Shown: positions 1 through 64,000 of the stretch, piece after piece
Numbering within the stretch: the first letter of the stretch is position 1
How the letters are laid out: every line of letters starts with the position of its first letter
NCBI RefSeq assembly: GCF_907164905.1
Contig: NZ_CAJRAF010000001.1
Span: forward strand, 717,001 to 781,000
From: Dyadobacter sp. CECT 9275
GTDB lineage: Bacteria; Bacteroidota; Bacteroidia; Cytophagales; Spirosomataceae
Direction: 5' to 3'
Length of the DNA: 64,000 bases
Translations under genes and position numbers: made by a program
Notes under the pieces: model-generated
Told to the model about the DNA's origin: nothing
The model's input: the letters and a program-made list of their open reading frames with translations, nothing else
Database searches by the model: none

Positions 1-2
1 TG

Positions 3-331
3 GTGAAAGATGTTTTGCAATATGATGTCTACTGGATATCCCTGGATCCCACTTTGGGAAGTGAAATTGCAAAAACCCGTCCATGCGTGGTTGTAAGCCC
101 GGATGAGTTGAATAAATTCTTACGAACGGTAATTATCGTCCCCATTACTTCGACTTTAAAGAATTACCCTTGGCGCGTCCAATGCACGGATGCAGGCCGT
201 AAGGGCTCCATGGCTACAGACCAGCTAAAGGTGGTTGACAAAGTGCGAATAGGTTCCAGAATCAGCACTTTGTCGAAGGCCGAAATTATTGTGCTCTGAA
301 AGACATCATGCGCCGAATGCTGGTTGATTAG
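3..331 (+). pseudogene. MazF/PemK-type endoribonuclease toxin, C-terminus frameshifted
   Basis: The open frame starts with GTG at 3 and stops with TGA at 297-299, giving 98 residues. The N-terminus has the MazF/PemK pattern: YDVYWISLDPTLGSEIAKTR, then RPCVVVSP and a VIIVPITST strand. This family cleaves mRNA and is normally held by an antitoxin encoded just upstream, here outside the window. Relatives end in a short helix of the type I..MLVD. That helix is present but in another frame: CTG at 296 reads LKDIMRRMLVD and stops at TAG 329-331. One lost base near 291-296 would explain this. The product therefore lacks about 12 C-terminal residues. It may be inactive, or tolerated because it is weakened. 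The frameshift is seen directly; the functional effect is inferred. An assembly error remains possible. Confidence 0.8.
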
Positions 332-501
332 TGGGCTGTCTTAGCAAGTTGTTCCACCAAGGCAGCGTCTTTCCTACCACGATTTGATGACCATATTTAC
401 TTATAAAAATCAGCCGGATACGTTCCCGCCAAAATAAATTGTATGTATGCAACATACTTGTTTTCTGGTTTGCAGCCAAGCAACATATACATATGTTTCA
501 A

Positions 502-1116
502 TCACGCCCAAATCGAAACAAACTGGCAAACTGCAAGAAAAATGAAAAGCAATCCGATGATCCGGTCCATCCGGTGCTGATGGGCAGCCACCCAGCGGGT
601 CAGGAAACGACTGCCGTAGATAAAGGGCAGCAGCCCGCCTAGGGTTCCCAGAGAGATTCCACACACATATATCAGAATCGATCCGTTTTCAGAAATGCCA
701 ATAAGTCCCTTTCCCTGCAATAGTGTCGTATACAATATCCAGAAAGGAAACGCAACCACATTGAGAATGCTCAGCAAGGTTCCCAGATAAAATGAAGAAA
801 CACTTTTTTGCCGGCTGCCGGCCATGCTGTTTTGCTTGCGGATGTAGTGGATTCCCATACCCAGCAAAGTGGTGGTGGCAACTGCTTCCGTAATGTGCCT
901 GAGAGCCGGAAAATCAATGATGGACCGGGTCAATTGCACCGAAATGTAACTGTAAACAAATTCAACCATCGCACAGGCCAGGGCAAAACGTATCGCCGAG
1001 TGGATCCCTTTTTTGAGCGAAACGTCCATCACCGTGATGTTAAGTACGCCCAAAGGAAGCGTACCCAAAAAACTTACGACCAGTCCAATGAAAAAATTAA
1101 GGTATAAGGTGGGCAT
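502..1116 (-). CDS. LysE-family transporter (small-molecule exporter)
   Basis: The product is a 204-residue, very hydrophobic protein with about six predicted membrane segments and the N-terminal LysE signature region (GLVVSFLGTLPLGVLNITV). LysE/RhtB proteins export amino acids and related small molecules. I start it at ATG 1116. A longer reading from 1155 would run back into the upstream gene, whose stop lies at 1119-1121; the chosen start is two bases after that stop, which suggests translational coupling. It is the last gene of a three-gene operon (NRDE protein, ATP-grasp ligase, exporter), so its likely cargo is the ligase product or a derivative. The substrate cannot be read from sequence. 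Confidence 0.85.
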   Translation of the reverse strand: MPTLYLNFFIGLVVSFLGTLPLGVLNITVMDVSLKKGIHSAIRFALACAMVEFVYSYISVQLTRSIIDFPALRHITEAVATTTLLGMGIHYIRKQNSMAGSRQKSVSSFYLGTLLSILNVVAFPFWILYTTLLQGKGLIGISENGSILIYVCGISLGTLGGLLPFIYGSRFLTRWVAAHQHRMDRIIGLLFIFLAVCQFVSIWA

Positions 1117-1118
1117 GG

Positions 1119-2225
1119 CTAATTGGATTGTTTGCCTGCTTTGGTGCGTTTCCAAATAACGCGGGCCTCTTTGAATGTCAGATAAGGAGTTCCCTTTTCG
1201 TTATTGAACCTGCTGATTTTATACAATATGTGCCAATGGCGAAGCAATACCTTCCAAGCTTCAAGTATGGAGAAGCCCGACTGATAAATGTGCGCTGGTT
1301 CTGCGCCCGCGCCATTCAGTTCCATAATTTTTATGTTTTTTCCTTGATACAGATCTTCCAGACCCGTGCATCGCAGGTCGTATCTTCCGAAGTAAAAGCC
1401 TTGAACCGACAGGCTGATCCGGTCGAAAACGGCCGTCAATGCCGGGGTGATCAGATGGTTGGCGTTCAGGAATTTGGTACCCAGGCAGTGATTTCCGATG
1501 GAAACCAATGTGATCTTTTCATGCATTCCCGGCACTGTTGTTAAAGATGTGGCATATTTAACTTTAAGACGCTCCCATTGCAAAACGGCCCGGTCGTTGG
1601 CCAGAATGAGTTCTGCAAGATTGTCCCGGCCATTTCCTGTGACGCTCAGAAATTCTTTTTGCACCATGGAAGATACCGTCCCACCTGGCTGATCGGGCAT
1701 GCGGTAATAAAAAACGCCCAATTCGAGCGGGTAGTGGATGTATTCCTGGATCAGGTAATCAACCGGAGTTTTGCTATGATATTGTTCCAAAGCATTTAAA
1801 TCGGCGATTTTCTCAACGCCCCAGCCGCGTTCGCCAGCGTTCGGTTTGGCAATCACCGGGAAATTCAAACCTGCAAAACGCAGTTTTTCCGGTAGGTCAC
1901 GGCGGTCCGTTTTACGATTTATGAAAAGCGTCAACGGCTTGTATTCGTCACTAATCAGGTCAAGAATATCGATTTTCGATTCACCCAGCATCCCGCCTGA
2001 CTCGATCGATGGATTGGAAGCGGAGAAAAACAAGAATGATCGGGCCTTGATCGAAAGCCAGAGCCAGTAGATAAAAACCGGGATATAAACCACGGCGAAA
2101 GGCCAGTATTCCCAGCTTCTCAAACGAATCAGACGAGCACTTCTGGAGGGCTTTAATTCTTTTGTTTCAGTGGCTGCATTCTCCCTGGTTTTAGTTGCAG
2201 GTTCCAGCTGTTCAGTTGGATACAT
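1119..2225 (-). CDS. membrane-anchored ATP-grasp ligase-like protein
   Basis: This 368-residue protein has a hydrophobic segment near residues 40-62 (YWPFAVVYIPVFIYWLWLSI) and then an ATP-grasp fold. The ATP-binding part is visible as PVIAKPNAGERGWGVEKI and LIQEYI, and the metal-binding end as IKIMELNGAGAEP. Such proteins are often labelled D-alanine--D-alanine ligase in Bacteroidetes, but it is not a standard Ddl: the N-terminus is membrane-associated and there is no cell-wall gene nearby. ATP-grasp enzymes join a carboxylate to an amine or similar nucleophile through an acyl phosphate. Its start overlaps the end of the NRDE gene by 14 bases and its stop is two bases before the LysE start, so the three are probably cotranscribed. 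Fold assignment is confident; substrate unknown. Confidence 0.75.
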   Translation of the reverse strand: MYPTEQLEPATKTRENAATETKELKPSRSARLIRLRSWEYWPFAVVYIPVFIYWLWLSIKARSFLFFSASNPSIESGGMLGESKIDILDLISDEYKPLTLFINRKTDRRDLPEKLRFAGLNFPVIAKPNAGERGWGVEKIADLNALEQYHSKTPVDYLIQEYIHYPLELGVFYYRMPDQPGGTVSSMVQKEFLSVTGNGRDNLAELILANDRAVLQWERLKVKYATSLTTVPGMHEKITLVSIGNHCLGTKFLNANHLITPALTAVFDRISLSVQGFYFGRYDLRCTGLEDLYQGKNIKIMELNGAGAEPAHIYQSGFSILEAWKVLLRHWHILYKISRFNNEKGTPYLTFKEARVIWKRTKAGKQSN

Positions 2226-2931
2226 ACGTTTGATTTAGTTTTCTAAACGTTAATTCGCTTCGAATGAGGTCTTCATAAATCATTTCCGTTTGTTCGTCGG
2301 ACCGTACAACGCTCGTCAGGCTGACGGTTGCGAACTGGTTGCCCCTTCTCATACAAACGGCATTTTCGGGATCGGCCTCACCAGCCGTTTTGTGAAAGGC
2401 GCGGATACCTTCCAGACATTGTCCCGATGCTGAATGGAGCCATTGCGAAAACCATAATTCCCGCCGGGTTATGATTTCGGGCGTGTAAAGTGTTGCCGAT
2501 GACCATATACGTGGCCGGGAAGCATCCTTTTCTGTTTTAAAAAGCTGATCTCCTGTCCAGCGTAGCGTAAGCAGTTGGCCGTCTTCAATCAGTAGCAGTG
2601 TAAACGGCTCCAATCCTCCGAAATCATATTCGGAGGCAAAATGGTGTATCGTGAAATAGTCAAAGGCATGCAAAACAACCAGTCCCCGGCTGTGCCGGTA
2701 AGGCGGCTTGGGGTTGTGCGCTGTAAAAGCACCATTGAGCAGGCACACGGTACGTGTTTTTGAAGTGGCTATCCAGCTCCCCTGGCCCAGCGGATCCCTC
2801 GGAAATGTTATTTCCTGATCATGGTAGAGGACCGGATCCGATAGTTTTGCAGGCGGGCGGGTAAGTTTCTCGTCCCTGCTGGATGTCAGGATAAAACCGT
2901 CTTGAAATGGAAGATAACTAACCGTACACAT
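2212..2931 (-). CDS. NRDE/TANGO2-family protein
   Basis: A 239-residue protein starting MCTVSYLP, with the SRDEKLTRPP motif (the N-R-D-E family, TANGO2 in animals), GSWIATSKT and LLNGAF. I place the start at ATG 2931 rather than 2973: this puts Cys at position 2, as in the family, where the N-terminal Cys resembles an Ntn-hydrolase nucleophile after Met removal. The biochemical role of the family is not settled. It is the first gene of the operon with the ATP-grasp and LysE genes, overlapping the former by 14 bases. A link between a putative amidohydrolase-like protein, a ligase and an exporter suggests metabolism of a small amide or peptide; this is inference. Confidence 0.8.
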   Translation of the reverse strand: MCTVSYLPFQDGFILTSSRDEKLTRPPAKLSDPVLYHDQEITFPRDPLGQGSWIATSKTRTVCLLNGAFTAHNPKPPYRHSRGLVVLHAFDYFTIHHFASEYDFGGLEPFTLLLIEDGQLLTLRWTGDQLFKTEKDASRPRIWSSATLYTPEIITRRELWFSQWLHSASGQCLEGIRAFHKTAGEADPENAVCMRRGNQFATVSLTSVVRSDEQTEMIYEDLIRSELTFRKLNQTYVSN

Positions 2932-3072
2932 ATTGATATACCTTTTTAAGAGGTATATCAAATCCCGTTCCAAATAAGAATTGTAATATAATTAATTGAT
3001 AATCAAAATTTTATTGGGATAGGTTAGTCGCTGCCCACTTCCGGAGCTTTCCGATATTTCGTAAAAGTCCTT

Positions 3073-4551
3073 TTAAACCGTAAACTGGTCCGGCCTTTTA
3101 ATACCAAGTTTGCGCATTCTGGAATCCAGTGTGGTGGGAATCATGTCCAGGATTTCGGCCGCTCCATTTTTCCCGCTCACTTTCCAACGTGTTTTTTCAA
3201 GTACAAAAAGAATATGCTCCCGCTCACATTCTTCCATGGTCATCATATTTCCTTTTGTTCCAGCGGCAGGTTTGCGCGGAGACCAGTCGTCCAGCACCAG
3301 TGTCCTTCCGGGCGACATGATGACCGAGCGCTCCACCACGTTTTCCAGCTCACGAATATTGCCCGGCCAGTGGTAGGCCGTCAGGGTATCAATCAGGTTC
3401 TGAGGGATCTGGTCGATCGACTTACCCTGTTCAGCACCATGCTTCTGGCAGAAGTGCCTTACCAGCAGCGGAATATCTTCCTTTCTTTCACGCAGCGGGA
3501 TACTGAAAACAGGGAATACATTCAGGCGATAATACAGATCCTCACGAAAACGCTGTTCCGTAATCTCCTTTTCCAGGTCACGGTTGGTAGCAGCAATGAC
3601 CCGGACATTTACTTTTAAGGTTTTGGTACTTCCTACGCGTTCAAATTCACCTTCCTGCAACACACGCAGTAACTTTGGCTGCAGATCCAGAGGCATTTCC
3701 CCAATTTCGTCCAGAAATATAGTCCCACCGTCGGCCAGTTCAAACCGCCCTTGTTTTTGTGCCGTTGCGCCTGTGAACGCACCTTTCTCATGACCAAATA
3801 ATTCGCTTTCGATCAGACTGGCGGGTAGCGCCGCGCAGTTCACTTTGATCAGCGGACGGTTTTTACGGTTACTCAGGTTATGTACTGCCCTGGCGAGCAG
3901 CTCTTTCCCGGTGCCGGATTCGCCCGTGATGAGGACAGTACTGTTGGTAGGCGCAACCTGCCCGATTTTGGTCAGTACTTTTTCAAAAACCTTACTCTGG
4001 CTGATGATATCATCCGGGTTTTTGGACTGCTTTATTTCTTCCTTCAGATAAACATTTTCGGCCTGCAGCTGATCTTTGAGCTTTTCAACTTCCGTCAGCG
4101 CCTTATTCAGATCGGCGGTACGGTCGGCGACGAGATTTTCCAGTTTTTGTCGAAGATTGGCAAGCGCCAGATGTGTTCCAATGCGCGACTGCACTTCGTG
4201 GATTTCAAAAGGTTTGGTAATGTAATCCACCGCTCCCATATTGAAACCGTTCACCTTATTGATGGTTTCGGTAAGAGCCGTCATGAAAATAACCGGTATG
4301 GCCTCCGTCGCCGCATGGCTTTTTAGTTGCCGGCAGGTTTCAAATCCGCTCATGCCGGGCATCATCACATCCAGCAAAATAAGGTCGGGCAAGGCATATC
4401 TGGCCTGTTCAACCGCACTTTTCCCATCAGTAGCAACCAGTACTTTGTACCCGGCTTTTGATAGTACGTCAAACAAAATACTGATGTTGTTTGGTGTGTC
4501 GTCTACAATCAGGATGGTATTCTTTGTGTGGTAAGGTGTGTTGGTTTTCAT
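3073..4551 (-). CDS. sigma-54-dependent NtrC-family response regulator
   Basis: This 492-residue protein has all NtrC parts. The receiver domain spans residues 12-125, with acidic pair D17-D18, phospho-acceptor D61 ([10 protein letters not shown]) and conserved K113. A coiled-coil linker follows (about 132-175). The AAA+ domain has Walker A GESGTGKE at 210-217 and a complete GAFTGA loop at 257-262, which contacts sigma-54. A Fis-type helix-turn-helix closes the protein ([20 protein letters not shown]). It should activate sigma-54 promoters after phosphorylation. No histidine kinase lies beside it, so it is an orphan here. The NRDE operon lies downstream on the same strand, but the gap of about 140 bases does not show whether it is cotranscribed. 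Confidence 0.95.
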
Positions 4552-4768
4552 GTTTTGCCGAAAAAGATTAAAATATTTCCCCGTTTTGGTTCAGCTATTC
4601 AGGAGCCGTTGTACCGATCGTGCTGGTACCAGTCAGAAGGTATTAAGCTACAAGCATAAACTCAAATTTATAGATATTTCAGAATACTTAGGGAATCGGG
4701 AGTACGGGAGCATGTTGAGAGGTGGTAGAACATAGCCCTTTCTCAGAAACAGGCAGACTTAGGTTAAA

Positions 4769-4803
4769 CAAAAAAACAGCCCCGCGGGGGAATCGCAGGG
4801 CTG
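4769..4803 (-). terminator. rho-independent terminator of the MFS gene/catabolic operon
   Basis: Read on the minus strand, an outer stem CAGCCC/GGGCTG (arms 4777-4782 and 4798-4803) with a GC-rich interior is followed by a run of seven T. It lies 44 bases past the end of the MFS gene. Confidence 0.85.
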
Positions 4804-4846
4804 ATGGATATATAGTCGTCTAACAGGCTTGTAGCAAGAAGGAGCC

Positions 4847-6088
4847 TTACCTTTTTTCTACAAAATTCATATCTTTTGTAAAGGTTTCTTCGAGGAAGTA
4901 CAGTGAGAATAATGCTACCGCACTGGTAGCTAATCCGATTAGCAGCCCGCTCTGAATCACACCAAGGTCTGGCTTGAACTGCACAAACAGCGCCGCAAGC
5001 GGAATGGTGGCGCCACGAACAAAATTGGGAACGGTGGTGGCTACAGTGGCTCTCAGATTGGTACCAAAAAGTTCGGCGGCAATGGTGATAAACAAGGTCC
5101 AGTAACCATTACAAAAACCGAGCAGGGCACATATCAGGTAGAAAGAGAACAGATCCTCCATAGGGAACATCAGGTAGGCGATCATCATCAGCAGCGAAAG
5201 GGAAATGAATATTCCGATTACCTTTTTTCTGCTTTTCAAATACTGGCTGAGCAGACCGCTCCCGATGTCTCCGAAAACCTGGCCCGAAAAAGCCAGCATG
5301 ACGGCTTTCCCAGCATTGATTCCTTCCAAACCCTTAGCTGCACCGAATTCAGGAGAAAATGTAATGAGGATACCCACCACAAACCAGATCGGTAACCCAA
5401 CCAGAATGGCCAGGAGGTACTTGGTGAAACGTTTGCCGTTGGTAAGGATCATCAGAATATTCCCCCGGTCAACCGTATGTTCCTTCACTTTCTGGAACAT
5501 ACCTGATTCAAATACGTTGAAGCGAAGAATGAGCAAAAGAAGGCCCATGCCGCCGCCCACAAAATAAGATACTCTCCAGGCAAAAAGATCAGCGACGAAG
5601 TAAGCCAGTATAGCACCGAGTACACCGAGCGTAGCCACCAGTGTAGTACCATAACCCCTTATTTCTTTCGGGAGTACCTCGGTTACCAAAGTGATACCAG
5701 CTCCCAGTTCTCCGGCCAAGCCAACACCGGCAACAAACCGGAGGATGGCGTATTGATCCAGCGTGGTGACGAAACCGTTTCCGATATTAGCCAGGGAATA
5801 CATGATGATGGATCCAAAAAGCACAGAAAGCCGCCCTTTTTTATCTGCAATGATACCCCATAACACTCCGCCGATCAGCATACCGGCCATTTGGCTGTTC
5901 AGTAAAGTAATACCTTCGGTAAGGAGCTGATCCTGAGTAACACCGAGGGCTTTGAGGCTGGGGACACGTACAACGCTGAAAAGAAAAAGATCATACATAT
6001 CAACCAGATATCCCAGTGCGGCAACAATTACCGGAACCTGCATGAGCTGTGAAAGCAAAGATGGACGCGATTCGTTGGATAAAGACAT
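4847..6088 (-). CDS. MFS transporter, metabolite:H+ symporter type
   Basis: A 413-residue protein with about twelve membrane segments. The loop between TM2 and TM3 reads GIIADKKGRLSVLFG, the MFS signature (G-x-x-x-D-K-x-G-R), and LRFVAGVGLAGELGAG matches the sugar/aromatic-acid porter pattern. I start at ATG 6088 (MSLSNESRPS); an upstream TTG at 6154 would add a tail with no conserved features. It is the last gene of the operon with SDR, Gfo/Idh, TIM-barrel and GH88 genes and is followed by a terminator. It probably imports the sugar acid or short glycan that these cytoplasmic enzymes degrade. The cargo is inferred from context only. Confidence 0.85.
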   Translation of the reverse strand: MSLSNESRPSLLSQLMQVPVIVAALGYLVDMYDLFLFSVVRVPSLKALGVTQDQLLTEGITLLNSQMAGMLIGGVLWGIIADKKGRLSVLFGSIIMYSLANIGNGFVTTLDQYAILRFVAGVGLAGELGAGITLVTEVLPKEIRGYGTTLVATLGVLGAILAYFVADLFAWRVSYFVGGGMGLLLLILRFNVFESGMFQKVKEHTVDRGNILMILTNGKRFTKYLLAILVGLPIWFVVGILITFSPEFGAAKGLEGINAGKAVMLAFSGQVFGDIGSGLLSQYLKSRKKVIGIFISLSLLMMIAYLMFPMEDLFSFYLICALLGFCNGYWTLFITIAAELFGTNLRATVATTVPNFVRGATIPLAALFVQFKPDLGVIQSGLLIGLATSAVALFSLYFLEETFTKDMNFVEKR

Positions 6089-6182
6089 GGTCGGGCTTGG
6101 GTTTAAAATGTTTTTGCCAATGGCTGTGATCGGATGTACAACTGGTACTGGCAAAAACTTAGGAATTTATTTACATCACTTC

Positions 6183-6953
6183 TTACAATCTGTCGATCAG
6201 CATCCCTCCGTCGACTCCGATCACCTGGCCGGTTGAGTAAGGGAAATCTCCGCGTGTGAGCGAGGCTACTGCTTTTCCTACATCCTCCGGCGTTCCCCAG
6301 CGAGGCTGCAGTGCTATTCCGCCCTGGAATAAATTATCGTATTTCTCCTGTACTTTGGAGGTCATGTCCGTAGCAATAATGCCTGGCCGTATCTCAAAAA
6401 CCGGGATGCCGTATTCCGCCATCCGGACAGCAAAAAGCATGTTGGTCATGGCCAGTCCGGCTTTGGAAATACAATATTCTCCGCGGTTGATGGAGGCAAC
6501 CGTTGCCGAAATGGACGTCACGAAGATGATCGTAGCTTCAAATGCCTCGTGAACCTGTTTGGCCTGAGCCATTTTTTTTGCAATGCTTTGGGTAAAGAAA
6601 AATGGCCCTTCCAGGTTAGTCTGCATCACCTCCCTATAATTCTCGGGCGAAGTTTCCAGGATATCCAGTCGCTGTTTCGGCGCAATTCCTGCATTATTGA
6701 CCAGCACGTTAATATGGCCCAGAGCGGCGTATGCAGTTTCAATAATTTGTTCGCGATCTTCTGCCTGTGCGATATTACCCTGGCAGTATGCCACCGTGGC
6801 ACCTGATGCACGCAGTTCGTTAAGCGCATCCTGTGCATTTTCTTCGGGGCGCACGCCGTTAATGGCAAGATCGTAACCTTCCCGGGCCAGCGCTTTGGCA
6901 ATTCCAAAGCCAATACCACGGCTTCCGCCGGTGATCAATGCTGTTTTTTTCAT
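6183..6953 (-). CDS. SDR-family NAD(P)-dependent oxidoreductase
   Basis: A classical short-chain dehydrogenase of 256 residues: cofactor motif TGGSRGIG at 8-15, NNAG near residue 88, catalytic Ser in FVTSISAT and the YxxxK pair in GEYCISKAG, ending in GQVIGVDGG. The start is ATG 6953 because it gives the usual short lead before the first beta strand; a longer reading from 7028 would translate through a perfect hairpin at 6967-6999. It lies between the Gfo/Idh and MFS genes and probably reduces or oxidises a keto- or hydroxy-sugar acid in the same pathway. In uronate routes SDR enzymes often act on 5-keto-4-deoxyuronate or similar intermediates; that assignment is only a possibility. Confidence 0.9.
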   Translation of the reverse strand: MKKTALITGGSRGIGFGIAKALAREGYDLAINGVRPEENAQDALNELRASGATVAYCQGNIAQAEDREQIIETAYAALGHINVLVNNAGIAPKQRLDILETSPENYREVMQTNLEGPFFFTQSIAKKMAQAKQVHEAFEATIIFVTSISATVASINRGEYCISKAGLAMTNMLFAVRMAEYGIPVFEIRPGIIATDMTSKVQEKYDNLFQGGIALQPRWGTPEDVGKAVASLTRGDFPYSTGQVIGVDGGMLIDRL

Positions 6954-6966
6954 AGCAATTCGTTCA

Positions 6967-6999
6967 AAACTTTCCGGGGATTTGATCCCCGGAAAGTTT
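6967..6999 (-). promoter_or_regulatory. perfect intercistronic hairpin before the SDR gene
   Basis: Arms 6967-6980 and 6986-6999 are perfectly complementary over 14 pairs with a 5-base loop. It lies between the end of the Gfo/Idh gene and the SDR start at 6953. No T run follows on the minus strand, so it looks more like an mRNA-stability or processing element than a simple terminator. The structure is seen; the role is inferred. Confidence 0.7.
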
Positions 7000-7014
7000 G
7001 GGTTAATGAAAATC

Positions 7015-8160
7015 TTACAGGGCCTCAATATTTACCCACTGGCGTTTTTCCCAGCTTTCAATACCTTTTTCAGCCAATTGTACACCGCGAGCTCCCGCTT
7101 TCAGATCCCAGGGGAACGGCGTATCTTTTACAATATGCTTGAGAAACAACTCCCATTGGGCCTTAAATGCATTGTCAAAAGCCTCTTGCTCGGGTACTTT
7201 TGACCAGCCTTCGAAGAAAGGGATGGGTTGTGGAATATCCGGGTTCCACACGGGCTTAGGCGTATTGCCATAGTGCTGAATGTAACACTCACGAAGGCCA
7301 GCTACAGCAGAGCCTTTGGTTCCGTCTACCTGTAAGGTCAGCAGGTCGTCACGCCTTACGCGTACTGTCCAGGAGGAGTTGAATTGTGCGATTACGTTTC
7401 CTTCCAGCTCGAAAGTTGCATAACATGCGTCATCAGCGGTACACTTGTAAGGCTTTCCGTTTTCATCAATACGCTCCGGAATATGCGTTGCTCCGAGGCA
7501 GGAAACCGCTTTCACATTTCCGAAAAGGTTGTCCAGTACATATCTCCAGTGGCAAAGCATATCCACAATGATGCCGCCGTCATCCTCCTTACGATAATTC
7601 CATGAAGGGCGTTGTGCCGGAATACTGTGACCTTCAAATACCCAGTACCCAAATTCACCGCGTACGGAAAGTATCTCTCCGAAAAAGCCGTTTTCCATAA
7701 GGCGTTTGAGTTTCAGTAAACCAGGGAGCCACAGTTTATCTTGCACCACACCATTTTTCAGCCCTGCTTTTGTAGCCAGGTCATACAGTTCCAATGCTTC
7801 TTCTGTGGTAGTACCGGTTGGTTTTTCACAGTAAATATGCTTACCTGCCAGTATTGCTTTTCTTACTGCTGCTGCGCGCCGTCCGGTTACCTGTGCGTCA
7901 AAATAGATCTGGTAATGCGGGTCGGCCAGCACCGAGTCCAGGTCAGTGGTGTACTTCTGAACACCCGACTGCTTGCAAAGAGCTTCCAGTTTGGCCACGT
8001 TTCTTCCCACCAGGATAGGGTCGGGCATGATCACTTCTTCAGCCGATATCTTTACACCCCCTTGTTCAATAATTGCTTTGATAGAACGCATCAAATGCTG
8101 GTTTGTACCCATACGGCCCGTAACGCCGTTCATGATAATACCGATGGTATGTGTTGTCAT
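7015..8160 (-). CDS. Gfo/Idh/MocA-family oxidoreductase
   Basis: A 381-residue cytoplasmic oxidoreductase. The N-terminal Rossmann part begins [18 protein letters not shown] (unusual glycine spacing for the family), and the family motif E112-K113-P114 sits in [11 protein letters not shown]; the lysine is the expected catalytic base for sugar oxidation. The C-terminal half has the substrate domain with [11 protein letters not shown], a conserved His region. No signal peptide. It follows a TIM-barrel epimerase gene by about 67 bases and precedes an SDR, within an operon led by GH88 and an AraC regulator. It probably oxidises or reduces a sugar or sugar acid using NAD(P). The exact substrate is unknown. 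Confidence 0.9.
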
Positions 8161-8227
8161 TTTGATAGATTTTTTTGATGATGGCTTGAAACTTGTGCCT
8201 CACGCCCGTTATGATTTGATACGATTC

Positions 8228-9052
8228 TTAAACTTTTTCTATGAAAGCGCCGGTTACCTCTTTCAAAAACTGATGCTGATCTTTTGCCCAATGGATATCA
8301 GAGAATATTTCTACCTCACAGTAACCGTCAAAACCAGCTGATTCGACCCAGCTCCGGATTTTTTTCAGATTAATACAGCCTTCCCCCATCAGTCCGCGGT
8401 CATTGAGCATATCCACGGTTTTCACTTTCCAGTCGCATACATGATATGCCAGCAGGTTTCCATTGGCCCCGCAACGGGCAATTTCCTTTTCCAGGTCACC
8501 GTCCCACCACAGGTGATACACATCTACTGCCACGCCAACATAAGATGATTGGAATATTTCAGCCATATCATTGGCCTGTCCAAGCGTATTGATCGCCGAC
8601 CGGTCGGCCGCATACATGGGATGCAGTGGCTCAATAGCCAGTTTCACATTTAATTTTTCGGCCAGCGGAAGTATTGCTTCAATACCCTCCCTGATCTGTT
8701 CCCGGGATGTTTCAAGTGACTGGTCAGGAGATGCTCCGCAAACCAGTACGATCAGCGGAGCTCCCAGTGCCGCTGCTTCTTCCAGCAATTTTTTATTGTG
8801 ATCAATCGCCTGTGCACGTCCGGCACTGCTGGTGTGAGGGAAGAAACCTCCTCTTACATAAGATACTACGTCAAGCCCTGCCTGGCGTATGAGCTCTCCT
8901 GCCCTGTGGGGGCCGATCCCCTCAATGGCATTTTGCCAGACACTTATTCCTTTCACGCCAGCGGCTGCATAGTTCTCAACAGCCTCCGGTAAAGTCCATG
9001 GACGGGTGGTGATGGTATGTATGCAGCACCTGTCTAATGTTATGTGATCCAT
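8228..9052 (-). CDS. TIM-barrel sugar isomerase/epimerase (xylose isomerase-like)
   Basis: This 274-residue protein has the AP-endonuclease-2/xylose-isomerase barrel. The likely metal ligands are visible in order: Glu in LAIEPLHP, Asp in VAVDVYHLWWD, His in LLAYHVCDW and Glu in GYCEVEIFS. Enzymes of this type isomerise or epimerise keto-sugars, and others act as hydro-lyases on 3-keto-glycosides. No export signal. It is placed between the GH88 gene and the Gfo/Idh gene, the pairing typical of oxidative sugar routes. The precise reaction cannot be decided from sequence. Confidence 0.88.
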   Translation of the reverse strand: MDHITLDRCCIHTITTRPWTLPEAVENYAAAGVKGISVWQNAIEGIGPHRAGELIRQAGLDVVSYVRGGFFPHTSSAGRAQAIDHNKKLLEEAAALGAPLIVLVCGASPDQSLETSREQIREGIEAILPLAEKLNVKLAIEPLHPMYAADRSAINTLGQANDMAEIFQSSYVGVAVDVYHLWWDGDLEKEIARCGANGNLLAYHVCDWKVKTVDMLNDRGLMGEGCINLKKIRSWVESAGFDGYCEVEIFSDIHWAKDQHQFLKEVTGAFIEKV

Positions 9053-9101
9053 TTTTCTCTATCAGCAGATTTTTGTTCCTAAAACGGGTACCTGGTTAAA
9101 A

Positions 9102-10490
9102 TCAAGCTCCCTTTACGCTTCCCAGGTAGGAATAGTAAGGCAGGTTTTTGTTGATCCGGTGCAGGTACAAAGCAACTTCCCGTGCATGATAGTCGCCCCA
9201 CATGCTGGACTCGCCATTGGGGATTTTATGGCCATCAGGAATATGATCCCATCCATTCGGACGGTGGTAAATACTGTGGAGTATCAGCCCCTGGTGGCTG
9301 GGGTCGGTGGAGAGATAGGGCTCTTCGAAGAGAGAATCAACAGCGGTAAGCCCTGCCTGCCAATACCTGTTTCCTGCTACCGTTTCGTTTTTGTCGGAAA
9401 GATATTTTCCCAACCGGAGCAACCCTTGCGCGCCGATGGCCGCTGCTGAACTGTCAATCGGTTCAAAGTCATTATAGGGGTCGGAGGTGCGCGAAGTATA
9501 GTCCCCCAGTTTGTGCATATGCGGCGCACCGGTATCCCAGTGAGGTATTCCGTCCGTCGCAGTGTTTTCGATGTAAAAATCACAGGTTGCTTTGGCTGCT
9601 TTCAGATATATCTCTTCCAATACCGTTCTGCCGCCAAGCGGGGCTAACTCTTCGTCAGAGAAATGAGGTAAGGTTTCCAGCTGTTCGGCAAAGCCAACCA
9701 TGGCCCAGGCAAGTCCGCGGGTCCACGTGGTGAAGCCCGAAAATCCCTGCTGGGAATTAGGGCAACGGTAATTGCCGTCATTGGTATTAAATACACTTTC
9801 GTGGGCGGTTCTACCCCAAAGGTCATAGCTGTCACGGCCTTCTCCGTAATAGACTGAATATTTTGCAGTGGCAAGGGAATGTAAGGTGCCTCTTTCGAGC
9901 AAACTGGTTTTCAGGTCGTTCTCACCCATGTAGTTATGCCCCAGTAAATGGGATACCATCAGGGCACGTACCGAGCGGATCGTATCCACAAACAATGAAT
10001 GCCTGCCATTGAACGAGTGGATAAATCCCTGGCCATCCTTCACGGAGGTCCAGCGGTTAGCCTGTACGGCGCCTGATATTTTCAAAGCTACTTCATAAAA
10101 ATTTCTTTCCCACTCGTTTTCAGGAATCCTGCCCTCGTTCATCAGACGCAGAAGATTACCATAGGTGCTCACGTTGTTAAAACCATGGTCATGTACTCCG
10201 AAATGGCTTACGTGCGACGCCATGTTATTCACGGTATTTTTTTTAGCACTTGCCAGGAAGCTGGCATCGTTGGTGGCGTCGTATTGTAAAACCTCAGCTC
10301 CGTATTGAAACCCTTGTGTCCATTCGGTCCAGCCTCTGAGGGTATATTTCCCTTTGACAGTGAAAACAGGGGTACCTTTGGTATTATCGTATTCCTTGTT
10401 AATGAGGTCAATCTTTTCGGCAGAAAGTTGCCATAACCTGTCGATTTTTGATTGGAGACCAGCAGCAGTCAGATCAGTACGGATTTTCAT
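9102..10490 (-). CDS. GH88-family glycoside hydrolase (unsaturated glucuronyl hydrolase-like)
   Basis: A 462-residue (alpha/alpha)6-barrel type protein without a signal peptide. Two motifs match the catalytic aspartates of unsaturated glucuronyl hydrolases: D101 in VHDHGFNN and D169 in LFVDTIRS. The C-terminal block GESSMWGDYHAREVALYL matches the family's GDYYFLE region. GH88 enzymes remove the 4,5-unsaturated uronic acid left at the non-reducing end of fragments made by polysaccharide lyases. A cytoplasmic location fits the MFS importer in the same operon. A predicted promoter lies at 10602-10633. It could alternatively be a GH105-like rhamnogalacturonyl hydrolase, but the spacing fits GH88 better. 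Confidence 0.8.
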   Translation of the reverse strand: MKIRTDLTAAGLQSKIDRLWQLSAEKIDLINKEYDNTKGTPVFTVKGKYTLRGWTEWTQGFQYGAEVLQYDATNDASFLASAKKNTVNNMASHVSHFGVHDHGFNNVSTYGNLLRLMNEGRIPENEWERNFYEVALKISGAVQANRWTSVKDGQGFIHSFNGRHSLFVDTIRSVRALMVSHLLGHNYMGENDLKTSLLERGTLHSLATAKYSVYYGEGRDSYDLWGRTAHESVFNTNDGNYRCPNSQQGFSGFTTWTRGLAWAMVGFAEQLETLPHFSDEELAPLGGRTVLEEIYLKAAKATCDFYIENTATDGIPHWDTGAPHMHKLGDYTSRTSDPYNDFEPIDSSAAAIGAQGLLRLGKYLSDKNETVAGNRYWQAGLTAVDSLFEEPYLSTDPSHQGLILHSIYHRPNGWDHIPDGHKIPNGESSMWGDYHAREVALYLHRINKNLPYYSYLGSVKGA

Positions 10491-10601
10491 AAAGTATTGT
10501 TTTGATCAGAAATTTAAGTCCTCAAAGTACCAATGCCTTTTTTAATTGAACATCTGAAAGGAAAGTATGGTATTATTAAGTCTTGTTATTTTTGTACAAT
10601 A

Positions 10602-10633
10602 CAAAGATATTTGCCAGAAAACCGAAGGGCAAG
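10602..10633 (-). promoter_or_regulatory. Bacteroidetes-type promoter for the GH88 operon
   Basis: On the minus strand a -7 element TATCTTTG (10602-10609) is preceded by CTTG (10630-10633) with a 20-base spacer, close to the TTTG/TAnnTTTG consensus of Bacteroidetes. It lies about 110 bases before the GH88 start codon, between the AraC gene and GH88, so the catabolic genes may be transcribed separately from their regulator. Confidence 0.6.
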
Positions 10634-10647
10634 GTACATTTTAGGTA

Positions 10648-11562
10648 TTAAATGGTACTTTTCCGAACAAGTTCACGGTATTCATTGGGTGTGAGTCCGC
10701 ATTTCTTTTTGAAGATCCTGCCGAAGTAGGAGGGATCATCCATTTGAATGTGATAGGCAATCTCTTTGCTGCTGAGCTGCGTAAAAACCAGCAGTCGTTT
10801 TGCCTCCAGTAAAAGTTTGTCAAGAATATATTCCTGCGAAGAAATAGCCAGGTATTTCCGCACAATTTTGCTCAGATAATCCGGAGAAACCGAAAGCTGC
10901 TGTGCATATTGCTGTACCTCGTGCCATTGCAGGAAGTTTTTTTCGACCAGTTCCTGGAACCTTCCCACGAGTTCCGGAACGCTTCCTGTGACCGTAGTGT
11001 CTTGAAGTGGGCGTAACTGCCTGATCATTCCGCATTTTTGCAAAAGTATCCCAAGGTATTTGCCAATCAGCGACGGGTCGGTATCTGCGGCGAGGTGTTC
11101 GGTGACCATGTTTTCCATGATATTATGGAAATAGTGCCTTTCAGTTTCCGATAGGGGAATTACGGACTGTCGTTTAGCGGGTTGAAAAAACGTGAACTTG
11201 GTCAGCGACGGAGCCGCAGGGTTATAAAACGAATAGAATTCTTCGGAAAATGCAACTATAAAGCCCTGACAATGAGTATTAAAATGCAGCAGGTGCACCT
11301 GCCCTGGTGTGAGAAAATGCAGGCCCGGACCCTGAATGGGCACCGAGTGGAAATCTATTTCATGAAATCCCTGCCCTTCCTCTATGAAAAGGATTTCGTA
11401 ATAGGTGTGCCTATGCGGCTCGTCGGTAGGCAAGGGTGTGATAGGTAGCGTAACAGGCGATTCTTTCTGGATTCCCAGGCTATTTTTGAAACGATAAATT
11501 TTTAATGCCGGTATGATATACTGGGATTTTGGAAGTGTATGAACCGGTATATTGCCCGACAT
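10648..11562 (-). CDS. AraC-family transcriptional regulator
   Basis: A 304-residue regulator with an N-terminal cupin-like sensing domain (HRHTYYEILFIEEGQG region) and a C-terminal AraC double helix-turn-helix; the second repeat reads IAYHIQMDDPSYFGRIFKK and is followed by the family tail CGLTPNEYR. It lies immediately upstream of, and on the same strand as, the GH88/TIM/Gfo/SDR/MFS genes and probably switches them on when their sugar is present. The effector is unknown. Confidence 0.93.
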   Translation of the reverse strand: MSGNIPVHTLPKSQYIIPALKIYRFKNSLGIQKESPVTLPITPLPTDEPHRHTYYEILFIEEGQGFHEIDFHSVPIQGPGLHFLTPGQVHLLHFNTHCQGFIVAFSEEFYSFYNPAAPSLTKFTFFQPAKRQSVIPLSETERHYFHNIMENMVTEHLAADTDPSLIGKYLGILLQKCGMIRQLRPLQDTTVTGSVPELVGRFQELVEKNFLQWHEVQQYAQQLSVSPDYLSKIVRKYLAISSQEYILDKLLLEAKRLLVFTQLSSKEIAYHIQMDDPSYFGRIFKKKCGLTPNEYRELVRKSTI

Positions 11563-11908
11563 GCTGCAGGGGTTTGCTGTTTGAATATTGTATACTTTTT
11601 AATAAGTAGGGAAATGAGAAAAACTACCATTATCCTGCTCGGGAGTGAAAAAAAGACAGAGAAGCCCGGGCTGCCGTACGTAATATTCTCCCCGAAAAGC
11701 CAGGGCTAATCACGGGAAATGGACAGATATTCCGAAATATCATTTTTACCTGCTGATTTACGTTTAATTTTGGAGGTTGGGTAAAAAAGAATTGTTACCT
11801 GTTTGGTGATAAATTTTACCTTTTCAATGTTAGTTCAGGATACTGCGGGCGGAATGTGAAATCCCGCGTCAAAGAAGGAATCATTACAAATCTTAAGTCT
11901 GTTGCACT
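11563..11908. other. 346-base intergenic region between araC-type gene and ABC exporter
   Basis: Divergent spacer that should hold the promoters for the AraC regulator (minus) and the ABC exporter (plus). I found no clean TAnnTTTG element in either direction. A bulged inverted pair of AGCCCGG/CCAGGGCT words occurs around 11667-11708. No gene-like frame. Confidence 0.5.
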
Positions 11909-13675
11909 GTGAATCAGGAAACTAAAAGTGGTAAAATATTTGATCTTCCAACCCTGAGGCGTCTTTATACGTTCGTTCATCCTTACCAGAAGCAGTTTTA
12001 TTTACTCATCTTTATCATTTTCCTGAACGCGATTCTGGCTCCGCTTACGCCGCTCCTGATCAAATATACCATTGATACCCCCATTGCAGGAGGCGATTAC
12101 CAGCAGCTGACGGTCATGCTGGTGATGATGATTGTGGTCATCATGATGCAGGGTGTTGTCCAGTTCTGCAATACCTACATGTCGGGCTGGTTGGGGCAGC
12201 ATATCATCCGGGATATCCGCGTGCAGCTGTACGAGAAGATAATTGGCCTCAGGTTGAAATTCTTTGACAATACACCCATCGGACGGCTGGTGACGCGCAC
12301 CATCTCGGATGTTGAAACGCTCTCCAACGTTTTCAGTGACGGTATGGCAGCCATTGCTGGAGATATACTACAGCTGGTGCTGATCATCGGTGTCATGTTC
12401 TATACCGACTGGAAGCTGTCGGTGATCAGCCTTTCCATGATTCCCCTGATGTTATTCTGTACCTATGTTTTCAAGGAAAAAATCAAGGATTCTTTCAACG
12501 AGGTAAGAGCGGCCGTTTCCAATCTCAACTCCTTCGTACAGGAACATATCACGGGAATGAGTATTGTGCAGATATTCAGCAGTGAAGATACCGAGTATCG
12601 TAAGTTTCAGGAGATTAACCGGGTACACCGTGACGCCAACATCCGTTCCATACTTTACTATTCTGTGTATTACCCGGTTGCAGATGTGATCGCAGCAGCC
12701 GGAACTGGCCTTGTGGTCTGGTACGGAAGCAAGCAGATGCTGGACGCCGAAGTTTCTTTCGGTACCGTTACTGCTTTTGTCATGTTTATCAATCTATTTT
12801 TCAGGCCGATCCGGCAGCTGGCCGACAGGTTTAATACCCTGCAAATGGGTATTGTAAGTACCGACAGAATACTCAAACTGCTGGACAGTGATGAATTTAC
12901 AACCAACGAAGGTACGTTTGCACCGGCTACAATCAGGGGAAATGTGGAATTCCGGAACGTGTGGTTTGCCTATAATGAGGAGGAATATGTGCTGAAAGAT
13001 ATCACTTTTAAGGTGGAAGAAGGGAAAACCATCGCTTTTGTAGGTGCTACGGGAGCAGGGAAGTCATCGATTATCAACCTGTTAAGCCGGTTTTACGACA
13101 TCAACCGAGGGCAGATACTTATAGATGGAGTAGAGGTGCACGATTACGAACTGAGTGCTTTACGAAAACACATCGGAGTGGTTTTACAGGATGTTTTTCT
13201 GTTTTCCGATACCATTGAAAATAACATCCGCCTGGGGGATGATACCATCACGCACGATAAAATAGTGGAGGCAGCCAAGCTTGTCGGCGTTCATGATTTT
13301 ATTGAGCGTTTGCCTGGGGGATATACCTACAATGTGATGGAACGTGGGGCAACGTTGTCGGTGGGGCAGCGGCAGCTGATATCGTTTGTGAGGGCGATGG
13401 TGCATGAACCCAAAATCATTGTACTGGACGAGGCGACCTCATCCGTAGATAGCGAAACGGAAGAACTTATTCAGAAAGCAATTGAGAAACTAATGAAAGG
13501 CAGAACGGCCATTGTGATTGCCCACAGGCTTTCTACCATACAAGAAGCCAACAAAATCATTGTGGTGGATAAAGGGCTGATCATGGAAGAGGGGACCCAT
13601 GAACAATTACTAGAGCAACAGGGATTCTATGCCCGGTTGTATCAAATGCAATATAAAGAGGTGTTGAAAGTTTAG
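11909..13675 (+). CDS. ABC transporter, fused permease and ATPase (MsbA/multidrug type)
   Basis: A 588-residue half-transporter. The N-terminal six-helix exporter domain covers about residues 25-320; the ATPase domain has Walker A GATGAGKSS, a Q-loop in VVLQDVFLFSDT, a variant signature LSVGQRQ (instead of LSGGQ) and Walker B IIVLDEATSSVDSET, with the H-loop in IVIAHRLST. It would work as a dimer to export lipids, drugs or peptides. The start is GTG 11909; no in-frame ATG gives a complete N-terminus. It is transcribed alone and ends at a strong hairpin terminator. Substrate not predictable. Confidence 0.92.
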   Translation: MNQETKSGKIFDLPTLRRLYTFVHPYQKQFYLLIFIIFLNAILAPLTPLLIKYTIDTPIAGGDYQQLTVMLVMMIVVIMMQGVVQFCNTYMSGWLGQHIIRDIRVQLYEKIIGLRLKFFDNTPIGRLVTRTISDVETLSNVFSDGMAAIAGDILQLVLIIGVMFYTDWKLSVISLSMIPLMLFCTYVFKEKIKDSFNEVRAAVSNLNSFVQEHITGMSIVQIFSSEDTEYRKFQEINRVHRDANIRSILYYSVYYPVADVIAAAGTGLVVWYGSKQMLDAEVSFGTVTAFVMFINLFFRPIRQLADRFNTLQMGIVSTDRILKLLDSDEFTTNEGTFAPATIRGNVEFRNVWFAYNEEEYVLKDITFKVEEGKTIAFVGATGAGKSSIINLLSRFYDINRGQILIDGVEVHDYELSALRKHIGVVLQDVFLFSDTIENNIRLGDDTITHDKIVEAAKLVGVHDFIERLPGGYTYNVMERGATLSVGQRQLISFVRAMVHEPKIIVLDEATSSVDSETEELIQKAIEKLMKGRTAIVIAHRLSTIQEANKIIVVDKGLIMEEGTHEQLLEQQGFYARLYQMQYKEVLKV

Positions 13676-13712
13676 GAATGCTGGAAACCTAAGCCCGATT
13701 TTTCAGATACCC

Positions 13713-13763
13713 TTTACAAAACAAAAGGCAATGCGAAATCCGCATTGCCTTTTGTTTTGTAAA
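13713..13763. terminator. bidirectional rho-independent terminator
   Basis: A perfect 23-pair stem (13713-13735 with 13741-13763) and a 5-base loop, with A/T-rich stem bases that give a T run on either strand. It separates the convergent ABC exporter and tail-specific protease genes. Confidence 0.9.
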
Positions 13764-13778
13764 CCTAACGGTTAGGAT

Positions 13779-15899
13779 CTACTTCTTTTTCGCTCCAGCA
13801 AGGCTAGGCTCTTTGGAAAGCTGAATGAGGTCAACTAACATCCGGCCGGTTTCAGTCAGGTAAATATCTTTTTTCTTTTTGTCCGACTTGGGTGCTTCAA
13901 CTGCCTTGCCATCCAGGGTGTCCTCTTCATCTTCAGAGTCTTCCCCAAGCTGTTTCATGGCAAGCCGTTTTTTCTCGGCTTCATCACGCTCCACTTTTCG
14001 TTTGGCTTCCTGTAGAGAAACAATTTTGTTCTCCCGGGCTTTTTTGAATTCATCAAGCGTTTTTACCAAGGTTTTCAGCTCTTCGTCCGTATTCAGGCGA
14101 TGTTTGTATTTGTCTTTGAGCTGACCCAGAATTTTATCTGTGATCATGTTGGTAGACTCAAAACGCGCGGTAGCAATCTGATCCCACGGTAATGCGCTGG
14201 CCTGCGAACCCTCGCCATACTCGTTTGTTTTAAATGCGGTTGGCAGGTCAAGGTCGGGCGTCACACCTTTAAGTTGCGTGCTGCTACCATTGATGCGGTA
14301 GAATTTGGCTACGGTCAGTTTCACCTGGCCCAGCTGATCCGTCTCTTTGGGGACCCACTGGTTCAGATCTATCAGAGTTTGCACGGTTCCTTTACCGTAG
14401 GTCTGTTCCCCTACAATAATACCTCTTTTATAATCCTGAATAGCCGCCGCGAAAATTTCAGAGGCCGATGCGCTAAACCGGTTCACCATTACTGCCATAG
14501 GGCCGTTGTAGGCTATGGCTGGATCGGTGTCAGGCTGTACTTCTATGTCGCCCGTTTGGCCTTCCTTCACTTGCACCACAGGTCCTTTGTTGATAAAAAG
14601 GCCGGTAAGGGAAACGGCTTCGGTTAGCGAGCCGCCGCCGTTGTTGCGGAGGTCAATCACAATACCATCTACATTTTCCTGCTGCAATTCGGTGATCAGT
14701 TTCTGTACATCGCGGGTAGTGCTGGAGAATTCCTTTTCCTTTTGCTGTGCACCCTCAAAGTCCCGGTAGAACAAAGGAATATCAATTACCCCAACTTTGT
14801 AGGTTTTGTTGGAAGCACTTACCGAAACCACTTCTTTCTTGGCACGTTGTTCTTCGAGTTTTATTTTTTCACGAACCAGACGGTATTCTTTCGGCGGAGT
14901 TCCCGGTAAAGCATCGGCTGACAGGATCTGAAGGCGTACCACAGTTCCTTTAGGGCCTTTGATGAGTTTCACGGCGTCGTCTACAAACCAGCCGACAATA
15001 TCCACCATTTTGCCTTCATCACCCTGTGCTACTGCCAGTATCTTGTCTTCTTTTTTAAGCTGTTTCCCTTTGAAAGCCGGTCCTCCCGGAATAACCTCCA
15101 CAATTTTGATATAGTTGTCTTCCTCTCTCAAAAGCGCACCGATACCTTCCAGCGACTGGCTCATTTCCTGTTTGAAACGGTCAGCCGAAGTAGGAGCCAT
15201 GTAACTCGTGTGCGGATCCAGTGATTCGGCATAAGCATTCATAAACATCTGGAATACCTGCTCCGTACGGATGCGGCCCAGTGCACGGTCTCTGTTTTTG
15301 TAACGATCGCGCAAAGTGGTTACGACTGACGTATCTGCTTTGCCTGAAAGTTTCAGATCCAGCGCTTCACTTTTCAGGTACTTTCTCCAGGTATCATTGA
15401 GTTCATCGGTGCTTTTGGCCCAGGGCGCTTTTTCGCGGTCGGTATTGATGGACTCGTCAACAGAAAAATCAAAAGGAGCAGGTTCTTTCAGCAGCGCCTG
15501 TATATACTCGCTACGTTCTTTGTATCGTTTTCTGAAAACATTGTAGATATCAAAAGGTACAGCCAGCTCTTTGTTCTGAAGATAGTCATCAAATGAAAGA
15601 CGGTATTTTTCAAAGTCTTCCAGATCGGACGCCAGGTAATATAAGCGGCTATGGTCAATGCCGTCGATATACCGGTCAAAGATAGCTGACGACAGGGAGT
15701 CGTTCAGTTTTATTTTTCTGTAATGATAATTAGATAAGATACGTGTGGTGAGCTCCTCTGCTCTGTGCTGGGCGGCAACCGGTTTAATGTCGTCCTGCAG
15801 AGAAGATTCTGTGGGAATCAATACACGATTTTCCTGAACAGGGCCGCGCTGCCAACCAAGCAGTACCACAGGAATGAGCGTTATCAGATACTTTTTCAT
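13779..15899 (-). CDS. prc: carboxy-terminal (tail-specific) processing protease, S41 family
   Basis: A 706-residue periplasmic protease, about the length of E. coli Prc/Tsp. It has a hydrophobic N-terminal signal segment, a long N-terminal helical domain, a PDZ domain around residues 245-335 and an S41 core. The catalytic Ser-Lys pair is visible: S478 in NRFSASASEIF and K503 in YGKGTVQ, 25 residues apart as in Prc. It degrades or trims periplasmic proteins by recognising their C-termini. The C-terminus is Lys-rich. It is transcribed toward the ABC exporter and shares the terminator at 13713-13763. The FKBP gene upstream is on the same strand but 213 bases away. Confidence 0.95.
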   Translation of the reverse strand: MKKYLITLIPVVLLGWQRGPVQENRVLIPTESSLQDDIKPVAAQHRAEELTTRILSNYHYRKIKLNDSLSSAIFDRYIDGIDHSRLYYLASDLEDFEKYRLSFDDYLQNKELAVPFDIYNVFRKRYKERSEYIQALLKEPAPFDFSVDESINTDREKAPWAKSTDELNDTWRKYLKSEALDLKLSGKADTSVVTTLRDRYKNRDRALGRIRTEQVFQMFMNAYAESLDPHTSYMAPTSADRFKQEMSQSLEGIGALLREEDNYIKIVEVIPGGPAFKGKQLKKEDKILAVAQGDEGKMVDIVGWFVDDAVKLIKGPKGTVVRLQILSADALPGTPPKEYRLVREKIKLEEQRAKKEVVSVSASNKTYKVGVIDIPLFYRDFEGAQQKEKEFSSTTRDVQKLITELQQENVDGIVIDLRNNGGGSLTEAVSLTGLFINKGPVVQVKEGQTGDIEVQPDTDPAIAYNGPMAVMVNRFSASASEIFAAAIQDYKRGIIVGEQTYGKGTVQTLIDLNQWVPKETDQLGQVKLTVAKFYRINGSSTQLKGVTPDLDLPTAFKTNEYGEGSQASALPWDQIATARFESTNMITDKILGQLKDKYKHRLNTDEELKTLVKTLDEFKKARENKIVSLQEAKRKVERDEAEKKRLAMKQLGEDSEDEEDTLDGKAVEAPKSDKKKKDIYLTETGRMLVDLIQLSKEPSLAGAKKK

Positions 15900-16112
15900 C
15901 TGTCTTAAATTAAATTTAAAAGGTCAGCAGTGCGACTCCACAATATAACTTGCAACGAGTATAACAACATTTAAATCATTTAGTATCCCTGAAATGTTCC
16001 GGCTTTCTCAAGTGGATCATTGCCTGAAGATAACGTATGATCTCAATTTCTTAACCGGAAATTTTTGTATTCCGATTGATAGTCGTCCCCACAAATCGAA
16101 TCGTCACCTAAT

Positions 16113-16871
16113 TTATTTAACTATCTCGAGTAATTCCACTTCAAACACCAGCGCGGAGTATCCCGGGATCTGGGGGCCGGCGGCACGTTCGCCGTATGCC
16201 AGCTGGTAAGGAATGAATAGTTTCCATTTGGACCCTACGGGCATTAGCTGAAGTGCTTCTGTCCATCCTTTGATTACACCATTGACAGGAAATTCAACGG
16301 GTTCGCCTCTCTGTACGGAGCTGTCAAAAATCGTTCCATTGGTCAGCGTGCCATGGTAGTGAGTCTTCACTTTATCCGTGGCAGCAGGCTTTGGACCTTC
16401 GCCCATTTTGATCACCTGATACTGCAAGCCGCTTTCTGTGGTTACGACACCCTCTTTCTTCTTGTTTTCTTCCAAAAACTTTTCACCTTCAATTCTTACG
16501 GTCGCTCCTTTTTCTTCCATCATCTTTTGAAAATATTCTCCTATGAACTTATTGGCCTCTTCAGGTCCGAAGGCTGTTTTCTCACCTTTCAAGGCCGCCT
16601 TAACGGTTTGCGTCAGTACATCGGCATTGATATTATCGATTCCCTGGGAGCTTAGTGAATTTGAAAAGCTCACACCAATTGCTGCGGATAAAGAATCCAT
16701 TTTATTTTTGAGTACATTCGGTGCGGATGCCGCTTTTGCAGGAACTGCCGCTGTTTTTTTTACCGGCGCCGCGGGTGCTTTTGTTTTTTTTGCGGTTTGA
16801 GCGAAACTCTGGGAGGCTGCTATCGAAATCAGGAGGATGGCGGCAATACTCGTTTTCTTTAATTTGTACAT
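16113..16871 (-). CDS. FKBP-type peptidyl-prolyl cis-trans isomerase, exported
   Basis: A 252-residue protein with a signal peptide (AAILLISIAASQSFAQ), a low-complexity Ala/Pro/Lys stretch at about 25-50, an N-terminal dimerisation region (DSLSAAIGVSFSNSLSSQGI, as in FkpA/Mip) and a C-terminal FKBP domain from about 150 (VKTHYHGTLTNGTIFDSS ... FPVNGVIKGWTEALQLMPVG). It should accelerate proline isomerisation and act as a folding chaperone in the periplasm or at the outer membrane. It neighbours the tail-specific protease, a sensible envelope quality-control pairing. Confidence 0.95.
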   Translation of the reverse strand: MYKLKKTSIAAILLISIAASQSFAQTAKKTKAPAAPVKKTAAVPAKAASAPNVLKNKMDSLSAAIGVSFSNSLSSQGIDNINADVLTQTVKAALKGEKTAFGPEEANKFIGEYFQKMMEEKGATVRIEGEKFLEENKKKEGVVTTESGLQYQVIKMGEGPKPAATDKVKTHYHGTLTNGTIFDSSVQRGEPVEFPVNGVIKGWTEALQLMPVGSKWKLFIPYQLAYGERAAGPQIPGYSALVFEVELLEIVK

Positions 16872-17077
16872 TCTGGTTTAAAACGGTCTGTAAGTAATTT
16901 TGAATTATTAAGATTGGTAAACGAATACAATTACAACAAAAACACAATTACTACCTAAAAAAGTTTTAAAAACCTTACAAACGATTGGTAAACGGCCATT
17001 TTCCGGTATAAAAGCCTGTAGCGATGGCACCCTTGGAAAAGTCTAATTTTTATCCACAATGTTTTGATGGATTAATA

Positions 17078-17108
17078 TTTATTTTCAAGAAATAAAACCC
17101 TACCTTTG
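17078..17108 (+). promoter_or_regulatory. Bacteroidetes-type promoter for atpA
   Basis: TTTA at 17078-17081 and TACCTTTG at 17101-17108 are separated by 19 bases, matching the TTTG/TAnnTTTG pattern with one change. The expected start site is about 45 bases before the atpA start codon. Confidence 0.6.
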
Positions 17109-17158
17109 CGGCTGATTTCAAAATCTTACTACTATACTCTAAATTAGTCAATTATACT

Positions 17159-18733
17159 ATGGTATCTGTTAGACCGGACGAAGTTTCGGCAATCCTGCGC
17201 GAACAACTGGCAGGCGCTAAATCTGAGGCAGAACTCGAAGAAGTTGGAACAGTGCTTCAGATCGGTGACGGTGTGGCCCGTATTTATGGCCTTTCTCAGG
17301 TGCAGGCGGGTGAGCTGCTTGTTTTTGAAAACGGCCTCAAAGCGCTTGCACTAAACCTTGAAGAAGATAATGTCGGAGCTGTTTTGCTGGGTGATTCCAG
17401 CGATATTAGCGAAGGAGCAACAGTAAAACGTACAAAAGAAATCGCTTCGGTAAAAGTTGGAGAAGGGATTATCGGCCGTGTTGTGAATACGCTTGCTGAA
17501 CCGATTGATGGCAACGGTCCTCTTCAGGGAGAGCTTTTTGAAATGCCTATCGAGCGAAAAGCGCCGGGGGTAATTTACCGGCAGCCGGTTACGGAACCTC
17601 TTCAGACAGGTATCAAAGCAATTGACGCGATGATCCCTATCGGGCGTGGCCAGCGTGAGTTGATCATCGGTGACCGCCAGACAGGTAAAACAGCCGTTGC
17701 GATTGATACAATCATCAATCAGAAAGAATATTATGACAAAGGTGAACCCGTATTCTGTATTTACGTTGCCTGCGGACAGAAAGCTTCTACCATAAAAGGT
17801 ATTGAAGCAACCCTTCGCCGCTACGGAGCAATGGATTACACGGTGATCGTGGCAGCCGGTGCTTCGGATCCTTCACCTATGCAGTTTTATGCTCCTTTTA
17901 CGGGTGCTGCCATTGGGGAATATTTCAGAGATACGGGCCGTCCGGCATTGGTGGTTTATGATGACCTTTCTAAACAAGCCGTGGCATACCGTGAGGTATC
18001 TTTGCTGCTTCGCCGCCCTCCGGGACGTGAAGCATATCCTGGAGACGTATTTTACCTGCACAGCCGTTTGCTGGAGCGTGCAGCGAAGATCATCGCAGAT
18101 GATACAATCGCTGAAACCATGAATGACCTTCCGCCTTCACTCGTAGGCAAGGTGAAAGGTGGCGGTTCCCTTACGGCTCTTCCCATTATTGAAACACAGG
18201 CAGGTGACGTTTCTGCTTATATCCCAACCAACGTAATTTCTATTACGGACGGTCAGATATTCCTTGAATCAAACTTGTTCAACTCAGGTATCCGTCCTGC
18301 TATTAACGTGGGTATTTCGGTATCCCGTGTGGGAGGTAATGCGCAGATCAAGTCAATGAAAAAGGTATCAGGTACCTTAAAGCTGGATCAGGCGCAGTTC
18401 CGTGAACTTGAAGCCTTTGCTAAATTCGGATCGGATCTGGATGCAGCCACCAAGCTGGCTATTGACAGGGGACGTCGCAACCAGGAAGTTTTGAAACAAC
18501 CACAGTATGCGCCGGTATCTGTTGAAAATCAGGTAGCAATGGTATATGCTTCTACAAAAGGCTTATTGGATAAGGTGGACGTGACGCAGGTGAAAGCGTT
18601 TGAAAAGGACTTCCTGAACGTACTGGGTTCACAATACAGCGATGCGCTGGCGGGACTCCGTGCAGGAAAACTGGATAACAGCATTACCGATGTTCTGGAA
18701 AAAGTAGCCAAAGAAGTAGCTGCTAAATATTAA
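17159..18733 (+). CDS. atpA: F1F0 ATP synthase subunit alpha
   Basis: A 524-residue protein with N-terminal beta barrel, P-loop GDRQTGKT at 171-178, the conserved [21 protein letters not shown] region and the C-terminal helical domain. It forms the non-catalytic nucleotide-binding ring of F1 with the beta subunit, on the cytoplasmic side of the membrane. It is followed after 68 bases by atpG. The upstream neighbour is an FKBP gene on the other strand, so delta, b, c and a subunits must lie elsewhere: the atp genes are split in this genome. Confidence 0.99.
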
Positions 18734-18801
18734 GCATATTAAATAGTGTTATACTTTATTCGGGTGATATCGGATAAAGTATAACTTTTAACTTACCAAA
18801 A

Positions 18802-19689
18802 ATGGCAAGCTTAAAAGAAGTACGTAACCGGATCGTATCGGTCAACTCTACACAGCAGATTACCAAGGCCATGAAAATGGTTGCGGCGGCAAAGCTTCGC
18901 AGGGCACAGGATAATATTCTGCAGATGCGCCCCTACGCGCAGAAGCTTAATGAAATGCTTTCAACAGTATCTGCAGGTTCGGAAAGTTCGGTGGAAACAC
19001 CTCTGAAAGCAGTACGTGCTGCGGAAAAAATACTGATTGTTGTTGTAACTTCCGACCGTGGGTTGTGTGGGGCATTTAACACCAATGTTGTGAAAGCAAC
19101 ACTGCTGCTCATTGAAGAAAAATATGCTGTACAGGCTGCAAAAGGTAACGTGGAAATATTTGCGATCGGTAAAAAAGGAGCGGAGTCATTTACCCGGAAA
19201 GGCTACAAAGTGAATACTGCCTTTGTAGATACTTTTAGCAGACTGAATTTTGTGACTGTAAAAAGTGCTGCTGAGCAGATTATGACAGCCTTTGCAGAAG
19301 GGCAGTATGATGTGGTGGACCTTGTTTTTAACGAATTTAAAAACGTTGCAACACAGATCATCCACACAGATCCTTATCTGCCGATCGTGTCTGAAGATAC
19401 AAGCAAGAAAAGTAAAAAAACGGAGGTAAATTATATTTTCGAGCCGACGGAAGAAGAGATTATGGCTGAGCTGATACCAAAATCGCTCAAAATCCAGCTC
19501 TACCGCGCTGTTCTGGAATCAAATGCATCTGAACAGGGTGCAAGGATGACCGCCATGGACAAAGCAACTGAGAATGCACAGGAACTTCTGAAAGAGCTGA
19601 AACTGATTTACAACCGGACGCGGCAGGCGGCCATCACAACGGAGATCCTCGAAATTGTGGGTGGTGCGGAAGCGCTCAAAAATTCATAG
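18802..19689 (+). CDS. atpG: F1F0 ATP synthase subunit gamma
   Basis: A 295-residue protein with the gamma-subunit N-terminal coiled coil (RIVSVNSTQQITKAMKMVAA), the SDRGLCGAFN motif and the C-terminal helix ending TRQAAITTEILEIVGGAEA. It is the rotating shaft of the F1 motor. It forms a two-gene unit with atpA and is followed by a clear terminator at 19706-19738. The epsilon and beta subunits are not next to it. Confidence 0.99.
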   Translation: MASLKEVRNRIVSVNSTQQITKAMKMVAAAKLRRAQDNILQMRPYAQKLNEMLSTVSAGSESSVETPLKAVRAAEKILIVVVTSDRGLCGAFNTNVVKATLLLIEEKYAVQAAKGNVEIFAIGKKGAESFTRKGYKVNTAFVDTFSRLNFVTVKSAAEQIMTAFAEGQYDVVDLVFNEFKNVATQIIHTDPYLPIVSEDTSKKSKKTEVNYIFEPTEEEIMAELIPKSLKIQLYRAVLESNASEQGARMTAMDKATENAQELLKELKLIYNRTRQAAITTEILEIVGGAEALKNS

Positions 19690-19705
19690 AGATCTGTAAG
19701 ATTGC

Positions 19706-19738
19706 AAAAAAGCGGACAGGAAACTGGCCGCTTTTTTT
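19706..19738 (+). terminator. rho-independent terminator of atpAG
   Basis: Ten-pair stem AAAAAAGCGG/CCGCTTTTTT (19706-19715 and 19728-19737) followed by a T, 16 bases after the atpG stop. Confidence 0.9.
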
Positions 19739-19834
19739 GTGCCGTATCTGTGGTAGATTTTTCGGTTTGTTGTATTCGAAACAATATTAGCTTTATCTTT
19801 CCGGTTCTTACATCATTATACCCGGTACACTTTT

Positions 19835-20560
19835 ATGAACAGCAGATTCATTTTCAAGGCAGTTATAGCATTATTACTGTCAGGCGGTGCGGTAGCGGCG
19901 CAGACAGTTGACGAAATTGTGAACAAACATGTGGATGCTATGGGAGGTGCAGCAAAGCTGGCCCAGCTCAAAAGTGTCAGGATAGCTGCAGACATGGAGG
20001 TAATGAATATGCAGGTGCCGGTAACCACCACCATCGTTCAGGACAAGGGTTTCCGGAGCGAGACCACCGTGCAGGGAATGACAATCATACAATCGGTGAA
20101 TGGTAATACCGGATGGGCCATGAACCCCATGAGCGGAGATACCAAAGCCGTTGCTTTACCCGAAGAAGCAGTGAAGGCTTTGTCGGCCGAAACAGATCTC
20201 ACCGGTTTGTATAACTATAAGCAAAAAGGATATGTCCTGACCCTGGAAGGTGAAGACGAAGTGCAGGGAGCAAAGGTTTACAAGGTATCCATGACGGTGA
20301 AAGGAGGGATCAAACGTATCAACTACATTTCAAAAGATACTTTTTATATTCTCAAGATAGTGTCTGCGGGCAACATGGGCGGGCAGGAAATTACCACTGA
20401 AAATGTACAGTCGAATTTTAAACAGATAGATGGTATCACCTTTGCTTTTACCTCGGAGGTGAAAAATTCTATGATGCCGGGGGCAACCATGCTGGCGAAA
20501 ATCAAGTCGGTGGAGGTCAATTCCAAGATTGATGAAAGCATATTCCAGATGCCAAAGTGA
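19835..20560 (+). CDS. LolA-like/outer-membrane lipoprotein-sorting family protein
   Basis: A 241-residue exported protein: signal peptide with cleavage after AVAAQ, then a LolA/LolB-like half-barrel pattern (VDEIVNKHVDAMGGAAKLAQLKS, common in Bacteroidetes periplasmic proteins of this fold). No lipobox. Proteins with this fold bind lipids or lipoproteins in the periplasm. It stands alone between two terminators, so it is probably a single-gene transcript. A specific lipoprotein-sorting role is not shown. Confidence 0.7.
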   Translation: MNSRFIFKAVIALLLSGGAVAAQTVDEIVNKHVDAMGGAAKLAQLKSVRIAADMEVMNMQVPVTTTIVQDKGFRSETTVQGMTIIQSVNGNTGWAMNPMSGDTKAVALPEEAVKALSAETDLTGLYNYKQKGYVLTLEGEDEVQGAKVYKVSMTVKGGIKRINYISKDTFYILKIVSAGNMGGQEITTENVQSNFKQIDGITFAFTSEVKNSMMPGATMLAKIKSVEVNSKIDESIFQMPK

Positions 20561-20583
20561 GTGTCGGAAGTACTTGTTTCAGA

Positions 20584-20624
20584 ACGAAAAAAATCTCAGC
20601 AAAAAAAGTTGAGATTTTTTTCGT
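20584..20624 (+). terminator. rho-independent terminator of the LolA-like gene
   Basis: Perfect 15-pair stem (20584-20598 and 20610-20624) whose outer 3' arm carries a run of seven T. It lies 24 bases after the stop codon. Confidence 0.85.
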
Positions 20625-20650
20625 GTAAAGGAACTCTTTGAAACTAATAC

Positions 20651-20662
20651 ATGTATATACAT
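20651..20662. promoter_or_regulatory. 12-base palindrome upstream of the YceI gene
   Basis: ATGTATATACAT is a perfect palindrome 34 bases before the YceI start. A TTTG word lies just upstream (20637-20640). It could be a repressor site or only an AT-rich promoter core; regulator unknown. Confidence 0.35.
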
Positions 20663-20695
20663 TAAATGTAAATACACTTAAAAATATAAAATACA

Positions 20696-21226
20696 ATGGC
20701 TACTAAAACAACATGGGTAATTGACCCAACGCATTCAGAAGTACAGTTTAAGGTAAAACACCTTGTAATTTCAACTGTAACAGGTTCATTTAAGTCTTTT
20801 GAAGGATCGGTTGAAACCGAATCTGAAGATTTTGACGGCGCAACAGTAAGTTTTTCAGCGGATACTGCAAGTATTGATACTAACATGGAACAACGCGACG
20901 GACACCTGAAATCAGCTGATTTTTTTGATGCCGAGAACTATCCTAAACTAACCTTTACAGGAATTTTGGTTAAAACCGGTGATGATACTTTTTCATTGAA
21001 GGGAGATCTTACCGTGAAAAACATTACCAAACCATTCGAACTAAAAGCAGAATATGGTGGTAACATGACGGACTTTTACGGCAACAACAAATCGGGTTTC
21101 GAGCTGTCGGGTAAAATCAACCGTAAGGAATTCGGTCTGGAATGGAGCGCTGTAACCGAAGCAGGTGGCGTGGTAGTAGGTGATGAGGTGAAACTGATTG
21201 CTAACGTTCAGGTCGTTAAGCAATAA
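20696..21226 (+). CDS. YceI-family protein
   Basis: A 176-residue lipocalin-like beta-barrel protein. It opens with TTWVIDPTHSEVQFKVKHLV, the family hallmark, and contains NMEQRDGHLKSADFFDAENYPK. YceI proteins bind polyisoprenoids or other hydrophobic molecules. No signal peptide is visible, so this copy should be cytoplasmic, unlike the periplasmic E. coli YceI. It is a lone gene with its own upstream palindrome. Confidence 0.93.
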   Translation: MATKTTWVIDPTHSEVQFKVKHLVISTVTGSFKSFEGSVETESEDFDGATVSFSADTASIDTNMEQRDGHLKSADFFDAENYPKLTFTGILVKTGDDTFSLKGDLTVKNITKPFELKAEYGGNMTDFYGNNKSGFELSGKINRKEFGLEWSAVTEAGGVVVGDEVKLIANVQVVKQ

Positions 21227-21260
21227 CGGAAGAGACAGCTTAACCGTTAGGATGATAATG

Positions 21261-21312
21261 ATTCACAGTGGGTACGGAATAATTTCTGTGCTGGCTGTGA
21301 ATTCTTATTTTA
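21261..21312 (+). terminator. possible terminator of the YceI gene
   Basis: Eight-base arms ATTCACAG/CTGTGAAT (21261-21268 and 21295-21302) flank a 26-base loop and precede a T-rich stretch. The long loop makes this weaker than the other terminators here. Confidence 0.4.
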
Positions 21313-21401
21313 TAACCGTCAACTATTCTTTTTCAATTTCGGGGAGAAAATGAAGGGTATCGTCTTTATGTTATTACTTTTGACGAAAAAAGAACTTTAC
21401 C

Positions 21402-22397
21402 TTGATCATTGAAACACGAGCCTATGCCCGGGCCGGGCTTTTGGGCAATCCTTCTGACGGCTTTTTTGGAAAGACCATTTCCATTTCAGTTAGAAATTTC
21501 GGTGCTTCTATTTCCCTTTATGAATCTCCTGAATTGCATATTGAACCTGAACCACAGGATGGCAGCACGTTCCGGAGCATTTACCACTTGCGGGATTCCG
21601 TAAGTATGTTGGGTTATAATGGAGGCATTCCGCTCATCAAAGCGGGTATCAAAAAGTTTGGAGATTACTGTGAGGAGCATAACATCAAGCTGCACAACAG
21701 GAATTTTACGGTCCGTTACCGGTCTTCCATCCCAAGGCAGGTGGGTATGTCAGGTTCCAGTGCCATAGTGGTAGCCCTTTTCAGGGCGCTGATGCAGTTT
21801 TATAAAGTTGAAATTCCGCTGGAAATTCTGCCGCAACTGGTGATGGTTACCGAGACCGAGGAACTTGGAATTACGGCTGGCCTTCAGGACCGGGTGATCC
21901 AGTGTTATGAAGGATGCGTTTATATGGATTTTGATAAAAATCTGATCCAGAAACAGGGCTATGGGAAATATGAACGAATAGACCCGGCGCTGCTCCCCAA
22001 GCTGTATGTGGCCTACAATACTAATTTGAGTAAAGTTTCGGGGAAAGTACACAGTGACGTCCGGACCAGATATGACCGGGGGGAAGAAGAGGTTATTGAT
22101 GTACTGGGGCAAATTGCCGATAAAGCCAGGCAGGGTCACCAGGCATTACTGGAGGGGCGGCCTCATGACCTGCACCAGTTGATGAACGAAAACTTTGATC
22201 TCCGGTGTAAAATATATAATGTGCCGGATTCCAACAAAAAGCTGATAAACGCTGCGCGGGCCTGCGGTGCATCAGCAAAATTTGCCGGCTCAGGAGGGAC
22301 GATCATTGGTATCTATCATGATGATGACATGCTGAATCAGTTATTTGTACAGCTTAAAAAATTCAATGCGAGGGTTATCAAGCCATTTGTGGTTTAA
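21402..22397 (+). CDS. GHMP-family sugar kinase, glucuronokinase-like
   Basis: A 331-residue GHMP kinase. The N-terminus ARAGLLGNPSDGFFGKTISI closely resembles that of plant glucuronokinase (ARVGLLGNPSD...), the ATP-binding motif is VGMSGSSA at 115-121 and the C-terminal glycine motif is FAGSGGTIIGI. GHMP enzymes of this branch phosphorylate a sugar at C1, here possibly glucuronate to glucuronate 1-phosphate. The start appears to be TTG 21402: an in-frame TGA lies 21 bases upstream and no ATG precedes the conserved N-terminus. The next gene is galU, whose product would turn a sugar 1-phosphate into a UDP-sugar. Family certain, substrate likely but unproven. Confidence 0.78.
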   Translation: MIIETRAYARAGLLGNPSDGFFGKTISISVRNFGASISLYESPELHIEPEPQDGSTFRSIYHLRDSVSMLGYNGGIPLIKAGIKKFGDYCEEHNIKLHNRNFTVRYRSSIPRQVGMSGSSAIVVALFRALMQFYKVEIPLEILPQLVMVTETEELGITAGLQDRVIQCYEGCVYMDFDKNLIQKQGYGKYERIDPALLPKLYVAYNTNLSKVSGKVHSDVRTRYDRGEEEVIDVLGQIADKARQGHQALLEGRPHDLHQLMNENFDLRCKIYNVPDSNKKLINAARACGASAKFAGSGGTIIGIYHDDDMLNQLFVQLKKFNARVIKPFVV

Positions 22398-22535
22398 GTG
22401 GTTTCAACTGTTGGCGATTGGCCATTAGCAAACGTCCGCGAACAGGCATTTGATAATATAAAAATTCACATATAGTTAAAGAATTCATCCAGTTTCGTGC
22501 TAATGGCTAACTGCTAAAAGCCAAAACCTATACTT

Positions 22536-23402
22536 ATGATTCGTAAAGCCGTAATACCAGCAGCCGGACTCGGAACCCGGTTTTTGCCTGCAACCAAGTC
22601 AATGCCCAAAGAGATGCTGCCGATCATTGATATTCCTACCATTCAGTATGTGGTACAGGAGGCGGTGGACTCTGGAATTGAGGATATCCTGATCATTTCA
22701 GGTAAAGGAAAACGTGCCATTGAAGATCATTTTGACCGGAATGTGGAGCTTGAAAGCCGTTTGGAGGAAAAAGAAGATCTGCTGTGGTTCAATGAAATGC
22801 GGAGGCTGGCTGATATGGCCAACGTGCATTTTGTTCGTCAGAAAGAAGCCAATGGTTTGGGTGACGCCATATACTACGCCCGACATCATGTTGGTAATGA
22901 ACCTTTTGCAGTTTTACTGGGAGATACCATCATGGATTCGGTGATCCCTGTTACACAGCAGTTAATGGATACCTATGAGCAGTATGGAGGTTCGGTAATA
23001 GCTGTGGAACAGGTACCGGCCAATAAGGTGAATAGGTATGGTATAGTAGGCGGCAATGCGCTGAGTGATAAAATTTTAGAACTTACTACCCTGATTGAAA
23101 AACCTGCCATTGACATGGCGCCTTCTAATCTGGCCATCGCGGGGAGGTACGTACTCAGTCCTGAGATTTTTTCTGCCATCGAGCAAACGCCGAAGGGGAA
23201 AAACAATGAAATTCAGCTGACCGATTCCCTTTTGTTGCTTTTGAAACGCGAAAATATTTTTGCACATCATATAGAGGGCAAACGCCATGACATAGGAGAT
23301 AAGCTCGACTATCTGAAAACCACGGTAGAATTTGCCTTGAAAAGGAAAGAATTTGCCGAGCCTTTCCGTAAATTTTTGGTTAGGATATTGGAAGAAAACT
23401 AA
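22536..23402 (+). CDS. galU: UTP--glucose-1-phosphate uridylyltransferase
   Basis: A 288-residue nucleotidyltransferase with the signature AGLGTRFLPATKSMPKEMLP at the N-terminus, LLGDTIMDS (metal-binding Asp) and the VIAVEQVP segment. It makes UDP-glucose, or another UDP-sugar, from UTP and a sugar 1-phosphate in the cytoplasm. It sits 138 bases after the glucuronokinase-like gene on the same strand. It ends at a strong terminator. A broader UDP-sugar pyrophosphorylase activity is possible in this context. Confidence 0.93.
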   Translation: MIRKAVIPAAGLGTRFLPATKSMPKEMLPIIDIPTIQYVVQEAVDSGIEDILIISGKGKRAIEDHFDRNVELESRLEEKEDLLWFNEMRRLADMANVHFVRQKEANGLGDAIYYARHHVGNEPFAVLLGDTIMDSVIPVTQQLMDTYEQYGGSVIAVEQVPANKVNRYGIVGGNALSDKILELTTLIEKPAIDMAPSNLAIAGRYVLSPEIFSAIEQTPKGKNNEIQLTDSLLLLLKRENIFAHHIEGKRHDIGDKLDYLKTTVEFALKRKEFAEPFRKFLVRILEEN

Positions 23403-23409
23403 TATTGAA

Positions 23410-23455
23410 AGGGCCGTATGCCATGGATTTTTGCCATTGCATACGGCCCTGTTTA
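23410..23455 (+). terminator. rho-independent terminator of galU
   Basis: Perfect 12-pair stem AGGGCCGTATGC/GCATACGGCCCT (23410-23421 and 23439-23450), 17-base loop with its own CCATGG pairing, followed by GTTTATT. Confidence 0.75.
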
Positions 23456-23852
23456 TTAATCTGCTTAGTTTGCCATCCATATTGGTGGTCCGCAAATCAT
23501 TAATTTTTGCAGTGATATACCAATTAGCACTAAGACTATAAATGGTCGAAAATTTTAAGTTTTCGTTCCATATTTAAACGTCCAAACAAACCTAAACGGA
23601 TTCAAGCGCCTGGTTCGAGTGAATTTTAATAAAACCTTGAAAGGTGTATTATCTGTGCCGCCGCCAAAGAAAGACAAGTAGGATCTACACGAAAATCATT
23701 GTAGAGAATTCGATCAAACATATAATAAGATGGAGAGCAAAATATAGTATTTTTAGAGTTAAACTATTGATAATAAATAATTTATAAAATAATAGGAATT
23801 GGTTTATTTGGCTTTTACCTTGCTCACATTATTCAATTTAAACAGAAAAACA
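23456..23852. other. AT-rich intergenic region before a small orphan gene
   Basis: About 400 bases, clearly richer in A/T than the flanking genes, without a convincing reading frame. A short inverted repeat CGAAAA/TTTTCG occurs near 23549-23567. I see no tRNA, repeat family or mobile-element end. Confidence 0.5.
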
Positions 23853-24062
23853 ATGTGGACAAAAGTTTATTCAATAGAAGATTGGCCTAAGGAAGAAGTA
23901 AGTGTTGCCTTTTGTTTGAAAGATTCAGAGCAGGTGATAATGGGCAAAGTCATATCAGATTGTGTTGTCTTAAAAGACGGAATGCAGCTTTCAGGAACAG
24001 TGTATCAATTTGATCAAGTTGATCAATATCAAATCAAAGATTTTACAATTATTAGTGGTTAA
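23853..24062 (+). CDS. small hypothetical protein
   Basis: A 69-residue acidic protein starting MWTKVYSIEDWPKEE and ending in an alternating beta-type pattern (SGTVYQFDQVDQYQIKDF). No signal peptide, membrane segment or recognised domain. I prefer ATG 23853 over a TTG at 23799. A good terminator directly follows the stop, which supports it being a real, separately transcribed gene. Its surroundings are AT-rich, compatible with recent acquisition. Function unknown. Confidence 0.55.
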   Translation: MWTKVYSIEDWPKEEVSVAFCLKDSEQVIMGKVISDCVVLKDGMQLSGTVYQFDQVDQYQIKDFTIISG

Positions 24063-24066
24063 TCAA

Positions 24067-24099
24067 AAGGGCCAGTTGCTCAACTGGCCTTACTTTTTG
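24067..24099 (+). terminator. rho-independent terminator of the small gene
   Basis: GGCCAGTTG/CAACTGGCC stem (24070-24089, tight loop), followed by TTACTTTTTG, a few bases after the stop codon. Confidence 0.7.
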
Positions 24100-24395
24100 T
24101 CTGCTTAGTGTAAATTGGTATATAATTGCCTTAATTTTTGCCGCTTCCCTTCATAACACCTGCCAGTCCGTTTTTCCAATACTTCGTTGCTGCTGGTATT
24201 GTTTTGCATAATCACTTAGAAATTCTTAATTAAAACAAGAAAATATTTCAGCCCATCTGCCAAACGGCTTGTGCCTTCCCCGTGGTCAGGATTTTGGATG
24301 AAAAGGATCTTAGCTTTTGTAGGTGATAAACTTCCCAAAGCGTGCCATTTTCAATCAGATTGCCTTAACTTAGCCACCAGGAAACAAACTAAAAA
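24100..24395. other. intergenic region upstream of the symporter gene
   Basis: About 300 bases with no convincing frame. A weak -7-like TAACTTAG occurs near 24366, about 30 bases before the next start codon, and may mark its promoter. Nothing else recognised. Confidence 0.4.
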
Positions 24396-25412
24396 ATGGC
24401 CGGTATATTTTCTACAGCTAAAAAGGCAGGGCTTGACGGCTTTCTTCTTGCTTTGCTAGGGATGATCGTACTGGCGTATTTATGGCCTTCTCCGGGAATG
24501 AAATCCAGTCCGGTACCTCTTTCCGAAATATCGACTTACGGTGTTTCCGTTATCTTCTTTTTCTATGGTTTAAGGCTGAACCGGGAGAAGTTAAGTGCAG
24601 GCCTCAGCAACTGGAAACTGCATGCCATGGTGCATTTGTCCACGTTTGTGTTGTTTCCAGTACTGGCTTTTGTATTTCGCCCGCTGTTTCACAGTACCGA
24701 CGCCCGGACCCTCTGGCTGGCTATCTTCTTTTTAACAGCTTTGCCGTCCACCGTATCTTCTTCTGTGGTAATGGTATCCATTGCCCGGGGTAATGTGCCG
24801 GCGGCCATATTCAATGCCAGTATATCCAGTCTTTTAGGCGTTTTTCTTACACCTTTCTGGATGAGCCTGGTACTGGAAAATTCCTCAGGCAATAATGATC
24901 TGCTCTCAGTAGTCGGAAAGTTGTCTTTGCAAGTATTACTTCCGGTTGCGGCGGGAATGTTCCTGAACAGCCGGTGGGGTAACTGGGCGGAGAAGAACAA
25001 AAAGTATATCCGGTATCTGGATCAGTCTTCCATTTTACTGATCGTATATACCTCATTTTGTGAGTCATTTGGAGAGCATTTATTTCGTAGTTTTGATTTA
25101 AAAGATATCCTGTTTTTAGGGCTAGGAATGCTGGCCATGTTTTTCGCTATTTATTTCCTGCTGACTTTCATCAGCCGATTATTGCGGTTCAGTCATGAGG
25201 ATGAAATCACAGCGGTTTTCTGCGGTTCGAAAAAATCGTTGGTGCAGGGAGCGGTCATGTCAAAGGTATTGTTTGCAGGCCCGCAGGCCGGTGTTATGTT
25301 ATTGCCCATTATGGTATACCATGCGTTGCAGCTTATCGTTGCAAGTATAATCGCTCAGCGTATGGCTGCAAAAATTGAAATGCAAAATAAACGTAACGCC
25401 CGCTTTGTATGA
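24396..25412 (+). CDS. bile acid:sodium symporter-like (SBF_like/YfeH) transporter
   Basis: A 338-residue membrane protein with about ten segments. The pattern VSVIFFFYGLRLNREKL followed by ALPSTVSSSVVMVSIARGN is typical of the SBF-like branch related to E. coli YfeH. The family includes Na+-driven importers of organic anions; the substrate of this branch is not well defined. Its stop overlaps the start of the DUF4230 gene by four bases (ATGA), so the two are translationally coupled. They lie directly upstream of a gamma-glutamyl ligase-like gene, raising the possibility that it supplies that pathway; this is inference. Confidence 0.82.
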   Translation: MAGIFSTAKKAGLDGFLLALLGMIVLAYLWPSPGMKSSPVPLSEISTYGVSVIFFFYGLRLNREKLSAGLSNWKLHAMVHLSTFVLFPVLAFVFRPLFHSTDARTLWLAIFFLTALPSTVSSSVVMVSIARGNVPAAIFNASISSLLGVFLTPFWMSLVLENSSGNNDLLSVVGKLSLQVLLPVAAGMFLNSRWGNWAEKNKKYIRYLDQSSILLIVYTSFCESFGEHLFRSFDLKDILFLGLGMLAMFFAIYFLLTFISRLLRFSHEDEITAVFCGSKKSLVQGAVMSKVLFAGPQAGVMLLPIMVYHALQLIVASIIAQRMAAKIEMQNKRNARFV

Positions 25413-26032
25413 GACTGATTTCTTGGTTACTGCGTTTGGTCGTACTGATTGTCCTGATCATGGGAATTCGCAGTATGTTTGATAATTTCAGGTCGGGTAG
25501 CTGGTTTCCTGCCTGGCTCACGGGGAAAGAGGAGACAGAAACCGTGCATACGGTTGTCCTGCAGGAGATAACGGCAATGGGTAAGCTGGAACTTGTGAAG
25601 TACAATTTTAAGGATGTGGTGGAACAGGAGGTTGTGAAAACATGGCTGCCCAATGCCAAAGCGGTGCTGATTGTTCAGGGAGAAGCGATAGGTTGTGTAG
25701 ACCTGACCAAAGTAGTGATTGCCGATATTACTACTGAACAGGAAATGCTGGTGGTTAACCTGCCCGACCCTGAGTTGTGCGTATTTAAAATTGACCATAG
25801 CAAATCAAAAGTTTATAATACGGAGTATGCGTTCCTGGAAGAAGCCAAATTGGTGGAGGACGCCTACCGGCAAGCTGAAAAGCAGATACAGAAGTCGGCG
25901 TTGGATATGGGAATTTTAGACCAGACCAGAGAGAATGCAAGAAAAATTCTCACACCACTGCTTGAAAAAGCTTCGGGTAAAAAAGTATTGCTGAAATTTC
26001 CGATGAATACCAAAATTGATAAATTAAGATAA
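25409..26032 (+). CDS. DUF4230 domain-containing protein
   Basis: A 207-residue protein with one N-terminal membrane anchor (residues 4-22) and an otherwise soluble, probably extracytoplasmic domain. It has the DUF4230 features: a beta-rich first part (MGKLELVKYNFKDVVE), the LPDPEL.V.KIDHSKS segment and a C-terminal helix that ends in a mixed charged region. It overlaps the symporter gene by four bases and is followed 31 bases later by the glutamine-synthetase-like gene. Function of the domain is unknown. Confidence 0.8.
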   Translation: MRLISWLLRLVVLIVLIMGIRSMFDNFRSGSWFPAWLTGKEETETVHTVVLQEITAMGKLELVKYNFKDVVEQEVVKTWLPNAKAVLIVQGEAIGCVDLTKVVIADITTEQEMLVVNLPDPELCVFKIDHSKSKVYNTEYAFLEEAKLVEDAYRQAEKQIQKSALDMGILDQTRENARKILTPLLEKASGKKVLLKFPMNTKIDKLR

Positions 26033-26063
26033 ATCTGACACCGAGTCCTTAAAAAAACAGGCT

Positions 26064-27425
26064 ATGCTTACCCTTGAAAAATTTGAACAACTGGTAACAG
26101 AGGATTTGCTCGAAACAGTTGTAGTTGCTTTTACGGATCACTATGGAAGGATGATGGGCAAGCGGGTGGATGCAGAGTATTTTCTGGATAGTGTTGCCAG
26201 AGGCGGAACACACGGCTGTGATTATCTGCTCACAACGGATATGGAAATGGAACCTGTGCCGGGTTATTCCTACGCAAGCTGGGAGCTGGGGTACGGCGAT
26301 TTCCACATGGTTCCTGACCTGGAAACACTACGCCTTGCCGACTGGCTGGAAAAAACGGCCATTGTGATGTGTGATCTGCATAATGATAAAACCCACGTGC
26401 TGGAGAGTGTTGCTCCGCGTTCCATTCTGAAGAAACAGCTGGAAGTGATCGACAAAGACGGGTTGAAATGTTTTGCTGCTTCTGAACTTGAATATTACCT
26501 GCTTGAAAACAGTTACAAGGAAGCTTTCCAGAAAAATTACCAGGATCTTACCCCGGCTGGTTATTATCTGGAAGATTATCATATTCTGCAAGGTACCCGA
26601 AATGAGAAGTTTACCTCGGTAGTACGCAGGCATCTGAAAAAATCGGGGATACCCGTGGAAACTTCTAAGGGAGAATGGGGGCTGGGCCAGCATGAGCTGA
26701 ATGTAAGGTACTCGGAAGTACTGCCCATGGCCGACAACCATATCATCTACAAACAGTGTATGAAAGAAGTGGCCGATGCAATGGGGCTGTCGGTTACTTT
26801 TATGGCGAAGTTTGCTACCGACCAGGCCGGATCCAGCAGTCATATCCATATGAGCTTATGGAAAGACGGAAAAAATGCCTTTGCCGGAGATCAGCAATTT
26901 GGACCCGTAAAAGGCTCTGACCTTTTCAGATGGTTTCTGGGCGGATGGATTAAATATGTACCCGATGTAATGCCCTTCTATGCACCGACTGTCAATTCGT
27001 ATAAACGATTTGTGGACGGGTCGTGGGCGCCCACCAGGCTGGCCTGGAGTTATGATAACCGTACCGCCGGATTCCGTGTGGTGGGCAGCGGCCCGAGTTT
27101 ACGTATCGAATGCCGGATTCCGGGTGCAGACTGTAATCCCTATCTTGCTTTTGCGGCATCACTGGCGTCAGGGCTGGCCGGGATTGAAAATAAAATTGAG
27201 CCGCCTGAAATCTTTGTCGGTGATATTTATGCGGCCGCTCATTTGCCAAGGGTCCCTTATACCCTGGCTGAGGCCACCACAATGTTTGAAAACAGTGAAT
27301 TTGCCAAACAAACCTTCGGGCCAGAGGTAGTTGCCCATTATGCTCACTTTTTCAGAACAGAACAAAGTGCCTATGACAAAACGGTAACAGACTGGGAAAG
27401 AAAGCGATACTTTGAAAGAATTTAA
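26064..27425 (+). CDS. glutamine synthetase-family gamma-glutamyl ligase
   Basis: A 453-residue GS-type enzyme of the non-GlnA branch (PuuA, IpuC, GlnA4-like). Visible landmarks are the catalytic-domain Glu in ASELEYYLLE, the GEWGLGQHELNVRYSE block that binds metal and glutamate, the ATP-side SSSHIHMSLW with its His, and the C-terminal RIECRIPGADCNPYLA. It lacks the GlnA adenylylation loop. These ligases attach the gamma-carboxyl of glutamate to an amine using ATP. The next genes (SDR, aldehyde dehydrogenase, class-I amidotransferase) fit oxidation of the glutamylated amine and release of glutamate. The amine itself is unknown; ethanolamine or another amino alcohol would suit an SDR. Confidence 0.88.
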   Translation: MLTLEKFEQLVTEDLLETVVVAFTDHYGRMMGKRVDAEYFLDSVARGGTHGCDYLLTTDMEMEPVPGYSYASWELGYGDFHMVPDLETLRLADWLEKTAIVMCDLHNDKTHVLESVAPRSILKKQLEVIDKDGLKCFAASELEYYLLENSYKEAFQKNYQDLTPAGYYLEDYHILQGTRNEKFTSVVRRHLKKSGIPVETSKGEWGLGQHELNVRYSEVLPMADNHIIYKQCMKEVADAMGLSVTFMAKFATDQAGSSSHIHMSLWKDGKNAFAGDQQFGPVKGSDLFRWFLGGWIKYVPDVMPFYAPTVNSYKRFVDGSWAPTRLAWSYDNRTAGFRVVGSGPSLRIECRIPGADCNPYLAFAASLASGLAGIENKIEPPEIFVGDIYAAAHLPRVPYTLAEATTMFENSEFAKQTFGPEVVAHYAHFFRTEQSAYDKTVTDWERKRYFERI

Positions 27426-27676
27426 GGGCCGGTTAATTGGATAAATCCTGAAACGAGGCCTGTAAAAAATATGTGGCCGGCCAGGCTATGAGTTCTGGTT
27501 GGACCATTTGGGTAGCACTATTTTAGCCCTGTGGAATAGGTCTTAATACTTGTGATATTTAAATGAGAATATCAGGATTTTTTGAAGAAATTTGATGTTT
27601 CGTCAGACAGGGTATATCTGTCGGCTTTTTTGATTAAACTTGAAATAAAATATATATACGTTAACACCAATCGAAA

Positions 27677-28450
27677 ATGCGTTTAGAAAATAAAGTAGCC
27701 CTGATCACGGGTGGTAGTGGCGGAATAGGCCGGGAAACTGCTCTTTTGTTTGCGAAAGAAGGAGCCAAAATAGTTGTCACGGATGTAAATGATACCGCTG
27801 GACAGGAAACAGCAGATCTTATTACTGCGGCAGGCGGTGAAGCTTTTTTTGTTCATGCCGATGTTTCCAAAGCCGCTGACTGTGAGGCAATGGTTGTTTT
27901 TACAGAGGAGAAATTCGGTAAGCTGAACATCGTTTTCAACAATGCAGGTATCATGCACAGTGATGACGACAACGCCGTAACTACTGAGGAGGCCATCTGG
28001 GACCTTACCATGAATATCAACGCCAAAGGTGTTTTCCTCGGTTGTAAATACGCTATTCCGGCTTTGAAACGTGCAGGTGGCGGTTCTATCATCAATACGG
28101 CATCATTTGTTGCCATTCTGGGCGCGGCTACTCCGCAGGTGGCCTACACAGCCAGTAAGGGTGCTGTGCTGGCCTTGACGCGCGAGCTTGCCGTTATCCA
28201 TGCACGTGAAGGCATACGGGTAAATGCCCTATGCCCTGGCCCGCTGCGTACCGAATTGCTTATGAAATTTTTAAATACAGAAGAAAAGAAACAGCGGCGT
28301 TTGGTACACATTCCTATGGGACGTTTTGGTGAGGCTAAGGAAATGGCCTATGCCGCGTTGTTCCTGGCATCGGACGAGTCGTCCTATGTTACCGGTACCG
28401 ATTTCCTTGTGGATGGAGGTATTACATCCGCTTATGTTACACCACTTTAA
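27677..28450 (+). CDS. SDR-family alcohol dehydrogenase-like oxidoreductase
   Basis: A 257-residue classical SDR with cofactor motif TGGSGGIG at 11-18, NNAG at 88-91, and catalytic S143, Y157 and K161 (AYTASKG). An acidic Asp after the second strand (VVTDVN, D36) favours NAD. It ends in FLVDGGITSAYV. It sits between a gamma-glutamyl ligase and an aldehyde dehydrogenase, so it may oxidise a gamma-glutamylated alcohol to the aldehyde. A gap of 251 bases from the ligase gene suggests it may have its own promoter. Confidence 0.92.
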   Translation: MRLENKVALITGGSGGIGRETALLFAKEGAKIVVTDVNDTAGQETADLITAAGGEAFFVHADVSKAADCEAMVVFTEEKFGKLNIVFNNAGIMHSDDDNAVTTEEAIWDLTMNINAKGVFLGCKYAIPALKRAGGGSIINTASFVAILGAATPQVAYTASKGAVLALTRELAVIHAREGIRVNALCPGPLRTELLMKFLNTEEKKQRRLVHIPMGRFGEAKEMAYAALFLASDESSYVTGTDFLVDGGITSAYVTPL

Positions 28451-28463
28451 TTAACGGAGGAAA

Positions 28464-28500
28464 GGGAAGAGAAAGGTACCTTTCAGGCCTTCCTCTTCCC
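28464..28500 (+). promoter_or_regulatory. hairpin between the SDR and aldehyde dehydrogenase genes
   Basis: Arms GGGAAGAG/CTCTTCCC (28464-28471 and 28493-28500) enclose a loop containing the palindrome AAAGGTACCTTT. A short T run (CATTTTTC) follows before the next start codon, so it may act as an attenuator or partial terminator. Confidence 0.5.
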
Positions 28501-28514
28501 CCTCATTTTTCAAG

Positions 28515-29906
28515 ATGTCTATACAAAAAACAATAAGCCCTATTGACGGCTCTGTGTATGTCGAAAGGGAACTTGCAAGTGATGCGGCTGTGGAAACGGC
28601 ACTCGCAAAAGCGGTTGCGGCACAAAAGGAATGGAAGCAAACCAGTCTGGCAGAAAGAGAACGTTTTTGCAGGAAGGCTGTGGAGTACTTTCTCAACAAC
28701 GCTGACGAAATAGGCCTGGAACTTACCTGGCAGATGGGACGCCCGATCAGATATACTGCCAATGAAATCCGGAAAGGCTTTAAAGACAGGGCCAACTACA
28801 TGATTTCCATTGCCGGAACAGCCCTTGCAGATGTGCAGGTAGCGGAAATGCCAGGTTTTAAACGTTTCATTCGACGTGATCCGCTAGGAGTTGTTTTTGT
28901 GGTAGCCCCCTGGAATTATCCCTACCTCACCTCGGTGAATTCTGTTATCCCATCCATCATGGCAGGAAACACGGTGATACTCAAGCATGCACAACAGACG
29001 CCGTTATGCGCAGAACGTTATGCCGCTGCTTTTGAATATGCAGGCTTGCCCGAAGGTGTTTTTCAATACCTCCACCTGAGCCATGGACAAGTAGCCAACG
29101 TGATCGGTGATGCACGGGTGGACTATGTAGCCTTCACGGGTTCGGTGGAAGGAGGGCATGCAGTACAGAAAGCGATTAATGAGAGGTTTATTGTCGGAGG
29201 TCTGGAGCTGGGAGGTAAGGATCCTGCGTATGTACGTCCCGATGCCAACCTTTCAGACGCCATCGAAAATCTGGTAGACGGTTCTTTTTTTAATTCGGGA
29301 CAATCATGCTGCGGTATAGAGCGTATTTATGTCCACCAGGATGTGTATGATAAATTTGTTGCCGGATTTGTAGAACTCACCAAAACCTACACGCTGGGTG
29401 ATCCTTTGAAAGAAGATACTACCTTAGGGCCGATGGTAAGGACAGCCGCTGCTACCTTTGCACAAAAACAGATAGATGAGGCAGTGAATAGCGGAGCCAA
29501 AGCCCTGATAGACCCGGATCTTTTTCCGGCCAATCAGCCAGGCACGCCGTATCTGGCACCACAGGTTTTGGTAGGTGTGGATCATTCCATGGATATCATG
29601 ACGGAGGAAACATTTGCCCCCGTTGTAGGTATTATGCCTGTGAAGGATGACCAGGAGGCTGTTCGGCTGATGAACGACAGCCAGTATGGCCTTACGGCTT
29701 CGATATGGACCAGCGACGTGGATGCTGCACTGGCAATTGGAGAACAGGTGGAAACCGGTACCTGGTTTATGAACCGCTGTGACTACCTGGATCCCGAGCT
29801 TGCCTGGACGGGCGTGAAAAATTCAGGCCGGGGTTGTACGCTTTCCAAAGTGGGATACGAAGCCCTGACCCGGCCCAAATCCTACCACTTGAAAATAAAC
29901 AGCTAG
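28515..29906 (+). CDS. NAD(P)-dependent aldehyde dehydrogenase
   Basis: A 463-residue ALDH, slightly shorter than the 480-500 residue norm. Active-site residues are N134 (PWNYP), E231 (GGLELGGKDP) and C265 (SGQSCC). It oxidises an aldehyde to the acid. Next to a gamma-glutamyl ligase, an SDR and a class-I amidotransferase it takes the position of PuuC in the putrescine pathway or of the aldehyde step in related amine routes. It has 65 bases before it and 111 after it, so cotranscription with the neighbours is plausible. Confidence 0.95.
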   Translation: MSIQKTISPIDGSVYVERELASDAAVETALAKAVAAQKEWKQTSLAERERFCRKAVEYFLNNADEIGLELTWQMGRPIRYTANEIRKGFKDRANYMISIAGTALADVQVAEMPGFKRFIRRDPLGVVFVVAPWNYPYLTSVNSVIPSIMAGNTVILKHAQQTPLCAERYAAAFEYAGLPEGVFQYLHLSHGQVANVIGDARVDYVAFTGSVEGGHAVQKAINERFIVGGLELGGKDPAYVRPDANLSDAIENLVDGSFFNSGQSCCGIERIYVHQDVYDKFVAGFVELTKTYTLGDPLKEDTTLGPMVRTAAATFAQKQIDEAVNSGAKALIDPDLFPANQPGTPYLAPQVLVGVDHSMDIMTEETFAPVVGIMPVKDDQEAVRLMNDSQYGLTASIWTSDVDAALAIGEQVETGTWFMNRCDYLDPELAWTGVKNSGRGCTLSKVGYEALTRPKSYHLKINS

Positions 29907-30017
29907 TATTCGTTGACAGGGTAGAAGTTCAAAGTAGGCAGAGGATTTTCTCCGACTTTCATAAAATGAAATACAAGTCAAGGTACCCAATTAGATTTAA
30001 CTTAACACTGGCTGCGT

Positions 30018-30725
30018 ATGAAAATCGGGCTTTTGGAGTGTGACCATGTCAGGGAAGAATTCCTGGACATTGCCGGAGACTATCGCCAGATGTTTCCGGC
30101 TTTGTTTCTGCAGGTTGCTCCGCACTGGCAATTCAGATTTTACGATGTCTGCAATGGAGATTTTCCGGCATCGGTGAACGACTGTGATGTGTATATCTGC
30201 ACAGGTTCGCGTTTTTCGGTTTACGACGACGAACCGTGGATACAAGAACTGAAACAGCTGGTGAGGCAAATTTCCCTGGCCGGTAAGATTTACATCGGTA
30301 TTTGTTTTGGTCATCAGATGCTTGGCGAGGCACTGGGCGGGAAAGTGAACAAGTCAGAAAAAGGTTGGTGCGTTGGCGTTCATACTTTTGAAGTACTTAA
30401 AATGGAAAGCTGGATGTTACCGTTCCGGAATTCGTTTAATTTGCTGATGATGTGCCAGGATCAGGTGCTCACCTTACCCGAAAACAGCCAGCTTCTGGCA
30501 CAAAGCCAGGACTGCCCCCATGCTATGTTCCGGGTGGGCGAACGAATGCTGGGAATACAGGCACATCCTGAATTTCCCAAAGATTACGACAAAGCATTGA
30601 TGGAATTACGGGTGGAGCGGATAGGTCAGACAAAGGTAAATTTGGGAGTAGCGAGCCTCGAACTCCCTACCCATGAACTGACCTTTGCTAACTGGATTAA
30701 GAATTTTGTTGCGTCCCTGTCCTGA
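30018..30725 (+). CDS. class-I glutamine amidotransferase-like hydrolase
   Basis: A 235-residue free-standing class-I GATase. The nucleophile elbow is GICFGHQ with C96, and the other triad residues are H183 and E185 in AHPEF. Stand-alone enzymes of this type include gamma-glutamyl-GABA hydrolase (PuuD) and other gamma-glutamyl hydrolases. Placed after ligase, SDR and ALDH genes, it would release glutamate and the carboxylic acid product at the end of the route. It could instead be a general GMP-synthase-like amidotransferase; the neighbourhood favours the hydrolase role. Confidence 0.85.
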   Translation: MKIGLLECDHVREEFLDIAGDYRQMFPALFLQVAPHWQFRFYDVCNGDFPASVNDCDVYICTGSRFSVYDDEPWIQELKQLVRQISLAGKIYIGICFGHQMLGEALGGKVNKSEKGWCVGVHTFEVLKMESWMLPFRNSFNLLMMCQDQVLTLPENSQLLAQSQDCPHAMFRVGERMLGIQAHPEFPKDYDKALMELRVERIGQTKVNLGVASLELPTHELTFANWIKNFVASLS

Positions 30726-30822
30726 AATAAATCATACACTCATCTTTAACAATTTGTAAATCATTACCGGAAATGGGCGGGATTGCTTAATTTCGATTTG
30801 AGATTAACACAGATTAACATTT

Positions 30823-31344
30823 ATGAGTACAAACGGAAATATATCCGGACGCCAGATACTTACCTCCATTCAGACAGGACAAAAAATTCGGCGTATCGCG
30901 TTTGAAATATACGAGCAGAATTTCCAGGAGGAGGGGGTTATCCTGGCGGGCATTGCGGGAGAAGGGTATACCTTTGCCCGGAGGCTGGCCACAGAGCTAG
31001 CTGATATATCCCCATTGAAAGTCAAGCTGATAGAGCTAAAATTTGATAAAAATATTCACTTTCAAAGTCCCATACTATTTGATAACGATGGTATTGATGT
31101 TGAAAATCAGGTAGTGGTGGTGACGGATGATGTACTGAATACCGGACGTACGCTGGCATTTGCATTGGAACCTTTTCTGAAGGTAAGGATGAAAAAGGTA
31201 CAGGTTGCAGTGATTGTAGACCGAAGCCATCATCTCTTTCCTGTGCATGCAGATTATGTGGGGTACTCTTTGAGCACGACTATCAGTGAGCACGTGGAGG
31301 TGGTATTAAGCAATCCGGCCACGGAAGGGGTTTATCTTACCTAG
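30823..31344 (+). CDS. phosphoribosyltransferase-family protein (PyrR-like)
   Basis: A 173-residue type-I PRTase with the PRPP-binding motif VVVVTDDVLNTGRTL and the early loop GIAGEGYTFARRL. The C-terminal VGYSLSTTISEHVEV resembles PyrR. PyrR is a UMP-responsive regulator and uracil phosphoribosyltransferase, but no pyrimidine genes or leader structure are nearby, so its regulatory role is uncertain. A bidirectional terminator follows. Confidence 0.8.
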   Translation: MSTNGNISGRQILTSIQTGQKIRRIAFEIYEQNFQEEGVILAGIAGEGYTFARRLATELADISPLKVKLIELKFDKNIHFQSPILFDNDGIDVENQVVVVTDDVLNTGRTLAFALEPFLKVRMKKVQVAVIVDRSHHLFPVHADYVGYSLSTTISEHVEVVLSNPATEGVYLT

Positions 31345-31359
31345 CGAAAGGCAATTCTG

Positions 31360-31412
31360 AGGCTAACAAAAAAACTCCGGGATGGATCGCTCCGGAGTTT
31401 TTTTGTTAGCCT
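31360..31412. terminator. bidirectional rho-independent terminator
   Basis: Perfect stem of about 21 pairs (31360-31380 with 31392-31412) with an 11-base loop and A/T tracts giving T runs both ways. It separates the PRTase gene from kup. Confidence 0.92.
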
Positions 31413-31425
31413 TTTCAGGGCAGGA

Positions 31426-33375
31426 TTAATTACTGTAAACCCTTTTCAGTTTTATATTTTCCACCGGACGGATGATCAGCGGTACTTTCTCAATTTTTAC
31501 GGAGCTGCTGTCGAGGCCAAACCATTTGTCTTCCGGTGTGGTGAAATCCTTTACAAAGAAGTATGTTTTCATTACGAGCTGCTCCACCAGCGGCAGATCG
31601 TTTTCAAATGACAGAAAGCGTTCGAGTACCACAAAACGGAAATCACCCGTGATATTCTGACGGTTCAGCGATTCATACCGGCTGGTGATATCAACTTCTT
31701 TATTCATCACCATATCTTCAACCACTTTTCTGAAAAACAAATTGATGCGCTGCTCAATACGGAATCCCAGCCGGAAATTGATCTTGATCACGTTGTCGTT
31801 ATTATCTTCATCGGAAAGTACCTTGTACTCCATGGTATAAGGATCGTCCGTCGTATCCACGTGGATAAACCAGTACACATCAGCCCGTTTGGGCCTTTTC
31901 TGAAAAATAGAATAAATCACTTTGGTTTCTATTTCAGACGGCCTGGACGCGTTGGTCATAAAAACAAGGTGAGTGGAATACTTCGGGATGCTAATATCCC
32001 GGCTCAGTTCATGCAGGGCGGGCAGGTATTTTTCCAGCTTGGTGTACTCCGTCAGTCGGAGCTTGATATAAAATGCTCTTAGCCAGATACTCATAAGGCC
32101 TGCAACCAAGGCCCCTACCAAAATGGTAAACCAGCCCCCATGCGTGAATTTGAGCAGGTTCGCTCCCAAGAACATCCCCTCTATAAACAGATACAACAGC
32201 ATGAAACCGATCACGATCCATAGATTGACCCTTTTCATATAGAGATAATAAGAAAAGAGTATCGTGGTCATGATCATTGTGAGGGTGATGGCAAGACCAT
32301 ATGCAGCCTCCATATTGGACGACTGTCCGAAATATAACACTACGCCAGAACAACCTAACCATAATAACCAGTTGATACTGGGTACATAAAGCTGGCCCTT
32401 CTGGTCGCTCGGATAAACAAGCCTGACTTTGGGCCAGAAGTTGAGGCGGATGGCCTCGGATATCAGCGTAAATGAGCCGGTGATAACGGCCTGGCTTGCG
32501 ATGATAGCAGCCAGAGTGGCTATCACAACACCTGGTAGAAGCCACCATTCGGGCATTATTTCATAAAACGGTTTGCGGGAGTCGAGCACATTGCCCATTT
32601 CTGAAAGAAGCCAGGCTCCCTGTCCGAAATAATTCAATAAGAGACATATCTTGACAAAAATCCAGCTGATCCGGATGTTCTCTCGTCCGCAGTGCCCCAG
32701 ATCTGAATATAATGCCTCTGCTCCTGTTGTACAAAGAAATACGGCTCCCAGCATCCAGAAACCTTCTTTGTGCTTTGTCAGCAGATCAAAGCCATACTTT
32801 GGGTTAAAAGCCTTTAGGATTTCTGGATGCTCCACAATCTGAAAAAGCCCCAGAACCCCAAGCATGACGAACCAGGTAACCATAATAGGCCCAAAGGCAC
32901 GGCCAACCACTTTTGTGCCAAAAGCCTGGATGATAAAAATCAGCGTCAATATCCCGATCACAATCGGGATCGTCTGGATATTGGGGTAAATGAGCTGTAA
33001 CCCTTCCACTGCGGAGGAAACGGAAATGGGAGGGGTAATGATGCCGTCAGCCAGCAGGGTACTTCCCCCGATCACTGCCGGAACCGTAAGCCATTTGGCA
33101 TGTTTCCGCACAAGCGCATAAAGTGCGAAAATCCCTCCTTCCCCGCGGTTATCGGCTCTGAGAATCAGGATTACGTATTTTATGGTAGTTTGTAAAGTGA
33201 GCGTCCAGAATATGCAGGAGATTGATCCGTAAATTATTTCTTCCGTAATTTTTTCACGCAGAATGATCGCCTGCATTACATAAAGGGGTGAAGTACCAAT
33301 GTCCCCGTATATGATACCGAATGCAACTAGCACACCGGCTGCGGAAATCTTATCTAAATTATGCTTGGATTCCAT
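31426..33375 (-). CDS. kup: KUP-family potassium uptake protein
   Basis: A 649-residue protein with about twelve membrane segments and the Kup N-terminal signature GIIYGDIGTSPLYVMQA. The long C-terminal cytoplasmic part (from about 450) is usual in the family. It imports K+ with H+. It is a single-gene unit on the minus strand, ending at the terminator shared with the PRTase gene. Confidence 0.97.
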   Translation of the reverse strand: MESKHNLDKISAAGVLVAFGIIYGDIGTSPLYVMQAIILREKITEEIIYGSISCIFWTLTLQTTIKYVILILRADNRGEGGIFALYALVRKHAKWLTVPAVIGGSTLLADGIITPPISVSSAVEGLQLIYPNIQTIPIVIGILTLIFIIQAFGTKVVGRAFGPIMVTWFVMLGVLGLFQIVEHPEILKAFNPKYGFDLLTKHKEGFWMLGAVFLCTTGAEALYSDLGHCGRENIRISWIFVKICLLLNYFGQGAWLLSEMGNVLDSRKPFYEIMPEWWLLPGVVIATLAAIIASQAVITGSFTLISEAIRLNFWPKVRLVYPSDQKGQLYVPSINWLLWLGCSGVVLYFGQSSNMEAAYGLAITLTMIMTTILFSYYLYMKRVNLWIVIGFMLLYLFIEGMFLGANLLKFTHGGWFTILVGALVAGLMSIWLRAFYIKLRLTEYTKLEKYLPALHELSRDISIPKYSTHLVFMTNASRPSEIETKVIYSIFQKRPKRADVYWFIHVDTTDDPYTMEYKVLSDEDNNDNVIKINFRLGFRIEQRINLFFRKVVEDMVMNKEVDITSRYESLNRQNITGDFRFVVLERFLSFENDLPLVEQLVMKTYFFVKDFTTPEDKWFGLDSSSVKIEKVPLIIRPVENIKLKRVYSN

Positions 33376-33466
33376 CTACTTATTTTAGAAAAACGGCGAA
33401 AGTTAGGAAACCGTTAGCAAAGTAAGTAGTTGAAACCGTAAAATTTAATTTGTTAATCCTGAGGAC

Positions 33467-34819
33467 TTATCTGAACAAGGTATTAAATAACAGGTAGCCG
33501 TTCAGGCCAATGATGATCAGAGAAACCAGCCAGCTAAAAAAAGTGATGGCCCGGGAGTTTGCAAAGCTACCCATCAATGACCTCTTGGAAGTAAAAAATA
33601 CCAAGGGTACAACAGCAAAACTCAGCTGAAGAGAAAGGACCACCTGGCTTAGTACCAGCAGGTCGGCCGTGCCCTTTTCACCGAACAGGTAGGAAACAAT
33701 CAACGCCGGTAAAATGGCAATACCCCGGGTAATGAGCCTGCGAAGCCAAGGCTTAAGCCGGATATTCAGAAAACCTTCCATCACAATCTGTCCGGCCAGC
33801 GTACCGGTCAGGGTGGAGCTTTGGCCCGAGGCAAGTAGTGCCAGAGCGAAAAAAATGCTGGCCAGGCTTACCCCAAGCACCGGATCAAGCAGGTGATACG
33901 CGTCCGTGATGTCAGCAATTTCGAAATGCCCATTCTTATGAAAAGCGGTAGCTGCCAGTACCAGTATGGATCCGTTTATAAAAAAAGCAATGGCAAGTGA
34001 AACGGTGGAGTCGATGGTCGCAAATTTAATGGCGCTTCTTTTTCCTGTTTCATCCCGTTTGAAAGCCCTGGTTTGTACGATACTGGAATGCAGGTACAGG
34101 TTATGAGGCATCACCGTTGCCCCCAGGATACCGATTGCTATATACAACATGCCCGGATTGGAAACAATTTCCTTCCGGGGCAGAAGCCCGCTGGCCATTG
34201 CGGCTATGGAAGGCTGGGCCACGATCATTTCGTACAGAAAGCACAAGAGGATTGTTCCCATAAGGCCCGCTACAATACTTTCGATGATCCGGAAACCTTT
34301 CTGCTGAAAATAAAGGACAATGAGCACATCAAACGCTGTAAATACCACGCCGGCCGGTAATGGCAAGCCAAACAGCAGGTTGAGGGCAATGGCCGAGCCG
34401 ATCACTTCCGCTAGGTCCGTAGCGGCTATTGCAATTTCTGACAATACCCATAATACCAGAGATACCGGTCGCGAGTAATAATCGCGGCAGGCTTGTGCAA
34501 GGTCCCGGCCGGTAGCAATTCCCAGCTTCAGGGCCAGATGCTGCAGCAGCATGGCAAAAAGGTTGGAGATAAGGATGACCGACAGCAGGGTATAGCCAAA
34601 ACGTGAACCGCCTTCTATATCGGTAGCCCAGTTCCCGGGGTCAATGTAACCAACAGCCACCATTAAGCCAGGGCCGGTGAAAGCCATCATTTTTTTCCAG
34701 AAACCGGCACCCTCAGGTACCTCAATCGTAGAGTGAACCTCCGGAAGAGACAATAACTGTGTGGGCCTGTCTTTTGTATTAATGGGCAATGATTTATTGA
34801 TTACTGGCTTGTCCAACAT
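33467..34819 (-). CDS. mntH: NRAMP-family divalent metal transporter
   Basis: A 450-residue protein with about eleven membrane segments. Metal-site motifs are DPGNWATDIEGG in TM1 and MPHNLYLHSS in TM6. It imports Mn2+ or Fe2+ with H+. A DtxR-type regulator is encoded divergently 154 bases away, with a candidate operator at 34889-34904 in the expected -33 region of this gene. A matching -7 element is TATCTTTG at 34861-34868 on the minus strand. Metal-dependent repression is therefore likely. Confidence 0.96.
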   Translation of the reverse strand: MLDKPVINKSLPINTKDRPTQLLSLPEVHSTIEVPEGAGFWKKMMAFTGPGLMVAVGYIDPGNWATDIEGGSRFGYTLLSVILISNLFAMLLQHLALKLGIATGRDLAQACRDYYSRPVSLVLWVLSEIAIAATDLAEVIGSAIALNLLFGLPLPAGVVFTAFDVLIVLYFQQKGFRIIESIVAGLMGTILLCFLYEMIVAQPSIAAMASGLLPRKEIVSNPGMLYIAIGILGATVMPHNLYLHSSIVQTRAFKRDETGKRSAIKFATIDSTVSLAIAFFINGSILVLAATAFHKNGHFEIADITDAYHLLDPVLGVSLASIFFALALLASGQSSTLTGTLAGQIVMEGFLNIRLKPWLRRLITRGIAILPALIVSYLFGEKGTADLLVLSQVVLSLQLSFAVVPLVFFTSKRSLMGSFANSRAITFFSWLVSLIIIGLNGYLLFNTLFR

Positions 34820-34860
34820 TTCAGAAATGTCTTTAAGAAAACAATTCGGTTTATTGAAAA

Positions 34861-34868
34861 CAAAGATA
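34861..34868 (-). promoter_or_regulatory. -7 promoter element of mntH
   Basis: TATCTTTG on the minus strand fits TAnnTTTG. No good TTTG lies at the -33 position; the operator-like palindrome at 34889-34904 occupies that spot, 20 bases upstream. Confidence 0.5.
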
Positions 34869-34888
34869 TATAAATGTTTAAATATATT

Positions 34889-34904
34889 TTTAGGTTTGTC
34901 TAAA
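34889..34904. promoter_or_regulatory. candidate MntR/DtxR-type operator
   Basis: TTTAGGTTTGTCTAAA is an imperfect palindrome (TTTAGG against TCTAAA, one mismatch) and resembles DtxR-family operators of the TTAGG-n-CCTAA type. It lies in the short divergent region between mntH and the mntR-like gene. Binding is inferred, not shown. Confidence 0.55.
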
Positions 34905-34973
34905 TTTTTTTAATTCCAAATAGTAAATTGTATTTTTGCCATTTAATACAGAATGCCTGGATATTAGGAGATC

Positions 34974-35636
34974 ATGCAAAACTCTTTCACAGAAGAAAAC
35001 TATCTGAAAATCATACATGCTCTTTCGGGCCGGGAGGGACTGGAGGTAAGTACCAACGCTCTGGCGGAAAGTACTGCAACCAGAGCTGCTTCTGTTACAG
35101 ATATGTTACGTAAACTAGCCGAAAAAGGATTAATCAATTATAAAAAATATCAGGGTGTAACGTTAACGGAGACGGGTGAAAGGGTGGCGATCAGCGTCAT
35201 TCGCAAGCACAGGCTATGGGAGGTGTTCCTGGTAGAGAAGCTGGGCTTTGGCTGGGATGAAGTGCACGACATAGCCGAAGAACTGGAACACATCCCGTCG
35301 GATATCCTGGTAGAAAAGCTCGATGCGTTCCTGGGACACCCCCGTTTTGACCCCCACGGTGACCCGATTCCTGATGCAAAGGGCAACCTGCTTGAGCCAG
35401 ACTACCGGGTACTTACCGATGTACAGGTGGGAGAAAAAGTACTGATGATGGGGGTTCTGGATCACGCGCCATCATTTCTTCAGCATCTGGACCGATCCGG
35501 GATAACACTGGGCTGTGTGCTGGAGGTAAGAGAAATAAATGAATATGATAAGTCGGCTGCCGTACAGATTAATGGTGAACAAACGTTGTTTATAAGTCTC
35601 GAGGTTTCAAAAAATTTGCTCGTCCAACGCCGCTGA
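34974..35636 (+). CDS. mntR: DtxR/MntR-family metal-dependent repressor
   Basis: A 220-residue DtxR-type regulator: winged helix near 6-65 (TNALAESTATRAASVTDMLRKL), a dimerisation and metal-binding domain (HRLWEVFLVEKLGFGWDEVHDIAEELEH, rich in His/Glu ligands) and a C-terminal FeoA/SH3-like domain (from about 150). It senses Mn2+ or Fe2+ and represses uptake genes. Its divergent position to mntH and the palindrome between them identify mntH as the probable target. A -7 element TATTTTTG lies at 34931-34938. The symbol follows from context; it might respond to iron instead. Confidence 0.9.
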   Translation: MQNSFTEENYLKIIHALSGREGLEVSTNALAESTATRAASVTDMLRKLAEKGLINYKKYQGVTLTETGERVAISVIRKHRLWEVFLVEKLGFGWDEVHDIAEELEHIPSDILVEKLDAFLGHPRFDPHGDPIPDAKGNLLEPDYRVLTDVQVGEKVLMMGVLDHAPSFLQHLDRSGITLGCVLEVREINEYDKSAAVQINGEQTLFISLEVSKNLLVQRR

Positions 35637-35649
35637 GACGCACCCTGAC

Positions 35650-36726
35650 ATGAAAATACTGGATCGTTACCTGATCAAAAACTTCCTGATCACTTACTTT
35701 TTTGTTGCGTTTGTCATTGTACTCATCATTTGTATGATCGACTACACTGAAAAAGTGGACGATTTTCTAGGAAAAAAGGCGCCTATCAATGCCATTCTTT
35801 TTGACTATTACCTTAACCTCATACCTTACTGGATCAATTATATCAGTCCTCTAATGGTATTTATTGCTACGGTTTTTTTTACATCAAGAATTGCAGCCCG
35901 TACCGAAATTATTGCCATTCTGAGCAGCGGTATCAGTTTTGGACGCCTGCTGGTACCCTATATGCTAGGGGCCTCGGTACTAGGGATTGTCACGTTTGTG
36001 CAGGTAGGGTGGGTTCTTCCAATTGCCAATAAAGTCAGGAATGACTTTGAAAAGAAATATGTAAAGCAGGAGTTTTATTTCAGCGGCAGAAATGTACACA
36101 TTACCATCGCGCCTGATGTATACGCCTATCTGGAAAGTTATAACAACACTTCCATGACGGGGAATAAATTTACGATGGAGACCATCAAAAGTAACAAGCT
36201 GATTCAGAAGGTATCGGCGGATAGAATTGTATGGCAGCCCAAAAGTAAAAAATGGAACATGCAGAATATCCAGGTGCGGACACTGGACAGTTTACGGGAG
36301 ACGGTCACCTATCCCAAAGACCACGATACCACCATCAATCTGTCGCCCAAGGATTTTGAAAGTGATTACAATCTGTTTGAAACATTTACTCTTCCCGAGC
36401 TGAACAGCTATATCGAATTGTTGCAAAGCCGTGGAGCCGACGGGTTAGAAGTATATCTGATAGAAAAATATACCCGTTTTACTCAGCCGTTTGCTATTCT
36501 GATCCTGACAGCCATTGGAGTGATTGTTTCAGCCCGAAAAAGCAGAAGGGGCGTTGGCTGGCAGATTGCGCTTGGATTCATGCTGGCGTTTATATATATC
36601 CTTTTCTTCCTGTTGTCAAAAGGAGTGGCGGAAGCTGGTAATATCAACACGCTTTTCGCTGTTTGGCTTCCGAACATTGTTTTTGCAGGTATAGGAATCA
36701 TACTTTACAAAACCCTGCCCCGATAG
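35650..36726 (+). CDS. LptF/LptG-family permease (YjgP/YjgQ)
   Basis: A 358-residue inner-membrane protein with three N-terminal and three C-terminal helices around a periplasmic beta-jellyroll segment, starting KILDRYLIKNFLITYFFV as is typical. LptF and LptG move lipopolysaccharide out of the inner membrane with LptB. It starts 13 bases after mntR and is followed four bases later by a DMT carrier gene, so the three may share a transcript. It cannot be told whether this is LptF or LptG. Confidence 0.92.
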   Translation: MKILDRYLIKNFLITYFFVAFVIVLIICMIDYTEKVDDFLGKKAPINAILFDYYLNLIPYWINYISPLMVFIATVFFTSRIAARTEIIAILSSGISFGRLLVPYMLGASVLGIVTFVQVGWVLPIANKVRNDFEKKYVKQEFYFSGRNVHITIAPDVYAYLESYNNTSMTGNKFTMETIKSNKLIQKVSADRIVWQPKSKKWNMQNIQVRTLDSLRETVTYPKDHDTTINLSPKDFESDYNLFETFTLPELNSYIELLQSRGADGLEVYLIEKYTRFTQPFAILILTAIGVIVSARKSRRGVGWQIALGFMLAFIYILFFLLSKGVAEAGNINTLFAVWLPNIVFAGIGIILYKTLPR

Positions 36727-36729
36727 TTT

Positions 36730-37644
36730 ATGGTTACTTCTGCCACGCTTCGTTCTTACTTGCATCTGCATTTTCTGGTATTGATCTGGGGTTTCACGGC
36801 TGTTGTCGGGCTGATGGTATCCGTCTCACCCATCGTGCTGGTATTCTACCGTACGTTCATCGCCGTTGCGGGGCTGGCCATTGTGATTTGGGTCAAAAGG
36901 AAATCTTTCAGCGTTTTCAACAATGCGGATCTTGGGAAAATGCTGTTGACAGGAATCATACTGGCGTCTCATTGGATCTTATTTTTTGCTTCCGCAAGGG
37001 TATCCACCGCCTCGGTATGCCTGGCCGGTATGGCTACTACTTCGTTGTGGACAAGCTTTATTGAGCCATTTGTAAATAAGAAGCCGGTAAAACCGCTGGA
37101 AGTTGCTTTGGGTATGATGGCTTTTGCCGGGTTATATGTGGTTTTTCGTTTTGAATTTAATCATGCTTTGGGGCTCGGTCTGGCATTGGCTTCTGCGTTG
37201 TTATGTGCCATTTTTACGGTTGTTAACAGCAGACTGGTGAAACGCTATGACGGTTTTGTGATTACTTTTTATGAAATGATAGGAGCAAGTATCTTCACGC
37301 TGGCCTTTGCTTTTGTGGCTCGGTGGCAGGCCTGGACGCCAGAGTCTCCCATTTGGCCAGCTGCTGCCGACTGGATCTGGATCTTGTTTCTGGCACTGGT
37401 TTGTACGGTTTATGCTGCTGCTATGTCGGTAGAGCTAATGAAGCAGTTTTCCGCATATCTCATTAACCTTACGATTAATCTGGAACCGGTTTATGGGATT
37501 GCCCTCGCCTTTTTCTTTTTTGGCGAAAAGGAACGCATGACCAGCGGATTTTACTTAGGTACCCTGTTAATTCTGATGGCGGTTTTGCTTTATCCGGTAC
37601 TGAGCCGCTGGCAGCCATCTGAAAAGAGCGTCAGCGGTTCATGA
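36730..37644 (+). CDS. EamA/DMT-family transporter
   Basis: A 304-residue protein with ten predicted membrane helices in two EamA repeats; the second repeat ends with LEPVYGIALAFFFFGEKE, the family hallmark. Such carriers export amino acids or small metabolites, or carry undefined substrates. It begins three bases after the LptF/G gene stop. Substrate unknown. Confidence 0.92.
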   Translation: MVTSATLRSYLHLHFLVLIWGFTAVVGLMVSVSPIVLVFYRTFIAVAGLAIVIWVKRKSFSVFNNADLGKMLLTGIILASHWILFFASARVSTASVCLAGMATTSLWTSFIEPFVNKKPVKPLEVALGMMAFAGLYVVFRFEFNHALGLGLALASALLCAIFTVVNSRLVKRYDGFVITFYEMIGASIFTLAFAFVARWQAWTPESPIWPAAADWIWILFLALVCTVYAAAMSVELMKQFSAYLINLTINLEPVYGIALAFFFFGEKERMTSGFYLGTLLILMAVLLYPVLSRWQPSEKSVSGS

Positions 37645-37788
37645 GTTTTCTTTTATGAAGGGCAGGAAATACCCATTCTCTGGTTACTATGTCCCGTTAA
37701 CTAAATATAAAGTACAATTCATTACATCTTAATTCCCGATCAATTAGCGATATCTGCTATTTTTGTCCGCTGAACCAACTATATTCTA

Positions 37789-38739
37789 ATGAATTCTCCG
37801 CGCCTACTATTGGTGATTCCGTGTTACAATGAGCAAGAAATTTTGCATTTGACTTATGCAGAGTTGTGCAGATATTATGCGGAAATAAAGGACAGAGGGC
37901 TTGTGGCACAGGATAGTAAGCTTTGTCTGGTGAATGACGGAAGCAGAGACAAAACCTGGGAAATTATAGAAGAATTGTGTGCAAAAGATGAAAATGTGAT
38001 CGGGGTGAAGTTGTCCAGAAATTTCGGGCACCAGAGTGCTATCATGGCCGGGCTAGAGAAAAATATGGATGATTTTGATTGCTTCATCACCATTGATGCA
38101 GATCTTCAGGACGATATTAACGCCATTACCGGTATGATTGAAAAATACAGGGAAGGCGCTCGGATCGTATACGGAGTGCGGTCCGACAGGCGTTCGGACA
38201 GCTGGTTCAAGCGGTTTACTGCCGAAGGCTTTTACACCATTATGCAAAAAATGGGCGTGCCCGTGGTTTTTAACCATGCAGATTTTAGGCTGATGGATAA
38301 ACGCGTGCTGCAGGAACTGGGTAATTTCAGGGAGATCAATTTATTCCTTCGGGGGGTCGTACCTCTGATAGGATTTAAAAACGAAAAGGTATTTTACAGC
38401 AGGCTGGAAAGGCAGGCTGGCGAATCCAAATACCCACTGAGTAAAATGCTGCTTTTTGCATGGAACGGCATCACGTCGTTTTCTACCTTTCCCATGCGGC
38501 TTGTATTGTATTTTGGTTTTTTTAATTTTTTTGTGGCCATGTTGATCGTGGGCTACATTCTCTTTTCTTACCTTGTGGGTTACACCGTCCCCGGCTGGAC
38601 TTCCACCATGTTGCCGATCACCTTTTTCAGCGGTTCCAATATGATGGCACTAGGGCTGATAGGGGAATATATTGGTAAAATATACGAGGAGGTGAAAGGT
38701 CGCCCCCGCTACATTATTGAAAAAGTAGTAAATGAATAA
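37789..38739 (+). CDS. GT2 polyprenyl-phosphate glycosyltransferase (GtrB/DPM1-like)
   Basis: A 316-residue GT2 enzyme: nucleotide-binding start LVIPCYNEQEIL, metal motif ITIDADLQDD near residue 103, the R-x-D-R-R-S-D-S-W-F-K-R loop, then two C-terminal membrane helices (about 235-300). Enzymes of this kind transfer a sugar from a nucleotide sugar to undecaprenyl phosphate on the cytoplasmic face, for later use by GT-C enzymes. Its end overlaps the start of the next membrane gene by eight bases, typical of a GtrB plus GT-C pair. A similar GT2 is at 41927. Confidence 0.93.
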   Translation: MNSPRLLLVIPCYNEQEILHLTYAELCRYYAEIKDRGLVAQDSKLCLVNDGSRDKTWEIIEELCAKDENVIGVKLSRNFGHQSAIMAGLEKNMDDFDCFITIDADLQDDINAITGMIEKYREGARIVYGVRSDRRSDSWFKRFTAEGFYTIMQKMGVPVVFNHADFRLMDKRVLQELGNFREINLFLRGVVPLIGFKNEKVFYSRLERQAGESKYPLSKMLLFAWNGITSFSTFPMRLVLYFGFFNFFVAMLIVGYILFSYLVGYTVPGWTSTMLPITFFSGSNMMALGLIGEYIGKIYEEVKGRPRYIIEKVVNE

Positions 38740-40144
38740 GCTCTATAAAAAATACAGAATTTTCGGTAACTGGCTTAATATCATGTTTATGGTGAGTGTG
38801 CTCGCTCCTTTGCTGGTACTGGCCGTGTACAATCATCCGTCCATCGCAGACGATTACTGTTACATTGATACTGTTTTCAAGTACAGCTGGTTTGAAGCGA
38901 TGAATTTTTACTATTCGGGCTGGACGGGACGGTATTTCGGTATTTTTCTGAATCACTCCAATCCGCTTCTTTTTCATTCCGTCATCGGTTTCAAAGTACT
39001 GCCGTTTATCCTGATCCTGGGATTGATCTTTTCACTTTACAGCCTTTTCAGGCACCTGACGCCCACTTTGTCGCGGCTGGCGCATCTGGGTTTTGCGGGC
39101 GTGGTGTTTTTTCTCTATCTGATCAAAATGGCCAGTATAGTAGAAGCTTTTTACTGGATGGCTGCTTTTGTAACTTACACGGTACCTAATACTTTCACCC
39201 TTTTCTGGATTGTACTGGTACTTCGCTGGTACAGGCAGGATACGCAGCCTGCGAAAACGCTAGTCGGCGTACTGGCTGGGTTTCTGATATTCGCTATTAT
39301 CGGAAGTTCGGAAACCAATTTACTGGTCATTATGCTCCTTATTGCCGCTTGGTGGTTTTACAGGCTGGTATTTCAGCGCAAAGTGGATGGTTTTATGATT
39401 GCCATGATGGCCACGGCACTCATTTCCTGCTATTTGTATTTCAGTTCGCCCGGTAACCAGGCACGCTTGGGGGGAAATCCGTTGGGAGGGAATGTGATGT
39501 TTTCATTGATTTCTTCATTTAAGAAATTCGGAGAGCTTGCCTACGACTGGGTACTGAAGAGCCCTTTGCTTTTCTTTACCATTTTGTGGCTTGTTATACT
39601 TTCCCGGTTGTCAAAAGGTGCCAGGACCTACTTTTCCATTCCGGCTTGGTTTGCATTTCTGCTTTTCGTCGGGGTGGTAACCGCGCAGTTGTTTCCTTCG
39701 TATTATGGCGTAGGCATCGAGCCCACGCCACGGGTTGTGAACTGTGTTTACTTTTTCTTTCTAATCGGCTGGTTTTATGTGGCAGGGGTAATCTTCCATA
39801 ATTTTAACCTGAGCGAAACCGGGATTTTTGACATCTCCAAGACCCGCTACGCGGTCATTTATTTTATTACGATATTATCAGTGATCCTATCGTTTTACAG
39901 AAGTAATAACGTACGGATCATGTATACGGATATTCTTACCGGCAGGGCTGCCGCGTTTGATAAGGAGAATTACGAGCGTTACGCCCTCCTTAAAAATTCA
40001 AAAGAGAAAGTGGTTTATTTGCCAGCTCTTAAAATTCGTCCATCCTCCCTTTTTGTGGATGATATTACCCCGGACAACAAGCATTGGTGGAATAAATGCC
40101 TGGCCGGGTATTATGGCAAAGAGGCAGTATACTTAGCTGAATAA
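38732..40144 (+). CDS. polytopic membrane protein, GT-C glycosyltransferase-like
   Basis: A 470-residue protein with about ten to twelve membrane helices. The first outer loop has an acidic pair (SIADDYCYID), a position where GT-C sugar transferases carry catalytic Asp residues. A soluble tail follows the last helix. I would place it with DUF6056-like proteins. Its start overlaps the GT2 gene by eight bases, so it probably uses the lipid-linked sugar made by that enzyme to modify a surface glycan. Function inferred. Confidence 0.65.
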   Translation: MNKLYKKYRIFGNWLNIMFMVSVLAPLLVLAVYNHPSIADDYCYIDTVFKYSWFEAMNFYYSGWTGRYFGIFLNHSNPLLFHSVIGFKVLPFILILGLIFSLYSLFRHLTPTLSRLAHLGFAGVVFFLYLIKMASIVEAFYWMAAFVTYTVPNTFTLFWIVLVLRWYRQDTQPAKTLVGVLAGFLIFAIIGSSETNLLVIMLLIAAWWFYRLVFQRKVDGFMIAMMATALISCYLYFSSPGNQARLGGNPLGGNVMFSLISSFKKFGELAYDWVLKSPLLFFTILWLVILSRLSKGARTYFSIPAWFAFLLFVGVVTAQLFPSYYGVGIEPTPRVVNCVYFFFLIGWFYVAGVIFHNFNLSETGIFDISKTRYAVIYFITILSVILSFYRSNNVRIMYTDILTGRAAAFDKENYERYALLKNSKEKVVYLPALKIRPSSLFVDDITPDNKHWWNKCLAGYYGKEAVYLAE

Positions 40145-40148
40145 CAAA

Positions 40149-41852
40149 GTGGCATATAATAAGAAACAAATTGTAGGGTACCTGTCCGGGCTGCCGGTAA
40201 TTCTATGGATCATTGTAATCCTGGCTTATTCAGTTAACGTACCATGGTATGATGATTTCGATCCATTCCCTGACTTTCTTCGTCAATGGATAAGTAGTGC
40301 TACGCTTACTGATAAGATTCTGCTTTTAATACGGCCTAATAATGAACATCGGATGGTGATTGGTAAACTTGTCACACTGATTTACTTCTGGCTGACAGGG
40401 AAACTCAATTTCACTTTTCTCCATATTGCCGGAGCTTGCTTTACAATGGGCACCCTTTATCTTTTCTGGTTATCTTTTAAAGAAAGTAAGATCAACTGGT
40501 GGTACTTTTTGCCAATCGTATTCCTGTTTTTTCAATTGCAGTATTATCTGGTATATCTCTGGGCAATTTGTAGTCTTCAGCATCAGCCAGTGGTTTTTTT
40601 TCTTTGTTTGTCCATGTTTTTTTTATCCAGAGGGCGTTTTGGCTGGGCGGTTGTGGCAGCTTTTCTTGCCAACTATTCCATGAGCAACGGAATCTTTGTA
40701 TGGGCAGCGGGCGGGGCGGTTTTATTTCTGCGGTCGGATTATAAAAAACTTCTGATTTGGTGCATTGTAGGAGCGGTTGCTATCGGGTTATATTTTTACG
40801 GACTAACCACCATGGGAAATGAGGAGAGTATTGAATATCTCAAAAAATACCCTGAATTATCCGTATTGGGTTTTTTTGCTTTTTTAGGAGGCTTGTTTGA
40901 TTTAGTACCGGAAAGAAAGATAGAGATTCGCACCGCCCTGCCTATCGTGATGGGTTTGCTGCTAATGATTTGGGTTGTGAAGTGGCTATGGTTCTTTATG
41001 AAGGATTGGGTGGATCATAATTTAAAAATGAAATTACATGTTGCGAAAATTTATGATCGGGATCCTGGAAATAAGGTATCTCGATTAAGCTGGTTTTTGC
41101 TGGGAGTAATGATTTTCCTACTAATCAATGCGCTTATCATTGGTCTGCTGAGGCCAAGATTTGGTTTTTTTGTGATGGTGGTAAGTAACTATAAATTATA
41201 TCCCGCCTTATTTCTGATTGTTACTTACCTTGCTTATATTTCTTATCAGCCTGACCAGCACAAGCGGCAAATCATGTTGTTGATGGCAACGGCATTAAGT
41301 ATTTTTATTTGGGCTATTTCACTGTACAGTTATCTACCAATTATCTCAGAAAGAAGCAAATATCTTAAAGTGAACGGATGGAACCAGGCACACCATGCAT
41401 TTGGACTCGGGCATGTTCCATTTTCGGCAGGTGCTAAATATGTAGATACCGTAATGCAGGAAATGGTTAACAACGGAATTTATGAATATCCCGAAGAGAT
41501 AAACTATATACCCAGGATCATTGAAAAACTTCAAGAGCCTGTTCGTTCAGATATACGGGCAAGTGTAATGATGAATCCGGATAACGTCTCAATCACAGAA
41601 CCGCTGTCGCATTTGTCACTTGGAAGGTGGGATGGTACTTACGCGTTTCTTAGAAGTGAGAAGAAACTTTATTTATACAAAATGGCCCAACAAAAATACA
41701 ACGGGCGAAATCTGTTAAAATCATACGACAAAGGTACTTATGTCCAAATTCCTCTTTCCTCGGTTGAGCCAGGAAATTATGAGGCCGGGATTTTAAAGAT
41801 TGGCGGGGATGATTTTGACGGTGGGATTATTAAAAACATTACAATCCATTAA
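40149..41852 (+). CDS. polytopic membrane protein, GT-C-like, AT-rich
   Basis: A 567-residue membrane protein, GTG start at 40149 (the upstream gene stops at 40144). About ten helices; the first outer loop has an acidic cluster (YDDFDPFPD) like the preceding gene, and a C-terminal soluble region of about 150 residues. It matches no family I can name with certainty. Base composition is visibly more A/T-rich than in its neighbours, for example around 40590-40630, suggesting separate origin. Position between two GT2 genes suggests it transfers or polymerises a glycan. Confidence 0.6.
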   Translation: MAYNKKQIVGYLSGLPVILWIIVILAYSVNVPWYDDFDPFPDFLRQWISSATLTDKILLLIRPNNEHRMVIGKLVTLIYFWLTGKLNFTFLHIAGACFTMGTLYLFWLSFKESKINWWYFLPIVFLFFQLQYYLVYLWAICSLQHQPVVFFLCLSMFFLSRGRFGWAVVAAFLANYSMSNGIFVWAAGGAVLFLRSDYKKLLIWCIVGAVAIGLYFYGLTTMGNEESIEYLKKYPELSVLGFFAFLGGLFDLVPERKIEIRTALPIVMGLLLMIWVVKWLWFFMKDWVDHNLKMKLHVAKIYDRDPGNKVSRLSWFLLGVMIFLLINALIIGLLRPRFGFFVMVVSNYKLYPALFLIVTYLAYISYQPDQHKRQIMLLMATALSIFIWAISLYSYLPIISERSKYLKVNGWNQAHHAFGLGHVPFSAGAKYVDTVMQEMVNNGIYEYPEEINYIPRIIEKLQEPVRSDIRASVMMNPDNVSITEPLSHLSLGRWDGTYAFLRSEKKLYLYKMAQQKYNGRNLLKSYDKGTYVQIPLSSVEPGNYEAGILKIGGDDFDGGIIKNITIH

Positions 41853-41926
41853 ATAAAATCATTTTTAGATAGTTGGCCGAAAGGCGTATTTTTACCGCAA
41901 CTGTCTGATATTAAAAATACAAAGCA

Positions 41927-42871
41927 TTGGAAATTCCTCAAATATCAATAGTTGCACCATTATACAACGAGTCTGAATCGTTCACTCATCTTGTGCAGCG
42001 TCTTAATGCTCTGATGGATTCCATTTCACTGTTTGTTGAAGTCGTGTTGATCGATGATGGAAGCAGGGACGATACCGCACTGCGGATCCGCCAGCTGGCA
42101 CTCACGGATAACAGGTATCATGGCGTTTTCCTTTCCCGCAATCATGGGCATCAGCTTGCATTAACGGCGGGTATAGCCGCCGCACGGGGAAGTGAGGCAT
42201 TGTTTATCATTGACGGTGACTTGCAGGACCCGCCCGAACTGCTCCCCGAGTTCTACAAATTATACAAGGAAGGCAACGATGTGGTATATGCTGTCAGAAG
42301 AAAACGGAAGGAAGGATTTATCAAGCGGATGGGCTATCATCTTTTCTATCGTTTACTGAGCGTTATTTCTTATGTTGATATCCCGCTCGACAGCGGGGAT
42401 TTTGCCCTCATCAGCCGCAGAGTGGCGGATGTAATGAATAAAATGCCGGAGGAAAGCAGGTACCTCAGGGGAATGCGTTCCTGGATCGGCTTCAGGCAGA
42501 TAGGCTTTGAATACGAAAGAAGTTCCAGGGTGGCAGGGGAGTCTAAGTACAGTTTTAAGCAACTTTTCAGACTGGCTTATAACGGCATCTTCAACTTTAG
42601 TGAGTTTCCAATCAAATTTATGAGCAGGACAGGAGTAGCCGCAATCCTTATCTCTCTGGTCTATTTCGTCATAGTGGTGGTAAAAAAACTATTCTTTGCA
42701 CATGTCATCGAAGGGTTTACTTCATTGCTCTTTGTGATCATACTCTTCAGTGGCGTACAGCTTCTGGCGCTGGGGATCATCGGAGAATATGTTTTAAGGA
42801 TCTTTTTTCAGTCTAAGAACCGGCCTCTTTATATTATTAAGGAGGAAATAGTAAATCGAGAGTATATTTGA
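41927..42871 (+). CDS. GT2 polyprenyl-phosphate glycosyltransferase (second copy)
   Basis: A 314-residue GT2 with ISIVAPLYNESESF, metal motif IIDGDLQDPPEL, an Arg/Lys loop (RRKRKEGFIKRMGY) and two C-terminal membrane helices. It is related in layout to the enzyme at 37789 but the two differ widely in sequence, so they are not a recent duplication. The start is a TTG at 41927; I see no in-frame ATG before the conserved first strand. The MBOAT gene begins four bases after its stop. Confidence 0.92.
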   Translation: MEIPQISIVAPLYNESESFTHLVQRLNALMDSISLFVEVVLIDDGSRDDTALRIRQLALTDNRYHGVFLSRNHGHQLALTAGIAAARGSEALFIIDGDLQDPPELLPEFYKLYKEGNDVVYAVRRKRKEGFIKRMGYHLFYRLLSVISYVDIPLDSGDFALISRRVADVMNKMPEESRYLRGMRSWIGFRQIGFEYERSSRVAGESKYSFKQLFRLAYNGIFNFSEFPIKFMSRTGVAAILISLVYFVIVVVKKLFFAHVIEGFTSLLFVIILFSGVQLLALGIIGEYVLRIFFQSKNRPLYIIKEEIVNREYI

Positions 42872-42875
42872 TCCG

Positions 42876-44345
42876 ATGCATTTTCATTCCATACAGTTTA
42901 TAATTTTTTTCATTGTAGTTACGCTGGCTTATTTCAGCCTGTCGTGGCGTGGCCGCTGGATGCTGCTTCTGGCAACCAGCTGTTATTTTTATATGGTATT
43001 CAAGCCGGTATTTATTCTGATACTGTTTGGTACCATCATTATTGACTATTACGCCGGAATCTGGATTGCGAAAACACAGGATCAAAAGCGAAAAAAACTT
43101 TTATTGATTGTCAGCCTCATCTCCAATATAGGTATTCTGGCCTTCTTCAAATATTACGATTTCCTGGGAGACTCCGTTAACGGTTTGTTAAACTCTGCGG
43201 GCATTCGATCCGTCGTTCCGCCACTAGCGGGGCTCATTCCGCACCAGATAGCCGACTGGATGGTTAATGGTGCGGGTAAAGTTATTCTTCCCATCGGGTT
43301 GTCATTCCATACCTTTCAGGCCATGAGTTATACCATTGAGGTATATCGGGGTAACCAGCAGCCCGAAAGGCATTTTGGTATTTACGCACTCTATGTGATG
43401 TTTTACCCGCAGCTCGTGGCCGGGCCGATTGAGCGCCCGCAGAACATGTTGTTTCAGTACCACAGTTTTTTTCACTATGATTTTGAAAATGTAAAGGCGG
43501 GATTGATACAAATGGCTTTCGGGCTTTTTAAGAAAGTGGTCATAGCTGACCGGCTCGCCGAAGTGGTCAATTATGCTTACAACGATCCATCCCATCAGAA
43601 TGGAATTACCCTGCTGGTGGCCACAGTTTTTTTTGCATTTCAGATCTACTGCGATTTTTCAGGCTACTCGGATATCGCCATTGGCGCGGCGCGTGTGATG
43701 GGTTTTACACTGATGGACAATTTCCGGACACCCTACGGATCTAAATCAGTATCTGAATTCTGGGGACGCTGGCATATCTCCCTGTCCTCCTGGTTTAGGG
43801 ATTACCTCTATATTCCCCTTGGAGGAAACCGAAAGGGGGAGTATAGGAAGTATATGAACCAGTTTATCGTTTTTCTGGTCAGCGGATTGTGGCATGGGGC
43901 AAGCTGGAATTATGTGATCTGGGGAGGCCTTCATGGCACTTACCAGGTAACGGCCTCATTACGTGATAAATGGTTAAAAAAGGCAGGGATAGAAATACCT
44001 CAAAACGCTTTTATCAGGTATTTCAATATGGTTGTAACCTTTATACTGGTGACCATTGCCTGGGTTTTTTTCAGAAACGACCAGGCACCTGTTCATCGTT
44101 CTTTTTCTATTTTACATAAAATTGCGACTTTGTCCTGGAGAGAGCCGCTTTATTCTCCCTACAATGCGGTAGAAATGTGGTTTTGTGTTTTCCTGATCTT
44201 CTTTCTCCTCGTCAAGGAAAAATATTATGAGAGGATACCCTCTGAGAACTCAAAATTGTTTTACATCCTCTTGCCCCTGATACTCTTTCTTACGTATTTT
44301 CTGGGGGTTGTTACTGAAAATCAATTCATCTATTTTCAGTTCTGA
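42876..44345 (+). CDS. MBOAT-family O-acyltransferase (AlgI/DltB-like)
   Basis: A 489-residue protein with about eleven membrane helices. AlgI-type motifs are visible: ILPIGLSFHTFQAMSY, YPQLVAGPIERPQN, and the catalytic His region in VSGLWHGASWNYVIWGG. Such enzymes transfer acyl groups from the cytoplasm to a surface or exported glycan, often with a DltD/AlgJ/AlgX-type partner, which is not seen here. It ends the glycan cluster. Confidence 0.92.
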   Translation: MHFHSIQFIIFFIVVTLAYFSLSWRGRWMLLLATSCYFYMVFKPVFILILFGTIIIDYYAGIWIAKTQDQKRKKLLLIVSLISNIGILAFFKYYDFLGDSVNGLLNSAGIRSVVPPLAGLIPHQIADWMVNGAGKVILPIGLSFHTFQAMSYTIEVYRGNQQPERHFGIYALYVMFYPQLVAGPIERPQNMLFQYHSFFHYDFENVKAGLIQMAFGLFKKVVIADRLAEVVNYAYNDPSHQNGITLLVATVFFAFQIYCDFSGYSDIAIGAARVMGFTLMDNFRTPYGSKSVSEFWGRWHISLSSWFRDYLYIPLGGNRKGEYRKYMNQFIVFLVSGLWHGASWNYVIWGGLHGTYQVTASLRDKWLKKAGIEIPQNAFIRYFNMVVTFILVTIAWVFFRNDQAPVHRSFSILHKIATLSWREPLYSPYNAVEMWFCVFLIFFLLVKEKYYERIPSENSKLFYILLPLILFLTYFLGVVTENQFIYFQF

Positions 44346-44445
44346 ATTATGGCCTGAGGCCTTAAACATTTGTTCCTGATTTTTTGTTACTAAAAACACG
44401 AAAGCTGAATATCTTTCGGGTCGAATTAATTATCCTGAATTAAAT

Positions 44446-44826
44446 ATGTACGAAGTTACGTCTGACAACCGGTTAAGAAGTCTTATTGTTGTGGGTGACC
44501 GGGTGCTGATCCGCCCCAAAAGCCCCAATGACCGAACCCACAGTGGGTTATACCTGCCCCCTACGGTCACAGAAAAAGAGCAGGTACAAAGTGGCTATGT
44601 GATCAAAGTAGGGCCGGGTTTTCCCATTCCGTCCGCAGCGGAAGATGAGCCTTGGAAAGAATCGGAGGAAAAAATAAAATATATGCCCTTACAAGCCAAG
44701 GAGGGAGATCTGGCCATTTACATTCAAAGAAACGCCATTGATCTTGAATACGATCAGGTGAAATATGTGATTGTTCCGCAGAGTTCAATCCTGATGCTCG
44801 ACAGATCAGAAGATCTATTCGAGTAA
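44446..44826 (+). CDS. GroES-like co-chaperone family protein
   Basis: A 126-residue protein with the Cpn10 pattern: VVGDRVLIRPKSPNDRTHSG, a mobile-loop region (THSGLYLPPTVTEKEQ), GYVIKVGPG and a C-terminal strand SSILMLD. It is longer than the usual 95 residues; the extra part is an acidic insert near 60-85. No groEL lies beside it. It probably acts as an extra, specialised co-chaperonin or a GroES-fold protein. Family placement is good, partnership with GroEL unproven. Confidence 0.82.
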   Translation: MYEVTSDNRLRSLIVVGDRVLIRPKSPNDRTHSGLYLPPTVTEKEQVQSGYVIKVGPGFPIPSAAEDEPWKESEEKIKYMPLQAKEGDLAIYIQRNAIDLEYDQVKYVIVPQSSILMLDRSEDLFE

Positions 44827-44869
44827 TTACTCATTTCGTTAGAGGATCACTAACCAAAACTTTAAATAT

Positions 44870-45892
44870 ATGAAATACAAGTTTTTGGGTAACACAGGGG
44901 TTTTGGTATCGGAGCTGTGTTTGGGTACCATGACTTTCGGAGGAAACGGGTACTGGGAAGCCATTGGCAAATTACAACAGGAAGAAGGAACAACCCTTGT
45001 TAAAACCGCTCTGGATAAGGGCATCAACTTTTTTGATACCGCCAATGTGTATTCTTATGGCAAATCAGAAGAGATCCTGGGGCAGTCCTTTAAGGATCTC
45101 GGGATAAAACGCAGTGAAGTGGTGATTGCCACCAAAGCCAGGGGAAGAATGGCTCCGGGCGTAAACCAGATAGGGTTGTCCCGGCTCCACATCATGGATT
45201 CAGTGGAAGAAAGTCTGAAAAGGCTGGGGACCGATCACATCGATATTTTTTATATCCATGGGGTGGATGCTTACACGTCCCTGGAAGAAACGATGCGCGG
45301 GCTGGAAGATATTGTGCGGTCCGGAAAGGTAAGATACTTAGGTGTAAGTAATCTCGGCGCCTGGCAGATCATGAAGGCCAATGGGATTGCAGAGAAGAAC
45401 GGCTGGACAAAATTTGTTGCCTGCCAGCATTATTATTCCATTGCCGGACGTGATATTGAACGTGAACTTGTTCCGATGATGGAAGATCAGCATCTGGCAC
45501 TTATGCCCTGGAGCCCGCTGGCGGGTGGATTTCTTTCAGGAAAGTTTACCCGAAATAACGAGACTTCCGGTGATAACCGTCGTGATGTATTCGATTTTCC
45601 ACCGGTTGACAAGGAAAAGGCCTATGATATCATTGAGGTGATTCAGCCGATTGCGGAGGCACATGGTGCGTCTGTCGCAAGAATAGCACTTGCGTGGGTA
45701 TTACACCAAAAACCCGTGACGAGTTTAATAATCGGCGCTAAAAAGCCTGAACAGCTTGCAGATAATATTGCGGCCACAGAAGTGGTGCTAACAGCAGAGG
45801 AACTTGAAAAGCTGGATCAGATCAGTGCTTTGCAAGTGGAATATCCTTCCTGGATGTTTGCACGGCAGGGACGGGACAGAATACCGGAATGA
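44870..45892 (+). CDS. aldo/keto reductase
   Basis: A 340-residue TIM-barrel reductase. The catalytic tetrad is visible as Asp and Tyr in FFDTANVYSYGKSE, Lys in VVIATKARG and His in DIFYIHGVD. The NADPH-binding end has SLIIGAKKPEQLADN. It most resembles the YajO/IolS-type general AKRs and could reduce sugar or xenobiotic carbonyls. It stands alone, 43 bases after the GroES-like gene. Confidence 0.93.
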   Translation: MKYKFLGNTGVLVSELCLGTMTFGGNGYWEAIGKLQQEEGTTLVKTALDKGINFFDTANVYSYGKSEEILGQSFKDLGIKRSEVVIATKARGRMAPGVNQIGLSRLHIMDSVEESLKRLGTDHIDIFYIHGVDAYTSLEETMRGLEDIVRSGKVRYLGVSNLGAWQIMKANGIAEKNGWTKFVACQHYYSIAGRDIERELVPMMEDQHLALMPWSPLAGGFLSGKFTRNNETSGDNRRDVFDFPPVDKEKAYDIIEVIQPIAEAHGASVARIALAWVLHQKPVTSLIIGAKKPEQLADNIAATEVVLTAEELEKLDQISALQVEYPSWMFARQGRDRIPE

Positions 45893-45906
45893 TATTTTTA
45901 GGAACA

Positions 45907-45937
45907 AAGGGGATATGGACTTTGGCTATATCCCCTT
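45907..45937. terminator. possible terminator between convergent genes
   Basis: Perfect 10-pair stem AAGGGGATAT/ATATCCCCTT with an 11-base loop between the aldo/keto reductase and DUF2752 genes. No strong T run on either side, so moderate confidence. Confidence 0.5.
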
Positions 45938-45967
45938 CGTATTATACCCGGATAGCCCGCCGGAATA

Positions 45968-46345
45968 TTATAGTATATTTCTTAAAACAGTAAAAATCAG
46001 GGTTGTTCCGGCAGCCAGAAATCTGACTTCAGTTCTTTTGAGCCATAGGTATATGGTCGCCTTCCCCGCCAGTTCCGAAAACAAAATTATTGCGGATAGT
46101 GGTAATACGATAAATATCAAGGCATTAAGATGAAACGCGGCGGTAAAGTTTCCGTGCAGAACCTGATGAAATGCCCGTTGCCCGCCGCACCCCCAGCATA
46201 ACCACCCTGTGCTGTGGTGCACAAAGCAGGGTGGGCCAATGGGATAAACCGCAGGATCCAGCTGGTGGTAAACAAAAACCGCCGATAAGGAAAAAATAAC
46301 CATTACGACGGTTTTGAGCGGGGGTCTGGAATTACTTGATAACAT
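45968..46345 (-). CDS. DUF2752 membrane protein
   Basis: A 125-residue protein with about three membrane segments and the DUF2752 core: a first Cys (PPCFVHHSTG), then WLCWGCGGQRAFHQVLHGN. The spaced cysteines and the conserved GxxRA motif define the family. Its start overlaps the end of the RDD gene by 14 bases. The biochemical role of the family is unknown; a cysteine-based site is possible. Confidence 0.85.
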   Translation of the reverse strand: MLSSNSRPPLKTVVMVIFSLSAVFVYHQLDPAVYPIGPPCFVHHSTGWLCWGCGGQRAFHQVLHGNFTAAFHLNALIFIVLPLSAIILFSELAGKATIYLWLKRTEVRFLAAGTTLIFTVLRNIL

Positions 46346-46790
46346 AATCCTTCACAACAATATCATGCAGTGCCTGTTCCTTGTCGTTGAATAAAGGCCA
46401 GAGCCACAGTAATATACATACGTTGGAAGTAACGTATTTGATCAGCGCCCTACCAAGTGCGGCGCCGAAAGTGAGGCGTTGCCCCTGCTCATCCACCACC
46501 TTGATCTTCATTAGAATTTTACCGATTGTCGCTTGCTTGGAAGAACTCACCATGAACGCCTCGTAAAGAATTGGCCCCAGTAACCCGGCAAGCAGAAGGG
46601 GTACCACCAATGTACCGACCAAAACGGCAACCGCGGCCTCGTCCTCGGCATCGGCAAAAGAGGAGGAGTTAAAAAGGCTGATCCCGAAAATCGGAAGGAT
46701 GAGGACCGATATTACAAAGCCAAGAATAAGACTGTCAATGATCTGGGCTACAAGGCGATTACCAAAGCCGGCTAGGGTGGAATTCTCCAT
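46332..46790 (-). CDS. RDD-family membrane protein
   Basis: A 152-residue protein with a short cytoplasmic N-terminus containing the R and D positions of the family (FGNRLVAQIIDSLILG) and KQATIGKILMKIKVVDEQG before the last helices. RDD proteins are small membrane proteins of unclear, probably transport-related function. It is the first gene of a pair with DUF2752. Confidence 0.88.
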   Translation of the reverse strand: MENSTLAGFGNRLVAQIIDSLILGFVISVLILPIFGISLFNSSSFADAEDEAAVAVLVGTLVVPLLLAGLLGPILYEAFMVSSSKQATIGKILMKIKVVDEQGQRLTFGAALGRALIKYVTSNVCILLWLWPLFNDKEQALHDIVVKDYVIK

Positions 46791-46980
46791 GAAATTTTCA
46801 GAGGTTTAAGTGCTTGAATATCTTTCAAGTAAGTATTAAGATTTCATATTCGCAAGTGGTTTCGGACGAAATGGGTTAATCGCAGCAATTTTATTTTTTC
46901 TGGATTTTTGACAGGTTGAAGGATTATATTTTACTTGTGGTATAATGCGTCTCAGGTATCTGTAAAATCAAATTTTAATC

Positions 46981-47916
46981 ATGAAAATATTCATTTGGGT
47001 TGGCCTGTTCATGGGAAGTATCTGCCAGTTGTATGCACAAGAAAGATCCGTTGCCGTAACAATTGACGATGTACCTCAGGTAAATGTATACCATCAGTTG
47101 GGTAAAACATTTTCATTGTTAACCAGGCTTGATTCCCTGAACATTCCGGTTGCCATATTTATCAATGAAGATAAGTTAAATCAAACCGCAGACTTTGAGG
47201 GTAATAAGGCTTTGCTTGCCCAATGGATTTCAAGGCCTGGTATCACCGTAGGAAATCACAGTTATGCACATTTGAATTATGCAGACGTTGGTTACGAAAT
47301 TTTTACAGAGGATATCGTCAAAGGCGAAAGGGTGACCAGGGAATTGGCGGAGAAATTTCATAAGCCTCTGAAATATTTCCGATTTCCGTTCAACAGCATG
47401 GGGAACGACAGCCTTCAGCATAAAAAAATGGCCGGGTTTCTTGAAAGCAAGGGATATCTCAATACCCCGTATACCGTTGAAAGTGAAGACTGGATGTATG
47501 ACATGTTATACAACGACGCATTGGCCAGGCGAGACCTCGCGTATGCAGAAAGTGTTGGAAAACAGTATGTGGAAATGACCATTAAGCTCTTTGACCATTT
47601 CGACAGCCTTGCCGTTGCCCGCTACGGTCGTCCGGTAAAGCAAATTTATCTTTGTCATGATAACTTGTTGAATGCAAGGTACCTTGATAAAATTGTAAAC
47701 GGTTTAAAAACAAAAGGTTATACCTTCATCAGCCTGGACGAGGCGCTTACCGATGGTATTTATAAATCGAAGGAATACTATTACGGTCGAGCGGGGTTTT
47801 CCTGGATATACCGTTACGTTCAGGATCCTGTCCGGCGAAAGACTATGGTGCGGACAGAACCGGTTAATCTGCCGGCTCAGCAGGCTTATGAGGAACTAAT
47901 CAAAAGGAATAAATAA
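46981..47916 (+). CDS. polysaccharide deacetylase (NodB homology)
   Basis: A 311-residue exported protein: signal peptide ending in YAQ, then a NodB domain with the catalytic acidic start VTIDDVPQV and metal ligands H..H in GNHSYAHLNY. Enzymes of this group remove acetyl groups from chitin-like glycans or peptidoglycan, or cleave other amide bonds. It is a lone gene converging on the cold-shock gene. Substrate not determined. Confidence 0.9.
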   Translation: MKIFIWVGLFMGSICQLYAQERSVAVTIDDVPQVNVYHQLGKTFSLLTRLDSLNIPVAIFINEDKLNQTADFEGNKALLAQWISRPGITVGNHSYAHLNYADVGYEIFTEDIVKGERVTRELAEKFHKPLKYFRFPFNSMGNDSLQHKKMAGFLESKGYLNTPYTVESEDWMYDMLYNDALARRDLAYAESVGKQYVEMTIKLFDHFDSLAVARYGRPVKQIYLCHDNLLNARYLDKIVNGLKTKGYTFISLDEALTDGIYKSKEYYYGRAGFSWIYRYVQDPVRRKTMVRTEPVNLPAQQAYEELIKRNK

Positions 47917-47918
47917 AA

Positions 47919-47947
47919 AAAGCATCCCGGACGATCAGGGATGCTTT
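47919..47947 (-). terminator. terminator of the cold-shock gene
   Basis: On the minus strand a 10-pair stem AAAGCATCCC/GGGATGCTTT with a 9-base loop is followed by a run of T. It also lies directly after the deacetylase stop on the plus strand, where the T run is poor. Confidence 0.85.
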
Positions 47948-47970
47948 CAAAAATGTTGTTATGATTAAAC

Positions 47971-48162
47971 TTAGATAACGCGAACGTTAACTGCGTTTAA
48001 ACCTTTTCTTCCATTTTCTACATCGTAAGACACTTTGTCATTTTCACGAATTTCGTCCTGAAGACCTGAAACGTGAACGAAAATGTCTTTCTCGCCATTT
48101 GCGGGCTGAATGAATCCAAATCCTTTGGAATCATTGAAAAACTTAACTGTACCTTCTGCCAT
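47971..48162 (-). CDS. cold-shock domain protein
   Basis: A 63-residue CspA-type protein: starts MAEGTVKFFNDSKGFGFIQP (RNP1) and continues with DIFVHVSGL (RNP2). It binds single-stranded RNA or DNA and acts as an RNA chaperone. Promoter predicted just upstream, terminator just downstream. No long 5' leader is implied by the promoter position, unlike E. coli cspA. Confidence 0.97.
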   Translation of the reverse strand: MAEGTVKFFNDSKGFGFIQPANGEKDIFVHVSGLQDEIRENDKVSYDVENGRKGLNAVNVRVI

Positions 48163-48190
48163 TAGTATTGATCTTATAAGTATTGAAAGC

Positions 48191-48221
48191 CAAATGTATA
48201 TAGAATTTACAGATAAACAAG
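48191..48221 (-). promoter_or_regulatory. Bacteroidetes-type promoter of the cold-shock gene
   Basis: On the minus strand CTTG (48218-48221), a 19-base spacer and TACATTTG (48191-48198) match TTTG-n19-TAnnTTTG closely. The start site would lie only about 20-25 bases before the start codon. Confidence 0.7.
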
Positions 48222-48420
48222 AACAGTCCGGAAAAAGGTTTAGAATTAATCTACGTATGTATCGTTTTCAATGACAGGTATTTATGATTTAAACTTACAG
48301 TAATCTGGAATAAATCATATTATGTATTTGTTTCTAACGGAACTGGTGCAGGTTCTTTGCTATTATTTTATATTTGCAAAATGCACTTCAGTTCAGGAAC
48401 AAAAAATCGTAAGACCTCCC

Positions 48421-49404
48421 ATGCCGATTGTCCGCAATGATACGCACATACCTCCTTACTGGCTTCCAAACGGCCATTTTCAGAGTATTTACCCTGCGCT
48501 GTTCAGAAAAATAGAAGATGTTTTTTATGAGAGAGAACGCATCAACACACCGGATGAGGACTTCCTGGATCTGGACTGGGCGCTGAATCAGCAGAAGGCG
48601 GATATAGTGGGTACTCCGCTGGTAATCCTGTCACATGGGCTGGAAGGCAGTACCTCAAGCCAGTATGTGCTGGGGATGACCCGCCTGATGACGCGGTCGG
48701 GATATGATTGCCTGGCATGGAATTTCAGAAGCTGCAGCGGGGAAATGAATAAGGCTTCCAGATTTTATCACAGTGGTGCTACGGAGGATCTGGATCTGGT
48801 GGTACAATATGCAATTAAAAAAGGATACCGGTCTGTTTACCTCATTGGATTTAGTCTGGGTGGTAACCTTACACTGAAATATTTGGGAGAGCAGGGTTCT
48901 GAACTGCCATCCGAGATCCGTAAGGCACTTGTTTTCAGTGCACCCATGGACCTTAAAGCCTGCAGTATGGCTATGATACAGCCGCGTAACCGGGTGTATA
49001 TGCACCGGTTTTTGAAATCACTCAGGCCCAAAGTAGATGAAAAGGCCAGGCTATTTCCGGATAAAATCGATATTAAATCCGGTCGATTTGTAAAAACGCT
49101 CTATGACTTCGACCACATCTATACAGCTCCGATCCATGGATTCAGAGATGCGGATGATTACTACGCGCAATGCAGTTCCATGCATTTTGTTGAAAATATA
49201 GGGATAGAAACACTGATTGTTAATTCGGAAAACGACCCGATCGTTCCCATTGCAAGCCTACCTTCCGATGTCATCGCCCGCCACGACAAGGTATTTCTGG
49301 AATCTCCGGCACAAGGCGGCCATTGCGGTTTCCGGCCATCGGTCTTGTCCGGAGGTATCTACTGGTCGGAACAGCGGGCGCTGGACTTTTTGAGATCTGC
49401 CTGA
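48421..49404 (+). CDS. alpha/beta hydrolase, YheT family
   Basis: A 327-residue hydrolase starting MPIVRNDTHIPPYWLPNGHFQSI, the family's N-terminal motif. The nucleophile elbow is GFSLGGNL (Ser), and the C-terminus has NSENDPIVP and a GHCGF His. I choose ATG 48421 over 48322 because the conserved N-terminus begins there and a -7-like TATATTTG (48369-48376) lies between. Substrates of YheT-type hydrolases are lipids or esters; this one is unassigned. Confidence 0.88.
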   Translation: MPIVRNDTHIPPYWLPNGHFQSIYPALFRKIEDVFYERERINTPDEDFLDLDWALNQQKADIVGTPLVILSHGLEGSTSSQYVLGMTRLMTRSGYDCLAWNFRSCSGEMNKASRFYHSGATEDLDLVVQYAIKKGYRSVYLIGFSLGGNLTLKYLGEQGSELPSEIRKALVFSAPMDLKACSMAMIQPRNRVYMHRFLKSLRPKVDEKARLFPDKIDIKSGRFVKTLYDFDHIYTAPIHGFRDADDYYAQCSSMHFVENIGIETLIVNSENDPIVPIASLPSDVIARHDKVFLESPAQGGHCGFRPSVLSGGIYWSEQRALDFLRSA

Positions 49405-49641
49405 GTTTATTATTGGAATAGTACAAATTTTTCTTAATCAGGATATGCAGTAAAGAGGATGGGTAGATAAAATGATATGAACAGCTTTTTTATCCGCAGA
49501 ATAAAAACTGATCCTTTCAATTTTTTGTTAGGGTGATAGTCGTGAGATTCGTAATTTTGTGCCTCATTTGAAAAGCACAGGATCAGCTTAGATCAGAGAC
49601 TTTAATATTAAATTGGAAATTATTCAGTTATCTGCCGTTTC

Positions 49642-51546
49642 ATGCCCACATTAACACTCAATCCCCCGTATATCATCATTGATTTTGACAGTACCTTCAC
49701 CAAAGTGGAAGGCCTGGATGAGTTGGCTGCTATTGCACTTGCAGGAAGTTCGCAACGTGATCAGATTGTGGAGGAAATCCGTGATCTGACCAATAAAGGA
49801 ATGAACGGGGAAATGTCGTTTGCCGAAGGGTTACGTAAAAGAATTGACCTTCTGAAAGCTAATAAGAGCCATATCGATGACCTCGTCACATTTTTACGTA
49901 CTAAGGTGTCCGATTCGTTCTTGCGGAACAAGCAATTCCTGACAGAAAATGCGGACCATATCTTTATTGTATCAAGTGGGTTTAAAGAGTTTATTGTGCC
50001 GGTTGCGACTGAACTCGGCGTAAGAGCTGATCACGTTTATGCCAATGAATTCCGTTTTGATGCAGAGGGAAACATCGTGGGGATAGACGAAGAAAATGTA
50101 CTTTCTACGGACGGAGGCAAGATTAAGTTGCTTGCCCAACTGAAACTGGAAGGAGAGGTGTATGCGATCGGAGATGGTTATACCGATTATCAGCTCAAAG
50201 AATCCGGATTGGCGAGCCGGTTTTACGCGTTTACCGAGAATGTAGAGCGTCCTAAGGTAATGGCCGTTGCGGACCATATTGCAACCTCTTTTGACGATTT
50301 TTTATACGATAACAAATTAAGTAGAAGCCAGTCTTATCCAAAAAGCCGCATTAAGGTGCTCTTGCTGGAAAATGTGCACCCGGCTGCGTTACGCGCCTTT
50401 GAGGAACAGGGTTTCAATGTTGAGTTTGTAAAAGGAGCACTGGATGAAGACGAGCTTTGTGAACGTATCAAGGATGTATCCATTATTGGTATCCGTTCCA
50501 AAACGAATATTACAAAACGCGTGCTGGAAAATGCTAACCGGCTGATGGCCATCGGGGCGTTTTGCATCGGTACGAACCAGATTGACCTTGACGAGGCGGC
50601 AAAACGCGGGATTGCTGTTTTTAACGCGCCATATAGCAATACGCGTTCCGTGGTAGAGCTTGCGGTAGGTGAAATGATACTGCTGATACGTAACACGGTT
50701 ACCAAAAGTAATCAGATGCACCAGGGAGTTTGGGATAAATCGGCGGTGGGTAGTTTTGAAGTGCGCGGGAAAAAGATTGGTATGGTGGGTTACGGCAGCA
50801 TCGGTACCCAGCTTTCTGTGGTGGCTGAGGCGCTGGGTATGCAGGTCTACTTTTACGACGAGGTAGAGAAACTTTCCATAGGTAATGCCCGCAAAATGAA
50901 TACGCTGGAAGAGCTGCTTGCCGTTGCTGATGTGGTAAGCCTTCATGTGGACGGTCGCAAGGAGAATACCAGGATGATCGGTAAAAGGGAGTTTGACATG
51001 ATGAAGGACGGCGTAATCTTCCTGAATCTTTCACGCGGTCATGTGGTGGATATACCTGCTCTGGCAGAGGCCGTGAGAAGCGGAAAAGTTGCAGGGGCCG
51101 GTGTGGATGTATTTCCTTACGAGCCTAAAACCAATGCCGAATCATTTGAAAGCGAACTCAGGGGATTGCCAAATGTAATTCTGACACCACACATAGGAGG
51201 AAGTACTGAGGAAGCACAGGAGAATATCGGACATTTTGTTCCAGGGAAACTACTTGAGTTTATGAATAACGGCAGTTCGTACGGAAGCGTTAACTTTCCG
51301 GAGGTTCAGTTGCCCAAGCTAAAGGATTCTCACCGTTTGCTTCACATTCATGCCAATGTACCGGGAGTACTGGCCAAACTGAACCATATTTTTGGCAAGA
51401 ACAACATTAATATCACCGGGCAGTATCTCAAAACCAATGAGCATATTGGTTATGTGATCGTGGATATTGACAAAAATTATACAGAGGAATTTATTCAGGA
51501 AGTGAAGGAATTAGAAGGGACGATCAGGTTCCGGATGCTTTATTGA
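49642..51546 (+). CDS. serA: phosphoserine phosphatase-phosphoglycerate dehydrogenase fusion with ACT domain
   Basis: A 634-residue fusion. Residues 8-220 are a HAD phosphatase of the SerB type: D14-F-D16-S-T, S111/S112, K160 and GDGYTD at 177-182. Residues 235-545 are phosphoglycerate dehydrogenase: nucleotide motif GYGSIG at 383-388, the LNLSRG Arg and catalytic H517 in TPHIGG. Residues 560-634 are an ACT domain (HANVPGVLAKLNHIF), the usual serine-feedback site. It therefore carries steps one and three of serine synthesis; step two is provided by the next gene. All catalytic residues appear intact. Serine inhibition through ACT is known of the family and is inferred here. Confidence 0.9.
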   Translation: MPTLTLNPPYIIIDFDSTFTKVEGLDELAAIALAGSSQRDQIVEEIRDLTNKGMNGEMSFAEGLRKRIDLLKANKSHIDDLVTFLRTKVSDSFLRNKQFLTENADHIFIVSSGFKEFIVPVATELGVRADHVYANEFRFDAEGNIVGIDEENVLSTDGGKIKLLAQLKLEGEVYAIGDGYTDYQLKESGLASRFYAFTENVERPKVMAVADHIATSFDDFLYDNKLSRSQSYPKSRIKVLLLENVHPAALRAFEEQGFNVEFVKGALDEDELCERIKDVSIIGIRSKTNITKRVLENANRLMAIGAFCIGTNQIDLDEAAKRGIAVFNAPYSNTRSVVELAVGEMILLIRNTVTKSNQMHQGVWDKSAVGSFEVRGKKIGMVGYGSIGTQLSVVAEALGMQVYFYDEVEKLSIGNARKMNTLEELLAVADVVSLHVDGRKENTRMIGKREFDMMKDGVIFLNLSRGHVVDIPALAEAVRSGKVAGAGVDVFPYEPKTNAESFESELRGLPNVILTPHIGGSTEEAQENIGHFVPGKLLEFMNNGSSYGSVNFPEVQLPKLKDSHRLLHIHANVPGVLAKLNHIFGKNNINITGQYLKTNEHIGYVIVDIDKNYTEEFIQEVKELEGTIRFRMLY

Positions 51547-51552
51547 TATTTT

Positions 51553-51651
51553 AATTGCCCGCTTGCGGGTAGTTGATCCGATGTTGTCAGGAATAGGTGG
51601 AATTTGCACGATTCCTGGCAACATACACATGAGCGAGCAAGATAGTGCTCA
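51553..51651 (+). promoter_or_regulatory. structured leader between the serB-serA fusion gene and serC
   Basis: Three successive hairpins: CCGC/GCGG (about 51559-51568), a 14-pair stem with one G-T pair (51581-51594 and 51611-51624) and TGAGC/GCTCA (51630-51634 and 51647-51651). No T run follows, so it looks like an RNA leader or stability element for serC, not a terminator. Confidence 0.5.
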
Positions 51652-51690
51652 CGTCTGACTTCAATCATTCAAACTTCTAGCCCAACAGAA

Positions 51691-52764
51691 ATGCCGTTAA
51701 CTTTTTTCACACCAGGACCAGCTCAGCTTTATCCCACTTTTGAAAAACACCTGCAGACTTTTGTAGCCGGCCAGCTGGGTTCGATATCTCATCGTAGCCA
51801 GCAATATCGGGATTTGCATAGGTTTACTGTGGAACAGCTCAGATTGCTGCTGAACGTACCCGATACCCACGCCATTCTGTTTCTGGGGTCGGCATCGGAG
51901 GCCTGGGAACGGATACTCTTCAGTTGTGTGGAGCTAGAGAGCTTCCATCTGGTGAATGGTTCGTTTTCCAAAAAATTCTATGACTACTCCAACGCATTGA
52001 ATAAATATGCCCATAAGTATGAAAAGCCGATGGGGCAGGGTTTCAGTGCTGCGGAAATTGTAGTGCCAGAATATGCCGAATTAATGTGTGTGACGCACAA
52101 TGAAACCAGCTCGGGTGTGCAGATGCCGGTAGCCGAGATACACAAGCTCAAAACAAAATACCCCGACAAATTCATAGCAGTTGATATGGTGTCTTCTGCT
52201 CCTTATCCTGAGCTGGATTATTCGCTGATTGATAATGCTTTCTTCTCAGTGCAAAAGGCATTTGGGTTGCCTGCAGGCCTTGGGGTTTGGATCGTGAGCG
52301 AAAAATGTCTGGAAAAGGCCCGATTGATTAAAGAACAATATTCAATTGGTGCCCATAACGATTTGCTGACGCTTTGGAAAAATGCGAAAAATAACGAAAC
52401 TCCTGCCACACCCAATGTGATGGGAATATACCTGCTGGGAAAAATAGCAGAAGATTTTAATAGTCTGGGAGTAAGTAATATCCGGAAAGATACGGAACGG
52501 AAGGCACAGCTTTTGTATCAATTTATACAGAGTCACGATGCTTATTCGGCATTTGTGAATATAAAGGAATACCAGTCTCAAACGGTTGTTGTGGCCAACA
52601 CGACACTGCCTTCTGCCGATGTTATCAAAGGTGCAAAGGCCAAAGGGCTTGTGGTGGGAAGCGGATATGGCGAGCATAAAGCAACACAAATCCGGATTGC
52701 CAATTTCCCTGCCACCTCCTTGGAACAAACGGAAGAGCTTATCAAAGTACTGGGCGATCTTTGA
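51691..52764 (+). CDS. serC: phosphoserine aminotransferase-like class-V aminotransferase
   Basis: A 357-residue PLP enzyme of the SerC/alanine-glyoxylate type. The Schiff-base lysine is K189 in FFSVQKAFGLP; the cofactor ring Asp lies in AVDMVSSA and the phosphate region in VTHNETSSG. It follows the serB-serA fusion by 144 bases, which places it as step two, transamination of 3-phosphohydroxypyruvate with glutamate. It ends in a terminator. Confidence 0.85.
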   Translation: MPLTFFTPGPAQLYPTFEKHLQTFVAGQLGSISHRSQQYRDLHRFTVEQLRLLLNVPDTHAILFLGSASEAWERILFSCVELESFHLVNGSFSKKFYDYSNALNKYAHKYEKPMGQGFSAAEIVVPEYAELMCVTHNETSSGVQMPVAEIHKLKTKYPDKFIAVDMVSSAPYPELDYSLIDNAFFSVQKAFGLPAGLGVWIVSEKCLEKARLIKEQYSIGAHNDLLTLWKNAKNNETPATPNVMGIYLLGKIAEDFNSLGVSNIRKDTERKAQLLYQFIQSHDAYSAFVNIKEYQSQTVVVANTTLPSADVIKGAKAKGLVVGSGYGEHKATQIRIANFPATSLEQTEELIKVLGDL

Positions 52765-52784
52765 TTTAAAGAAGATGGCCAGGC

Positions 52785-52817
52785 AAGCGCAGGATTTTAT
52801 TATTCTGCGCTTTTTTT
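52785..52817 (+). terminator. rho-independent terminator of the serine genes
   Basis: AAGCGCAGGA/TTCTGCGCTT stem with one G-T pair, 9-base loop and a run of seven T, 21 bases after the serC stop. Confidence 0.85.
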
Positions 52818-52926
52818 GTTCCCCATGGTTTATAAAGTAAAATCAGAATAGTCATATCTGGTCTTTTTACCGTATAACTTCACATATAATTCAGTTTGCC
52901 TGATCCAAAACCAAACTTTTTTAATA

Positions 52927-54375
52927 ATGAATGACCAAACGAATCCGACTGAAAATCCCTCCCGCAGAGACTTTATCAAAACATCATCTTTGGCAGCGTC
53001 TTCATTTTTCATTGTTCCGCGTCATGTTTTAGGTAAAGGGTTTGTCGCACCGAGTGATAAGCTGAACATCGCCGGGATAGGAGTGGGCGGAAAAGGGAAA
53101 AGTGACCTTGCCAGCTTCGCCAAAAGCCCGAACGTAAATATAGTGGCACTTTGTGACGTGGATGATCGCCAGGCAGTTACCTCTCGCGAGAACTTCCCGA
53201 AAGCCAAGTACTACAAGGATTTTCGTGAAATGCTAAAAAAAGAAAAGAACAGCATTGATGCCTGTTCTATTTCAACTCCCGATAACACGCACGCCGTTGC
53301 CACACTGGCAGCGATGCAGCTCGGTAAACACGTATATACGCAAAAGCCCTTGACCCACGATATCTACGAAGCCAGGATACTGGGACAGGCGGCAAAAAAG
53401 TATAAAGTAATTACACAGATGGGCAACCAGGGTGGTTCGGGCAATGGTGTGAGGCGTATGAAAGAGATATATGATTCGGGTATCATCGGTGATGTGCATA
53501 AAGTGCTCTGCTGGACCAACCGCCCGGTGTGGCCGCAGGCCGTTCCTACCGACAATGTGGATCCGATACCGAAAGAACTTGACTTTGACCTTTGGCTGGG
53601 TCCGGCTCCCAAAGTAGGTTACAACAAGGAGTATCTTCCCTGGAACTGGAGAGGCTGGTGGCCGTATGGTACCGGTGCGCTGGGTGACATGGCCTGCCAC
53701 ATTATGGATCCTGTTTACAGAATTTTACCGATACTATATCCTGTTTCAGTGGAATGCAGTGTGGGTGGAACCTGGACTTTCACTTTAAGAGAAAAAGATA
53801 ACAATCCCGACTGGACACCTTTCACTACTTCTATTCACCTGGATTATCCACGTAACGACGGAAAAGGAAATATCAAAGTGAGCTGGTATGACGGCGGTAT
53901 CCTGCCCGAGTTACCTGAAGAATTACTTCCGGGCGAAGTTTTTGGAAATTCGGATGGTGGTGTACTGTTCATTGGAAGTAAGGGAAAACTGCTGGCCGAC
54001 TGCTACGGTGCTAACCCACGTTTGCTTCCGTTGAAGGAAAACCAGATCGTCAATATTCCGGAGACCATTGCGCGCGTTCCCAATGAAGATCATTACCTGA
54101 ACTGGGTTGACGCCTGTATAGCCGGATACGGTAAAGGGGTAACAAGCTCTCCCTTCGAGTACGCAGCCCCATTCACAGAAAGTATCCTGATCGGTAACCT
54201 GGCTATCCGCAGCTGGATGTTGCGCGACAATCCAGCTGCCAAGAGAACGGTAGATAAGTACAACGGACGCAAGAAGTTGTACTGGGATGCTGCTAACATG
54301 AAAGTAACCAACTACGACCTGGCAAACCAGTTTGTAAAAAGAGAGTACCGCGAAGGCTGGGACTTGAAATTATAA
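52927..54375 (+). CDS. Tat-exported Gfo/Idh/MocA-family oxidoreductase
   Basis: A 482-residue oxidoreductase with a Tat signal (SRRDFIK at 12-18, then a short hydrophobic stretch), so it is probably folded with its cofactor before export. The Rossmann motif is GVGGKG at 52-57; the usual EKP is T-Q-K140-P, keeping the lysine. The C-terminal domain has WNWRGWWPYGTGALGDMACH. Periplasmic members of this group act on sugars and polyols with tightly bound NAD. It has its own terminator and precedes a sigma factor and a large sugar-oxidising lipoprotein. Confidence 0.93.
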   Translation: MNDQTNPTENPSRRDFIKTSSLAASSFFIVPRHVLGKGFVAPSDKLNIAGIGVGGKGKSDLASFAKSPNVNIVALCDVDDRQAVTSRENFPKAKYYKDFREMLKKEKNSIDACSISTPDNTHAVATLAAMQLGKHVYTQKPLTHDIYEARILGQAAKKYKVITQMGNQGGSGNGVRRMKEIYDSGIIGDVHKVLCWTNRPVWPQAVPTDNVDPIPKELDFDLWLGPAPKVGYNKEYLPWNWRGWWPYGTGALGDMACHIMDPVYRILPILYPVSVECSVGGTWTFTLREKDNNPDWTPFTTSIHLDYPRNDGKGNIKVSWYDGGILPELPEELLPGEVFGNSDGGVLFIGSKGKLLADCYGANPRLLPLKENQIVNIPETIARVPNEDHYLNWVDACIAGYGKGVTSSPFEYAAPFTESILIGNLAIRSWMLRDNPAAKRTVDKYNGRKKLYWDAANMKVTNYDLANQFVKREYREGWDLKL

Positions 54376-54399
54376 TCTTCAATTGAAGGTATATACCCA

Positions 54400-54435
54400 C
54401 AGCAATGGACCGCCCGGTTCATTGCTGTTTTGCTT
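54400..54435 (+). terminator. terminator of the Tat-Gfo/Idh gene
   Basis: Twelve-pair stem (54400-54411 with 54416-54427, one G-T pair), 4-base loop GCCC, then TTTTGCTTTTTGG. Confidence 0.85.
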
Positions 54436-54519
54436 TTTGGCTTCCGTTAATGTGCTAATATTAAATGATATTGATAGTATAACTGTGGCAAACCGCTCTT
54501 TGTCAAGAAATGTTAAAGA

Positions 54520-55139
54520 GTGAATACTACGGATAGCTTTGGTAAATGGTGTACGGAACAGCAGCTCTGGGGGGCCGTCAGGCAAGGAGATGAGCACGCC
54601 TTTACCGTTGTTTTTGAAAGGTATCATGGGATATTATACAACTACGGCTCCAAACTCACGGCAGATACAGCGCTCATTGAAGATGCCATCCAGGATGTTT
54701 TTATAGATATATGGCGATTGCGTGCAGGCCTGACTGAAAACATTTCTTCCATAAAATTTTATTTGTACCGGGCATTGAGGAGGCGGATCCGGGTGACATT
54801 GGAGAAATATCCTTCTGCTCAGGAGATATCTGGCTTATCGGACCCGGACATTAGCCCTTTGTCCTTTTCCGATTCAGAAACAATACTTATCGAAACGGAA
54901 TCAAACCATCTCCGTAAAAAAGGGTGAAAGAACTGTTATCCCAGCTTCCTGAGCGCCAAGTGGAAGCCATTACCTTACGTTATTTTGACGGCTTCAGTGT
55001 AGATGAAATTGCACAGATTATGGGCGTAACGGATAAGTCGGTCCGGAATTTTTTGTATAAAGCACTTTTTTCGCTTCGCCAGACACGAGAGGTACTTATT
55101 TCTTCTATCCTGATTGTGTGGTCCTTATCCCATTTTTAG
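54520..55139 (+). pseudogene. ECF sigma-70 factor gene split into region 2 and region 4 halves
   Basis: Two frames together form one ECF sigma factor. The first (54520-54927, 135 residues) holds region 2: YHGILYNYGSKLT, AIQDVFIDIW and a start of the linker. The second (54924-55139) holds region 4: LPERQVEAITLRYFDGFSVDEIAQIMG with its helix-turn-helix, ending in a hydrophobic tail common in Bacteroidetes ECF factors. The break is at AAAAAAGGG (54916-54924): the first frame ends at TGA 54925-54927, and the second opens with a GTG overlapping it as GTGA. A -1 shift there would restore one protein. It may be a mutation or assembly error in a homopolymer, programmed frameshifting, or reinitiation making two separate domains. 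A FecR-like anti-sigma gene follows. Confidence 0.8.
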
Positions 55140-55227
55140 ATTTTTTTTCAAAAAAAGTTTTATTGATCGGAGGTCAAATCTCTTATTCTACGCTCTTTCT
55201 GTTTGAAAGGCTAAACGACTTTCCCTG

Positions 55228-55497
55228 ATGGCAAAAAAATATGATCCTTTTTCTCTGACCGAGCTGATCAGAAACGATGAATTTATCACATGGGTTTTAC
55301 ATCCTGATTCAAAAAGTGATTTGCAATGGGCGGCCTTTTTGGAACAGTATCCCGAAAAGAAAAAAACAGTAGAGTCTGCACGGGCTTATATCATTCTGCT
55401 GGCGGAAGATACCGGAAGAAGCAGGCCCAGCCAGGCCCAGACCGATAGAATGTGGAAAGCGGTAGAAAGTGGCATGTCAGAAAAAAAGACCGAGTAA
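55228..55497 (+). CDS. minimal FecR-type anti-sigma protein (cytoplasmic domain only)
   Basis: An 89-residue protein resembling the N-terminal sigma-binding part of Bacteroidetes FecR proteins: LTELIRNDEFITWVLHPDSKSD, WAAFLEQYPEKKKTVESAR. Normal FecR proteins continue with a membrane helix and a periplasmic sensing domain; both are absent here and no remnant follows the stop. It begins 88 bases after the split sigma gene and precedes the large lipoprotein gene by 122 bases. It could hold the sigma factor without sensing the outside, or be a truncated remnant. The resemblance is by pattern only. Confidence 0.65.
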   Translation: MAKKYDPFSLTELIRNDEFITWVLHPDSKSDLQWAAFLEQYPEKKKTVESARAYIILLAEDTGRSRPSQAQTDRMWKAVESGMSEKKTE

Positions 55498-55525
55498 CCT
55501 AGTCAAAATGAGGTATAAGTGTGGG

Positions 55526-55549
55526 GATTCGCCCTCTGACCGGCGAATC
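55526..55549 (+). promoter_or_regulatory. inverted repeat upstream of the azurin-fusion gene
   Basis: Perfect arms GATTCGCC/GGCGAATC (55526-55533 and 55542-55549) with an 8-base spacer, about 70 bases before the start codon. No T run follows. It may be an operator or leader hairpin. Confidence 0.45.
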
Positions 55550-55619
55550 TTCCAAATCATAAGTTAGCAAGTCCCCTTCTCGAAGAGTAGTCAATAGTTG
55601 ATTTATTTAAAATCTGAAA

Positions 55620-58600
55620 ATGAAAAAGATAGTAATCCTCAGTCTGGTAGTCCTGGTTTTATCCTGTACGCAAAAGAGCGGAACACACAACGGTACGGCC
55701 GGGAAAAGCGGAGCCGTCAATGCGCGCCGGGCAGAAGTCCTGTTCCTTGGACATAACAGCAAACATCATGATTCGGGCAAGTATGCACCCTGGCTTTCTA
55801 TCAAACTGTTTCAGAGCGGAATCAATATGTCGTACACGGCAAATCTGGCAGATATCAATCCCGAAAATCTCAGCAAATATGATGGATTGATCATTTACGC
55901 CAATCATGATTCGCTACCAGCTGCACAGGAGGCGGCCATGAAGGCCTTCGTGGAAAGCGGAAAAGGACTTATTCCCCTTCATTCGGCATCTGGTTGTTTC
56001 AGGAATTCGGCCTGGTATATCAAAACCATCGGCGGACAGTTTGCCTCGCACAAAACCGGAACTTTCAGGAATGTAATACTAAAGCCCGGGCATCCGGTGA
56101 TGAAAGGAATAACTGACTTCGAAACTTTTGACGAAACCTACGTTCACAAAAATCTGAATCCGGATAAAATCATTCTGGGTGAAAGAGTGGAGGGCGATCA
56201 CCAGGAGCCCTATACCTGGGTGCGTAATGAGGGAAAAGGGCGGGTTTTTTACACCGCCTACGGTCATGAAGACAGTACCTGGACCAACAAAGGATTTCTG
56301 GATTTGGTAAGAAACGGGGTACTCTGGGCCGTCGGAGACAAAGTTGCCGGACAGATCGCTGCCCTTAAAATCCCAAATGTTGACATCTATCAGTCTGATA
56401 CGATTTCACATTACACCAAACGACATATGGTGCCTAAGATGCAGGAATCACTTTCTCCTGCGGAATCCAACAAACTCACTCAGATACCTCCTGATTTTGA
56501 GATAAAACTTTTTGCTGCCGAGCCTGACATCACCAATCCGATAGCGATGGCTTGGGATGAACGCGGGAGATTATGGGTGGTGGAGTCTGTAGATTACCCC
56601 AATACCTTTAAAGAAACAGACGGTGCTGCCAATGACCGTATCAAGATCTGCGAAGATACTGACGGCGACGGAAAAGCGGATAAGTTCACCACCTTTGCCG
56701 ACAACCTCAATATACCTACGAGCATGGTGTTCTCAAACGGGGGTATCATTGTTTCTATGGCACCGGATTTCGTGTTCATGAAAGATACCAATGGAGACGA
56801 TGTAGCGGACGTAAGGGAGGTGATCATGACCGGCTGGGGAAAAAATGATACCCACGCAGGACCTTCAAACCTCATGTATGGCTTTGATAATAAAATATGG
56901 GGGGTAAACGGATATTCTGGTTTTAAGGGTACCATCAACGGAAAGGCTTACAGTTTTCCGCAGGGTGTATATCATTTCAAACCGGACGGAAAGGAATTTG
57001 AGTTTTTGGGCAACAGTAGTAACAATACCTGGGGGCTGGGCTTTACGGAGGATAACAATGTTTTTCTTTCCACCGCTAATAATACACACAGCGCTTTTTA
57101 TTCCATGCCTGCCAAATATCTGCAGCGGGTTGTGGCTGACGCCGGTAATCCCATACAGGCCGTTCAGAAAATTGACGGACATTATGACGCACATGCGTTG
57201 ACACCCAACCTGCGGCAGGTGGATGTGGTAGGCGGATTTACTTCTGCCGCCGGGCACCGTTTTTACACAGCCAGAAATTTTCCCAAAGAATATTGGAACC
57301 GCATTGCCTTTGTAACCGAGCCAACGATTCGTTTGGTACACAAATCCATTATTGAGCCGGACGGTGCAGGCTTTAAGGAAAAAGATGGCTGGAATTTTAT
57401 GGCCAGTTCCGATGAGTGGTTTGGACCGGTCCAGGCGGAAGTTGGCCCTGATGGGGCCGTGTGGATAGCCGACTGGTACAATTTCATTATTCAGCACAAT
57501 GTTTTTGTTCCGGCACAGTCTCCCGCCGAATTCATTATTCCGTTTAAGGAACAGCCGCATGGTCCTGGAAACGCTTTCAGCAGCCCCATGCGCGACCTGA
57601 GCCATGGCAGGGTATACCGCGTGATCTATAAAAATGCAAAAACAGGTACATCCCTCAGGCTTTCCAAAGAAGACCTGCCAGGCCTTGTTGCTGCCCTCGA
57701 AAACGATAATATGTTCTGGCGTATGACTGCCCAGCGCTTGTTGGTGGAGTCAGGTAAAGTATCCGTTGCGCCTGATCTGTACAAAATTATTAACAACCCA
57801 AAGGTCGATGAGATCGGATTGAATAGCCCAGCCGTTCATGCCCTTTGGACCCTGCATGGCCTGGGCCTGCTGGATGGCTCCAATACCGAAGCGCTTGCCG
57901 TGGTGAATAAGGCACTTACACATCCGGCCGCCGGGGTCAGAAAGGCGGCAGCCATGGTTTTGCCTAAAAATGAAAAGAGCTTTGGCGGAATTCAGCAACT
58001 TCTGCAGGATAAAAGCCTGAACACCCGCCTGGCGGCATTTCTTAGCCTGACCGAAGTACCAGCTTCCGATAAAATTGGGGAGGCACTTTATGAAGCTTCT
58101 CTGGATGAACGAAATGCGAAGGATGCCTGGCTCTCCAAAGCGATTTTGGCGGCGGCTGTCACCCATGAGAAAGGATTTATTGCAGCAGCTGCAAAGCGGT
58201 CGCGCAGTTCGGATTTCAGTGCGCAGATCGTGGACGCCCTGAAAAAAGAGACTTACGTTTTGGGCAGGAGAAATACGTTTCAGTTTTCTCCGGACGTCGC
58301 CGGAAAAGAAATCACGATCAGGGCCAGTGTGGTAAAGGCTAAGGATAAACCGTTAAAGGGTTTCATTGCCGGACAAGGTGGAAAGGATGGCGGATATGCC
58401 CTGTATATTCAGGACGGGAAAGTGATCATGGCCGTAAAACAGCATGGTATGATAAGCCAGGCGGCTACTTCTGAACCGCTGCCCGACAAGTTTGATGTAG
58501 CGGCCAGGCTGACTAAAGGGGGAAATATCGGCATTGAAATAGATGGAAAACTGGTAGCGCAGGGTAAGGCTCACATGTTATTTGCGGCGCCGCTTTCAGG

Positions 58601-59153
58601 CTCGGTCCGTACGGGAGAGGATGTGGAAGGAGAAGACAAGCTGGGTAGTTATGAAGGGCGTTTCGGTTTTGTGGGAAATTTTCAGAAGGCGTCGCTTGAG
58701 CTTAACAGGCCTGACGAAAGCAAAACTTCCCCCGAGACGACCACCGGAAATACGTCGACCTCAAAACCAGCTAATGCTCTCATCATTGATTTGAAAGTGG
58801 AAAAGGAAATTATGCAATATGATAAAAAGCTGATCAGTGTAAAAGCCGGGCAAAAGGTGGTGATTAACCTTGAAAACCCTGATGGCATGCAGCACAATCT
58901 TTTAATCATTAAACCTGGGACTCTGCAAAAGGTGGGTAAAGCAGCTGACGAGATGCTGTCTGACCCGAAGGCAGCCGAAAAAAGTTATGTTCCCAAAATG
59001 CCGGAAGTACTGTTTTCTACCAGGCTGGTCAATTCCGGCGAAACTGTGACCCTCGAATTTACAGTGCCCGCTACCCCGGGAGATTATCCCTATGTATGTA
59101 CCTTTCCGGGGCATTGGCGGGGGATGAATGGAATTTTAAGAGTTACCAAATAA
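55620..59153 (+). CDS. lipoprotein: ThuA-beta-propeller dehydrogenase-HEAT-jelly-roll-azurin fusion
   Basis: An 1177-residue surface lipoprotein (lipobox LVLSC, Cys16). Domains in order: ThuA fold at 38-240 (ends GRVFYTAYGHEDSTWTNKGF); a PVC-type membrane-bound dehydrogenase beta propeller at about 288-680 (IAMAWDERGRLWVVESVDYP, with acidic EDTDGDGKADK loops); HEAT-like repeats at about 690-860; a DUF1080/LamG-like jelly roll at about 885-1030; and an azurin domain at about 1055-1177. The copper ligands are all present with azurin spacing: H1092, C1160, H1165, M1169. Many propeller relatives carry a cytochrome c CxxCH; none is present here, so copper may replace heme as electron acceptor. It probably oxidises sugars at the cell surface. 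Confidence 0.85.
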   Translation: MKKIVILSLVVLVLSCTQKSGTHNGTAGKSGAVNARRAEVLFLGHNSKHHDSGKYAPWLSIKLFQSGINMSYTANLADINPENLSKYDGLIIYANHDSLPAAQEAAMKAFVESGKGLIPLHSASGCFRNSAWYIKTIGGQFASHKTGTFRNVILKPGHPVMKGITDFETFDETYVHKNLNPDKIILGERVEGDHQEPYTWVRNEGKGRVFYTAYGHEDSTWTNKGFLDLVRNGVLWAVGDKVAGQIAALKIPNVDIYQSDTISHYTKRHMVPKMQESLSPAESNKLTQIPPDFEIKLFAAEPDITNPIAMAWDERGRLWVVESVDYPNTFKETDGAANDRIKICEDTDGDGKADKFTTFADNLNIPTSMVFSNGGIIVSMAPDFVFMKDTNGDDVADVREVIMTGWGKNDTHAGPSNLMYGFDNKIWGVNGYSGFKGTINGKAYSFPQGVYHFKPDGKEFEFLGNSSNNTWGLGFTEDNNVFLSTANNTHSAFYSMPAKYLQRVVADAGNPIQAVQKIDGHYDAHALTPNLRQVDVVGGFTSAAGHRFYTARNFPKEYWNRIAFVTEPTIRLVHKSIIEPDGAGFKEKDGWNFMASSDEWFGPVQAEVGPDGAVWIADWYNFIIQHNVFVPAQSPAEFIIPFKEQPHGPGNAFSSPMRDLSHGRVYRVIYKNAKTGTSLRLSKEDLPGLVAALENDNMFWRMTAQRLLVESGKVSVAPDLYKIINNPKVDEIGLNSPAVHALWTLHGLGLLDGSNTEALAVVNKALTHPAAGVRKAAAMVLPKNEKSFGGIQQLLQDKSLNTRLAAFLSLTEVPASDKIGEALYEASLDERNAKDAWLSKAILAAAVTHEKGFIAAAAKRSRSSDFSAQIVDALKKETYVLGRRNTFQFSPDVAGKEITIRASVVKAKDKPLKGFIAGQGGKDGGYALYIQDGKVIMAVKQHGMISQAATSEPLPDKFDVAARLTKGGNIGIEIDGKLVAQGKAHMLFAAPLSGSVRTGEDVEGEDKLGSYEGRFGFVGNFQKASLELNRPDESKTSPETTTGNTSTSKPANALIIDLKVEKEIMQYDKKLISVKAGQKVVINLENPDGMQHNLLIIKPGTLQKVGKAADEMLSDPKAAEKSYVPKMPEVLFSTRLVNSGETVTLEFTVPATPGDYPYVCTFPGHWRGMNGILRVTK

Positions 59154-59178
59154 ACCCGGATAATGTGCCCGGTTTTGT
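59152..59178 (+). terminator. weak terminator of the azurin-fusion gene
   Basis: AAACCCGG/CCCGGTTT arms with one mismatch, followed by TTTTGTTG, directly after the stop codon. Confidence 0.45.
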
Positions 59179-59217
59179 TGTCAATCTAATTTTTTTCTGA
59201 ATTAACTTTTATAAGAG

Positions 59218-59952
59218 ATGATCCATTCACTAAAAGCCTGCCTTGTTTTTATCATGATTATGGGCTTGGGGGTAGCTCATGCAAGCGGTACTCTAACCCC
59301 GAAAAAGAAAAGGCCCGTCCGGGTATTATTGGTAGGTGGCGGTGCTTCCCATGATTTTGACAGGTGGTACAAGGGGGAAGATGTGTCCACGCTTCAGAAA
59401 GGCGGTCTGGCGACGGTTGAGTATACCAGTGATCCAACCACTATCCTGTCGAAATTACCGGATATAGATGTACTTCTTCTTGCAAATAATCAGCCGATCA
59501 GCGATGCAGCCACCCGCAAGGCCATTTTTGCATTTGCCGATGCCGGAAAAGGCTTGGTGCTGGCGCATCCGGCCATCTGGTACAACTGGAAAGACTGGCC
59601 GGAATACAATCAAAAACTTGTGGGCGGAGGATCAAGAGGGCACAACAAATACGGGCCGTTTGACGTAACCATCACCAATCCCAAACACCCTGTGACCAAA
59701 GGAATACCGTCCACGTTTCATCTTGACGATGAATTGTACTATTTCATACCGGACAAAACCGGAACGCCGGTTGAGGTACTGGCAACGGCCAAAGCGGCAG
59801 ATTCGGATAAAGTTTTCCCTAGCCTGTTTGTCGTGAAATATCCAAAGGGGAGGATCGTAGGTATCGCCCTGGGGCACGATGCAGCGTCGCATACGCTGGA
59901 ATCTTACCAAACGATTTTAAGAAATGCCGTTAAGTGGGCCGCGGGCAGGTGA
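59218..59952 (+). CDS. ThuA-domain protein, exported
   Basis: A 244-residue protein with a signal peptide (VFIMIMGLGVAHA) and a single ThuA domain of the glutamine-amidotransferase-like fold: VRVLLVGGGASHDFDRWY, LVLAHPAIWYNW and the HPVTKGIP.TFHLDDELYYF block. ThuA with ThuB (a Gfo/Idh dehydrogenase) takes part in trehalose use through 3-keto forms in rhizobia. The gene lies between the azurin fusion and a Gfo/Idh gene, in line with that chemistry. Confidence 0.9.
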   Translation: MIHSLKACLVFIMIMGLGVAHASGTLTPKKKRPVRVLLVGGGASHDFDRWYKGEDVSTLQKGGLATVEYTSDPTTILSKLPDIDVLLLANNQPISDAATRKAIFAFADAGKGLVLAHPAIWYNWKDWPEYNQKLVGGGSRGHNKYGPFDVTITNPKHPVTKGIPSTFHLDDELYYFIPDKTGTPVEVLATAKAADSDKVFPSLFVVKYPKGRIVGIALGHDAASHTLESYQTILRNAVKWAAGR

Positions 59953-59966
59953 TACAGTTTAGATTG

Positions 59967-60018
59967 AAGGGGTTTGCCCTGAAAGGGCCTAATCCCTTAA
60001 CCATGGGCAACGCCCATG
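59967..60018. repeat. palindromic intergenic repeat-like element
   Basis: Two nested hairpins: AAGGG/CCCTT enclosing GCCCT-GAA-AGGGC (59967-59998), then CATGGGC-AAC-GCCCATG (60002-60018). Related words occur after the next gene (61216-61260). Looks like a degenerate REP-type element. Confidence 0.5.
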
Positions 60019-60096
60019 AAGCCTATGAGCCCCTAACATGCATGTAATGGAATTCATAACCAATAAAATCATTCATTACCAAATAAGATAGAAAAC

Positions 60097-61215
60097 ATGA
60101 GTCAGAAGCAAATCACAGTAGTCATTGTAGGGATGGGTTTTGGAAAAGAATTTATTCCTATTTATCAGAGCCACCCAAATATTAAGGCGGTTGGAATTTG
60201 TACGCGCAGCAAACAAACCCGTGATGAACTGGCTGCTAAATTCAATCTGGATGAAGACCTGGTTTTCGAGCATTTTGAAGACATTCCCGCAAGAGAAGAT
60301 GTAGATGCCATTCACATTGTAACACCTGTTCCCGAACATGCCCGAATGACACTGGCGTCGTTGAATGCAGGAAAACATACGGCTTGTACCATCCCTATGG
60401 CGATGACCAAAGAGGATTGTATCGCTATTGTGGATGCAAAAAGAAAGGCAAAAAAAGTATACATGATGATGGAAACAGCGCTGTATACCCGGGAGTTTCT
60501 ATATGGTCTGAAGCTGGCCGAAACCGGTGAGCTGGGGCGGATACAGTTTGTCCGCGGCTCGCATATTCAGGATATGAGCATGGAAGGATGGGGTGAATAC
60601 TGGAAGGGATATCCTCCGATGTTGAACGGTACACACGCCATATCCCCCTTGTTGAAAATAAATAATACTATTGCCGAAACCGTAGTATGTCATGGCTCAG
60701 GGAGGCTTTCCGATGATCTGGCCAGTCGCTATGGGTCGCCTTTTGCGGTAGAAACGGCCACTTTCACCCTGAAAAATTCGGATGTTGTAGCAGAGGCCAC
60801 GCGTTCGCTTTTTGATGTGGTACGGCAGTATCGTGAGAGTTATGATGTATACGGGACCAAAATGTCGTTTGAATGGGAGCAACTTCAGGACGAAAGTCAT
60901 ATCATTTTTGATGGCGGCGAAAACGCCAAACGGGTGGATGTTCCGGATACGGATGAGCTTTTGATTGAGCCGATCAAACATTTTACCAAACGTGAGAAAA
61001 TTGATGACCCCAATCACGTATCGTTTCTGCAGGGAGCCGGACACGGCGGATCGCACCCCCATTTGGTGCAGGAATTTGTAGCAGCCATTATTGAAGGGCG
61101 AGACTCTGCCGTTGATGCTGCACTGGCAGCAAACTATACCTGCGCCGGAATTTGCGCGCACGAGTCGGCCATGAATGGCGGGATCAGGGTGGATGTGCCA
61201 AGTTTTGAAGAATAA
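60097..61215 (+). CDS. Gfo/Idh/MocA-family protein lacking the EKP lysine
   Basis: A 372-residue cytoplasmic member of the family: Rossmann start VVIVGMGFGKEFIPIYQSHP and HIVTPVPEHARMTLASLNAGKH. The canonical motif that normally gives EKP reads C-T98-I99-P100, so the usual catalytic lysine is replaced by Ile. Such a change suggests altered chemistry (for example reduction with another base, or a non-oxidative role), unless another residue compensates. The C-terminal half is complete (GAGHGGSHPHLVQEFVAAI). It precedes a TIM-barrel epimerase gene, the common pair. Confidence 0.88.
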   Translation: MSQKQITVVIVGMGFGKEFIPIYQSHPNIKAVGICTRSKQTRDELAAKFNLDEDLVFEHFEDIPAREDVDAIHIVTPVPEHARMTLASLNAGKHTACTIPMAMTKEDCIAIVDAKRKAKKVYMMMETALYTREFLYGLKLAETGELGRIQFVRGSHIQDMSMEGWGEYWKGYPPMLNGTHAISPLLKINNTIAETVVCHGSGRLSDDLASRYGSPFAVETATFTLKNSDVVAEATRSLFDVVRQYRESYDVYGTKMSFEWEQLQDESHIIFDGGENAKRVDVPDTDELLIEPIKHFTKREKIDDPNHVSFLQGAGHGGSHPHLVQEFVAAIIEGRDSAVDAALAANYTCAGICAHESAMNGGIRVDVPSFEE

Positions 61216-61290
61216 AACTTAGGCCCATAGGCCCGCAACATTTGAGCCATGGGTTAACCTATGGCCATTATAATTAAAATTCCAACAGAT
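61216..61290. repeat. second palindrome-rich spacer related to that at 59967
   Basis: Contains GGCCCAT/ATGGGTT and GCCATGG words around 61221-61266, similar to the element upstream of the Gfo/Idh gene. It extends across an earlier ATG (61261), which supports the later start of the next gene. Confidence 0.35.
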
Positions 61291-62139
61291 ATGTTATTCG
61301 GTGCCAGTACATTTATATGGGTATCTCCGTTTTCCACGGCAAATATCGATTTGCTTACCAAAGTAAAAAATATGGGCTATGACATCATTGAAATAGCCGT
61401 AGAAGATACCAGTATTATAGACTGGCGGTCAATGAAAACGGTGGCCCGTGATCTGGATCTGAAAATCACCATCAGCGGCGCTTTCGGTGAAGAGCGGGAT
61501 ATTTCCAGTACAAACCCGCAGTTCCGCCAGTTGGGAAAACAGTATATCGTTGACTGTATCAAAATTGCTGCGGATGTTGAGAGCCCTGTTTTCGGTGGAC
61601 CGGTATATTCCGCTGTGGGAAAAACCAGGCTAGTTTCAGAGGAACAGAAAAAACAGGAGCGTGCCTGGTGCGTTGAAACCCTGGCAGAGGTTGGAAAAAT
61701 AGCGTCTGATTATGGCGTGGTGGTTGGCCTGGAACCGCTTAACCGGTTTGAAACGGATATGGTCAACACGGTAGACCAGGCTCTGTCGATCGTCAACGAG
61801 GTTTCCAGCCCAAACCTGAAGATTGTTCTGGATACTTTCCACTCGAATATCGAGGAAAAGGATATCCCCGCTTCGATCAGAAAAATCGGCAAGGAACTGC
61901 TTTGTCATGTTCAGGGTAACGAAAGCGACCGTGGTACACCTGGAACCGGGCATCTGGAATGGCAAGGGATCAAAGAAGCTCTGACGGATATCGGGTATGA
62001 GGGAGCTGTGGTTATTGAAACCTTCGGGCAGCCTTCTAAAGAACTGGCTCGGGCCGCCTGCATCTGGCGCCCGCTGGCCAACAGTGCCGATGAACTTGCC
62101 AGCGAGGGACTTTTGTTTTATAAGAGCCTGTTTTCATGA
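61291..62139 (+). CDS. TIM-barrel sugar isomerase/epimerase (second copy)
   Basis: A 282-residue xylose-isomerase-like barrel starting MLFGASTFIWVSPFST. Metal ligands: Glu in VVVGLEPLNRF, Asp in KIVLDTFHSNIEE, His in LLCHVQGNESDRG and Glu in GAVVIETFG. This arrangement is that of D-tagatose/L-ribulose 3-epimerase-type enzymes. An alternative ATG at 61261 would add ten residues, but the conserved start fits 61291. It follows the Gfo/Idh gene and precedes GH43, so it probably epimerises or eliminates a keto-sugar released by the locus. Confidence 0.88.
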   Translation: MLFGASTFIWVSPFSTANIDLLTKVKNMGYDIIEIAVEDTSIIDWRSMKTVARDLDLKITISGAFGEERDISSTNPQFRQLGKQYIVDCIKIAADVESPVFGGPVYSAVGKTRLVSEEQKKQERAWCVETLAEVGKIASDYGVVVGLEPLNRFETDMVNTVDQALSIVNEVSSPNLKIVLDTFHSNIEEKDIPASIRKIGKELLCHVQGNESDRGTPGTGHLEWQGIKEALTDIGYEGAVVIETFGQPSKELARAACIWRPLANSADELASEGLLFYKSLFS

Positions 62140-62158
62140 AGAGTTCTATCATGGTGAT

Positions 62159-63226
62159 ATGATGAACGTCCTGTTTTCGTTGCTGCTGATCCTTTCTTTT
62201 TTAGGGGAATCTGGTATTATCAGGACAATAGCAATACCCGGAGCAGCTTTTGATCCCGCCGATTCTGCAAAGTATACCAATCCGGTTTTTGAACCCGTAC
62301 TGGCGGATCCGTCGGTAATCAGGGGAACAGATGGCTGGTTTTACGCCTTTGGTACCATGGATGACTGGGGAGATGGAAAAGGTGCTCATTTGGTTCCAAT
62401 CCTGCGTTCCCGGAATCTTACCCGCTGGACCTTCCTGAAGGATGCATTCATAAAAAAGCCATCCTGGAAAGAAAAAGGAGGGATATGGGCTCCGGATATT
62501 GCCAGGGTGAATGGCAGGTATCATCTTTATTATGCCTTTTCTACCTGGGGAGATACTGACCCCGGTATCGGATTAGCAGTGGCCGATTCGGTTACAGGTC
62601 CGTTCCAGGATCAGGGTAAGCTCTTTCTCAGTTTGGAAGTGAATGTCCCGAATTCAATAGATCCGTTCTACCTGGAAGACGCCGGCAGGAAGTATATTTT
62701 TTGGGGGAGTTATTCCAACGCTTCTAACCAGGGTACCTTTGGTGTTGAACTTGCCGGTGATGGAAAGTCGGTGCCGGACCTGGGCAAAAAGTTTAAAGTG
62801 GCAGCAGGAGACTTTGAGGCGGTGATGATACACCGGAGAAACGGATATTATTATTTTTTCGGGTCAAAAGAGAATTGCTGTGATGCTGAAAAAAGCAAAT
62901 ACCAGGTTCGTGTAGGAAGGTCTCAAAAACTTGCCGGACCCTATCTCGACCAAGAGGGAAAACCGTTGAAGGAAAGAGGGGCGGGTACGCTCCTGCTTCA
63001 CCGGACCGAGACCGTTGCTGGTCCGGGGCATAATTCCAGAATCATAACCGATAAAAATGGACAGGATTGGATGTTATATCATGCTATTGATGTGAAGCAA
63101 CCGAAGGTGCCCAGTGGAGCCAACCGACGGGTACTAATGCTTGACAAAATAACATGGAAAAACGGCTGGCCGGAAATCAAAAACCAGCAGCCCGGAATCA
63201 TAGAGCAAAATGCACCTACGTTTTAA
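62159..63226 (+). CDS. GH43-family glycoside hydrolase, exported
   Basis: A 355-residue five-bladed propeller hydrolase with a signal peptide (NVLFSLLLILSFLGES). Catalytic residues by pattern: general base Asp in LADPSVIRGTDGWFYAFGT, pKa-setting Asp in NSIDPFYLED, general acid Glu in GDFEAVMIHRRNG. GH43 enzymes cleave arabinans, arabinoxylan or xylan side chains. A longer reading from 61997 only extends into the previous gene. It is 19 bases after the epimerase gene. Confidence 0.92.
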   Translation: MMNVLFSLLLILSFLGESGIIRTIAIPGAAFDPADSAKYTNPVFEPVLADPSVIRGTDGWFYAFGTMDDWGDGKGAHLVPILRSRNLTRWTFLKDAFIKKPSWKEKGGIWAPDIARVNGRYHLYYAFSTWGDTDPGIGLAVADSVTGPFQDQGKLFLSLEVNVPNSIDPFYLEDAGRKYIFWGSYSNASNQGTFGVELAGDGKSVPDLGKKFKVAAGDFEAVMIHRRNGYYYFFGSKENCCDAEKSKYQVRVGRSQKLAGPYLDQEGKPLKERGAGTLLLHRTETVAGPGHNSRIITDKNGQDWMLYHAIDVKQPKVPSGANRRVLMLDKITWKNGWPEIKNQQPGIIEQNAPTF

Positions 63227-63294
63227 AAGATAGATACCGCGAAAATCAATTTCTGACCTTATTCAACACGACAATTCTAAATAAATCTGAACGA

Positions 63295-64000
63295 ATGAAA
63301 CTATTAAAAACGACACTATGGGCACTGGCAGCGCTTGTTTTATTCCAGAACTGTTCCAAAAAGGCCGACAGCGAGAAAGAGGAAAGTGCAGCGGCCGGGC
63401 AGCCTGCCAAACGGGAGATTTGGACCAAAGAGCAAGCCAAACAATGGTACGGCCAACAGGGATGGCTTGTGGGAGCCGACTTCCTGCCAAGCACGGCGAT
63501 TAACCAGCTGGAAATGTTCCAGGAGGCATCCTTCGACACCGCCACCATCAACCGCGAACTAGGCTGGGCGGCAGGTATCGGGATGAATACCATGAGGGTA
63601 TATCTGCATGATCTTCTTTATGAGCAGGATTCAACCGGTTTTTACAAGCGCCTCGACGTTTTTCTGGACATTGCCGCAAAACATAAGATCAGGCCCTTGT
63701 TTGTTTTGTTTGATTCCTGCTGGGATCCTTTCCCGAAATTAGGGCCGCAGCGTGCTCCCAAACCTGGAGTTCACAATTCGGGATGGGTGCAAAGCCCTGG
63801 TTTTGAAGCCCTGAAAGACAGTACGCAATACCCGCGCCTCGAAAAATATGTAAAAGGTGTTGTCGGTAAATTTGCAGGTGATGACCGTATCCTGGCATGG
63901 GATATCTGGAACGAACCCGACAATACCAATAACAGCTCTTATGGCAAAGTGGAGCTTCCCAATAAAGTGGATTACGTGTTGCCTCTATTAAAAAGCTCCT
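63295..64000 (+). CDS. GH5-like (cellulase-family) lipoprotein, 5' part
   Basis: Start of a lipoprotein: lipobox LVLFQNC, then a TIM-barrel glycosidase. The acid/base Glu is in ILAWDIWNEPDNTN, and GIGMNTMRVYLHD precedes it. The window ends inside the gene, so the nucleophile Glu is not visible. The type suggests a beta-glycanase, such as a cellulase or mannanase. It follows the GH43 gene by 68 bases, completing the hydrolytic end of the locus. Confidence 0.8.
   Translation, partial: MKLLKTTLWALAALVLFQNCSKKADSEKEESAAAGQPAKREIWTKEQAKQWYGQQGWLVGADFLPSTAINQLEMFQEASFDTATINRELGWAAGIGMNTMRVYLHDLLYEQDSTGFYKRLDVFLDIAAKHKIRPLFVLFDSCWDPFPKLGPQRAPKPGVHNSGWVQSPGFEALKDSTQYPRLEKYVKGVVGKFAGDDRILAWDIWNEPDNTNNSSYGKVELPNKVDYVLPLLKSS

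Follow-up and report, generated by a model that had tools for sequence, protein, structure and literature searches.

A ThuA–propeller–cupredoxin lipoprotein of Dyadobacter, a putative glycoside dehydrogenase that carries its own copper acceptor

The DNA analysed here (the window) is a stretch of 64,000 nucleotides from Dyadobacter sp. CECT 9275. At positions 55620–59153 of its forward strand, on which all the features described below lie, a single open frame encodes an exported lipoprotein of 1177 amino acids. The signal peptide (55620–55667; residues 7–14 form a helix in the AlphaFold2 model) ends in the lipobox V-L-S-C16, in keeping with the first-pass annotation of this DNA, which had described a surface lipoprotein. 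It is followed by a ThuA domain (residues 40–237; 55737–56330), for which the PF06283 model scores above its cut-off (E 7.8e-37) and the fold agrees, and by a beta-propeller (residues 279–672; 56454–57635) that matches both DUF7133 in Pfam (residues 279–671, E 1.1e-121) and TIGR02604 (residues 292–672, E 4.7e-76, 256.5 bits against a cut-off of 122.2). Next come HEAT-type repeats (residues 686–875; 57675–58244), helical in the AlphaFold2 model and carrying a HEAT_2 match at residues 765–815 (E 2.3e-5) whose 25.1 bits lie below the cut-off of 27.7, a LamG/concanavalin-like jelly roll (residues 876–1029; 58245–58706) and an auracyanin/azurin-like cupredoxin (residues 1054–1176; 58779–59147). The jelly roll consists of strands in the AlphaFold2 model, and Laminin_G_3 is matched by 32 of 41 aligned jelly-roll segments at E 0.1; the segment of this protein itself yielded no Pfam match at E 0.1 and no relative below E 0.1 in a sequence comparison with solved structures. 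An alternative assignment of the jelly roll as a 3-keto-disaccharide hydrolase (PF06439) was discarded, as that family is absent from the Pfam matches and LamG was matched instead. The order ThuA, propeller, HEAT, jelly roll and azurin read earlier from the sequence is thus borne out, by a sub-cut-off match for HEAT and by aligned segments and modelled strands for the jelly roll.

The cupredoxin matches Copper-bind (PF00127) at residues 1057–1175 (E 3.2e-12, 47.1 bits, cut-off 21.2). The full type-1 copper site that had been proposed is found at the predicted residues, His1092 (58893–58895), Cys1160 (59097–59099), His1165 (59112–59114) and Met1169 (59124–59126), all of which are unchanged in 86 of 86 aligned homologues. 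They are also invariant in 79 cupredoxins from related loci, of which 71 were chosen by the C-H-M motif, so that only His1092 is independently tested in that set. By this His, Cys, His, Met ligand set the domain is a predicted type-1 copper protein. The closest solved cupredoxin in sequence is auracyanin A (2aan, E 2.3e-14), with several azurins next, and the azurin equivalog TIGR02695 reaches 40.3 bits, short of its cut-off of 105.1; as judged from these scores, the domain is azurin-like and not azurin proper. Auracyanins A and B and azurin share the cupredoxin sequence and the copper ligands with it but are free small proteins, whereas the cupredoxin here is fused. The CxxCH haem motif, said earlier to be missing, is indeed absent throughout the 1177-residue protein, and likewise from the main protein in all 80 related loci.

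The architecture is widespread. The database search for the same domain order that had been suggested as a check recovered the Pfam trio PF06283, PF23500 and PF00127 in 113 of 120 listed proteins, the query included, which rules out a unique fusion. The remaining seven lack the PF00127 call only; six of them (P0051, P0056, P0060, P0061, P0063 and P0071) are in the alignment and keep all four copper ligands, the seventh (P0062) being outside it. Since the architecture recurs in the other listed homologues at 62–84% identity, it reflects more than chance. Members of this clade bear the NCBI name PVC-type heme-binding CxxCH protein, and are thus publicly named for a haem motif that they do not contain. 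Among the matches listed in a search of open-licence literature, no tested function for members of the clade was found, and the titles and abstract openings mention no DUF7133/TIGR02604 protein with a cupredoxin.

Downstream of the lipoprotein gene lie genes for a free-standing ThuA protein (59218–59952; PF06283, E 2.3e-29), a Gfo/Idh/MocA oxidoreductase (60097–61215) and a TIM-barrel protein resembling sugar epimerases and isomerases (61261–62139; PF01261, E 1.2e-37), whose best NCBIfam match is D-psicose 3-epimerase (191.8 bits, cut-off 300). Homologues of the three occur in 39, 68 and 66 of 80 loci, respectively, counts that carry no background control and that concern, for the last two, common families. 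An arabinanase-like GH43 protein follows (62165–63226; PF04616, E 2.3e-56; NCBIfam AbnA, 140.8 bits, below the cut-off of 480), its start being placed at 62165 instead of the mechanical open-frame start at 61997, and then a GH5-family protein (63295–63999) that continues past the window end and is 81% identical in tblastn to the GH5 protein of locus L210, itself matched by PF00150 (E 1.5e-8). Upstream, an ECF sigma factor gene (54520–55139) is frame-broken in this window, with region 2 in one frame (54520–54927) and region 4 in another (54924–55139), and a FecR anti-sigma remnant of 89 amino acids (55228–55497) matches residues 18–94 of a 399-residue FecR. In some Dyadobacter relatives the gene stands within a sugar-uptake locus comprising sigma factor, FecR, SusC and SusD together with ThuA, Gfo/Idh, TIM-barrel, GH43 and GH5 genes, and across the 80 related loci SusC is found upstream in 30 and SusD in 29. 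A tblastn search with the L210 SusC and SusD found no match within this window, which therefore does not show the SusC and SusD adjoining enzymes that mark a polysaccharide utilisation locus.

Whether the copper domain accepts electrons from the propeller can be approached by comparison within the propeller family. In a sample of 20 genomes, all from one order, 106 propellers were compared: CxxCH occurs in 77, a cupredoxin in 25 and the combination in none, so that a one-electron carrier of either kind is present on 102. The 80 regions from other genomes were drawn from at least 133 non-own match rows, taken in list order beginning with the first 20, a choice that biases the set towards the ThuA clade, and 25 of 106 is therefore not an estimate of frequency; the 32 own-genome regions comprise 28 around DUF7133 matches and four around ThuA matches. 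The propeller tree, from which L181_+2_7920 (cut by a region end) and L044_+0_1 (the same protein as L045_+1_9842) were left out, requires three switches between haem and copper; it comes from a quick search with SH-aLRT support only, and the tool warned of long branches meeting, a warning that covers L045 and the surroundings of the N-terminal-cupredoxin group. Two paralogue types (L040/L138 and L053_-2_8118) have a propeller with no electron-transfer domain, and an azurin was sought and not found at the related locus L245. The copper domain thus stands where other members have cytochrome c and never alongside it in the sample, which makes the earlier proposal that electrons go to copper the natural reading of these sequences; the comparison suggests that copper replaces haem and that the two carriers can substitute for each other across the family.

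Two other readings of the carrier domain bear on this point. It is very improbable that the cupredoxin binds or stores copper, or plays a structural part, and carries no electrons: cupredoxin folds can be copper chaperones and the carrier role is assigned from sequence, but the type-1 ligands are intact in all 86 homologues, the domain takes the place of cytochrome c and never occurs with it in the sample, and the solved sequences nearest to it belong to auracyanin and further blue copper proteins. It is also quite unlikely that the propeller is a non-redox enzyme (a lactonase, lyase or hydrolase like other six-bladed propellers) or a binding scaffold whose cupredoxin serves a partner protein, as a one-electron carrier on nearly all of the sampled propellers would be hard to explain without redox chemistry. 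Two parts of the first-pass description find no such support. The enzyme had been proposed to be self-contained, and the copper domain is encoded by a separate downstream gene in seven of 80 related loci; it had been proposed to be a sugar oxidase, which was rejected, as no oxygen-reducing domain is among the matches and dehydrogenase fits better.

The nearest folds of the propeller are PQQ-type sugar dehydrogenases, and it has the propeller fold of GSDH/AA12 enzymes, but PF07995 (GSDH) gave no match at E ≤ 1 for this protein and matched only two of 20 DUF7133 propellers, a profile of this clade alone found no match to GSDH (probability 3%), and two single-propeller queries against solved structures produced no useful alignment to sGDH. 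Of the six PQQ contacts of sGDH, whose motifs are visible in the alignments, one (N229) is identical in an alignment of 15% identity whose register may err; H144 aligns to Ala413, adjacent to His412, and R228, K377, R406 and R408 align to Asn, Thr, Gly and Val, respectively. A propeller lacking redox cofactor sites had been named as what would refute the proposal, and the five differing contacts go part of the way towards it, at that low identity. The R406 equivalent is Arg in 67 of 77 cytochrome-bearing rows against three of 26 non-cytochrome rows, and at the H144 equivalent 51 of the 77 have His compared with four of the 26, whereas His412 and Asn469 are kept in all 26 non-cytochrome rows and His490, His521, His574 and His626 are invariant in 86 aligned homologues. 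PqqC was found neither in this genome nor in the controls and exceeded its cut-off in none of 395 sampled genomes of the phylum, a set with no true-PqqC genome as positive control; distant matches occurred in 27 of the 395, none in this genome. PqqE gave sub-cut-off matches only, here as in all 14 controls. The differing contacts, the conserved histidines and the lack of a PqqC match speak for a propeller that, in the copper-linked clade, is redox-active with a centre other than PQQ, for example a metal held by the conserved histidines that reduces the type-1 copper directly. We nevertheless regard such a centre as rather unlikely, as the histidine argument concerns sequence and not spatial clustering, and 19 of the 26 non-cytochrome rows belong to one clade, so that the change in residues is confounded with descent. 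The bolder proposal, that copper-linked DUF7133 proteins form a new quinone-free class of sugar dehydrogenases appears unlikely. In this reading the propeller would have lost the PQQ contacts and would hold a different metal redox centre, probably bound by histidines, from which electrons go straight to a type-1 copper that is either tethered or co-encoded, and haem and copper would have been exchanged as acceptors at least three times.

In the reading that we prefer, with a probability of about 0.6, the protein is a glycoside dehydrogenase, exported as a lipoprotein, that has a tethered copper domain as its own electron acceptor and feeds a keto-sugar pathway. The DUF7133 propeller, assisted by the lectin-like jelly roll, would bind a sugar or glycoside and remove two electrons from it; these would pass singly to the copper domain, in the role of the fused cytochrome c of most sampled relatives, and on through another carrier to the respiratory chain. 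Both ThuA proteins, fused and free, may act on the keto-sugar product, which the Gfo/Idh oxidoreductase and the TIM-barrel protein of the cluster may process once it has been imported. Such a route is plausible on genomic grounds, given these downstream genes and a further fusion in the same genome (L067; ThuA-GSDH-PKD-cytochrome c-CBM6), which likewise joins ThuA, a dehydrogenase propeller, a carrier and a sugar-binding domain but uses GSDH, not DUF7133, and haem, not copper. A precedent, for the route only, is provided by the C-glycoside pathways of DgpA/DgpBC and PurA/PurBC, in which the sugar moiety is oxidised to its 3-keto form before cleavage (PMC12724307).

Related designs are known. 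The PVC-type heme-binding CxxCH proteins combine TIGR02604/DUF7133 with a C-terminal cytochrome c; the propeller model scores above its cut-off here too, but this protein has a cupredoxin in place of the cytochrome and additional ThuA and LamG-like domains. The pyranose dehydrogenase CcPDH (AA12) of Coprinopsis cinerea carries an N-terminal haem b, in contrast to the C-terminal copper domain here, and PQQ is shown for CcPDH, not for the present protein (PMC4332668). In redox-partner-linked copper nitrite reductases (PMC9358711, PMC7201279, PMC6278305) a cupredoxin or other redox-partner domain is likewise attached to the catalytic unit, but these enzymes reduce nitrite and their catalytic domain is unrelated. 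The exchange of haem for copper in the present family argues indirectly that the propeller does transfer electrons. It suggests that sugar electrons can also travel by way of copper outside the cytoplasm, and it links enzymes of this kind with sugar-uptake loci. It also raises the question by what means many PQQ-fold enzymes obtain or replace their cofactor in a phylum in which the sampled genomes yield no PqqC match over the cut-off. The Dyadobacter genome alone encodes about 30 DUF7133 proteins (36 match rows). Its weak paralogues below the score threshold, outside the 106, are L062, which has CxxCH, L063, L064 and L065, which have neither signature, and L066, which has an azurin motif.

The 1177-aa lipoprotein (55620-59153, plus strand; lipobox ending at Cys16) is matched by the Pfam models ThuA (residues 40-237), DUF7133 (279-671), HEAT (765-815, weakly) and Copper-bind (1057-1175), and by the NCBIfam model TIGR02604 (292-672). 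An AlphaFold2 model built on an 86-row alignment (mean pLDDT 84.9, pTM 0.86) has secondary structure consistent with ThuA and the propeller at the N-terminal side, followed by a helical stretch (686-875), strands (876-1029) and then a linker of low confidence (1034-1050) ahead of the cupredoxin (1054-1176). Segment 876-1029 of this protein has no Laminin_G_3 match at E 0.1; 32 of the 41 aligned equivalent segments match at that threshold (best 1.9e-7) and, judged from these relatives, the region is LamG-like. Together, the profile matches, the LamG matches of the relatives and the model bear out the domain order of the first-pass annotation.

The type-1 copper ligands that it had named, H1092, C1160, H1165 and M1169, are present and invariant in all 86 aligned homologues. 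The same four are invariant in 79 cupredoxins from related loci, 71 of which were selected by the C-H-M motif, so that there His1092 alone is tested independently. Among solved sequences, the domain comes nearest to auracyanin A (2aan, E 2.3e-14), followed by further blue copper proteins; with 40.3 bits it stays under the cut-off of the azurin equivalog model (105.1) and is, on these matches, azurin-like rather than azurin. The absence of CxxCH, also claimed at first pass, holds for the whole protein, and the motif was found in none of the main proteins (homologues of the 1177-aa protein) of 80 related loci. Many such proteins nevertheless appear in databases under the name "PVC-type heme-binding CxxCH protein", probably passed on from TIGR02604.

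The distribution of copper and haem carriers was followed in a separate sample from 20 genomes of the order Cytophagales. PF23500 gives 36 match rows in about 30 proteins of the Dyadobacter sp. CECT 9275 genome; 28 DUF7133 and four ThuA regions of this genome were read, along with 80 regions from 19 other genomes (80 of at least 133 match rows outside the own genome). Among the 106 propellers classified by script, the 1177-aa protein included, 77 are followed by CxxCH within the protein, 21 have a C-terminal azurin, three an N-terminal cupredoxin and one an azurin in the adjacent frame of a frame-broken gene; three are without either carrier, one is truncated, and none has both carriers. H-C-H-M is kept in all 20 other C-terminal-azurin rows, none of which contains CxxCH, and the copper-loop motif is absent from all 77 CxxCH rows. 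A tree built from the propellers by quick search (106 rows by 374 columns, with SH-aLRT as the only branch support), which carries the tool's warning of long branches meeting, requires three copper/haem changes, all enforced by starred branches, against a mean of 22.5 with shuffled labels, a contrast inflated by near-copies. The clade with ThuA in this tree comprises 19 rows at a support of 100 and, its one truncated row apart, is copper throughout.

Several individual proteins extend this picture. Three of the fetched regions (L050, L172 and L178) encode an N-terminal cupredoxin with DUF7133 (motif CSVPGH; PF00127 27.6 bits in L050), by sequence another order of carrier and propeller. The own-genome region L056 (C4:704502-715134) holds a DUF7133 paralogue across two frames, the propeller in one and the remainder with the azurin in the next, and is a frame break or pseudogene. 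A ThuA-GSDH-PKD-cytochrome c-CBM6 protein of the own genome (L067:2349-5753, minus strand) is, from its domain content, a haem counterpart of the same modular logic. One of the three carrier-less proteins (L053_-2_8118) adjoins a CxxCH paralogue, and an 1802-aa protein (L045:1950-7355, plus strand) combines GDSL lipase, DUF7133, HEAT, F5/8 type C and azurin with a C-terminal ThuA.

The fused architecture is widespread. The protein search scored 8000 candidates, 5112 of them below E 0.001, and ThuA, DUF7133 and Copper-bind occur together in 113 of the 120 matches listed (query counted). The named genomes behind the 80 loci, which were taken from at least 545 confirmed ones, include Dyadobacter, Persicitalea, Spirosoma, Fibrella, Algoriphagus, Cyclobacterium, Pontibacter, Adhaeribacter, Segetibacter, Chitinophaga, Parapedobacter and, once, Flavobacterium; since the loci form two groups, one closer and the other at 51-55% identity, and some genomes contribute two loci, they are termed related loci and not orthologs. 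The cupredoxin is fused to the main protein in 71 of them. In seven (L217, L221, L223, L224, L226, L229 and L248) the main protein stops after the jelly roll and a separate cupredoxin ORF of 182-205 aa with a hydrophobic leader lies immediately downstream; the locus L234 runs out at a contig edge, and no azurin was found in the locus L245. Because it is either fused or encoded next door, the cupredoxin looks like a domain that functions together with the rest of the protein.

Downstream on the plus strand follow genes for ThuA (64 bases after the ORF), Gfo/Idh (144 bases further), a TIM barrel (45 bases) and GH43 (25 bases; start taken as 62165). Homologues near the main gene, counted on both strands of the fetched flanks with no background control, include Gfo/Idh in 68 of the 80 loci, TIM barrel in 66 and free ThuA in 39. 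Domains, copper ligands, carrier interchange and gene context are established. In the proposed mechanism, the lipoprotein would oxidise a glycoside outside the cytoplasm, the electrons would be taken up by copper, and the keto product would be handled by the ThuA, Gfo/Idh and TIM-barrel proteins; we give this mechanism as a whole a probability of about 0.6. Taken alone, a role of the cupredoxin as electron acceptor is more probable still. CcPDH has the same propeller fold and likewise a tethered carrier, in its case haem b, which receives electrons from PQQ (passages of PMC4332668), and oxidation of a glycoside sugar to the 3-keto form followed by cleavage is established in other systems (passages of PMC12724307). 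Redox-partner-linked nitrite reductases exemplify tethering (PMC9358711); forms with a tethered cupredoxin and three-domain haem-copper forms also figure in the literature. The propeller fold, the cupredoxin and carrier tethering are already known; for copper instead of haem in the DUF7133 family, whether fused or split, and for its placement in sugar-uptake loci, the titles and abstract openings listed in the literature searches gave no description.

That placement is seen in the Dyadobacter locus L210, which reads ECF sigma, FecR, SusC, SusD, DUF3823, main gene, ThuA, Gfo/Idh, TIM barrel, a 691-aa protein, GH43 and GH5. Near relatives of these genes occur upstream in the 80 loci as SusC (30), SusD (29), sigma (20) and FecR (20). 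In the window, positions 54520-55497 hold an ECF sigma gene split over two overlapping frames, a break that may alternatively be a sequencing error, and an 89-aa FecR remnant; SusC, SusD and DUF3823 of L210 have no match within the 64 kb. In L210 and in further Dyadobacter loci this place is taken by sigma-FecR-SusC-SusD, so that the window appears to have lost the uptake half from this site. The 691-aa protein of L210 has no tblastn match in the window either, and it (L210:16565-18637) and its counterpart in size at L216:7903-9975 gave no Pfam match at E 0.01. Further upstream, a Gfo/Idh protein (52927-54375) with a weak TAT-like signal is a relative of the "glycoside 3-dehydrogenase" BT_2158 (480.9 bits against a cut-off of 750), and has homologues in only eight of the 80 loci.
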